Shown here piece by piece: positions 1-35,091 of a DNA stretch of 35,091 nucleotides (positions within the stretch are counted from its first letter, which is position 1; the number at the start of each line of letters is the position of its first letter). The stretch is from Clostridia bacterium (lineage in GTDB: Bacteria; Bacillota; Clostridia; Christensenellales; Aristaeellaceae): assembly GCA_030535375.1 (NCBI GenBank), contig JAUNJB010000011.1:1-35091 (forward strand), given 5' to 3'. The position numbers and the translations under genes are program-made. The notes below the pieces were generated by a model. That model saw only the letters and a program-made list of their open reading frames with translations. It did not search any database and was not told where the DNA came from.

Positions 1-705
1 CGCTGCCCTGTCTGCGGCAACAAAACAAGGTTGCAGATACGGGAAGATACGGAACTAAAAAAATTTCCACTCTACTGCCCGAAGTGCAAGCAGGAATGTC
101 TGATTGAAGCAAAGGATTTGCATATAACTGTAATCAAAGAGCCAGACGAACAGACGCAGAGCCGACAAACTTGTGAAAAATCACAGTTTGTTGGAGCGAT
201 AAATTCGGAATTTGGAGAAAAAATAATGTCAAGATTAGAAGTGAATATAGAATATATTGAGCAGCAAACAATATACGGATTGTGGCAACGGTCAAATGAT
301 AAAACTATTTCCAGAGATATAAACGCTCTGTCTAAACAGTATCATTCTGTGGTTTCCATGCCAGAGGGAAAGGTGTTACCCTATTTTGTCTTGTCCAGAA
401 ATTACAATGAGAAAAGCCGCGATTTTGAATTATTTATTGGCAGTGTGATTGACAAAGGCGGTTTAGAAAGCTATGTCCTCTTAGGCAGCGAGTACGCCAA
501 AATCACAGTAAAACCTAAATTGGGCTTTTTATGGGGCGCTTCTATTGGAGAGGCAAAACAATATTTCTATACAAAATGGCTACCCACAAGTTCCTTTGAA
601 GCGTTGAATTTGGAGTATGAGTATCACACAGAAAAAAGCATAGAAAAGCAACCGACGATTGATATTATCTTTGCCATTCGACGCAAAGCTATTAATCCAA
701 TTTAG
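1..705 (+). CDS. Cysteine-rich KTR domain protein fused in frame to a GyrI-like domain (5' partial)
   Basis: The frame is open from base 1, so the true start lies outside the window. The first part reads CPVCGNKTR, then CPKCKQE, two CxxC pairs as in the cysteine-rich KTR proteins of Tn916/Tn1549-type conjugative elements, ending in IKEPDEQTQSR, where that family normally stops. Here the stop position is CAA and the frame runs on for about 20 residues into a 159-aa domain beginning at the ATG at 226. That second domain (SRLEVNIEYIEQQTIYGLW at its start, FLWGASIGEAKQYFYTKWLP later) resembles GyrI-like/effector-binding domains that follow AraC or MerR regulators or stand alone. The GyrI-like part has its own ribosome binding site, so it may be made separately. 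Family assignment is from motif memory; function of the KTR part is unknown. Confidence 0.7.
   Translation, partial: RCPVCGNKTRLQIREDTELKKFPLYCPKCKQECLIEAKDLHITVIKEPDEQTQSRQTCEKSQFVGAINSEFGEKIMSRLEVNIEYIEQQTIYGLWQRSNDKTISRDINALSKQYHSVVSMPEGKVLPYFVLSRNYNEKSRDFELFIGSVIDKGGLESYVLLGSEYAKITVKPKLGFLWGASIGEAKQYFYTKWLPTSSFEALNLEYEYHTEKSIEKQPTIDIIFAIRRKAINPI
214..228 (+). promoter_or_regulatory. Internal ribosome binding site and ATG for the GyrI-like part
   Basis: GGAG at 214-217 stands 8 bases before an in-frame ATG at 226. This suggests the GyrI-like protein was originally an independent gene of 159 aa and may still be translated alone. Confidence 0.55.
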
Positions 706-734
706 ATAAATTAAAAGTCGCAAAGGAGAATATT

Positions 735-1175
735 TTGATATTCAATATAGCAGATACATTTGAATTATTGTTCGACAAAAACAATACCATTGCATATAAG
801 GCATTGCAGGAATTGCAAAAAGAAAGTGCAGAAACGGATTGTGTTTATCCTTATATGGATAGATTAAGTGGTATGCTTGACAGTGATAATTCTTATATTC
901 GCACAAGGGGGCTTACACTAATTGCCTATAATGCAAAATGGGATAAAGATAATAAAATTGATGAAATCATTGATAAATATTTAGAACATATAATCGATGT
1001 CAGACCCATTACGGCAAGACAATGTATTAAGCTGCTGCCTATGATTGCGAAGGCAAAACCAGAGTTAAGAAATGATATTCTATCAGCACTTCATAAGGCT
1101 AATGTATGTATTTATGATTATAGTATGCAGCCGTTGGTTTATGAGGATATACAGAAAACATTGAAAGAAATATAA
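735..1175 (+). CDS. Small helical HEAT-like/SufBD-type hypothetical protein
   Basis: A 146-aa protein starting at TTG 735 behind AGGAGAA at 724-730. It is predicted all-helical with pairs of amphipathic helices (for example YIRTRGLTLIAYNAKWD, then PITARQCIKLLPMIAKAKPE), which resembles HEAT-repeat proteins often labelled SufBD in Firmicutes. No catalytic motif, signal peptide or membrane segment is visible. It follows the KTR-GyrI gene by 29 bases and has similar AT-rich codon use, so the two probably form one cargo unit of the decayed element. Function is not known; the HEAT-like reading is a pattern judgement. Confidence 0.65.
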   Translation: MIFNIADTFELLFDKNNTIAYKALQELQKESAETDCVYPYMDRLSGMLDSDNSYIRTRGLTLIAYNAKWDKDNKIDEIIDKYLEHIIDVRPITARQCIKLLPMIAKAKPELRNDILSALHKANVCIYDYSMQPLVYEDIQKTLKEI

Positions 1176-1202
1176 CAATTATAAATATGCAAATTTCTCG
1201 TT

Positions 1203-1268
1203 TGTCGGGAAGAACAGCATATCATCAAAGAGCCAGACGCTTTAGACGCAGAGCCGATGAACTTGTGA
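1203..1268 (+). pseudogene. 3' remnant of a second cysteine-rich KTR domain gene
   Basis: The frame reads EEQHIIKEPDALDAEPMNL followed by TGA, the alternative tail seen in KTR proteins. DNA from 1222 to 1285 matches 131-193 at roughly 85-90% by eye. The zinc-binding CxxC part is absent, so this is a leftover 3' end. It preserves the ancestral sequence around the stop that is changed in the first copy. Confidence 0.6.
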
Positions 1269-1296
1269 GAAATCACAGTTTATCGGCTCTTTTTTT
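1251..1296 (+). terminator. Intrinsic terminator behind the KTR remnant
   Basis: GAGCCGAT (1251-1258) pairs with ATCGGCTC (1282-1289) and is followed by seven T. The equivalent hairpin in the first copy (around 159-198) has lost pairing and the T-run. Confidence 0.75.
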
Positions 1297-1303
1297 ACCA
1301 CAC

Positions 1304-1352
1304 AAAACCGCCATTCAATGACGATCTTGCGTGATGATAGCGCGGCGGTTTT
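1304..1352. repeat. Inverted repeat, hairpin-forming
   Basis: AAAACCGCC (1304-1312) and GGCGGTTTT (1344-1352) are perfect 9-bp complements separated by 31 bases. Role unknown; could terminate in either direction weakly. Confidence 0.45.
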
Positions 1353-1460
1353 GAAATAACAATTCAAAGCCGCCGTTTTCCATTTTGAAAAATCGGATTA
1401 CGGAGGGTGTATTAAAGTCGCCCTTTTTTTAGGACACGGCGGTATCCGGGAGGTATCGTC

Positions 1461-1568
1461 ATGTCCTTTTTCATTTACTCTAACCCGCCTAATACGTTGC
1501 GGTCAAAAAAAGCCATTACCCGCCAGCGGAATATTCCGGCTATGAGTATGAACTATCAAATCATCTAA
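1461..1568 (+). CDS. Possible 35-aa small ORF of the conjugative element
   Basis: ATG 1461 to TAA 1566-1568 encodes MSFFIYSNPPNTLRSKK followed by 18 more residues. GGGAGG at 1448-1453 is well placed. A second frame over 1505-1580 reads YPPAEYSGYEYEL, so the region may be a decayed longer gene instead. It lies in the leader of the sigma-factor gene. No function can be assigned. Confidence 0.35.
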   Translation: MSFFIYSNPPNTLRSKKAITRQRNIPAMSMNYQII

Positions 1569-1772
1569 ATACTGTGTATATTTCCTTTGCGCCTGTCTGC
1601 GCCTTGCAGACGGGCGCATTTTTCTGTTTATGCAAGCCTTCGCTATCCGGCGGAGCCTTTCATAAAAATTTTCTTCCTTTTGCGGTTGCTGATTTGGCAA
1701 TCCTCGCATTACTGAGGCGAAAAGGGAGGAAATCACCACCCCGCACCTGCGGGCGCGAAGGGAGGTGAGAAA
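1569..1772 (+). promoter_or_regulatory. Conserved-looking leader before the element sigma-factor gene
   Basis: This stretch holds GC-rich short inverted repeats (GCGCCTGTCTGCGCC around 1589, CCCGCACCTGCGGGCG at 1740-1755) and ends with a strong GGGAGGTGAG ribosome binding site before ATG 1773. I recall closely similar leaders upstream of the sigma-like gene in Tn1549-type elements; that is memory, not a search. Confidence 0.35.
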
Positions 1773-2168
1773 ATGAAAGACTCCAATGAGCAGCGTATTC
1801 AAAATCAGTTTGGCGCTTTTTGCACCACGGTTTTGAAAAACGAGGCAAGGTGTATTCAGCGTGAATACACCCGCCGCCGGGAACAGGAAAAGCCCCTGGG
1901 CGAGCTGACAGCTTCCGAGCTGGCGCAGACCGCCGCATGGGACAAGTATTTATTTGAAAAACAAATAGTAGTTTCTGATGAATTGCTCTCACTTGGGATC
2001 GCCGAGATTTATATAATACATAATAATATGTATTTTGAATTAAATAATCGTGTCTTATGGATGTTTCCGCAAGGAATACTCTATGCCAAGAATTTTTCTG
2101 AAATACCTGATTGGTATATCACAGAAAGAATACGCGAAAATTGGTATTATTATTGCATCAGTTCTTAA
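1773..2168 (+). CDS. Chimeric or truncated sigma-70-like protein of a conjugative element
   Basis: Residues 1 to about 55 (IQNQFGAFCTTVLKNEAR, then REQEKPLGELTASELAQ) match the N-terminus of the small sigma-70-like regulators of Tn916/Tn1549-type elements. After about residue 58 the expected sequence with the C-terminal helix-turn-helix (LPERKR...DIVLLSYFLDMTDREI type) is missing. Instead an AT-rich, unrelated tail follows (GIAEIYIIHNNMYFELNN, later DWYITERIRENWYYYC). Base composition shifts near 1950. The protein is 131 aa against about 140 for the family. I read it as a recombination junction that destroyed the DNA-binding domain; the tail is unrecognised. Confidence 0.55.
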   Translation: MKDSNEQRIQNQFGAFCTTVLKNEARCIQREYTRRREQEKPLGELTASELAQTAAWDKYLFEKQIVVSDELLSLGIAEIYIIHNNMYFELNNRVLWMFPQGILYAKNFSEIPDWYITERIRENWYYYCISS

Positions 2169-2243
2169 CCGATAATCTTCGAACATGGAAGAAGGTACAA
2201 TCAGCAAATTCCGCTTCTTACTTTCAGTAATGCACCTTTTCAT

Positions 2244-2278
2244 CCCCTTGATTTTCCCGTGAAGTCAAGGGGGTTTTT
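2244..2278 (+). terminator. Intrinsic terminator at the end of the element debris
   Basis: CCCCTTGA (2244-2251) pairs with TCAAGGGG (2265-2272), 13-base loop, followed by TTTTT at 2274-2278. Confidence 0.7.
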
Positions 2279-2311
2279 CTGCCTTCCCCCTCAGAAAAGG
2301 AGTTGCAACCC

Positions 2312-2596
2312 ATGGAAAAACCTCAAGCCGAAACCGTCACCGGCGGACGGCTCAACCTTCGGGAAAAGCCCTCCGTCCAGTCAAGACGGCTTGCTCTCAT
2401 TCCGGACGGCGCTCAGATCGCTGTCTCCGAACATGACGCTCAGTGGTACAGGGCGCAATACAACAACCTCGACGGATACGTCATGAAGCAATTCGTTCAG
2501 CTGCTCCCTGCTCTGCCCGGCACATGGTCATACGGCAAGGTGACGGCGGATCCCCTCAACGTCCGCCGCAGCCCCGGCACCTCCGCCGCGCGCTGA
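2312..2596 (+). CDS. SH3b-domain protein fragment
   Basis: A 94-aa frame from ATG 2312 behind AAAGGAG (2297-2302). Residues 10-60 form one bacterial SH3 domain (GGRLNLREKPS, LIPDGAQIAV, WYRAQYNNLDGYV). A second SH3 domain begins (GKVTADPLNVRRSPGT) and is cut off after its first strands at TGA 2594-2596. There is no signal peptide, although such domains in Clostridia usually sit at the C-terminus of secreted cell-wall proteins. It ends 8 bases before the convergent sirtuin gene. I think it is a piece of a longer gene trimmed on both sides next to the element debris; it may still be translated. Confidence 0.55.
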   Translation: MEKPQAETVTGGRLNLREKPSVQSRRLALIPDGAQIAVSEHDAQWYRAQYNNLDGYVMKQFVQLLPALPGTWSYGKVTADPLNVRRSPGTSAAR

Positions 2597-2604
2597 ACCG
2601 ACGG

Positions 2605-3321
2605 CTATACGCGGATTTCTTCCATCGCCTGCGCGATATCCTGCCGCAGAACGAGCGTCGCCCGCTCGTCCACCGGGGTCTCATCCTGATTGATGACGAC
2701 CAGCTCGCGCCCCCTGAAATACGTCAGACAGGAGGCCGCCGGCTCTACGTTCAGGCTCGTCCCCGCGACGATGAGCGTATCGCATCGCGCAATCTCCCGG
2801 CATGCGCCGGTGCAGGCGTATTTGTCGGGCGCCTCGCCGTAGAGCACCACGTAGGGCTTGACCACGCCGCCGCATTCCTCGCAGCGCGGAATGCCCTTTG
2901 TACGCAGCAGCCATTCCAGGCTGTAGGCTTTGTTGCAGTCCATGCAGTAGTTTTCATCGATGCTCCCGTGCAGCTCATAGATCAGGCGGTTTCCGGCCCT
3001 TCTGTGAAGACCGTCGATATTCTGCGTCACCAGTCCGGTGAGCTTGCCCGCCTGTTCCAGCTCAAACAGCTTGCGGTGCGCGGCGTTCGGCCTGGCGTCC
3101 GGGTGGATCATATGCTCGCGGTAAAACGCGAAAAAGCGATCGGGATGCAGATAAAAGAATGACGCGCTGAGCACCATTTCCGGCGTAAGATCGCCGTATT
3201 TCTGCCGGAAAAGCCCATTCTCTCCCCGAAAATCCGGTATGCCGCTGGCCGTCGATACGCCCGCGCCGCCGAAGAACACAATGCGCCTGGCCCGATCCAC
3301 AATCTCCTGGAGCGTTTTCAT
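2605..3321 (-). CDS. cobB: NAD-dependent protein deacylase (sirtuin)
   Basis: Sir2-family enzyme that removes acyl groups from lysines using NAD+, releasing nicotinamide and O-acyl-ADP-ribose. Visible motifs: GAGVSTASGIPDFRG (residues 19-33, NAD binding), TQNIDGLH (99-106), catalytic His118 in ELHGS, zinc cysteines at 126/129 (CMDC) and 147/150 (CEEC), and GTSLNVEPA near 187-195. The 238-aa length from the ATG at 3321 is normal; GGGAGAG precedes it. The frame extends 13 codons further upstream, but without a ribosome binding site. It lies 74 bases after the PHP gene and may be the last gene of the polysaccharide transcript. YGE replaces the usual FGE after the second zinc pair. Confidence 0.92.
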   Translation of the reverse strand: MKTLQEIVDRARRIVFFGGAGVSTASGIPDFRGENGLFRQKYGDLTPEMVLSASFFYLHPDRFFAFYREHMIHPDARPNAAHRKLFELEQAGKLTGLVTQNIDGLHRRAGNRLIYELHGSIDENYCMDCNKAYSLEWLLRTKGIPRCEECGGVVKPYVVLYGEAPDKYACTGACREIARCDTLIVAGTSLNVEPAASCLTYFRGRELVVINQDETPVDERATLVLRQDIAQAMEEIRV

Positions 3322-3395
3322 CGTTCTCTCCCTTCCTCTGCCTTCCGTTTCATCCGGCATGCCGGCCGCAGGTATCGCCTGCGCGCCTCTCCGCC

Positions 3396-4205
3396 TTACA
3401 GCGCCTGCGGCATAAATCCATCATCCGTGAGCATCCAGATCTCCCCAAATCCGCATGAGCGCGCCAACGCCTCCGCCTGATCAAACGCGCAGACGATTCC
3501 CGCCGTGCTGTGAGCGTCGGCGCTCACTGTCACGCGGCCGCCCATCTCCCGCAGCGCACACAAAAGCGCTCTGGAGGGGTATGGCGTCGTCCGATAGCCG
3601 CGGCTGATCGCACCCGTATTGATCTCAAATATCTTTCCGGCGCGAACCAGCTCCTCCATCGCCCCGAATGCGGCGCGCCAATATGCCCGGCTGTCCGCCC
3701 GGAAGAAATGATGCCGCTCGTCAAACTTGGTCAGCAGATCGAAATGACCGACGATGTCGGCCTCCGGCTCGGCGGCCACGCGCGCCAGCTGCGCAAAATA
3801 CATCTCCGCCGCGGCATCCGCGTCGCCTCCGAAATGCGCGTCCAGATAGCGCCGCGTCGCCTCCGCGCTCTCATCCACGCTGGGATATCCCCGCACCGGC
3901 AGGTGATGCACGGAGCCGATCACATAGTCAAATGGCGTCAGATCAAGCGACGAAAGCACATCCCACTCAACGCCCAGATATACCCGGATCACACCGGCAT
4001 ACTGATCCCGGAGACGGCGTACCTCCCCGATATAGGCGGCCAGATCACCCTCCCGCGCCGCCCAGTCGTTTTCAAACGGCATCGGGCTGTGCAGGCTGAA
4101 CCCGACCGATGTGAGCCCGGCCGCCCGCGCCGCCAGGATCATCTCCTCGACCGTGTTCTTTCCATCATCCCAGGTGGAATGCGTATGCAAATTCTGCGTA
4201 ATCAT
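3396..4205 (-). CDS. PHP-domain phosphatase, histidinol-phosphatase (HisJ) family
   Basis: 269-aa metal-dependent phosphoesterase of the PHP superfamily. Metal ligands are seen in HTHSTWDDG (residues 7-15), the HSPM site near 39, GVEWD near 98-102, HH in GSVHHLP, GHFDLL, and SADAHS near the C-terminus. The HTHSTWDDGKNTVEEMI opening and overall length fit HisJ-type histidinol-phosphate phosphatases rather than the CpsB tyrosine phosphatases of capsule loci. Its ATG overlaps the flippase stop as ATGA, so the two are translationally coupled. No other histidine-biosynthesis gene is nearby, so the substrate is uncertain; a sugar-phosphate or polymer-related substrate is possible. Confidence 0.85.
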   Translation of the reverse strand: MITQNLHTHSTWDDGKNTVEEMILAARAAGLTSVGFSLHSPMPFENDWAAREGDLAAYIGEVRRLRDQYAGVIRVYLGVEWDVLSSLDLTPFDYVIGSVHHLPVRGYPSVDESAEATRRYLDAHFGGDADAAAEMYFAQLARVAAEPEADIVGHFDLLTKFDERHHFFRADSRAYWRAAFGAMEELVRAGKIFEINTGAISRGYRTTPYPSRALLCALREMGGRVTVSADAHSTAGIVCAFDQAEALARSCGFGEIWMLTDDGFMPQAL

Positions 4206-5728
4206 GCTCGTCCCTCCAACGCCGTCCGAAGCAGCCTCACCGCCGCGGAAAACTCAGATGTCCTCCCGTATCCCAGCACAATCAATCCCAGTCCCGTCAA
4301 TTCCGCTGTCGCGCCGCGCAGGATCAGCTGCATCGGCTGTCCCTCCGCCGGCATCCGGGCATACGCCATATGCAGCGCGGTCATTCCCAACAGCATCAGC
4401 GCGCACCGCTTCGCCCAGGGCCGCAGCATCCGCCGCGATCCCATGTGAAGCCGCACGCGGTCAAGCAGCATTACCTTGAGCGCGATCTGAATGACAAGGG
4501 TGCAGCTCGTTCCCAGAAAAATGCCCGCCATTCCCCAGCGCCTGCCAAGCAGGACGGAGACGAGCAGATTCACCGCGCTTCCCAAAACCGAGACGATCTT
4601 GTCCACGCGGAACAGCCCGCACGCCATCGCCATGCTCCACAGCGGCTCCCTGGCAATCATCAGAAACTCGTTGAACACCAGCACCGCAAGCGTCCTCTCC
4701 TCCAGCACGCCACGCACCCCGATCCACATCCCGATAAACGGCGTCAGCACGCCGTACAGCCCCAGGGAACAGCATATCGCGCACGATCCGTAGAGGAACT
4801 CCAGCCTGCGCAGCGTCTCATCCATCTTCTGCGCGTCCGCCGTGGCCGAAAGATTGCCTATGCTCCCGGCGAGCGCCCCGGAAATCCGCGCAAACACCGT
4901 CCGCACGGCATTGAGAATCAGCGCGTAGCTGCTGTACACGCCGCTTTGCACCGTGCTCACCAGAAGCGAGATGAGAATCTGATCCGTCGATGTGGTGATG
5001 CCGGCGGATATCCTGCCGATGAACAGATCGCGCACGCCGCGGCGCACCCTGGCCCGATCCCCGGCCATCGCGGGATGCGCCCGATCCCGCAGGAAGGGAT
5101 AAGCCCGATCCGCGCACCGCGCGACGGCGATATTCTCCGCAAGCGACATGACCGCCTGCAAAAGCAGGAACAGCGTGTACCGCCTCGTGAGCAGCAGCGC
5201 GGCGACGCACAGCACCGTCGCCAGCGCCCGGAAGCACATCATCACCCGAAGCACGACATGGTTTTTCTGGTCGGCGCAGAGCAGGGATGCCTTGTAGGCG
5301 AAGAAGTACGAGCCTGCCGCGCGCACGACGAACAGCAGGAACACGGCCCGAATGTACTCCGCGCTAAAATCCGTCCGGGTCACGATCCGGTCGATCCACG
5401 GCGCGAGCAGAATACCCCCGAACAGCACCGCAAATCCGACAGCGCGGTACGCCCGCCTGTAAAGCCCCATCAGCCGGGCGACGGCCTCCTCATCGCCCGT
5501 GGCCAGCGGCGCATAGAGGCAGTAGACGATCGCCGGGCCCACGCCCATCTCCGCCAGCGACAGCACGCCGATCACCTCGGCAAACAGACCGCTCAGCCCC
5601 GTGTAGGCGATACCCATCGTGCGCACCAGCGCCGTCTGCATCACAAGCTGCGAAGCGATGTGAACCATCTGGTATGCGAGGCTCCACGCCGCGTTGTATA
5701 CGCTCCTTGCCGTGCGCGTCTTCTTCAC
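4202..5728 (-). CDS. Wzx-like polysaccharide flippase (MATE/MOP superfamily)
   Basis: About 508 aa with 12 or so hydrophobic segments, beginning TARSVYNAAWSLAYQMVHIA and continuing with TGLSGLFAEVIGVLSLAEMG, the N-terminal pattern of oligosaccharide flippases that turn lipid-linked repeat units across the membrane. The GTG at 5728 is chosen because GGAGGG stands 5 bases before it; an ATG at 5761 in the same frame has no good ribosome binding site. A 234-bp gap with no gene separates it from the pyruvyltransferase upstream, the only real spacing inside the polysaccharide train. It overlaps the PHP gene downstream. Confidence 0.85.
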   Translation of the reverse strand: MKKTRTARSVYNAAWSLAYQMVHIASQLVMQTALVRTMGIAYTGLSGLFAEVIGVLSLAEMGVGPAIVYCLYAPLATGDEEAVARLMGLYRRAYRAVGFAVLFGGILLAPWIDRIVTRTDFSAEYIRAVFLLFVVRAAGSYFFAYKASLLCADQKNHVVLRVMMCFRALATVLCVAALLLTRRYTLFLLLQAVMSLAENIAVARCADRAYPFLRDRAHPAMAGDRARVRRGVRDLFIGRISAGITTSTDQILISLLVSTVQSGVYSSYALILNAVRTVFARISGALAGSIGNLSATADAQKMDETLRRLEFLYGSCAICCSLGLYGVLTPFIGMWIGVRGVLEERTLAVLVFNEFLMIAREPLWSMAMACGLFRVDKIVSVLGSAVNLLVSVLLGRRWGMAGIFLGTSCTLVIQIALKVMLLDRVRLHMGSRRMLRPWAKRCALMLLGMTALHMAYARMPAEGQPMQLILRGATAELTGLGLIVLGYGRTSEFSAAVRLLRTALEGRA

Positions 5729-5962
5729 GTTGTCCCTCCGGCCGCTCCATCCGCGGCTCATCTGTACCCGATGCGTCCGGCAAAGGCCGCGCCCCGTCCG
5801 TCACCGGCAGAATACACGCTCAGGCGCGCGGCCGTTCCCACGGGCTCAGCATCCTCCGATCATGCCGCTCCGGCCCGGGGCATCCCTCCGGCCGGATGAC
5901 GCGCATCCCAATCCCACCGTTTCCACGGCAGCTCGCCTCTTTTTTTAACAATACGACCCGTT

Positions 5963-7024
5963 TCATCGTTTTCCTTCCAGCGCGGCGAGAAGATATGCCT
6001 CGCTGCGCGCTCTTTTGGCTGCCAGCAGCTCATCTGCTCGCGTGTAGTCGATCTCACGCTCAAGCAGCCGGACCGCATCGTCCGGACAGGCGGGCATCCG
6101 CCTGTCAAGCTCCAATTCTCCGAGCAGCGAACGCAGCTTCTGCCTGCGGCTCCCGTTCCCCGGCCAGCAGATGAACCGCTTATGATGGAGGATTGAAAGG
6201 ATGGCCCCATGCAGCGAGCCCGTCACCACGCATTCCGCCCCCGCAAACAGTTGCGCCCATTCAAACGGCGTGATGTCCACCGTCCTCCGATCGCAGACCG
6301 CACCGCCGTCACCCGCGCCGAGGATGACGGCGTCCCGGCGCGCGGCATAAGCGCGCAGCTCACGCCGCGCCTGCTTAGGCAGCCTGGCGCAGGCATACAT
6401 CAACACATACGGCTGAGCGGCTCTCACCGGCCGCGTCTTGGGCGGAAAGAGGAACACCGGGTCCAGCACCGGCTCCGCGCGAAGCCCGAGGCCGTTCAGC
6501 AGCAGCCGCGTCGCCTCGTCGCGCGCGCAGACGCGGTCAAACCGCGCAAGTCCCCGGGCCAGCTCTTCGGGCAGGCGCCCGGCCCGCGCCCCGTCTCCCA
6601 CGCTCGGCGCATAGGCGACCAGCCTTCCGCGGTTCAGCCCGACGCCATATTTCACCGGCATGACGCTCTTCCTGTCCGCGTAATTCCAAACCTCGTCGCT
6701 GCCCACGATGACCACATCAAGGTTCAGGCGATTGATCTGCTCCGCCGTATGCACAGGAGCCGTCAGGCACAGGCTTTTCCGCCGCGCCCGCGCAAAGCCG
6801 CGCAGCAGACGCGCGCGTTCAAGCGCCTCTGCGGGCGAATACACGCCCTGCCGGGGGCGAAATATCCCCAGCGCATTGATGCACGCGTGCCTGCGGCACA
6901 CCAGATCGACAACGCACACATCAGCGTCCGGCATCAGCCGCCGCACCTCGCCCTGCAGTGCCCACGCCTGCAAAAATGCGCCGAAGTTGTTCACATAGTG
7001 ATGCGTGATAATGCCGATTCTCAT
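5963..7024 (-). CDS. Polysaccharide pyruvyl transferase family protein
   Basis: 353 aa. The start IGIITHHYVNNFGAFLQAWA, the middle GSDEVWN (about residue 107) and the late TGSLHGAILSILH are the characteristic blocks of the pyruvyltransferase family that attaches ketal-pyruvate from phosphoenolpyruvate to sugars of surface polymers. ATG 7024 overlaps the stop of the glycosyltransferase upstream (ATGA) with GGAGAGGAG in front. Cytoplasmic, no membrane segment. The family also includes uncharacterised members, so the reaction is inferred. Presence suggests an acidic polymer. Confidence 0.87.
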   Translation of the reverse strand: MRIGIITHHYVNNFGAFLQAWALQGEVRRLMPDADVCVVDLVCRRHACINALGIFRPRQGVYSPAEALERARLLRGFARARRKSLCLTAPVHTAEQINRLNLDVVIVGSDEVWNYADRKSVMPVKYGVGLNRGRLVAYAPSVGDGARAGRLPEELARGLARFDRVCARDEATRLLLNGLGLRAEPVLDPVFLFPPKTRPVRAAQPYVLMYACARLPKQARRELRAYAARRDAVILGAGDGGAVCDRRTVDITPFEWAQLFAGAECVVTGSLHGAILSILHHKRFICWPGNGSRRQKLRSLLGELELDRRMPACPDDAVRLLEREIDYTRADELLAAKRARSEAYLLAALEGKR

Positions 7025-8139
7025 GGCATGCTCCTCTCCGCGGGCATCGCCTCCTCATACAGGCGCATATAGGCCGCGGCAAGCTTTTCAGCCTCCCCGG
7101 CGATGCCGTATCCCGCTTGGATCACCGCAAAAGCGCCATCCTCGCGCCGCATCCCCGCCAGGGAAACGGCCTGTTCGGCCCACCGCGCATCCTCCTCGCT
7201 CAGCGGCAGAAAGCGCACATGCCCGGTGAGCGCCGCTTCCTCCGTGATGCCCGTCGACAGGAGACACGGCAGGCCGGACGCCTGCGCCTCGACAGCCGTC
7301 AGCGGCAGCCCCTCCGCTCGGGACGGCATGACCAGCACGTCCATCGCGCCGTACCACGCCGCCGTCTCCTCCTGCATTCCCGCGAAGCACACCGCGCCCG
7401 ACACGCCCAGACGTGCCGCCCTCCCGCGGAGCATGGCCTCGTCCGCGCCTTCTCCCACCAGCGCCAGCACCGCATCGGGCCGCAGGCGACGGATCCGGGC
7501 AAAGATGTCCAGCAGCCGCGCCTGATTCTTCTCGTGGCAAAGCCGCCCCACATGACCGACGACAAGCCGGTTCTCCCAGCCCATGCGCAGCCTCATCGCC
7601 CTGCGCGCCGCCGGATCAAATGCAAACCGCCGCGCATCGACGGCATTTCGCACGATTCTTCCCTCACTCCGCCAGCGCCTCTCTCCAAAGAAAAAGACGC
7701 CTGCTCTGTCGCAGCAGGCCCACTTGTGCGTGGAAAGCGCGCGCACCATGGGCCGCAGCGGCCATTTGAGCGCCGTATGCGCATCCGTCGGAATGGCCGT
7801 CGCATGCGCGTGCGCGATGCGCACGGGTACGCCCATGCGCTTCGCCGCGCCAAGGGCAAACGCCTGAAGCATGCCATTGTGCCCCTCGATGATCCTGTAT
7901 TCCGGATGCGCGGCCAGCAGCTCTTCCACATAGCGGACATAGGCCGCCGGATGCTGAAATCCCGGCGCGCGGAATATCCGTCCGCCACCGCCCGCGGCCT
8001 CCGCATCGTGCAGCCCCGGCTTGGTCACCAGGAAGTCAAACCGTATTCCTTCACGCGCCGCATGCCGGCCGTAATTCATCAGCATCTGCTGAACGCCGCC
8101 GCAGCCCATGTTGCTCACCACATGCAGAATCCTGATCAT
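7021..8139 (-). CDS. Glycosyltransferase, GT4/EpsF-like family 1
   Basis: 372 aa, GT-B fold. N-terminal VVSNMGCGGVQQMLMNY is the acceptor-side glycine-rich loop of EpsF-like enzymes; the C-terminal donor site shows GHVGRLCHEKNQARLLDIF and the E-x7-E block PSRAEGLPLTAVEAQASGLP. The ATG at 8139 is preferred because GGGAGGAG stands before it and it overlaps the previous stop as ATGA; 13 more codons upstream are open. It probably adds one sugar of the repeat unit at the inner membrane face. The donor cannot be told from sequence. Confidence 0.88.
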   Translation of the reverse strand: MIRILHVVSNMGCGGVQQMLMNYGRHAAREGIRFDFLVTKPGLHDAEAAGGGGRIFRAPGFQHPAAYVRYVEELLAAHPEYRIIEGHNGMLQAFALGAAKRMGVPVRIAHAHATAIPTDAHTALKWPLRPMVRALSTHKWACCDRAGVFFFGERRWRSEGRIVRNAVDARRFAFDPAARRAMRLRMGWENRLVVGHVGRLCHEKNQARLLDIFARIRRLRPDAVLALVGEGADEAMLRGRAARLGVSGAVCFAGMQEETAAWYGAMDVLVMPSRAEGLPLTAVEAQASGLPCLLSTGITEEAALTGHVRFLPLSEEDARWAEQAVSLAGMRREDGAFAVIQAGYGIAGEAEKLAAAYMRLYEEAMPAERSMP

Positions 8140-9164
8140 CGCGCTCCTCCCGCCGCCATTCGCGCAAGGACGGCCCACACGAACAGCCGGTACATCCCGT
8201 GCCTGAGCATAGCCAGCGCCAGCCTGCCGGGACCCGCGGGCCAGCCGGTCAAATCCGCATGGACAAATGCCCGCGCAAGCTCCTCCCTTTCAAGAAAGCG
8301 CCGCGCCTTCTCCACGCGCCGCAGGACGCCTCCCCGCTCATACTTAAGACAGCTCTTGACGGCGCGGTTGGCCGCCAGAAAGAACTGACGCGCAACCAGA
8401 TCCTCGTATCGGCCGCGTGCCTGCGGGCAGGACGCAATCAGTGCCTCAAACCGCCTGGCCACGGCCATCTCGTTGTCCATGCGCGCCGGATTATACGCGC
8501 CTGTCGCGGAGCCCGCGCGGCGGATATAGGTGTAATACGCCTGACGCACGCAGACTATCCTTTGAAACGGCGCGGCATATACGTCAAAGAGAAACACGGC
8601 ATCCTGCCCGGTGCTCAGGCATCCGAAGCGCAGTCCGTTCCGGCACAAAAACGCCCGGCGAAACATCCTCGTCCAGAGCGAGCACATGAACGTATGCTCC
8701 TCGCGAAAGTGATTCCAAAATGCCTCCCGATCATATACGCCGCAAAGGCGGGGCAGTTCACACACCGGCTTTCCCAGAAGACTGCCGGTCGCGTCCGCGC
8801 GCACGGATTCATAGCCGAATTCCACGATATCCGCCCCATACAGCCTGGCCAGCGCCAGGCAATCCTCCACAAGCCGCGGCGACAGCCTATCGTCCGCATC
8901 GCAAAAGAGGATATACTCGCCCTGCGCGGCATCCATCCCCGCATTCCTCGCCGCGCCGGAACCCGCGTTCCTCTGGTGAATCACGCGCACGCGCGCATCC
9001 TCAAGGGCCATTGCATCGCAAAGCGCGCCGCTGCCGTCCGTGCTGCCGTCATCGACAAGCAGAATCTCGATGTCCGCATGCGTCTGTGCCCGCATCGAAT
9101 CCACCGCCGCACGCAAAAAAGCCGCCGCCTGATAGACCGGCACAATGAGCGACACATCCGCCAT
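8136..9164 (-). CDS. Glycosyltransferase family 2
   Basis: 342 aa, GT-A fold. VSLIVPVYQAAAFLRAAVDS opens the nucleotide-binding domain, VDDGSTDGSG follows, RNAGSGAARNAGMDAA and the metal-binding FCDADD complete the typical GT2 set within the first 100 residues. A basic amphipathic C-terminus could hold it to the membrane. GGGAAGGGGG precedes ATG 9164. It lies 30 bases after the previous GT2 gene and overlaps the next gene by ATGA. Confidence 0.88.
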   Translation of the reverse strand: MADVSLIVPVYQAAAFLRAAVDSMRAQTHADIEILLVDDGSTDGSGALCDAMALEDARVRVIHQRNAGSGAARNAGMDAAQGEYILFCDADDRLSPRLVEDCLALARLYGADIVEFGYESVRADATGSLLGKPVCELPRLCGVYDREAFWNHFREEHTFMCSLWTRMFRRAFLCRNGLRFGCLSTGQDAVFLFDVYAAPFQRIVCVRQAYYTYIRRAGSATGAYNPARMDNEMAVARRFEALIASCPQARGRYEDLVARQFFLAANRAVKSCLKYERGGVLRRVEKARRFLEREELARAFVHADLTGWPAGPGRLALAMLRHGMYRLFVWAVLARMAAGGAR

Positions 9165-9194
9165 ACGCTTTTCCCCCTTCCCCTCTCGGGCTCG

Positions 9195-10160
9195 TCAGCT
9201 GCGGACGATGCCCAGCGCCCGGGTAAATCGGTTTCCGAGCCTGTTCAGCAGATAGAATCCTCTGAAGCTCACCGCAAAGACGGCCGCGCGCACACCGTTT
9301 TTCACGCTCGCCGCATGGCGAAGCGGAAAGGTTCTGTCAAAACGGCCGCGCAGCTCGCGCCGGTATCCCCTTCCGACGGTGAATCCCGCGAAATACTTGC
9401 CCAGCAGATTGTCCTCCCAGGCCCGGCGGCAGACCCCGGGCACATCCTTCACGCAGGCAAGCGCCATCGCAACGGCAACCAGATCATCACCCCGCCGCTC
9501 GGGGTCCTCCGCGTGCATCACGGAGCCCTCCCGCATCACGTAGTGATACAGGCACCGGTCCACATAGCGCACCCGGCGCGCGGCGACCAGCGCGCAGGGC
9601 ATGAACAGCTCGTCCTCATGCGTGATCCCCTCGCGAAAGAAGAGCCCGTTTTCCACCAGGAATTCCCGGCGGCAGAGCCCCGGCCCCGGGCTGCACGCAT
9701 AGGCGCGCTTGCGGTACGCCTCCGCGAAGTACGCCGCGCCATCCGTCACCTGCCCGCCGATGCGCTCACGCCGCACATCCCTGAAGCTCCCGTTCCCGCG
9801 CTCGATCACGCGGCCGCATCGCACCATGTCCAGCGCATCGGCCTTCGCGGCCTCCCAAAGCGCGGACAGCGCGCCCGGCTCCAAATAGTCGTCGCTGTCC
9901 AGAAAGAGGATGTACGCGCCGGCCGCGCGATCAATGCCCGTATTGCGCGCGGCGGCGGCCCCGCCATGCGCCCTCGAGACGACGCGCACCCGCGCATCCC
10001 GCCCCGCGAAACCGCGGCAGATCTCGAGGGAATCGTCCGTCGATCCATCGTCGACGCAGACCACCTCCAGGCCGTCAAAATCCTGATCGAGCGCGGAGCG
10101 CAGGCATCTTTGAAGCCATGGCGCGGCGTTATAGACCGGGATGACCACACTGATTTTCAC
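9195..10160 (-). CDS. Glycosyltransferase family 2
   Basis: 321 aa from a GTG at 10160, selected because GGAGGGAG lies 7 bases upstream and the GTGA overlaps the stop of the preceding gene; the open frame upstream is only antisense-like read-through. Motifs ISVVIPVYNAAPWLQRC, VDDGSTDDS, GGAAAARNTGIDRA and FLDSDD are those of GT2 enzymes. The rest (GITHEDELFMPCALV) fits the EpsJ-like subgroup. One of three consecutive GT2 genes, each diverged, so each probably makes a different linkage. Confidence 0.88.
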   Translation of the reverse strand: MKISVVIPVYNAAPWLQRCLRSALDQDFDGLEVVCVDDGSTDDSLEICRGFAGRDARVRVVSRAHGGAAAARNTGIDRAAGAYILFLDSDDYLEPGALSALWEAAKADALDMVRCGRVIERGNGSFRDVRRERIGGQVTDGAAYFAEAYRKRAYACSPGPGLCRREFLVENGLFFREGITHEDELFMPCALVAARRVRYVDRCLYHYVMREGSVMHAEDPERRGDDLVAVAMALACVKDVPGVCRRAWEDNLLGKYFAGFTVGRGYRRELRGRFDRTFPLRHAASVKNGVRAAVFAVSFRGFYLLNRLGNRFTRALGIVRS

Positions 10161-11044
10161 GTCTTCTCCCTCCTGCGCCAATATCTGTACAGCCCCTCCG
10201 CGGGAAGGGCCAGCAGCAGATAAAGTCCCCTGCGCCGGCTGCCGCGAAGCAGCTGAGCCACGCTCATTCCCGCCGCCCGGCCGTATACCGCATAGACCAT
10301 CATCGCCCGGCATTGATCGCGCAGCGGCAGGCCCGCGGCCAAATGCACCTGCGCCCGGTGCACACAGCCCCGCGGCGAGCTCAGGCTGAGCCTGCGCCGG
10401 CTGCCTGTCAGCCCGCCCGGCGCGTAGCCGCCCATGACAATCGCCTGATTGCGAAAGATCATCTCGTATGGCCCGGACATCGCCACCCAGGAAACGCCCT
10501 CGCTGCAAAATTTCTCACCCGGATACTCGGGAAACGGATACTCGCGGAGGCATCGCGTCACAAAGACCTCCGCCATGTCCCCGCGGATGCCCCGCCCATA
10601 GCGGCACCGGCAAAAGCTCTCCCTCATCCCGTCGCGCGGCACAGGCCTGCTGCTCATATATGCACCACTGCCGTCCATGCGCCTGTACGCAATCGCGCAT
10701 ACGCCCGCCATATCGAATCGCGCATAATCGGCGCACACCGTCTCCACCGCATCGGGGAGCAGCGCGTCGTCGCTGTCCACGATCGCCGTGAGCGGCGTAT
10801 CGATCCGAGGCACCGCGCGATTGACCGCCGTGTGCTTCCCGCCGTTCTCCTTGTAAAAGGAACGAACCGGAAACGGCGCCTCGTCCGCCCATCGGGCGAT
10901 CTGCCCGTCCGTGCCGTCATCGCTGCCATCGTCCGCAATCAGCCACACGAAGTCATCGCATGTCTGCGCGCACAGCGACCGGTACAGCCTTTCAAGCAGC
11001 GTCCGCCGGTTATATGTCGGCGTAAGGATCGTCACAGTCGCCAT
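10157..11044 (-). CDS. Glycosyltransferase family 2 (family A)
   Basis: About 295 aa starting ATVTILTPTYNRRTLLERLY, with ADDGSDDGT, NGGKHTAVNRAV and IVDSDD in order, as in GT2 family A enzymes. The later FCSEGVSWVAMSGPYEMIFR block is typical of this subgroup. ATG 11044 overlaps the end of the polymerase-like gene by 35 bases; an upstream ATG at 11071 would lengthen the overlap to 62 bases, and the motif begins immediately after 11044, so the shorter form is chosen. The ribosome binding site is weak, consistent with coupling. Confidence 0.86.
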   Translation of the reverse strand: MATVTILTPTYNRRTLLERLYRSLCAQTCDDFVWLIADDGSDDGTDGQIARWADEAPFPVRSFYKENGGKHTAVNRAVPRIDTPLTAIVDSDDALLPDAVETVCADYARFDMAGVCAIAYRRMDGSGAYMSSRPVPRDGMRESFCRCRYGRGIRGDMAEVFVTRCLREYPFPEYPGEKFCSEGVSWVAMSGPYEMIFRNQAIVMGGYAPGGLTGSRRRLSLSSPRGCVHRAQVHLAAGLPLRDQCRAMMVYAVYGRAAGMSVAQLLRGSRRRGLYLLLALPAEGLYRYWRRREKT

Positions 11045-12251
11045 GCACTCGCCCGCCTTCCGCGCATTCATTCATCGTCAGCAGCCAGATCACCGTATTC
11101 ACCGGATAGTGAAACAGCGTGTTGTCCGTCACATAGGTCACCAGCAGATAAACCGTCACGGCCACGAGGAACGCTGCCGCCCGGCCGCCGTATCGCCCGC
11201 TTACAAAAAAGAGCGGGATCATCATCGTCAGCATCCATATGGCCATTCCGATGAACCCCAGCGCGATAAACTGTTCCACGTACACGCTGTGCATGGAGGA
11301 GGACACGCCGTTGAGCAAGCCGTATTCGTAGACAAACCGGATACCACGCCCCATATACAGCGGCGAAAACTCATACACCGCATCGTACATCGCGTAGGTG
11401 CTCTCCCGCCCCATCATATTGATGTGAAGCAGCGCGGCGATCTGCGCAAGCGCTCCGCTGCGCACCAAATCAACCCATGCCAGCGCCGCGGCCGTGCCCG
11501 CCACGGCCATCACCCACAGGAAGCACCGCTGCCCGCTGATCCGCCTCCAGATCACGGCGGCGACGCATGCCAATATGACGCCGGCAACGGCAATGCGCTT
11601 GAGGCTCAGCACGAAGAAAAACGCGGCCGTCAAAGTGCCCCACCGCTCCCGTCCGCGCCGCCCTTTGCCGCTCACCAGGCCATAGATCACAAACGCGCCC
11701 CACGCGAACACGATATCATGCAGCTCCAGCCGGGCAATGGCCGTCCCCGTTTGCCCGGTCCACGTCAGGAGCAGGGTGGCGTATTCCCGCGCCAACGTCA
11801 AAACGCCCTCTTTGGCGACGGCCTGCGCGAGCATGGCACCGTTCGCCAGCGCCATCCCGCATAAAACATAAGCGGCTCCGCGCCGCCCAAACAGATAGAA
11901 TACCGCGCCGACAAACAGCGCATTGACAAGCATATAGAGCGTATTGCGGGAGCCGCGCGCGATATATGCCGGTTCCTCCAGCCGGATCACCCATACGCCA
12001 AGCGACCAAAGCCAGGCAAACAGGAACGGAATCAGGCACACCGCCGCAAGCGTCAGGCAAAAGCCCAGCCTTTTCCGCTGTGGACGGATGAGAAACGCGG
12101 CGGCCGCCCACGCGATCAGGATCACGTCTACCGCGTACCGCACCCAGACGGGCAGGCGATAGCACACGCTCAGCCCGCTCACAAGCATCAATAGAATAAA
12201 GAGGAGCGGCCCGGCCATCCCGGCCGATCTTCGCGCGCCTATGTCCTTCAC
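11010..12251 (-). CDS. Polymerase/O-antigen-ligase-like multi-pass membrane protein
   Basis: About 413 aa with some 10-12 hydrophobic segments and a large loop (FSPLYMGRGIRFVYEYG, then SSSMHSVYVEQFIALG) that resembles the periplasmic loop of Wzy polymerases and O-antigen ligases, including the conserved H-S-x-Y/F-V/L-E pattern before a membrane segment. Its place between Wzz-like and glycosyltransferase genes supports polymerisation of repeat units at the outer membrane face. The start is uncertain: GTG 12251 has AGGTGG five bases upstream, but GTG 12260 and ATG 12218 are possible. Wzy proteins are poorly conserved, so this rests on topology and context. Confidence 0.75.
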   Translation of the reverse strand: MKDIGARRSAGMAGPLLFILLMLVSGLSVCYRLPVWVRYAVDVILIAWAAAAFLIRPQRKRLGFCLTLAAVCLIPFLFAWLWSLGVWVIRLEEPAYIARGSRNTLYMLVNALFVGAVFYLFGRRGAAYVLCGMALANGAMLAQAVAKEGVLTLAREYATLLLTWTGQTGTAIARLELHDIVFAWGAFVIYGLVSGKGRRGRERWGTLTAAFFFVLSLKRIAVAGVILACVAAVIWRRISGQRCFLWVMAVAGTAAALAWVDLVRSGALAQIAALLHINMMGRESTYAMYDAVYEFSPLYMGRGIRFVYEYGLLNGVSSSMHSVYVEQFIALGFIGMAIWMLTMMIPLFFVSGRYGGRAAAFLVAVTVYLLVTYVTDNTLFHYPVNTVIWLLTMNECAEGGRVHGDCDDPYADI

Positions 12252-12267
12252 CCCTTCCACCTGCCCT

Positions 12268-13605
12268 TCAGGCGCCGCCCAGAGGCGGTTCCATCCGCAG
12301 GATTTCACGGATGCGTCCGGCGAAAATGGCCAGCAGGATGCCCAGCAAGCCGCCAAACACCGCGCCCAGCAGCGTGTACAGCCGCACATCGACCGTCCCG
12401 CGCACCGTCACGCCCTCGCGCAGCGTCAGGCTCTGCGCCGCGATCCACGCGCGAAGCTCCGCATCCGTTTCAAGCGCCAGCGCATGCAGACCGGCCAACC
12501 GCCCGGCCGCCTCCGCAATCCCGTCCTCCACACGCCGGGTATCGAATCCATCTTCCCCCGCATCTGAAAACGAGGCAATCCGTCCCTCACAGGCGCGCAG
12601 CTCCGCCTCGCACCCGATCATGTCGATCAACGCCTGCGCGTACCGCCGGGCCAACACGTCGTATGCCGCCGTGCTTTCCGCCTGCCCCTCCGCAACGAGC
12701 ACTGGCTCCGCGATTTGGGCCTCCGCCTGCGCGGACGCCGCGTCCATCTGCGCCATCAGCGCTTTGATCCGCTCCGCGCGCCCACGCGCCAGCCCAAGAT
12801 CCGCCTCATATTCCGTAAGCTCCGCATTCCAGCGCGCAAGCAATCCCGCCCGGTCCCTCGCCGCGCCATCCGCCAGAATATCCGACCGCAGCTTCGTCAA
12901 TTCCTCATCCAGAATGAACGCGTATTCGGCGGCCAGATCCGCCGGCGCATAGCCCGTTGCAGCGCTGCGAAACGCCAGATAGCTCTCCGCCCGGCTGTTG
13001 AGCGCATCCACGCTCTCCCTCGCCGCGGCAATCAGGCCATCCGCGCAGTCGATATACTCGCTGTCCGCCGCCGGAACATTCTCTAAGCCGCCCGGGAGCG
13101 CCTGCGGCTCCAGCACCACGTGCCGCTCGCCATACCACGCCGCATACCCGGAAAGCAGCGTCCGCAGCACATCGCCGGCATACGCGCCGCCCCTGCTTCC
13201 GCTTGCCGTGAACGTGATCCGATACGCCGTCCGCTGCCCGGCTGGCCCATATTCCGCCTGCTGTCCCGCCGTTGAATTCGCTCCGAGCCATTCCCCATCC
13301 AATCCCACGACCATCATCTCGGCCGCAAATCCGCTGCGCAGCTCCTGTACACTTTCCTGCAAACCGAGCGCACGCGCCAGCCCGTCCACCCTCGCGGCGG
13401 AAAACATCTCCTGCGGATCGATAGCGCTGCCGTCGGGGTTCTGCCCCCTGTCCGCAAAGCTGCCCGTGTATTCAATCGTCGCCGCCGCGACATAGCGCTG
13501 CGCGTGCGCGGCGTAAAAAAAGACGAACGCCGTTGCCAAAACGGCCGCCGCTATCGCAAGCCCATACCCACGTCTGAGATATCGGATCGGCTGAAACTCC
13601 GGCAT
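12268..13605 (-). CDS. Wzz-like polysaccharide co-polymerase (second of a pair)
   Basis: About 445 aa with the layout of chain-length determinant proteins: an N-terminal membrane segment (LAIAAAVLATAFVFFYAAHA, about residues 15-35), a long extracytoplasmic helical region rich in Ala/Glu (probable coiled coil), and a second membrane segment near the C-terminus (LYTLLGAVFGGLLGILLAIF) ending in a short cytoplasmic tail. There is no Walker motif, so it lacks a BY-kinase part. The start is one of three consecutive ATGs at 13611, 13608 and 13605; the last has the best spacing from GCGAGGG. It follows another Wzz-like gene in a TGA/ATG overlap. Confidence 0.68.
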   Translation of the reverse strand: MPEFQPIRYLRRGYGLAIAAAVLATAFVFFYAAHAQRYVAAATIEYTGSFADRGQNPDGSAIDPQEMFSAARVDGLARALGLQESVQELRSGFAAEMMVVGLDGEWLGANSTAGQQAEYGPAGQRTAYRITFTASGSRGGAYAGDVLRTLLSGYAAWYGERHVVLEPQALPGGLENVPAADSEYIDCADGLIAAARESVDALNSRAESYLAFRSAATGYAPADLAAEYAFILDEELTKLRSDILADGAARDRAGLLARWNAELTEYEADLGLARGRAERIKALMAQMDAASAQAEAQIAEPVLVAEGQAESTAAYDVLARRYAQALIDMIGCEAELRACEGRIASFSDAGEDGFDTRRVEDGIAEAAGRLAGLHALALETDAELRAWIAAQSLTLREGVTVRGTVDVRLYTLLGAVFGGLLGILLAIFAGRIREILRMEPPLGGA

Positions 13606-13607
13606 CA

Positions 13608-14903
13608 TCATCCCTCGCTTTGCTGGGCATTCGTCTTTCTCCTGCGCAGGCTTGCCGCGGCGCCGCACAGCGCACAGAGCGCGCATCCCGCCGCCGCGGA
13701 CCGGGCAAGGTGCATGCGTTCGGGCAGCGAGGGATCATCCACACTGAACACGATGACCCCGCCCATTCTCTCTTCCACGCACAAGCGCTCATACGCCCAC
13801 ACCTGCTGCACGATATCCGACAGGCGCGCCTCCACCCGCAAGGCCCACGCCTCCGCCGTTTCCACGGCAGACGGCGTTGCTCCCGTCCTCAGCCGCTCAA
13901 GCCGCGCCTCGTTCACCGCCAGATTCCGCCGCATCTCGTCAGCCTGCGCGGATTTCTCCTCTGCCAGCAGCGCAAACCGATCCCGGCCCGTCTCCGCGCG
14001 CAGCAGGCTCATCGAACCGCCGCTGCCGCCCACGGGCACCCAAACGTCTGCGGGCGCACCGACATATTCCTCAAGAACCCAGCGGTATGCCACAGCCTCC
14101 TTGCTGTATTGCTCCGCCAGACCCGCCAGCCTGCTGCCCGCTCTCTCGAGCCTGACGATCTGATCCTCCGCATCCCTGGCGGCGCCGCTTTCAGCAATAT
14201 ACGCGCAAAACGCGGCCAGCTCGCCCTGTCTAAAATCCTCCACCTGCAGGCGGAGCGCGGAAAGCGAGCTGCCGTCCTCCGCCACAAAAGCGCCCATGGA
14301 CGCCTCGCGCTGGCCAAGGTATTCCTCCGTGCGCCGCGTCATCATCTCCAGATACGCGCCTCTCTGCGCGTAATCCATTTCGGACATGTCCGAAAGCGCC
14401 AGCGCCTTGGGCGTCAGCAGGTATTGTTCTAAAAACCATGCACGATACTCCGCGCACAGGCTCTCAAGCAGCTGCTCCGGCGAAATCCTTTGCAGGTACG
14501 CTCTAGGCAGCCGGAGAACCACCCGGTACGACGCGCTGACCTGGCCCATGCCGATGCGCTCCTCACGAACCGGCAGAACGGCCACCATGCCTTGCAGCGC
14601 ATCCGGCTCCATTTCCCCGGCAATCCCGGCGCGTCCGACGGCCCTCCTTGCCACAGCCTCCGATCCGATCTCCGCCGGATCAAACCAGAGGCCGTTGGGC
14701 GTCCTGCCGTCCGATCCCTCCTCATAGGTCAACGACAGCGTCGCCGCAGCCATGTTCAAATCTCCAAGATAAGAGAGCCCGGCGCACAGCGCGGCGCAGC
14801 ACAGCGCCGCCATCGCCCACATGAACAGGCGCCCGCCCCCGGACTTGGCCGCGTTTTCGGCGGACGCATGCGTCTTTCGCCCTGAGGATTCCGGCACATG
14901 CAT
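13608..14903 (-). CDS. Wzz-like polysaccharide co-polymerase (first of a pair)
   Basis: About 431 aa, again with a membrane segment near residues 25-45 (MWAMAALCCAALCAGLSYLG), a long helical middle part, and a C-terminal hydrophobic segment followed by RRRK. The two proteins share layout and the opening after the first segment (ATLSLTYEEGSDG here, ATIEYTGSFADRG in the next gene; then DPAEIGSEAVARR and DPQEMFSAARVDG), so they are likely diverged paralogues. No kinase domain. Candidate starts are GTG 14918, ATG 14903 and GTG 14897; GAGGGG best suits the last, GGAAAG suits 14903. First gene of the polysaccharide train, about 80 bases after its promoter. Confidence 0.66.
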   Translation of the reverse strand: MHVPESSGRKTHASAENAAKSGGGRLFMWAMAALCCAALCAGLSYLGDLNMAAATLSLTYEEGSDGRTPNGLWFDPAEIGSEAVARRAVGRAGIAGEMEPDALQGMVAVLPVREERIGMGQVSASYRVVLRLPRAYLQRISPEQLLESLCAEYRAWFLEQYLLTPKALALSDMSEMDYAQRGAYLEMMTRRTEEYLGQREASMGAFVAEDGSSLSALRLQVEDFRQGELAAFCAYIAESGAARDAEDQIVRLERAGSRLAGLAEQYSKEAVAYRWVLEEYVGAPADVWVPVGGSGGSMSLLRAETGRDRFALLAEEKSAQADEMRRNLAVNEARLERLRTGATPSAVETAEAWALRVEARLSDIVQQVWAYERLCVEERMGGVIVFSVDDPSLPERMHLARSAAAGCALCALCGAAASLRRRKTNAQQSEG

Positions 14904-14957
14904 CCCCTCTTTCCACACACCCGGCTTCGTCCGCAGCCGACAATCCTGTGTATACTA

Positions 14958-14970
14958 TCCAAATATTGGA
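14958..14970. promoter_or_regulatory. Inverted repeat in the 5' leader of the polysaccharide operon
   Basis: TCCAAATATTGGA is a 13-base palindrome just downstream of the predicted start site. It is nested inside TGTGTA (14947-14952) and TACACA (14982-14987). Either a regulator site or a small RNA hairpin. Confidence 0.35.
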
Positions 14971-14988
14971 AATTATTTATGTACACAG

Positions 14989-15017
14989 ATTATACAACTT
15001 CCGACAGATTTCGTCAA
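14989..15017 (-). promoter_or_regulatory. Sigma-A promoter of the polysaccharide operon
   Basis: On the minus strand TTGACG (15017-15012), 17-bp spacer, TATAAT (14994-14989). Start near 14982, giving a leader of about 80 nt. Confidence 0.75.
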
Positions 15018-15108
15018 TGTTTTCTTACATTTTTCATGGATCATCGTCGATATTATCCCTCATCCGTCTTTACCCACAAAATAATTGGAAAAATAATCAA
15101 ATCAGGTG

Positions 15109-15137
15109 TTGACATTCTCTCCTCACCATGCTATAAT
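15109..15137 (+). promoter_or_regulatory. Consensus sigma-A promoter of tRNA-Val
   Basis: TTGACA (15109-15114), 17-bp spacer, TATAAT (15132-15137). Perfect consensus boxes 22 bases before the tRNA. Confidence 0.88.
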
Positions 15138-15158
15138 ATATTCTGTTCTCAGCGATAT

Positions 15159-15234
15159 GGTCTGTTGGCTCAGTTGGTAGAGCACATCGTTCACATCGAT
15201 GGGGTCACTGGTTCGAGTCCAGTACAGACCACCA
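15159..15234 (+). tRNA. tRNA-Val (anticodon CAC)
   Basis: 76 nt including an encoded CCA. Acceptor stem GGTCTGT/ACAGACC, D arm GCTC-AGTTGGTA-GAGC, anticodon stem CATCG/CGATG with loop TTCACAT so that positions 34-36 read CAC, variable loop GGGTC, T arm ACTGG-TTCGAGT-CCAGT, discriminator A. All arms pair without mismatch. It decodes GUG, in keeping with a GC-rich genome. Confidence 0.95.
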
Positions 15235-15235
15235 T

Positions 15236-15272
15236 AAAACCTTGCAGGTACGAATGCTTGCAGGGTTTTTTC
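15236..15272 (+). terminator. Intrinsic terminator of tRNA-Val
   Basis: AAAACCTTGCAGG pairs with CTTGCAGGGTTTT through 13 positions with G-U wobbles, 8-base loop, ending in a T-run at 15266-15271. Starts two bases after the CCA end. Confidence 0.8.
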
Positions 15273-15300
15273 TATATCCACGATGAAGGAGGCAATCCCC

Positions 15301-15522
15301 ATGAAGTCAAACAGCAAGCATCCTCTTGTCAATCTGCTCTCCCTTTGCGGCCAGATTGCCGAACACAAGAGCGAAAAGACGCAGGAGCACGGCGGTGACG
15401 AAAGCCGCATTCTCGCCGCGCTGAATGACGACCAGCAGACTCAGCTCAAGGAGCTTCTTGAGACGCTGCGCCAGGCATGGCTCAAGGATCACGCCGAGCA
15501 TCACAGAAAGCCGCAGGCGTGA
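15301..15522 (+). CDS. 73-aa charged helical hypothetical protein
   Basis: ATG 15301 behind AAGGAGG (15285-15291). The protein is hydrophilic and probably helical (ESRILAALNDDQQTQLKELL, then ETLRQAWLKDHAEHHRK), with one hydrophobic N-terminal stretch (HPLVNLLSLCGQIAEHK). No known motif. An alternative ATG at 15283 lies inside the ribosome binding site and is unlikely. It resembles the small uncharacterised helical proteins common in Clostridia; function unknown. It is followed by a strong hairpin at 15553. Confidence 0.7.
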   Translation: MKSNSKHPLVNLLSLCGQIAEHKSEKTQEHGGDESRILAALNDDQQTQLKELLETLRQAWLKDHAEHHRKPQA

Positions 15523-15552
15523 TGCCCCTGTGACGCCATCGAAAACAGAATC

Positions 15553-15589
15553 AGCAAAGCCCATGCCGGAATGCGGCATGGGCTTTGCT
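15553..15589. terminator. 16-bp perfect hairpin behind the 73-aa gene
   Basis: AGCAAAGCCCATGCCG (15553-15568) and its exact complement at 15574-15589 with a GAATG loop. No T-run follows on either strand, so this may act as a transcript-stabilising 3' hairpin rather than a strict intrinsic terminator. The next 215 bases up to 15804 hold no gene I can support. Confidence 0.55.
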
Positions 15590-15804
15590 CCATCTCATCC
15601 CAATAAAACGACGCCGGCACGATCCGGGGCGGACGCCAAACGGAGCATTCTGCGCCGGCGAAACGGCATCAACTGAATCCGACGATCACGGAGTATCAGG
15701 CGAAAGCGCAGCGGTATATCAGCGTGTCCGGGCGTGAATCGGGCGGGAACAAGCCCTCGCACGATAATCCGCCGCATGGATTTTTCACTTTTTTCATTTT
15801 TTGC

Positions 15805-15833
15805 TTGACACAAAGCTCCTTCGCATATATACT
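15805..15833 (+). promoter_or_regulatory. Sigma-A promoter of the structured RNA
   Basis: TTGACA (15805-15810), 17-bp spacer, TATACT (15828-15833). Predicted start at about 15840. No protein start is close, which points to a long untranslated transcript. Confidence 0.82.
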
Positions 15834-15839
15834 ATCTGC

Positions 15840-16249
15840 GTTGTCGATTAGGATGTGGCTTAAAGTCATACCGGATAAAGACATGACCAGCTCCATGCGG
15901 AGCTTGAGGCCAAACGGACAGCCGGGTCAAATGCCGATGTCGGGTATAAACCGACAGGCAACTTTCGTTGCCTTATTGATTGAGTTAAAAGCTCAGGTTT
16001 CATTAGTTGGTTACTTCATAACCATTGCACGTGCATGTGCGCATCAACTTGTGAACTGGTCAATAAGAGTAGTAAAAGTAAGTCTTTACTGTATAGACTC
16101 TGACAGCCTATCCAATCGTCGTATGACGCCCTTTTTAGGGAGCAGCCGATTTGGGCCGGATGTGCGGAACACATCTCTTCTCATCCAAATCGGATCGCGT
16201 AAAGAGAGCAGCGACGGGTGATGCGCCTTGTGCATCGCCCGTCTTTTTT
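15840..16249 (+). ncRNA. Unassigned approximately 410-nt structured RNA or leader
   Basis: Bounded by a consensus promoter and an intrinsic terminator, with no credible reading frame. A long-range stem closes the main domain: CGATT (15845-15849) with AATCG (16114-16118), GGAT (15851-15854) with ATCC (16110-16113), GGC (15857-15859) with GCC (16106-16108), AGTC (15864-15867) with GACT (16096-16099). Inside are TGACC/GGTCA (15884-15888/15925-15929) around AGCTCC-ATGC-GGAGCT (15889-15904); TGTCGG/CCGACA (15938-15956) abutting GGCAAC-TTTC-GTTGCC (15957-15972); TTATTGA/TCAATAA (15973-15979/16060-16066) around TGGTTA/TAACCA (16008-16024); and AGTAAA/TTTACT (16071-16090). A second domain pairs CCGATTTGG with CCAAATCGG (16146-16154/16185-16193) around GATGTG/CACATC. 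It does not look like tmRNA, RNase P or a T-box. Only 68 bases separate its terminator from the M28 peptidase start, so it may be that operon's regulatory leader. A raiA-type or other large Firmicute RNA is possible but unproven. Confidence 0.65.
16213..16249 (+). terminator. Intrinsic terminator of the structured RNA
   Basis: GACGGGTGATGC (16213-16224) pairs with GCATCGCCCGTC (16232-16243) with one T-G wobble, 7-base loop, followed by TTTTTT. Confidence 0.88.
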
Positions 16250-16317
16250 ATCCGGTCCTTTGTCCTTTCAGACGACATTTTCCCCGGAGGGAAACATAAG
16301 AAACGGAGGATGAATCC

Positions 16318-18375
16318 ATGAAAAAAGCTCTGGCAGTCTGTCTCGCGGCGCTGCTGGCGTCGCTGTGCACCGTCGCCACGGCACAGACCACTTCTCCCCT
16401 GCTCCTTATTGAGCCAAGCGTTGATTTTGCCATGCAGGTCACACAGACCATCGCAGATATGGGCGACAATCCCGATGTGGGCAATCGCTCTTCCGGTTCC
16501 GAAGCCGAGCGGCAGGCGGCCGCCTTCATCCAGCAGACGATGGAGGAAATCGGCCTGAGCAATGTGACGGCGGATGCCTTCACGTCGGATAACTGGACGT
16601 TCAACCGCGGCCGCGTCTACTACACGGATGAGACCGGCGCACAGCAATTCCTGCCGCTGGGCGGATTTGCCACCAACCTGACCACGGATATGCAGGAGGT
16701 CAAGGTCGTCTACGCGGGCCGCGGCACGGAGGCCGACTATGACGGCCTGGATGTGCAGGGAAAGGTTGTGCTCATCGATATCAACCAGGCCGAGGACTAG
16801 TGGATTGAGATCCCAACCTATGAAGCCTATACGCACGGCGCGCTGTGCGTGCTGGCCTGCAACAACGCGGGCTACGCCACCTATGACCGCGACACCATCG
16901 GCTCACAGGATATCTGCGGTCCCGCATATGCGCCGGCCTTTTCCCTGAGCCAAAACAGCGCGGACATTCTCAAGGCGCTTATCGCCAAGGGCAATGGAGA
17001 AGCGGAGATTGTGCTGGATGTGGAAAGCATCGTCACGCTGGACGGCTCCAGCCAGAACATCTGGGGCGAAATCCCCGGCCAAACGGACGAGGTCATCTAC
17101 TTCTTCGCCCACTATGACGGCTATTACCATTCGTACTTCGACGATGCAAGCGGCATCGGTTCCATGCTGGCCATCGCCAAGGCATTCGCCGAGAGCGGCT
17201 ATGTGCCCGATAAGACCATCCGCTTCGTAGCCCACGGTTCCGAGGAATGGGGCGATTCCGATACGGAGTACGACTGGGCAATCGGCGCCTTCAAGCAGAT
17301 TACCGAGGTGCACCCCGAGTGGGCCGAGAAAGCATTTGCCATTCTCAACATCGACGGCATGTACCCGGTGAAGGGCCACACGGCATTCTCAATCGCCGCA
17401 TCCTATGAGCTTCAGCATTTTGCAGAAGCGATCGGCGTTCCGCTTTACGAGGGCAGCGCTTATGCGCTTGAAGTCACCGCGCCCGCCACATGCTGGACGG
17501 AGGATTTCAGCTACGGCATCGCGGGCGTACCCGCGATCGTGGCTTCGCACGCCACACCCGAGGAGGTGTATCACGCCACGGCTTATCACTCCTCCATGGA
17601 CAACGTCGTTCTCGGCGTCGATGAAGCCGCCTGGCAGATGACCCTTGACCTCTTTGTCCGCTATACCGAGGAATTGGACCGCCTGGCCTGCCGCCCGATG
17701 GTCTTCTCCTCCCGCTTTGCCGAAATGGCGGACAGCTACACCGGCGATGCCAACCTCGGATTTGACCAGGCCATCGCCGCCGCTGCCGCGCTGGATGCCC
17801 GCGTCGCAGCGCTCAATGCCGATTACGCCGCCGCGCTGGACACCGGTTCCGACACCGCGACCTCTCTCCGCGAGGAGGGCATCGCGCTTAACGACGTGAT
17901 GTTCTCCATCTACCGCACCATCATGCAGGCGACCACCGCCTTTGACTGGGAGGACAACGTCGTATTCCCCTTCGAGGTCACATTCCAGAACATCGAAGCC
18001 CTCCGGCAGAGCATCGCCTGCCTTGAATCCGGCGATGCCGCCACGGCCCTTGACGAGTGGCTGTACAGCGTCGACTACAACTGGTATGCTTATGATTTCA
18101 GCAAAGCCACCTATGATTACATGCTCGACAAGATGTATGTGAAGGCCGAAGGCACCTGGGGCGAGGGCATGATCCGCTATCCGGGCGAAAACCTGTGGGA
18201 GGTCATTCACAGCCTGGCGGACAAAGCCTCCGAAGAAGGAGCCGATTTCACCGAGGAAATCGCCTCGCTCAACGAAAGCCTCTCCCGCCAGAACGATTAT
18301 GCGGCGGATCTTGACAGCCGTCTGACTCAGGATCTCCATGCCATCACCGCGATGCTCACGGACGCGTCAAACTGA
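16318..18375 (+). pseudogene. Secreted M28-family zinc peptidase, interrupted by one amber codon
   Basis: The frame from ATG 16318 (GGAGG in front) to TGA 18375 would give 685 aa but has a TAG at 16798-16800 (codon 161). The text around it, INQAED-stop-WIEIPTYEAY, is continuous in the same frame and keeps full coding character on both sides, so a single-base change, TAC or TGG type, is enough. N-terminal signal peptide KKALAVCLAALLASLCTVATA. Zinc and catalytic residues of M28 aminopeptidases are present in the second part: HYD near 265, DDASG near 275, EEWG near 310, NIDG near 345 and the final YHSSMDN. A re-initiation ATG exists at 16849 but would lack the signal peptide. First gene of a pair with the C26 hydrolase; no promoter is visible between it and the upstream structured RNA. 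Confidence 0.8.
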
Positions 18376-18402
18376 TTCAAATGTAATTGGGAGGAATAAC
18401 GC

Positions 18403-19200
18403 ATGAAAAAGCTCTTCGCACTGCTTCTGTCCCTGATGATTCTGACCGCCGCGTCCGGCATGGCCGAGGCCTTGGCCGAAGTGCAGGTTGGCATTTCCTG
18501 GGTTGCCGACTTTGAAGACGGCGTGCCCGACGAGGATACCCAGGCATACATCGACGCCGTGACAAAGGCCGGAGGAATCCCCGTCTATCTTCCCCAAGTG
18601 ACCGATGAGGAGAGCGCAAACGCGGCCCTGGCCCTGGTGGACTGCCTGATTCTGACCGGAGGAGAGGATCTGAACCCGTCGTTTTATGGCGAAGAACCGG
18701 ACGAAATGCTGGAAGACGTCAACGATGAGCGCGATCTCTCCGACTGGTATCTCGCCAGGGCCGCTGTCGACAATAAATTCCCGCTGCTGGCCACCTGCCG
18801 CGGCATGCAGCTGATCGATGTCCTGTTCGGTGGAACACTCTATCAGGATTTGCCCACCCAGTATGAAAACGCCGTCGAGCATCGCTCTCAGGATCTGATC
18901 GACTTCGCCTATCACCAGCTCACCATCACAGACGCCGATTCACTCGTTGCGCAGGCCATGGGCGGCGCCGGCACCTACGAGGTCAACTCCTGGCATCATC
19001 AGGGCGTCAAGACCGTGGGCGAAGGGCTTACCGTCACCGCGCTCGCCGAGGACGGCATGATCGAGGCGCTGGAGCTGGAAGACCCGGATTTCTTCATGTT
19101 GGCCGTTCAGTTCCACCCCGAATGGCATGTGGACGACGGCTCTGACGAGTTCCTGTCGTTCTTCACCATGCTGATGGATGCCGCCGCGGCTGGGAACTGA
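18403..19200 (+). CDS. Secreted class I glutamine-amidotransferase-like hydrolase (peptidase C26)
   Basis: 265 aa with a signal peptide (KKLFALLLSLMILTAASGMA). The rest matches gamma-glutamyl-gamma-aminobutyrate hydrolase-type (PuuD-like) C26 enzymes, which cleave gamma-glutamyl amide bonds: TGGEDLNPSFYGE (about 85-97), nucleophile Cys132 in ATCRGMQ, His238 and Glu240 in QFHPEW, and the substrate-side NSWHHQ at 195-200. Known PuuD proteins are cytoplasmic, so export is unusual. GGGAGGAA precedes ATG 18403, 27 bases after the peptidase gene, so both are co-transcribed and probably act together on extracellular peptides with gamma-glutamyl bonds. Its last 164 bases are repeated exactly at 22587-22750. 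Confidence 0.88.
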   Translation: MKKLFALLLSLMILTAASGMAEALAEVQVGISWVADFEDGVPDEDTQAYIDAVTKAGGIPVYLPQVTDEESANAALALVDCLILTGGEDLNPSFYGEEPDEMLEDVNDERDLSDWYLARAAVDNKFPLLATCRGMQLIDVLFGGTLYQDLPTQYENAVEHRSQDLIDFAYHQLTITDADSLVAQAMGGAGTYEVNSWHHQGVKTVGEGLTVTALAEDGMIEALELEDPDFFMLAVQFHPEWHVDDGSDEFLSFFTMLMDAAAAGN

Positions 19201-19203
19201 TTG
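19040..19203 (+). repeat. 164-bp perfect direct repeat, left copy
   Basis: From CGCTCGCCGAGGAC at 19040 to GGGAACTGATTG ending at 19203; identical base for base to 22587-22750. It covers codon 213 to the stop of the C26 gene plus three bases. Confidence 0.97.
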
Positions 19204-19302
19204 TATTTGGTATCCTTTTCCAATTTGCTGAAAGCAAACGTCAAAGAACGCCATGGTCGTAAATGAAACCGCTCGTTAGCTATCTTCAGTAAAAGGTTGC
19301 AC

Positions 19303-19344
19303 AAAAAGGAGTTATCAGGTCAAAAAATTCCGACACCCCTTTTT
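19303..19344 (+). terminator. Weak hairpin downstream of the C26 gene
   Basis: AAAAAGG (19303-19309) complements CCTTTTT (19338-19344), 28-base loop. Possible terminator; pairing is short and AT-rich. Confidence 0.35.
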
Positions 19345-19414
19345 CGTATGTTGTGCATACATCCATATTTGAATTATCTTGTTGCTATTTGTTTTTTCAC
19401 AGTTTCATTGACAA

Positions 19415-19458
19415 AAAAAAGATGCGAGTTGGCAAAAAATCCTTCCCGCATCTTTTTT
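19415..19458. terminator. Bidirectional intrinsic terminator in the island
   Basis: AAAAAAGATGCG (19415-19426) complements CGCATCTTTTTT (19447-19458), giving a hairpin with T-runs on both strands. It would stop C26 read-through from the left and reductase transcription from the right. Confidence 0.7.
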
Positions 19459-19666
19459 CAATTCTTCTCTTGGGTCTGGTTCCGGCTTATAGCGTCATTC
19501 CCTATCGCCGTGTAAGCCCGGGCCCAGGCCCTCACACTCTTTCACTTATCGTCTTTAGAATGATTGAGCTTCGCCCCCTGTCAATATCGCTGTATTCATG
19601 CTGTCCCTGACATACTGAGCATCGCGATCAATACAGGTGTCCTTCTCGCAGAACCGGAACGTATTC

Positions 19667-21412
19667 TTACTTCAGGCTTTCCGCGGCATGAATGCCTGCC
19701 AGCATACCGCTGGTGGAAGCAATGCCGATAGCTGTGCCACTCATCGGATAGCGCTTATTAAACACATTGCCAAATATCAGTTCGCCGACGGCGTACAGAT
19801 TCTCGATCGCATCCCCTTCTTCATCGATGACCTGCATATCTGTATTGATTTCAAGCCCGGCGATGGTTCCCATTACGCAGGCAACCTCACGTGCCGCATA
19901 GTAAGGACCAAGCTTCATAGGCTGAAGCGCCGAAGCATCCGTTCCCCAGGCATCATTGATCTGTAAATCATAATACCAGTTATGCTCTTCCACGCTGCGG
20001 ATAAGCGAAGCAGGATCAATGCCTATCTTTTCAGCAAGCTCCTCAAGCGTATCCGCTTTGACGAGCTTTCCCGATTCAACCAAAGCATCCATATCCACCA
20101 GCTTGAAGCCGCCGTTCGGATAATCAAATTGAACGTAGATGTTATCAGAGCTATAGATCGCATACGCCTTACGATCGGGAAGATTCATGATTTTGGTGGT
20201 CACTGTCCCGTAATACTCATCAAGCGCGCACATCTGATTGCCGGTGCTGTCCACCATCAGCGGAATAAAACCAGGCTGATTGCCATCAAGCGAAGGATCA
20301 TAACTCGTACAATAGATTTGCAAAACACCATCTCCGATGAGATGGCCTCCTGCTTCCATTCCCATCTTGTGACCATCCCCGGTCGCCCCGGAAGTAGTGA
20401 TGATAAAGTCTCCGGTATATTCGGCGGCATACTGCTCCATCAGTTCGGAATTAAACGCAAATCCGCCAGTAGCCAAAATGACCTTTTTTGCGCTAATCGC
20501 GTACGTTCCGGCACCATTTTGCGCTGTAACACCGGCAATCTTTCCGTCATCATCATAAATAAGCCCAACTGCAAAAGTGTTGGTTCTCAAATCGACCGCA
20601 CGATCCGCAAGGATGCTCTCCATGCCGTCAATCAAGCTGGTGCCAAAATGCAGTCCGCCAATACTGCGGAAAATCGGCGCCAGCTTTGCCTGATTCATCC
20701 CGGGATCTCCAAATTCTGTGCCGTTTTTCTTCAAATACTCAACCGCGAATTTCGTATTGTTCATGATTTCATAGAACACATCGTCATTCAAAACCGGCCC
20801 AGATTGAATATTGTACCAGCGGTACACATCCTCAGCTGTGAAGGTGGTATCCGTGATGGCCTCATCTCCCACAGACAGCATCGCCCCGGCGGAAATAAGA
20901 GCAGAGCCTCCAACCAGGGAATTCTTCTCCAGCAGTATCACTCTGGCTCCATTATCCACCGCATGGGATGCAGCCATCATACCAGCGACACCGGCGCCGA
21001 CTACTACCACATCGGTTTCCGTATCTCCCGGATTCTCAATTTTAAGTGGCACAGCTTTCAATGCGCTGATGGTTTCAGAGGAAGCATTCGCATTCTCCAA
21101 CGCCTTTACCACCGCATTTGTCATTGCCCGGCTGGAAATCGTTGCTCCCGTAACAACATCTGCAAGGCTCTGATTGCTGACAATACTTTCAGATAGAATC
21201 GGGAATACCTTTTCACCCACATGATAGGTCTCTTCATTTTCTCCTACGGTCACAGCAAGAATCGTATCCTCATCCACCTCAACACTCACATGGATCGTGC
21301 CATGATACCCCGGCGCAGTTCCCTCATAAGTGCCGGGCATATACAGCCTCTCGGCCGAGGCAGCGCCGACAATCATCATAACAGTCAGCAGCACAACACA
21401 AATTTTTTTCAT
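19667..21412 (-). CDS. Secreted FMN-binding flavin-dependent reductase (fumarate/urocanate reductase-like)
   Basis: 581 aa. A signal peptide (KKICVVLLTVMMIVGAASA) is followed by an FMN-binding domain with the flavinylation motif DVVTGAT (residues 85-91; Thr91 would carry covalent FMN added by ApbE), then an FAD-binding flavoprotein domain with VVVGAGVAGMMAASHA (136-150), LLEKNSLVGGSAL, an ATGGF block and the C-terminal AVGELIFGNVFNKRYPMSG. This is the layout of the secreted anaerobic reductases of gut bacteria that pass electrons to fumarate, urocanate or similar acceptors outside the cell. No haem-binding CxxCH. AAGGAGGG precedes ATG 21412. Lower GC than its surroundings; the acceptor is unknown. 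Divergent from a MerR-type gene that probably controls it. Confidence 0.88.
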   Translation of the reverse strand: MKKICVVLLTVMMIVGAASAERLYMPGTYEGTAPGYHGTIHVSVEVDEDTILAVTVGENEETYHVGEKVFPILSESIVSNQSLADVVTGATISSRAMTNAVVKALENANASSETISALKAVPLKIENPGDTETDVVVVGAGVAGMMAASHAVDNGARVILLEKNSLVGGSALISAGAMLSVGDEAITDTTFTAEDVYRWYNIQSGPVLNDDVFYEIMNNTKFAVEYLKKNGTEFGDPGMNQAKLAPIFRSIGGLHFGTSLIDGMESILADRAVDLRTNTFAVGLIYDDDGKIAGVTAQNGAGTYAISAKKVILATGGFAFNSELMEQYAAEYTGDFIITTSGATGDGHKMGMEAGGHLIGDGVLQIYCTSYDPSLDGNQPGFIPLMVDSTGNQMCALDEYYGTVTTKIMNLPDRKAYAIYSSDNIYVQFDYPNGGFKLVDMDALVESGKLVKADTLEELAEKIGIDPASLIRSVEEHNWYYDLQINDAWGTDASALQPMKLGPYYAAREVACVMGTIAGLEINTDMQVIDEEGDAIENLYAVGELIFGNVFNKRYPMSGTAIGIASTSGMLAGIHAAESLK

Positions 21413-21459
21413 ATGTCACCCTCCTTTTAATCAAAGCTCCGGTTCTGCCAGTTATAGAT

Positions 21460-21490
21460 ATTGTAGGGGATATAGTAAATTGAATGTCAA
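21460..21490 (-). promoter_or_regulatory. Reductase promoter with 19-bp spacer (MerR-type)
   Basis: On the minus strand TTGACA (21490-21485) and TACAAT (21465-21460) are 19 bp apart. Overlong spacers of 19-20 bp are the hallmark of promoters that MerR-family proteins activate by untwisting DNA, and such a gene is adjacent. Confidence 0.68.
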
Positions 21491-21609
21491 TCTCATTTTC
21501 TTCTTAATTTTTTCATCATCTTCAGTGACAAATTCGCCTAAATAAAGTAAAATATCTGAAGAATATTTAGTTGTTCATTCGATTGGCGTAAGAATAACAA
21601 ACATGAAAC

Positions 21610-21626
21610 ATTATAGTATCTATAAT
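21610..21626. promoter_or_regulatory. Dyad over the -10 box of the MerR-type gene
   Basis: ATTATAG-TAT-CTATAAT, perfect 7-bp arms; the right arm contains a TATAAT (21621-21626), 20 bases before the start codon. No good -35 box is seen. Possible operator for autoregulation. Confidence 0.4.
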
Positions 21627-21645
21627 CTTTTGAGAGGATATCGAC

Positions 21646-22461
21646 ATGAAGATTGGTCAGTTTGCAGATACTCTGGGAATACCGAAGGCAACCATTCGGT
21701 ATTACGAAGCCCAAGGGCTTATCTCTTCTTCTCGAGATGCAAACAATGCATATCGTGAATACACGGTATGGGATATGTTTGGCCTCATGGATTGTCTGCG
21801 AATGCGCGAATACGGTTTCTCTCTTCAAGAAAGCGTGCTGCTAAATCAAAAAATGTCTCTTGAAGAGATTCTTCCCCAATATCAGCAGCGCGTGCAGAAG
21901 ATTGCCCGGGAGACAGACCGTCTTATCATGCTTCAAAGTCATCTGGAGCAAGAGATCAAGGAGTTGAAACTTGCCAGTCTGAATATTGGACGTACCTGGT
22001 TCGAGTCTTTTGATGAAAAAATCATTTTTCCTATCGCTTATCGCAAAGCCTCAGAAGAATACGATTTGAAAATTGACGATCTGGATGCTTACCATATATG
22101 GAATACAAATTTGAGCTTTTTAAAGGGTGCCGTCCTCTATTCTGTTGAACGGCAAGACGGAAAAATTCTGCTGAAAGATGAGATTTGGCCCCTGATGATC
22201 TCTCGCAGCGACTTCATTCGCCTGTCTCTGCCCATGTCCGACGCAATGTCAGTATTACCTGCGCACACGGGCCTTTGCTCGATTGTTGATCTGGGCATGA
22301 GAGGAAACATGTCCTCCTCTATCTTTGATCCTTTGCTCAGAGAAGCCGGTTCTGTCCGATTGGATTTGCTGGATGATCAGGTTTATGGTATCATTCTTAG
22401 GCGCATCACCACAGATGGCATTCTGCATCGTTACGTAAAGCTTGTGATTCCTTTAAAATAG
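21646..22461 (+). CDS. MerR-family transcriptional regulator
   Basis: 271 aa. The N-terminus KIGQFADTLGIPKATIRYYE is the MerR winged helix-turn-helix, followed by the second-wing region (RDANNAYREYTVWD), a dimerisation coiled coil (about residues 78-115: ILPQYQQRVQKIARETDRLI and on), and a 150-residue C-terminal domain likely to bind a small ligand, GyrI-like in length, without the cysteines of metal-sensing MerR proteins. TGAGAGGAT precedes ATG 21646. Divergent from the reductase and facing a promoter with the spacing MerR proteins act on, so it is probably its activator responding to the electron acceptor or a related metabolite. Confidence 0.88.
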   Translation: MKIGQFADTLGIPKATIRYYEAQGLISSSRDANNAYREYTVWDMFGLMDCLRMREYGFSLQESVLLNQKMSLEEILPQYQQRVQKIARETDRLIMLQSHLEQEIKELKLASLNIGRTWFESFDEKIIFPIAYRKASEEYDLKIDDLDAYHIWNTNLSFLKGAVLYSVERQDGKILLKDEIWPLMISRSDFIRLSLPMSDAMSVLPAHTGLCSIVDLGMRGNMSSSIFDPLLREAGSVRLDLLDDQVYGIILRRITTDGILHRYVKLVIPLK

Positions 22462-22586
22462 GGATAGCACTTCTTCCCATTCCTTCCATACAATCGATAT
22501 ACCTCTGCACTGCGAAAACCCTTAGTCCCGTCGAATCTCGATCAATCATCATTTAAAATGTGTGGCCGTCTTCAATCGCCACTTTT

Positions 22587-22750
22587 CGCTCGCCGAGGAC
22601 GGCATGATCGAGGCGCTGGAGCTGGAAGACCCGGATTTCTTCATGTTGGCCGTTCAGTTCCACCCCGAATGGCATGTGGACGACGGCTCTGACGAGTTCC
22701 TGTCGTTCTTCACCATGCTGATGGATGCCGCCGCGGCTGGGAACTGATTG
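22587..22750 (+). repeat. 164-bp perfect direct repeat, right copy (C26 gene 3' fragment)
   Basis: Identical to 19040-19203. It contains residues 213-265 of the C26 hydrolase including its His and Glu but not the catalytic Cys, so any product is inactive. The frame is open upstream to a GTG at 22562. Confidence 0.97.
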
Positions 22751-22793
22751 CGCCTCCGCGCATCATCGCGGCATGCGGACACAAAGCATCGCA

Positions 22794-22980
22794 AAAGGGG
22801 CTGTCAGGCCCACTCCGAACATTCCAAGAAAGCGATCATCTAAGTAGACCAAGCCTTTTACGGGCTCTGACTCAACGCCCTGCCAAAGAAAATCTCTTTG
22901 GCCGCCTTCGGGCGCGAATACTTAGCTCTTTCCCAGAATATTTGGATTGTCAGCCTGACAGTCCCTTTCTGTATTTTTTT
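22794..22980 (+). ncRNA. Unassigned structured RNA or 3' element with multibranched fold
   Basis: An outer stem joins AAAGGGGCTGTCAGGC (22794-22809) and GCCTGACAGTCCCTTT (22953-22968) with a single G-U. The rod continues with ACATTCCAA/TTGGATTGT (22819-22827/22942-22950, one mismatch), GAAAG/CTTTC (22828-22832/22928-22932) and CTAAGTA/TACTTAG (22840-22846/22919-22925). Three hairpins sit inside: AGCC/GGCT (22852-22866), CCAAAGA/TCTTTGG (22883-22901) and CGCC-TTCG-GGCG (22903-22914). The G-U pair and the cUUCGg loop are valid only in plus-strand RNA, and a T-run follows at 22974-22980. No promoter is seen directly upstream. It could be a processed 3' UTR or terminator element of the original M28-C26 operon, or a small mobile repeat. 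Confidence 0.58.
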
Positions 22981-22983
22981 GCG

Positions 22984-23907
22984 TTACCCGCTCTGCGCGC
23001 CGGAAGCGTCTGCACCCGACGTCTTTTCCCACTCGGTTTTGATCAATTCGAGCGTATCGGGGTCCGCCACCTGCGTCTCCTCCAGGCCGTGATCCTTTTG
23101 GTATTTGGCGACCGCCTTTCCGGTCAACGCGCCAAACTTGCCGGAGCGGATGCTGCCGGAATAGTAGCCAAGATCGCGGAGCATCTCCTGGAGGAGGATG
23201 ACATCCTCGCTTGGCGCCATGTCCTCATAGAGCGTTCCTTCCCAGTAAAAATGCTCCGTTGTCTGATCGCCGCAGAGTGTGCATGTCCTCTCGCGGACAC
23301 CCTTCATCTTCCCGCCTGGCTCCTTTACGATCACCCATTCATCCCACACATGCTCAAGCTTGTCGATTCTGACCGTCTGCGTCCTTTCGCAGCGCAGGCA
23401 CACCTGCTCCGAGCTGCCGTAGGCCTTGCAGGTCGGCTCCTTGCTGACCTCAACCTCTTCCCATTCATGGCCGAGCTTGTCAATCCTGACGCTCTTCTTC
23501 TTGCCGCAAACCTCACAGGTATACTGGCCCTTGCCATTCGCCGTGCAGGTGGGCTCCTGCACCACGGTCATCTCCCCATACGTGTGGGGCAGCATGTCGA
23601 TCGACTTCCTGACCCGGGAACCGCATTCCGTGCAATACGTCTGCTGCATCCCCTTCGCGGTGCATGTAGGCTCGGTGATGATCTCCCATTCGCCCGGTGT
23701 GTGCGGCAGTTTGGGCAGCTCGCGCTTCTCCCAATGGTCGCATCCCGTGCAGTATCGGAATTGAAGACCCGTCTGTGTGCACGTCGCGCTTCTCTTGGTC
23801 CGGTAAGAACCGAACGTGTGATCCACATGATCCTCCGCACAGGCCGCGGACGCGAGCAGCAGTGCCATCGCCGCCAGCACAAGCGCAGCGTATATCCTTC
23901 TCTTCAT
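22984..23907 (-). CDS. Secreted protein with five Cys-rich repeats and a peptidoglycan-binding domain
   Basis: 307 aa. Signal peptide KRRIYAALVLAAMALLLASA, then five repeats of about 38 residues, each starting H-T/E/V and built as (E)PTC-x(8-10)-Y/F-x-C-x2-C-x(10)-R-x-D-x-L-x-H. CTGC, CTEC, CEVC, CLRC and CTLC give five CxxC pairs; the fifth repeat has lost its first cysteine (EPGGKMKG). The cysteines could bind zinc or, outside the cell, form disulphides. Residues about 235-295 (DVILLQEMLRDLGYYSG, then KFGALTGKAVAKYQKDHG) form a peptidoglycan-binding domain type 1. A cell-wall-associated role is inferred; no enzymatic part is visible. ATG 23907 follows AAGGGAG. Confidence 0.78.
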   Translation of the reverse strand: MKRRIYAALVLAAMALLLASAACAEDHVDHTFGSYRTKRSATCTQTGLQFRYCTGCDHWEKRELPKLPHTPGEWEIITEPTCTAKGMQQTYCTECGSRVRKSIDMLPHTYGEMTVVQEPTCTANGKGQYTCEVCGKKKSVRIDKLGHEWEEVEVSKEPTCKAYGSSEQVCLRCERTQTVRIDKLEHVWDEWVIVKEPGGKMKGVRERTCTLCGDQTTEHFYWEGTLYEDMAPSEDVILLQEMLRDLGYYSGSIRSGKFGALTGKAVAKYQKDHGLEETQVADPDTLELIKTEWEKTSGADASGAQSG

Positions 23908-23983
23908 CTTCGCTTTTCTCCCTTCGCCTCATCCTGCTTGCGCGCGTTCAGGCATCGGTCTCCCGCAGGAATGATCGCTGTAT

Positions 23984-24012
23984 ATTGTATCATATTCTGG
24001 GGATTCTCTCAA
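23984..24012 (-). promoter_or_regulatory. Sigma-A promoter of the Cys-repeat gene
   Basis: Minus strand TTGAGA (24012-24007), 17-bp spacer, TACAAT (23989-23984); leader about 70 nt. Confidence 0.68.
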
Positions 24013-24040
24013 CACTGAATGACCGCGCAAGCGCTCAAAA

Positions 24041-24072
24041 GACGGCGCCACAGCAATCGCCATGGCGCCGTC
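24041..24072 (-). terminator. Intrinsic terminator of the sugar-transport operon
   Basis: GACGGCGCCA (24041-24050) complements TGGCGCCGTC (24063-24072); on the minus strand TTTT follows. Lies 46 bases after the last permease gene. Confidence 0.78.
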
Positions 24073-24118
24073 TCCGTAACTCAACGCATCTTCTTTCGTA
24101 TGTCTTCTTTCTTTTGTA

Positions 24119-25165
24119 TCAACCCTTGACTGCGCCCGCCGTGACGCCGTCCATGAACTGATTCTGTGCCAGGAAGAACACAACCAGGGACGGAATGATG
24201 GAGATCAGCGAGACCGCCATCACGCGGTTCCACGCGAAGCCGCTGTCCGCGTCCATGCTCATGCGCACGAACAGCGTCGCCGGATAGCGCGCCGGGGAGT
24301 TGACATAGAGCAGCGGCCCCATGAAGTCGTTGGACGACCACATGAACTGGAACAGGCCCGCGGACACCATGGCCGGCCAGAGCATCGGCACCAGCACGAG
24401 CACGAGCGTCTGCATGATGTTGCAGCCGTCGATCTTCGCGGCCTCATCGAGCTCACGCGGGATATTGCGCATGAACTGGATGAGCATGTAGACGAAGTAC
24501 GTCTCCTGCGCGAAGAGGGTGGGCACGATCAGCGCGAGATAGTACGGCGAATCCACCCAGCCGAAGTTGCGGTACATCAGGAACTGCGGGATGTTGAGCA
24601 CAACCTGCGGGAGGAACAGCGTCGCCATCAGCAGCGCGAACAGCGCGTTGCGGCCGCGGAACTTGAAGCGGCCGAAGCCATACGCCGTCACCGTGGAAGA
24701 GATGACGGTGAAGAGCATTTTCGGGATCACATACTTGTACGTGTTGCCCATCGCGCGCCAGATGTTGATATCTCCGCCGTAGTCGTTCATCGCAGCGCGG
24801 TAGCCGTCAAGCGTCGGGCGCGCCGGAATCAGGCTGAGCGTGGAGAAGATTTCGTTGTTATCCTTGAACGTGGCGCTGACCATCCACAGCAGCGGATAGA
24901 CCATGAACGCGCCGACGGCAATCAGGATGACATAACGGATGGTGGTGCTCATCATGTGCTGTACCTTCAGGTTCGATCTGTTGAAGATAAAGCGATAGAT
25001 CACGATAAACAAGATGAGCGCGCCCAGCATCAGGTAGAAATTCCTGATCTGGCCGATGGAAGCGGAAATGCCGGTGGCCGTCGTCATATCGACGGTGCCG
25101 CCATAGAAGCCCAATCCCAGAAGCACGATGCTCAGGACGAGGAAAATGATCATGGCAATGCTCAT
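24119..25165 (-). CDS. ABC sugar transporter permease, CUT1 family (MalG/UgpE-like)
   Basis: 348 aa. The core has the six-segment permease fold with the EAA loop read as ELDEAAKIDGCNIMQTLVLV, which docks the ATPase, and the typical end NQFMDGVTAGAVKG. Unlike ordinary members of about 280 aa it has some 70 extra N-terminal residues with two membrane segments (AMIIFLVLSIVLLGLGFYGG and FYLMLGALILFIVIYRFIF). Start ATG 25165 has GGGAGGGG in front and lies 3 bases after the stop of the partner permease. Forms the membrane channel with the upstream permease; the ATPase gene is absent here and is likely a shared MsmX-type protein encoded elsewhere. Confidence 0.92.
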   Translation of the reverse strand: MSIAMIIFLVLSIVLLGLGFYGGTVDMTTATGISASIGQIRNFYLMLGALILFIVIYRFIFNRSNLKVQHMMSTTIRYVILIAVGAFMVYPLLWMVSATFKDNNEIFSTLSLIPARPTLDGYRAAMNDYGGDINIWRAMGNTYKYVIPKMLFTVISSTVTAYGFGRFKFRGRNALFALLMATLFLPQVVLNIPQFLMYRNFGWVDSPYYLALIVPTLFAQETYFVYMLIQFMRNIPRELDEAAKIDGCNIMQTLVLVLVPMLWPAMVSAGLFQFMWSSNDFMGPLLYVNSPARYPATLFVRMSMDADSGFAWNRVMAVSLISIIPSLVVFFLAQNQFMDGVTAGAVKG

Positions 25166-25168
25166 ATC

Positions 25169-26116
25169 TTAGCCCCTCCCATCGTCATCAGAATAGTAGA
25201 CCCACTTCTTCTGGCTGGTGAACGCGATGATCGTAAAGAACATGACGATCACGAACATCACCCACGCCATAGCGGAGGACATGCCCACCTTGTAATCCTT
25301 GAAGGCGGTATTGTACACGATCAGGGAGATCAGCGTCGTCGCGTTGCGCGGGCCGCCGTTGGTGATGATGTACGGGCCGTTGAATTCCTGGAAGGCCTGC
25401 ACGAGCAGCGTCACCAGATTGTAGAAGATAATCGGGGAAATCAGCGGAATCGTGATGGAGATGAACTGACGCGCCTTGCTCGCGCCGTCGATGGACGCCG
25501 CCTCGTACAGATCCTCCGACACGCCCTTGAGCGCCGCCAGGAAGAGCACCATCGTCGAGCCGAACTGCCATACGCGCAGCAGGCAGATGATGAACAGCGC
25601 CCAGTTCTTTTCCGCCAGGAAATTGATGGAGCTGAAGCCGAGCATCGCCAAAATGGTGTTGACCACGCCGTCGGACTTGAACAGCGCCTTCCACAGCACC
25701 GCGATCGCCACGGAGCCGCCCAGGATGGACGGCACATAGTACGCCGTGCGGAACAGGCCCACGCCCTTGATCTTGAAATTCAGAATATAGGCGATGAACA
25801 GCGCGAAAATCAGCTTAAGGGGAACCGTCATGAACGCGTAGATAAACGTCACCTGGAGTGCCTTGACATTCTTGGTCTTAGTGAACGCGTCGATGTAGTT
25901 CTGGAAGCCGACGATATTCTGAACGCCCTTAAACAGATCGTAATCGGTAAAGCTGTAATACAGCGAGGAAACGAACGGATACAGCTTAAAGATGCAGAAA
26001 CCGATCAGCCACGGCAGGATCAGGAAAAAACCCATGTATCCCTGCTCGAGCTTGCTCAGGCCGCGACGCTTTCTCAGGTCGCCCCGAGTCGTGGAAGACC
26101 CTCCCGTCTTCGTCAT
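25169..26116 (-). CDS. ABC sugar transporter permease, CUT1 family (MalF/UgpA-like)
   Basis: 315 aa. After a basic cytoplasmic N-terminus (RGDLRKRRGLSKLEQGYM) come six membrane segments; FLILPWLIGFCIFKLYPFV and SLYYSFTDYDLF are typical of the family. EAA loop DLYEAASIDGASKARQFISI, and NGGPRNATTLISLIVYNTAF near the C-terminus. GGAGGGG stands before ATG 26116. It follows the binding-protein gene after a hairpin at 26162-26190 and precedes the second permease. Probable substrate: pectin-derived oligosaccharide, from the neighbouring enzymes. Confidence 0.92.
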   Translation of the reverse strand: MTKTGGSSTTRGDLRKRRGLSKLEQGYMGFFLILPWLIGFCIFKLYPFVSSLYYSFTDYDLFKGVQNIVGFQNYIDAFTKTKNVKALQVTFIYAFMTVPLKLIFALFIAYILNFKIKGVGLFRTAYYVPSILGGSVAIAVLWKALFKSDGVVNTILAMLGFSSINFLAEKNWALFIICLLRVWQFGSTMVLFLAALKGVSEDLYEAASIDGASKARQFISITIPLISPIIFYNLVTLLVQAFQEFNGPYIITNGGPRNATTLISLIVYNTAFKDYKVGMSSAMAWVMFVIVMFFTIIAFTSQKKWVYYSDDDGRG

Positions 26117-26161
26117 TGGATCTCCCCTCCTATTCTCTAGTCTTAGGTAGCGTGAAAACCA

Positions 26162-26190
26162 AAGCGGCCGGATTCGAGTCCGGACCGCTT
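26162..26190 (-). terminator. Intercistronic hairpin between binding protein and permeases
   Basis: On the minus strand AAGCGGTCCGGA and TCCGGCCGCTT form a stem, followed by GGTTTTC. Probably a partial terminator or mRNA stabiliser that keeps binding protein in excess over permeases. Confidence 0.6.
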
Positions 26191-26213
26191 CGGAATCAGG
26201 TCAGTTCAGCGCG

Positions 26214-27482
26214 TCAGTCCGCGTTCAGCACCTCGGTGATGCCGTCCACGAGGATCTCAGCCGCCTCCTCGATGGAGTAATCCTGATAGGACAGGCCGTC
26301 CATCGCGTCATAGTACACGCCGTCGCTGTTCTTGAGCGCGGCCGCCTCAAACTTGGGATCGAGCGCGTTCTGGCACCAGGCAAGCACCTTGGCGTTCGCC
26401 TCGGCGACCTTCTCATTGAGCAGGCCGTCGGCCAGGCAGATCTCATTGGCCTTGGCAGAGAGCGGGATGCCACGCTCGCTCTTCATGAGCTTGGCGCCCT
26501 CCTCGCTGTTGAGCAGGAACTCGATCAGCTTCGCAGCGGACTCCTTGTCGGCCGCGGTATTGGAGATGGCCAGCGCAAGGGAAACCTTGGTGTAGCCGCC
26601 CTGGTACTCGCCCATGTCGGTGAAGTAGTCGCCCACGATGAACTCCTGGCCCTCGTTCAAAGCGGATTCAAATTTGGAAGCGGAGGAGTCCCACTCGAAG
26701 ATGCCGGCATACTTGCCTTCCATCCACTTGGGGTTCTTATCGAGGGAATCGGCGCCGTCGCCGGCCAGCGTCGGGGAGGTCGGGCAGACGTGGTTGTCCT
26801 CCAGGCTCTGGATGAAAGCCAGGCCCTCGGCGATCTCCTCAGCGGTGTAATTGAGCGTGTTGTCGACCACCCAGTCCTTGCCGTAGACGCACTCAAGATA
26901 GTAGACCATCAGGATCATCTTGTCGTACGCGCCCAGAGCGATCGGGTAGTAGTCATCGCCGAGCTTCTCGGCGAAGATCGGGCCGGCGGCCATCAGATCG
27001 GCCAGGCTCTTCGGGGTGTCAAGGCCGGCCTTCTCAAAGGTGGTCTTGTTCCAGTAGAAGATACGGCCGGTCATGGACACCGGGATCGCCAGCAGCTGGC
27101 CGTCGACGGTGCACTGAGCCAGCGAGTTCGCATTGAACTGGGTCAGATCGATGATGTCGGCCACCTGGTTGAGGTCATAGAACTTGGAATTGCCCTGGGC
27201 ATCCACGAAGGAGTAGAGCCAGTTCCAGTTGACCTGGTTGACATCAAATGCGGAATCAGACGCGAAGTACTGGCTCATCTTGTCCTCCCAGCCAGTCCAG
27301 GCGCTGTAGGTGCTGGTGACCTCGATGCCGGTAGCCGCCTCAAAGGCGTCAACCGCGGCCTGGGTCGCCTCGTGGCGGGAGTCGCCGCCCCACCAGGAGA
27401 AGGTCAGGGAGCCTTCGGCAACCGCGGCGACAGCGGTCAGAGCCAGCGCCATGGTCAGAAGGCAAGCGATAAACTTTTTCAT
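26214..27482 (-). CDS. Extracellular sugar-binding protein of an ABC transporter
   Basis: 422 aa, family 1 solute-binding protein. Signal peptide KKFIACLLTMALALTAVAA ending AVAEG; mature part starts LTFSWWGGDSRHEATQAAVD, with the usual FEAATGIEVTS and hinge blocks, and LIEFLLNSEEGAKLMKSERG late. There is no lipobox cysteine at the cleavage site, which is unusual for a Gram-positive binding protein, because these are usually lipid-anchored. It would be released by signal peptidase I, so retention must come another way, or the protein is free in the wall space. AAAGGAG precedes ATG 27482. First gene of the transport operon, with a consensus promoter at 27602-27630. Confidence 0.92.
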   Translation of the reverse strand: MKKFIACLLTMALALTAVAAVAEGSLTFSWWGGDSRHEATQAAVDAFEAATGIEVTSTYSAWTGWEDKMSQYFASDSAFDVNQVNWNWLYSFVDAQGNSKFYDLNQVADIIDLTQFNANSLAQCTVDGQLLAIPVSMTGRIFYWNKTTFEKAGLDTPKSLADLMAAGPIFAEKLGDDYYPIALGAYDKMILMVYYLECVYGKDWVVDNTLNYTAEEIAEGLAFIQSLEDNHVCPTSPTLAGDGADSLDKNPKWMEGKYAGIFEWDSSASKFESALNEGQEFIVGDYFTDMGEYQGGYTKVSLALAISNTAADKESAAKLIEFLLNSEEGAKLMKSERGIPLSAKANEICLADGLLNEKVAEANAKVLAWCQNALDPKFEAAALKNSDGVYYDAMDGLSYQDYSIEEAAEILVDGITEVLNAD

Positions 27483-27591
27483 AGGATTCGCGCTCCTTTT
27501 TCATAAAGTTGCCGGTTATCCGGCGCGAAGAGGCTTTGTCCGCCCCTTTCAGCCAACGAGAACCGCACAGCGCAAATTCATCATCTGAACC

Positions 27592-27636
27592 GTGCACGAT
27601 CATTATAATTTTTTGTATCAATTATGTCAAGTGCAC
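27592..27636. promoter_or_regulatory. Paired GTGCAC palindromes flanking the transporter promoter
   Basis: GTGCAC occurs at 27592-27597 (just after the predicted start site) and 27631-27636 (directly abutting the -35 box), 39 bp centre to centre. The arrangement suits a repressor that binds both sides. No regulator gene is in the window. Confidence 0.4.
27602..27630 (-). promoter_or_regulatory. Consensus sigma-A promoter of the sugar-transport operon
   Basis: Minus strand TTGACA (27630-27625), 17-bp spacer, TATAAT (27607-27602). Leader about 110 nt to the binding-protein ATG. Confidence 0.88.
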
Positions 27637-27648
27637 AAGAGCAAGATA

Positions 27649-27668
27649 AAATTTTTATGCAAAAATTT
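27649..27668. promoter_or_regulatory. AT-rich dyad upstream of the transporter promoter
   Basis: AAATTTTT-ATGC-AAAAATTT, perfect 8-bp arms, about 19 bases upstream of the -35 box. Could be an UP-like element, an operator or the terminator of the GH105 gene. Confidence 0.4.
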
Positions 27669-27701
27669 GTTAGGTTGAGCGATTAACCCCATTTCTTTTC
27701 C

Positions 27702-28781
27702 TTATACTTCCGCACATGCGCAGGCCATCAGGAAGGGCGCCGTGCCCTTGGTGTCGCCGCTGCACACCGTCTCGGTGACATAATACTCATAGGTTCCGCT
27801 GCGGTAGGGCGTGCCACCCAGGCCCGCCACCTTGCAGATGCGGGTGAGCTCCGGATAGCCGTCCGCAGCGGTAACCACGTTCTTCTCCCACAGCGCATCC
27901 ATGCTCTCGCCGGCCATCTCCAGGGCCTCCCGGCCGGCAAGGCCCAGACGCGCGCCCTCGCACAGACCGTAGATGAACATCGCAGAGCAGGAGGATTCCG
28001 CATAGTTCTCCTCGCTTTCGGGCCTGTCCATCACCTGATGCCAGAGCCTGTCGCTGCCGCGCGCCGCCATCACCGCCGCGAGCAGGGATTTCATCTGCGC
28101 AGCGATGCCGTCATAGCCCGGATGATTCTTGGGCAGGCTCATGAGCACATCTGCGTGCGCCATCACAAACCAGCCCATCGCGCGCCCCCAGACATGCGGG
28201 GAGCGTCCCGTCCCGGGATCGGCCCAGCGCTGCTCACAGGCGCTGTCCCAGGCGTGGGCATGCAGGCCGCTTTCAAGCCGGGTCTTTTCAAAGATCAGCT
28301 TCATCTGGCCGACCGCCAGATCGGCCCACTCCATCTCGCCAAAAGCCGCCGCAAATTCCACCAGGAACGGGCAGGCCATATAGATGCCGTCCAGCCACAT
28401 CTGCTGCGGATAGATCGCCTTGTGCCAGAAGCCGCCCTCCGGCGTTTTGGGCTGGGTTTTGATCTGCTCGATCAGTCTGCGGCATGCCTTCTCGTATTTC
28501 GCCTCTCCCGTCGCCTTGTACATGCGCAGCGCCGTGCGCCCCATACAAATCATGTCGAGATTCTGCTTCTCCGGCTCATAGGTCAGGATCTCGCCCGCCT
28601 CTGTCACATATTTGTCCACATTGGCTTTCGCCGCGTCAAAGAAGCGCTTATCCCCCGTCTTCTCAAACACGTCCACCCACGCCTTGGTGATGATGCCGCG
28701 CTCGTAGCACCAGTGATAGTCGTACTCCTGCTCGCGCGCGAGCGTGCCCTCCCCCGCCCAGATGGTCTTTTCAAACTTCAT
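27702..28781 (-). CDS. Unsaturated rhamnogalacturonyl/glucuronyl hydrolase, GH105 family (YteR-like)
   Basis: 359 aa, predicted six-hairpin alpha/alpha barrel. WLDGIYMACPFL (near 129), GLHAHAWDSACEQRW, HVWGRAMGWFVMAHADVL and YAESSCSAMFIYGL are characteristic of GH105/GH88 enzymes, which hydrate the 4,5-unsaturated uronate at the end of products of pectin or rhamnogalacturonan lyases. No signal peptide, so it works in the cytoplasm on imported oligosaccharides. AAAGGAG precedes ATG 28781. It lies between the GH28 gene and the transporter, but two terminator-like hairpins precede it. Confidence 0.9.
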   Translation of the reverse strand: MKFEKTIWAGEGTLAREQEYDYHWCYERGIITKAWVDVFEKTGDKRFFDAAKANVDKYVTEAGEILTYEPEKQNLDMICMGRTALRMYKATGEAKYEKACRRLIEQIKTQPKTPEGGFWHKAIYPQQMWLDGIYMACPFLVEFAAAFGEMEWADLAVGQMKLIFEKTRLESGLHAHAWDSACEQRWADPGTGRSPHVWGRAMGWFVMAHADVLMSLPKNHPGYDGIAAQMKSLLAAVMAARGSDRLWHQVMDRPESEENYAESSCSAMFIYGLCEGARLGLAGREALEMAGESMDALWEKNVVTAADGYPELTRICKVAGLGGTPYRSGTYEYYVTETVCSGDTKGTAPFLMACACAEV

Positions 28782-28810
28782 GTTCCTTCTCCTTTCCGCA
28801 TGTTGTTACT

Positions 28811-28831
28811 AAAAACGCTCCGGAAGGAGCG
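28811..28831 (-). terminator. Terminator-like hairpin before the GH105 gene
   Basis: Minus strand CGCTCC-TTCC-GGAGCG followed by TTTTT. Only 30 bases before the GH105 start, with no promoter between. Confidence 0.65.
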
Positions 28832-28843
28832 CTTATACCGCTG

Positions 28844-28876
28844 AAAAAAAGCTTCTCTCTCCCCGGAGGGAGAGAA
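28844..28876 (-). terminator. Second terminator-like hairpin after the GH28 gene
   Basis: Minus strand TTCTCTC-CC paired with GG-GAGAGAA across a short loop with one bulge, then GC and seven T. Confidence 0.65.
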
Positions 28877-28951
28877 ACGCCGTGGTTAGAAAAAACAAAC
28901 CTTGCCACACATGACGCCGTGTGCAGGCCGGACGCCCCGGAATAGGGGCGC

Positions 28952-30190
28952 CTACTGCGCATCCCTGAGTGTGATTTCCTCGCCCTCCGCGCCGATGATG
29001 CGCAGATCCGTCATATGCAGACCGCGCACATGCTCGGCGGTCAGGCCGGCAAGCGTGACGGGCCGCTGCACCGCATTCATGACGGGATAATCCGGCTCAC
29101 TCTTCACCAGATGAATCTGTGTGTTGACGATGCTGATGTCGGAAAGCGGCGCCTCCGGCAGGCCATACAGGCAGGCCGCGGCGCTGCGCGCGCCGGTCAC
29201 CACGATATCCGCCATGCGGATGCGGCGCACATGCGGCGTGCCCTCGTCCACGGGCTGCGCCTGCGGATCGGAGACGATCGGTTCCTGTCCCCCCTTGCCG
29301 CAGAAATACATCAGGTTGATCACCAGCGGACAGAGGACGTCGTTCATCACGACACCCGTGACCGACACATCCTCCACCGCGCCCCCGCGCCCCCGGCGGG
29401 ACTTGATGCGGATACCGCGGTCCGTGCCGTCAAACACACAGCCGGAAATGGCCACGCGGCGGATACCGCCGCTCATCTCGCTTCCCAGCACGACGCCTCC
29501 ATGGCCGTGCACCATCGTACAGCCGGTGACGGTGATGTTCTCGCACGGGACGGCGCGCTCGGCGTCCTCGGTGCCCGCCTTGATGGCGATGCAGTCATCG
29601 CCCACGTCGATGTGGCAGTCGCTGATGCGCACGTTCCGGCAGCTTTCGGGATCGATGCCGTCGGTATTGGGCGAATCGGACGGATTGACCACCGTCACGC
29701 CGCGCACAGAGACATTCTCGCAGCGCAGCGGATGAATCGTCCACGCCGGGCTGTTCTGCACCCTGAAATCGCTGAGCAGCACGCGCTCGCAGTCCTCAAA
29801 GCAGATGAAGCACGGGCGGGCGATTTCCATTTCTCCCGCGCGGAATGCCTCCCACCACCTTGCGCCCCGGCCCTCAAGCGTGCCGCGGCCGGTGACGGCG
29901 ATATCCCGGGCATCCCTGGCGTAGAGCAGCGGACGGTAGCTCGGCTGCTCATATCCCTCCCAGCGCGTGCGGATGACGGGATAGGCGTCAAACGCATCGG
30001 TGAAGCGCAGCACGGCGCCCGGCTCGAGATGCAGCTCCACGCCGCTTTTCAGCACGAGGCCGGCCGTTTCATACTCGCCGGCGGGCACGATTACGCGGCC
30101 GCCGCCCTGCTCCGCCGCCGCGTCAATGGCACGCTGGATCGCGTCCGTCGCATCCGCTCCGCACCGCGCGCCGTATTCAGTAATGACCAT
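28952..30190 (-). CDS. Polygalacturonase-like glycoside hydrolase, GH28 family
   Basis: 412 aa, predicted right-handed parallel beta-helix. The three catalytic blocks of GH28 are visible: NTDGIDPES (about 192-200), GDDCIAIKAG (about 217-226) and HGHGGVVLGSE (about 243-253), then GIRIKS for substrate binding. AIDAAAEQGGGRVIVPAGEY is the usual N-terminal part. No signal peptide; together with GH105 this indicates intracellular cleavage of oligogalacturonides, probably exo-acting as in other cytoplasmic GH28 enzymes. ATG 30190 is chosen because GAGAGGA precedes it and the conserved domain begins at once; the frame is open to 30280. It follows rpiB by 19 bases. Confidence 0.9.
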   Translation of the reverse strand: MVITEYGARCGADATDAIQRAIDAAAEQGGGRVIVPAGEYETAGLVLKSGVELHLEPGAVLRFTDAFDAYPVIRTRWEGYEQPSYRPLLYARDARDIAVTGRGTLEGRGARWWEAFRAGEMEIARPCFICFEDCERVLLSDFRVQNSPAWTIHPLRCENVSVRGVTVVNPSDSPNTDGIDPESCRNVRISDCHIDVGDDCIAIKAGTEDAERAVPCENITVTGCTMVHGHGGVVLGSEMSGGIRRVAISGCVFDGTDRGIRIKSRRGRGGAVEDVSVTGVVMNDVLCPLVINLMYFCGKGGQEPIVSDPQAQPVDEGTPHVRRIRMADIVVTGARSAAACLYGLPEAPLSDISIVNTQIHLVKSEPDYPVMNAVQRPVTLAGLTAEHVRGLHMTDLRIIGAEGEEITLRDAQ

Positions 30191-30209
30191 AGCTTGTCCT
30201 CTCTTTGGC

Positions 30210-30659
30210 TCAGCCGAGGTTCTCACCGTTCTCGATGGCTGTAATCTGGTCGATGCGGCGCTGATGGCGTCCGCCCTCAAAGCCCGTCGTCAGCCAGATT
30301 TCCGCGATCATCCTTCCCAGCTCCGCACCGACGACGCGCGCACCCATGGCGAGCATGTTGGCGTCGTTGTGCATTCGGGACATCTTGGCGGAAAAACAGT
30401 CCGAGCACGCCACACAGCGGATGCCCTTCACCTTGTTGGCCGCGATCGAGATGCCAATGCCCGTGCCGCAGCACAGAATGCCGCGATCGCACTCGCCGCA
30501 GGCGACCGCATTGGCCGCGCGCTGGGCAAACACCGCGTAATCGCAGCTGTCCGCGGTCAGCGTGCCAAAGTCCCTGTACTCGAGATTCATGCTGTCAAGC
30601 AGCGCCATGATCTCCCGCTTGAGCGGCAGCCCGGCGTGATCGCTTCCCAGTGCAATCAT
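30210..30659 (-). CDS. rpiB: Ribose/allose 5-phosphate isomerase B family protein
   Basis: 149 aa, normal for RpiB. IALGSDHAGLPLKREI at the start, the active-site cysteine region GILCCGTGIGISIAANKVKG (about 60-79), and HNDANMLAMGARVVG are all present. Interconverts ribose 5-phosphate and ribulose 5-phosphate, or acts on related C5/C6 sugar phosphates. AGGAGGAG precedes ATG 30659. Its place directly ahead of pectin-degradation genes suggests a role in processing sugar phosphates from this pathway, though a general pentose-phosphate role is equally possible. Confidence 0.93.
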   Translation of the reverse strand: MIALGSDHAGLPLKREIMALLDSMNLEYRDFGTLTADSCDYAVFAQRAANAVACGECDRGILCCGTGIGISIAANKVKGIRCVACSDCFSAKMSRMHNDANMLAMGARVVGAELGRMIAEIWLTTGFEGGRHQRRIDQITAIENGENLG

Positions 30660-30707
30660 GTTGTCTCCTCCTCATACTTGATCGCCGCATCCGGGCGATG
30701 ATGTGCC

Positions 30708-30947
30708 TCAGTCGATAAAATCCTCCGGCCGCAGCGGCCCGCGTTCCCCACCGCCGCTCTCCTCCTGCGCCTCGTGCTCCGCCGTGTGGTCAGTAAAGAC
30801 AAGACGGTGCAGATCCTCGCGGCTGACCACCGTATTGGTGCCCATGCAGGCGCGGCAGCGATAGAGACAATCCGGGCAGACGCAGCCCAGATCGAGGCTT
30901 TCGGCCTGAATCATATACGTTCCGCATTGCGGACATCCGCATCTCAT
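30708..30947 (-). CDS. Small zinc-ribbon protein
   Basis: 79 aa. CGCPQCG at 3-9, then CVCPDC (22-27) and CRAC (31-34), so several CxxC pairs that could hold one or two zinc ions, followed by an acidic Gly/Glu-rich tail. No further domain. AAGGGG lies before ATG 30947, and the gene starts 11 bases after proA, so the two are co-transcribed. Role unknown; could be a nucleic-acid or protein adaptor. Confidence 0.75.
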   Translation of the reverse strand: MRCGCPQCGTYMIQAESLDLGCVCPDCLYRCRACMGTNTVVSREDLHRLVFTDHTAEHEAQEESGGGERGPLRPEDFID

Positions 30948-30958
30948 CTGAATCCCCC

Positions 30959-32275
30959 TTACCGCGTCGGCAGCCTCTTATGGGTAAAGGCACGCCGGCC
31001 CTGCGCAAAATCCGCCACAATATCCCCATGACCGCGCAGGATGTACTTGTAGGAGCACAGCCCCTCCAGGCCCATCGGCCCGCGTGCATGGATCTTGCCC
31101 GTGGCCACGCCCACCTCCGCGCCAAAGCCATAGCGATAGCCGTCCGCAAAGCGCGTGGAGCAATTCTGATAGACACCGGCGGAATCCACCAGCGCAAAGA
31201 AACGCTGCGCCGCCGCGTCATCCTCCGTCACGATGCAGTCCGTGTGATGCGAGCCGTAGCGGTTGATGTGCGCAATGGCCTCGTCGACCGAATCGACCGC
31301 GCGAACGCTGATCACGTAATCAAGATATTCCGTTCTCCAGTCCTCCTCGGCCGCCGCCGAGCAGGGAATGCCCGCCGCTGCCACGGCCCTCTGCGCACGC
31401 GCATCACACCGCAGCGCGACGCCCGCCTCCACGAGCGCCTTCGCCACCCCGGGCAGCACCGTTTCAAGCACATCCCTGTGCACGAGCAGCGTCTCCGCCG
31501 CGTTGCACACCGCGGGATACTGCGTCTTCGCGTCCACCGTCACGCGCACGGCCGTCTCCGCGTCGCAGGCCGAGTCGATGTACACGTGACAAATGCCGTC
31601 GCTGTGGCCAAGCACGGGGATGCGGCTGTTCTCCATAATGTAGCGCACAAAGGCGTTGGAACCGCGCGGGATGATCAGGTCGATGGCATCATCCATCTTC
31701 AGCATGCCGTTCACGTCCTCGCGCGTCGTCAGCAGGCCCGCCCATCCCTGCGGCAGCCCGGCCTCCACGCTGGCCTCCTCCAGCGCCGCAAACAGCGCCG
31801 CGTTGGAATGCAGCGCCTCGCGCCCGCCCTTGAGCAATACGGCGTTGCCGCTCTTGAGGCAGAGCCCGCCGATCTGGATCAGGGCGTCGGGCCTCGACTC
31901 AAAGATCACGCCCACCACGCCGATCGGGCACGCCACCCGGGTGAGCACGAGCCCATCCGCCAGCTCGGTGCGCAGCTGTTCATGGCCGATGGGGTCATCC
32001 ATGGCCGCCAGCTCCCGCAGTCCCTTGCAGACATCGCGCAGCTTGCCCTCGTCAAATCTGAGTCGCTTGAGCGCGGGCGCGGCCAATCCCTCCCGGCGCG
32101 CCGTCTCAAGATCAATGGCGTTGGCCGCAAAAATCGCCTCGCGGCGGGCCTCCAGTGCGTCAGCCACGGCCAGCAGCGCCCGGCCGCGCACCTCGGCGGA
32201 CGAAGCCGCCAGCGCATAGCTCGCCTGCTTGGCCGCCCTGGCGATCATCCCGGCGTCTCTCTCTTCCTTACTCAT
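30959..32275 (-). CDS. proA: Gamma-glutamyl phosphate reductase
   Basis: 438 aa. NADPH-dependent reduction of gamma-glutamyl phosphate to glutamate semialdehyde in proline synthesis, an aldehyde-dehydrogenase-fold enzyme. VIFESRPDALIQIGGLCLKS and GGREALHSN are family signatures, IPRGSNAFVRYI follows, and the catalytic cysteine is in YPAVCNAAETLL (about residue 267). Length and ends (GVATGKIHARGPMGLEGL) are normal. ATG 32275 overlaps the LCP gene stop by 8 bases. proB is not adjacent, which is unusual since they are commonly paired. Confidence 0.95.
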   Translation of the reverse strand: MSKEERDAGMIARAAKQASYALAASSAEVRGRALLAVADALEARREAIFAANAIDLETARREGLAAPALKRLRFDEGKLRDVCKGLRELAAMDDPIGHEQLRTELADGLVLTRVACPIGVVGVIFESRPDALIQIGGLCLKSGNAVLLKGGREALHSNAALFAALEEASVEAGLPQGWAGLLTTREDVNGMLKMDDAIDLIIPRGSNAFVRYIMENSRIPVLGHSDGICHVYIDSACDAETAVRVTVDAKTQYPAVCNAAETLLVHRDVLETVLPGVAKALVEAGVALRCDARAQRAVAAAGIPCSAAAEEDWRTEYLDYVISVRAVDSVDEAIAHINRYGSHHTDCIVTEDDAAAQRFFALVDSAGVYQNCSTRFADGYRYGFGAEVGVATGKIHARGPMGLEGLCSYKYILRGHGDIVADFAQGRRAFTHKRLPTR

Positions 32276-33056
32276 AAATCTCCTTCTGAAGCAGCGCAGC
32301 CGCCTCCTCGTCCGTCATGGCGCTGTCGATGAGCACCTCGCGGCGGTCCGTGCCCGCCTGCACGGCGCTTGCCAGCGTCACCGCCTGCATCACGTTCAGG
32401 TTGGTATCCATGGAGGCGAGCAGCTTGCTGCCCAGGCCCATCATGTCCATGATATTGCCGCTGTGCAGCCCCTGATAGAGCAGCTGCATCAGCGCATCAT
32501 AGCCGCGGCTGCGCGCCGGGGAATCGCCGTCGAGCTTCAGGCGCACATAGGTGAGCACCTCCTCGCCCTCCAGGTCGTTGCCGCCCGGCTCAAGCCCCAG
32601 CGCGGCAGCCTCCTCGTCATTGAGCTCAAAGTACAGGTAATCCACCGCGTCCACCAGCTCCGGCAGGCTCGTGATATCCAGCGCGACGTAGGTGCCGATA
32701 TTCAGCCCCAGCAGCTGGTTGAGCGTGCGCGCAACGAGGAAGCCCCGGCTCTTTTCCTCGCCCAGCATATACACGCTCCCCATCGGCACCGTGCCCTCCT
32801 CGGGAATCCCGACCTCGCGCGCGCAGTCGACGCGCGTCATCACGGAACGGCCCGTGCGGCTGTTGATCGAGGCGATCATCATGGCGTCCGTGGTGTCTCC
32901 GTCCTGCATGAGCACCAGAATGTTGCTCACGTTCTTGTCAAGCTCCGTGTTCTGCGCCAAATCCTTCTTGGTTACGGTGATTTCCGCCGGCGCGGGAACG
33001 GCGCCGAGCACCAGCACCGCCAGCACGGCAAGCAGTGCAATGGCTTTTTTCCTCAT
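32268..33056 (-). CDS. Divergent LCP (LytR-CpsA-Psr) family-like secreted protein
   Basis: 262 aa with an N-terminal signal or anchor (KKAIALLAVLAVLVLGAVPA). NILVLMQDGDTTDAMMIASI matches the start of the LCP core, where typical members read NILLLG-x-D-x-R-x-D-T-M-I/L-x-x. LCP proteins attach teichoic acids or capsule to the wall. Key features are weakened: the arginine before the TDAMM aspartate is replaced by Thr, and the later S-x-P-R-D block reads MTRVDCARE. Arg in the YVRLKLDGDSPARSRGY segment is kept. It may have lost transferase activity. AAGGAG precedes ATG 33056. Confidence 0.68.
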   Translation of the reverse strand: MRKKAIALLAVLAVLVLGAVPAPAEITVTKKDLAQNTELDKNVSNILVLMQDGDTTDAMMIASINSRTGRSVMTRVDCAREVGIPEEGTVPMGSVYMLGEEKSRGFLVARTLNQLLGLNIGTYVALDITSLPELVDAVDYLYFELNDEEAAALGLEPGGNDLEGEEVLTYVRLKLDGDSPARSRGYDALMQLLYQGLHSGNIMDMMGLGSKLLASMDTNLNVMQAVTLASAVQAGTDRREVLIDSAMTDEEAAALLQKEIYE

Positions 33057-33107
33057 GATATGCTCCTTCCGGTCAAATGCAGCCCATATGGGGTAAAACG
33101 CGCGCCG

Positions 33108-33596
33108 TCACTTCTTTTTGAAGATGACCATCTTGGAAAAGACATAGTTGACGATGATGACCACAATGTTGACAACCAGCTTCATCACGAGATCGTTGAA
33201 GTGCAGCATCTCCACCGTGATATACATCAGCACCGTCTCCAAGCCCAGGGACACCAGGCGCATCGCGAAAAAGCTTCCGGCCTCCCGCAGAAGCGCCGGC
33301 ACGCCGTCGCAGTGCGTGTGGAAGACGAACGCCTTGTTGACCGCATAGCCAAAGGCGACGGCCACCACCCAGGCCACCCACGTGCCCGGCAGGGTATCCA
33401 GGCTCAGCAGCCGCGTGGCGACAAAATAAACGACGTAATTGACCAGCGTGGTGGCCACGCCCGCGAAGAGATACGTGACCAGTTCCGTGTTATTCCAGAG
33501 CTTTTCGCAAATCCCGCCAAGCTTGGGCGAGATCCTGCCGATCAGGCGGATGACCGCACGAGCCAGCGCGTCGATCCATGACCAAATCAATTTCAT
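33108..33596 (-). CDS. GtrA-like family membrane protein
   Basis: 162 aa with four hydrophobic segments in the usual GtrA arrangement: YLFAGVATTLVNYVVYFV, WVAWVVAVAFGYAVNKAFVF, a third around AMRLVSLGLETVLMYITV and the last NIVVIIVNYVFSKMVIFKKK. GtrA proteins are thought to move lipid-linked sugars across the membrane or assist wall-polymer glycosylation. The ATG at 33596 has AGAGGAA six bases upstream; ATG 33602 is also possible. First gene of the GtrA-LCP-proA-zinc-ribbon run, with a promoter at 33675-33703. Pairing with an LCP-like gene suggests cell-surface polymer work. Confidence 0.87.
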   Translation of the reverse strand: MKLIWSWIDALARAVIRLIGRISPKLGGICEKLWNNTELVTYLFAGVATTLVNYVVYFVATRLLSLDTLPGTWVAWVVAVAFGYAVNKAFVFHTHCDGVPALLREAGSFFAMRLVSLGLETVLMYITVEMLHFNDLVMKLVVNIVVIIVNYVFSKMVIFKKK

Positions 33597-33674
33597 ATTC
33601 ATTTCCTCTTTGTTTCGTTCATCGGTATGTTTTTCACGGCCGCGCCTGCAAACAGGCGCTCCAAATCCATGATG

Positions 33675-33703
33675 ATTATAACACGACAACTGTGCGGGGT
33701 CAA
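33675..33703 (-). promoter_or_regulatory. Sigma-A promoter of the GtrA-LCP-proA operon
   Basis: Minus strand TTGACC (33703-33698), 17-bp spacer, TATAAT (33680-33675); leader about 70 nt. Confidence 0.8.
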
Positions 33704-33929
33704 TCCAAGCGCCCGATTTGAATCACCGGCGAAAAATGCAGTGATTGATCGTTCAACCCGGCACGCATCCTGCATCTTCGGGCGCGACCGGGCTTCGCCG
33801 TCCCGCTTTTTTTGCGATTTTGCACGAATCGCTGCAAGTGCGCCATCCGTAAATTTCTGTTTTTTCTCCCTTTTTTCCGTCTCTTGTTCCGCCCAAACGC
33901 GAAATCCCTCATAAAAAAACCGTGAGCGC
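33704..33929. other. Intergenic stretch between divergent promoters
   Basis: No gene, repeat or RNA supported here; a pyrimidine-rich part (33860-33890) is the only visible bias. Confidence 0.5.
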
Positions 33930-33958
33930 TTGAAAAATCCGCTGCTTTCCCGTATAAT
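33930..33958 (+). promoter_or_regulatory. Sigma-A promoter of the orotate phosphoribosyltransferase-like gene
   Basis: TTGAAA (33930-33935), 17-bp spacer, TATAAT (33953-33958); the start codon follows 37 bases later. Confidence 0.8.
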
Positions 33959-33994
33959 CAGCGATTGAGAATATGTAAGCGGAGGCGACCTATC

Positions 33995-34864
33995 ATGGAA
34001 AATCCGATCATCTCCTGGCTGTTTGAAACCGACGCCGTGCGCGTCTGCCCCGAGGGGCAGCCGTTCTGGTACACGTCCGGCAAGCTCGGGCCGTTCTACA
34101 TCAACACGCAGTTCCTCTACGGCAGCGAAGCCGCGGCCAACCGCCTGCTCGGCGTCATCGAGGAGGCCTGCGCGGGCGATAAACTCGCATTTTACGGCAA
34201 GGTGTGGGCGGATATCGAGGCGCAGCTCGCCTCCTGCCCCATCTACGCGCAGCTGATCGATCTGCTCTGCGACGCCGCCAGGGCGCTTGACGCGGATTTC
34301 GTCTCCGGCGGCGAGCGGCGCGATTTTTTCTTCTCCATGCCCGTCGCCCGAAAGCTGGGGCTGGGCCATCTGTCCATCTTCAAGGATCTGTCCACCGTCT
34401 ACACCGATGCAAGCGGCGTGAGCATGCCCTCCATGCAGGCGGGCCTGGCCGGCAAGCGCAGCGTGCACATCGCCGATCTCATCACCGTCGCCTCCTCCTA
34501 CGTGCGTGCGTGGATTCCCGCGGTTGAGGCGCTGGGCGCGAAGATCGCCTATTCGCTGGCCGTCGTCGACCGCGATCAGGGCGGCGCAGAGATCCTCGCG
34601 GACGCGGGCTGCCCGCTGACCACGCTGGTCACCATCAAGCCGGCGCTCTTTGAGACGGCGCATGAGCTGGGCCGCATCTCCAAAGAGCAGCTCGCCCTCG
34701 TCCTCCACTTCATCGAGGACCCCGATCAGTTCATGCGGGCATTCCTGCTCGCCCATCCGGACTTCCTGGCGCGCGAAATCGCCAAAGGCGGCAAGAGCGC
34801 ACAGCGCGCACAGCTGTGCATCAGCAGCGGCTTCGCGCCTGACGCCGCGCTGCCCAAGGCATGA
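33995..34864 (+). CDS. Orotate phosphoribosyltransferase-like protein
   Basis: 289 aa from ATG 33995 with GCGGAGG in front. SGGERRDFFFSMPVARKLG, HLSIFKDLS and VVDRDQGGAEIL agree with the long orotate phosphoribosyltransferase-type proteins of Clostridia; the DRxQGG block is conserved in true enzymes, which join orotate to PRPP in pyrimidine synthesis. The PRPP loop, normally VDDVITTGG, reads IADLITVASS here, so the first Asp and both Gly are missing. It is longer than classical PyrE (about 210 aa). Thus either a diverged subfamily or a protein with another substrate. Stop overlaps the next start (ATGA). Confidence 0.75.
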   Translation: MENPIISWLFETDAVRVCPEGQPFWYTSGKLGPFYINTQFLYGSEAAANRLLGVIEEACAGDKLAFYGKVWADIEAQLASCPIYAQLIDLLCDAARALDADFVSGGERRDFFFSMPVARKLGLGHLSIFKDLSTVYTDASGVSMPSMQAGLAGKRSVHIADLITVASSYVRAWIPAVEALGAKIAYSLAVVDRDQGGAEILADAGCPLTTLVTIKPALFETAHELGRISKEQLALVLHFIEDPDQFMRAFLLAHPDFLAREIAKGGKSAQRAQLCISSGFAPDAALPKA

Positions 34865-35091
34865 AGATCACGCTCCGGCACATAGGAAAAAGCGCAGACG
34901 ACCTGCGCTTTTTCATTCTATGCAGCGGCCGGCACGCGGGCGGCATCACCGTCCACAGCGTGTGCGGCACGCGCTTCTCCTATGGCATCGCCGTCGTGCC
35001 CGCCATGCGGCGCCGGGGAATTGCCCGCGCCGCGCTGACGCTGCTCTTTGAGCGCATGCGCCGCTGCGGCTTTACCGAGGTCACCGTGCAG
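34861..35091 (+). CDS. GNAT-family N-acetyltransferase (3' partial)
   Basis: Open frame from ATG 34861 to the window end, 77 codons. It overlaps the preceding stop by ATGA, so it is translationally coupled. The acetyl-CoA binding motif A is clear: IAVVPAMRRRGIARAALTLL, where RRRGIA is the Q/R-x-x-G-x-A/G loop. The substrate cannot be told, and the C-terminal part lies outside the window. Confidence 0.8.
   Translation, partial: MKITLRHIGKSADDLRFFILCSGRHAGGITVHSVCGTRFSYGIAVVPAMRRRGIARAALTLLFERMRRCGFTEVTVQ

Follow-up and report, generated by a model that had tools for sequence, protein, structure and literature searches.

Between positions 15805 and 16249, the window analysed here, a stretch of 35,091 nucleotides from a Clostridia bacterium, carries a promoter and a terminator with a large structured RNA between them; the features of this RNA and of the genes behind it all lie on the plus strand. 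Comparison with homologous loci gives good support to the existence of a cis-regulatory RNA class that extends far beyond its present Rfam entry, and for which a polyamine riboswitch appears to be the best explanation. We consider it probable that the RNA in the window is the leader of an operon and belongs to a large class of transcriptional OFF riboswitches, characterised by helices P1 to P7, that most likely sense a polyamine, with spermidine as first choice. The broader proposal is that such riboswitches, with their own fold and a wide distribution in the Bacillota, detect spermidine or a related polyamine directly and control the synthesis and import of polyamines as well as, in one lineage, hydrolases that are secreted; here the balance leans less firmly towards acceptance.

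The promoter is of the sigma-70 type (15805..15833), with TTGACA at 15805-15810, a 17-nt spacer and TATACT at 15828-15833, matching 11 of the 12 consensus bases. The terminator is intrinsic (16213..16249), with a stem of 14 pairs (16213-16243) followed by TTTTTT, and its 5' arm reads ACGGGUGAUGCGC (16214-16226). Both elements had been proposed in a preliminary description of this DNA, and both stand. Promoter-like sites with at least 10 of the 12 bases were found within 115 nt before the conserved domain in 67 of 83 homologous leaders, compared to 4 of 83 shuffled ones. The 412-nt stretch from 15838 to 16249 has a folding energy of -152.5 kcal/mol, where 100 dinucleotide-shuffled versions give -118.2 kcal/mol (sd 5.4; z -6.3), in line with the earlier impression that the density of complementarity exceeds chance, and the helices listed at the time are indeed present in the sequence. 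A long open reading frame (15724-16221) was rejected as a real gene and is not credible, because the frame crosses covarying helices. An identity as tRNA or tmRNA was also discarded, as ARAGORN reported only a tRNA-Val gene at 15159-15234. This tRNA-Val(CAC) gene is preceded by a perfect 12/12 promoter (TTGACA-17-TATAAT; promoter and gene span 15109-15234), and the leader promoter follows about 570 bases downstream of this region.

The RNA had been described as unassigned, which no longer applies, since 54 nt of it (15884..15937) match RF02440, SpF59_sRNA '(ldcC RNA)', with 68.7 bits over model positions 1-54 and the same core letters. This score lies above the 37.2-bit gathering score, and it is the sole match in the interval of the RNA at gathering score in Rfam 15. 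An Rfam hit to an ordinary known class, which the preliminary description named as an argument against its proposal, was obtained in a formal sense only, RF02440 being a 54-nt model typed as sRNA, whereas the class described here covers about 230 nt, to which P1, the terminator and the antiterminator are added. Between 15600 and 16400, cmscan to E <= 5 otherwise returned three chance-level families and no raiA, SAM, T-box, RNase P, 6S or SRP RNA. The suggestion of a raiA-type RNA did not survive. RF03072 (threshold 101.3 bits) has no match at E <= 5 in this interval, and the sole raiA/ModT match of the host genome is located elsewhere (G000:C228:5616-5825, locus L002; 186.5 bits), so the RNA in the window is not raiA. 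What the two have in common is that both are large, conserved and structured Firmicute RNAs; ModT is described as acting in trans (PMC11706538).

RF02440 matches were found in 8 of 60 relatives, 28 of 300 family genomes and 18 of 398 phylum genomes, and scanning named genomes for the sequence pattern yielded at least 118 loci. Among the matches listed are Paenibacillus, Bacillus, Neobacillus, Lactococcus, Faecalibacterium, Blautia, Acidaminococcus, Phascolarctobacterium and many MAGs; the genera, as named in the record titles, we take to belong to the Bacilli, Clostridia and Negativicutes. Two pattern scans of viral contigs for a phage origin gave 0 matches. A weaker copy (62.1 bits) is located before speD in L078, a MAG contig titled uncultured Spirochaetes bacterium, and may reflect either horizontal transfer or a binning error. 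Conservation extends well past the Rfam model and continues for about 130 nt more, up to GCUAUAUAGACUCU. Since the at least 118 pattern loci were picked by the exact core, and most rows of the first alignment (A1, 76 sequences) additionally by the 3' motif, the invariance of these letters is partly a matter of selection; invariant columns in A1 also occur beyond the letters used for selecting sequences. A covariance model built from the 76 sequences, named R1, covers about 230 nt. It matches the window at 15873..16103 with 193.1 bits (E 2.9e-55), the window being itself one of the 76 sequences, and this is the single match both in the window and in the host genome. R1 found 25 of 398 phylum genomes, against 18 for RF02440, and 43 of 396 order genomes.

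The proposed structure is supported by both alignments. In A1, 90.3% of the cells pair versus 84.4% after shuffling, both-sided changes occur in 31 of 59 pairs versus 19.1, and 290 cells change on both sides versus an expected 100.9, each value not being reached in any of 500 shuffles; slid controls gave 32-46% of cells paired. In the second alignment (A2, 101 matches), which was fitted by the model and leans towards structure, 53 of 59 pairs and 553 cells change on both sides (144.2 when shuffled). A conserved aptamer with covariation, as expected of a riboswitch, is therefore indicated by the 31 of 59 pairs in A1.

Helices P2, P2a, P2c, P3 to P7, P6a, P6b and P7a were defined from A1. P2 pairs UGACC (15884..15888) with GGUCA (15925-15929), the consensus being NGACC/GGUCN, and its outermost pair is UA in 32, GC in 28 and CG in 7 of the 76 sequences. 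Inside P2 are the hairpin P2a (15889-15894/15899-15904), with both-sided changes in 6 of 6 pairs, and the GGC/GCC helix P2c (15908-15910/15921-15923). A CGG/CCG pairing within the RF02440 core was left out of the model because it is broken in loci L006 and L026. The two back-to-back hairpins noted in the preliminary description turned out to differ in kind: UGUCGG-GUAUAAA-CCGACA (15938..15956) is an insert that is present in some relatives of the family and missing from the general consensus of A1 and A2, and GGCAAC/GUUGCC (15957..15972) is the conserved hairpin P3, with both-sided changes in 6 of 6 pairs in A1. In P4, the 5' strand UUAUUGAU (15973..15980) pairs with GUCAAUAA (16059-16066); 93-97% of the cells are paired, but both-sided changes are confined to 1 of 8 pairs (A1). 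Following the 5' strand of P4 is the hairpin P5 (15981-15984/15992-15995), with such changes in 4 of 4 pairs. P6 (15998..16006 with 16048-16056; consensus UUUUAUAAG/CUUGUGAAA) encloses P6a (16009-16013/16019-16023) and P6b, and has 95.0% of cells paired and both-sided changes in 4 of 9 pairs (A1). The P6b pairs fit poorly (helix 11, 47.0% of cells paired in A1; helix 10, 70.9% in A2). The 3' element (16067..16100) consists of P7, GAGU/ACUC (16067-16070/16097-16100), and P7a, AGUAA/UUACU (16071-16075/16086-16090); both are nearly invariant and hence hardly tested, with no both-sided change in A1. Covariation among homologues, by which the preliminary description proposed to judge its helices, is thus found in most of them, but is absent from P7 and P7a and scarce in P4. 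The 9-bp hairpin (16146..16193; 16146-16154/16185-16193) that had been taken for a second domain does exist, but as a linker hairpin outside the conserved core, and judged by eye it has no counterpart in locus L008.

The long-range closing stem reported earlier corresponds to P1, in which CGAUUAGGAU (15845..15854) pairs with AUCCAAUCG (16110..16118). Over 83 loci, the complementarity between the leader and the stretch behind the aptamer is -7.36 kcal/mol for a locus's own partners versus -5.62 kcal/mol when permuted within the gene family (z -7.8), the strongest signal among 33 combinations tried; part of it is background, because a control stretch upstream of the promoter, expected to be silent, reaches values down to z -4.5 in this test. 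Matched complementarity over the whole leader was -20.9 versus -18.1 when permuted, with 0 of 1000 permutations as low. A local hairpin, P0 (15851-15859 with 15865-15872), overlaps the 5' strand of P1, so that the two helices may alternate.

The genes that follow the RNA form a coherent group. The core was found by pattern in 161 of 168 locus files, 10 of which end too soon for a gene call, and in 143 of the 151 loci with enough sequence the first codirectional downstream match is a polyamine gene: an Orn/Lys/Arg decarboxylase in 46, SpeD in 43, PotA in 29 and a carboxynorspermidine-synthase-like gene in 25. The remaining 8 loci are all from the family of the window. Many loci are near copies of each other, and after removal of redundancy 80 of 84 precede a polyamine gene. 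Loci found later with R1, regardless of genes, precede polyamine genes in 29 of 29 cases (7 of 7 in the phylum sample, missed by RF02440, and 22 of 22 in the order); 4 of the 22 order loci are identical to earlier named records, leaving 25 of 25 new loci in agreement. One representative per gene group was named by NCBIfam or Pfam, and these matched SAM decarboxylase TIGR03331 (400 bits), OKR_DC_1 (233 bits), NF043000 for the carboxynorspermidine-synthase-like protein (418 bits, below the 800-bit cut-off) and NF043075 for PotA (567 bits, above the cut-off). A terminator-like hairpin with a T-run was present before the gene in 129 of 143 loci versus 31 of 143 when shuffled, by a loose criterion under which some of the 129 sites are weak. 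By its position, the RNA is a 5' leader of the following gene, and such a place before functionally coherent genes is what a riboswitch should have; the window's own gene encodes an M28 peptidase. Two loci have a different arrangement. In L091 (5837-6199, minus strand), two tandem copies of the RNA (91.2 and 52.4 bits) precede a PotA-like gene, possibly as a tandem riboswitch, and in L093 a P-II nitrogen regulator gene is located between the RNA and a PotA-like gene, possibly linking polyamine and nitrogen control.

When the terminator 5' arm was compared with the leader in 90 loci, the mean duplex energy showed one sharp minimum of -12.5 kcal/mol, 20 nt before GUCAAUAAGAG, and outside offsets -32 to -16 it never passed -7.1 kcal/mol. 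The site of this minimum is the P6b 3' arm plus the P6 3' strand. Matching each leader with its own terminator gave -13.47 kcal/mol versus -10.65 kcal/mol (sd 0.25) when permuted, with 0 of 2000 permutations as low (86 loci). Permutation within gene families, using 59 non-redundant loci, gave z -6.2, with -4.1, -3.8 and -2.2 at neighbouring offsets, |z| < 2 at every tested offset outside -28 to -10, and no second peak. By gene family, the complementarity is clear in the SpeD and decarboxylase groups; for the 14 PotA loci the observed value is surpassed by the strongest permutation, and in the carboxynorspermidine group (9 loci) the matched complementarity is not significantly above permutation. 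In the window, the switching strand GCGCAUCAACUUGU (16039..16052) can pair either within P6b and P6 or, as antiterminator, with ACGGGUGAUGCGC of the terminator (16214-16226), the latter with 13 pairs and one bulge at -16.9 kcal/mol (-18.9 kcal/mol in the matched-locus comparison). The RNA is not best taken as a free-standing transcript, since its terminator appears to end an attenuated leader and the 5' arm has its antiterminator partner inside the RNA; the wider expectation of the preliminary description, a Firmicute RNA of large size and rich structure that has a promoter and a terminator to itself, was borne out. In minimum free energy (MFE) folds of transcripts cut at the terminator 5' arm, the antiterminator was present in only 11 of 59 loci, and window folds cut at 16226, 16230 and 16235 contained neither the antiterminator nor P6; the MFE of the full leader contained the terminator in 57 of 59 loci. 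A platform with mutually exclusive structures is thus suggested by the matched complementarity (z -6.2), although plain MFE folding fails to produce it in 48 of the 59 loci, so that the switching mechanism rests on comparative evidence.

These observations can be combined in the following model. Transcription would start near 15840. When the domain is bound to its ligand, P6 would hold 16039-16052 so that the terminator at 16213-16243 can form, releasing a transcript of approximately 410 nt that ends at about 16249. Without ligand, 16039-16052 would pair with 16214-16226 and the polymerase would read into the genes. As P6 and the antiterminator share a strand and are mutually exclusive, a stabilised aptamer is expected to mean termination. 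An aptamer strand that serves as the antiterminator partner is also known from other transcriptional OFF riboswitches, which have the same kind of platform. At most loci examined, the regulated genes make or import polyamines, and the OFF sense fits a feedback loop in which a polyamine represses the genes for polyamine synthesis and uptake. Spermidine is the common denominator of the decarboxylases, SpeD, the carboxynorspermidine route and PotABCD; putrescine, agmatine, cadaverine, SAM and decarboxylated SAM are possible ligands as well.

In the window, the RNA is followed by a gene for an M28 peptidase (Shine-Dalgarno GGAGG at 16305-16309), of which the first part (16318..16800) has no Pfam match alone and the remainder (16849..18375) matches Peptidase_M28 (PF04389, 1.7e-16). 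The frame is interrupted in this assembly by an in-frame TAG (16798-16800), due to a sequencing error, a pseudogene or a recent mutation; relatives L178 and L181 have intact 678-aa versions behind the same RNA. The next gene (18403..19200), likely the second of the operon, encodes a C26 gamma-glutamyl-hydrolase-like protein (PF07722, 5.2e-61) with a signal-peptide-like N-terminus, judged by eye. It resembles PuuD (gamma-glutamyl-GABA hydrolase), although its match to NF008471 (5.6e-32) has 111 bits and is below the 266-bit cut-off. The C26 frame begins 27 nt downstream of the M28 frame, so the substrates of its product may include polyamine conjugates. Of the 28 family genomes with the RNA, 9 have a decarboxylase downstream, 3 SpeD and 13 a hydrolase, and 3 are beyond assignment. 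The hydrolases comprise 6 M28 peptidases, 6 papain-like C39/C70 proteins (3 assigned by Pfam and 3 by likeness of the N-terminus) and 1 amidohydrolase, with starts that by eye look like signal peptides. The papain-like proteins form a family of about 250 aa encoded directly behind the RNA in L008, L159, L160, L162, L163 and L167 (longer stretches of these loci are L169, L174-L177 and L179). Where a strong terminator was found, the hydrolase-linked loci have kept the switch, with duplex energies of -18.9 kcal/mol in the window, -16.3 in L159, -12.0 in L156 and -11.7 in L154. In the host genome, which is 92.7% complete, there was no SpeD match and no SpeE match; it has one divergent OKR decarboxylase gene, which is without the genome's single copy of the RNA, and a PotA-like gene (489 bits, below the 550-bit cut-off). 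A reasonable reading of this gene content is that the host may import spermidine rather than make it, and may tie the hydrolases to polyamine supply. In this lineage, the same switch would stand before secreted-looking hydrolases and probably tune scavenging to the polyamine supply.

The gene content of the family also bears on the alternative that the RNA before these hydrolases has changed its ligand and senses something besides a polyamine. With 13 of the 25 assignable family copies preceding M28, papain-like C39/C70 or amidohydrolase genes in this family, and a host without SpeD or SpeE match, this deserves attention, and among 11 hydrolase-linked sequences in A2, a gap at the beginning of P6a is present in 9, and a G in the alignment column of 15912 in 8. 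On the other hand, the copy in the window retains P6a, P6b and the core, locus L007, which is located before a decarboxylase gene, has the insert hairpin too and GA at the same loop, and the absence of SpeD and SpeE from a 92.7% complete genome is no proof. The column comparison in A2 showed no position that cleanly separates hydrolase-linked from other copies, and we regard a change of ligand as rather unlikely, yet as the most serious of the alternatives. Slightly less probable is that polyamine genes are attenuated in cis by a leader that does not bind a metabolite directly but is bound by a sensor protein, alone or together with a polyamine. Protein-dependent leaders occur in Firmicutes, and such an attenuator would show an identical gene association, terminator and antiterminator. 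However, most protein-binding leaders need less conserved RNA than the approximately 230 nt retained here across Bacilli, Clostridia and Negativicutes.

Two further explanations have little probability. RF02440 is typed 'Gene; sRNA' and is a putative sRNA in pneumococcal surveys, so the RNA might act in trans and adjoin polyamine genes by chance, and a terminated leader could have an additional role in trans; yet 143 of 151 loci and 25 of 25 new ones have the RNA before a polyamine gene and on its strand, and the terminator arms track the aptamer strand locus by locus, both of which are marks of cis action. Least probable of all, indeed very hard to maintain, is leader-peptide attenuation, in which the core would encode a peptide and ribosomes would stall in response to polyamines. 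By eye, an ATG-started frame through the core reads RPYGQPGQ in some loci (L011, L017), but none of the three frames stands out in the core (open in 82, 83 and 81 of 83 loci), only 18, 26 and 24 of the 83 have an ATG-started frame running across it, the distance between GACC and the core ranges from 25 to 42 nt with every phase represented, and the sequence variation follows base pairing. Frame analysis of the same 83 loci found no conserved upstream ORF in the leaders. A polyamine-sensing OFF riboswitch remains the reading that we prefer.

The literature search, which covered few subscription papers, found one polyamine riboswitch class only, the SAM-I variant, and nowhere a treatment of RF02440/SpF59 as polyamine regulator or riboswitch; the 2019 discovery paper PMC6429828 contained none of the queried terms. 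The SAM-I-variant spermidine riboswitch is described as having a four-stem SAM-I fold and 13 representatives, and as comprising off switches that terminate transcription ahead of polyamine genes, ldcC among them (PMC10853860). The RNA described here differs from it in its P1 to P7 helix set, of which P2 to P6 are the helices seen to covary in A1, and there is no SAM match at E <= 5 between 15600 and 16400. Its aptamer fold, with a putative ligand, corresponds to no other Rfam 15 family at gathering score and to none meaningful at E <= 5. The gene association may already have been noticed by others, as the Rfam label '(ldcC RNA)' hints. In the pneumococcus, the neighbouring gene SP0916 presumably encodes a lysine decarboxylase. 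F59 was mapped there to 869510-869591, between SP0915 and SP0916, directly upstream of and codirectional with SP0916 (PMC3395615). In a 2025 survey, srn235/F59/Spd_sr49 spans 869478-869804 (327 nt) and was matched in 385 genomes with synteny, and two other candidates, not srn235/F59, are named as cis-regulators (PMC12323649); a length of 327 nt fits a terminated leader. The virulence table of a 2015 review has F59 under 'Lung' (PMC4387999).

If the proposal is correct, the class, so far catalogued as a short streptococcal sRNA, would be a frequent equivalent of the SAM-I-variant spermidine riboswitch, which is rare, and a catalogued pneumococcal 'sRNA' would be recast as an attenuated mRNA leader. 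This bears on the question how widely bacteria sense polyamines by riboswitch. The class is defined well enough for synthesis and probing, and the predicted antiterminator pairing is precise and can be broken. The hydrolase-linked branch offers a natural test of regulon expansion or ligand drift in a riboswitch, and, if the proposal holds, the secreted hydrolases in the lineage of the window may release polyamines or their precursors.
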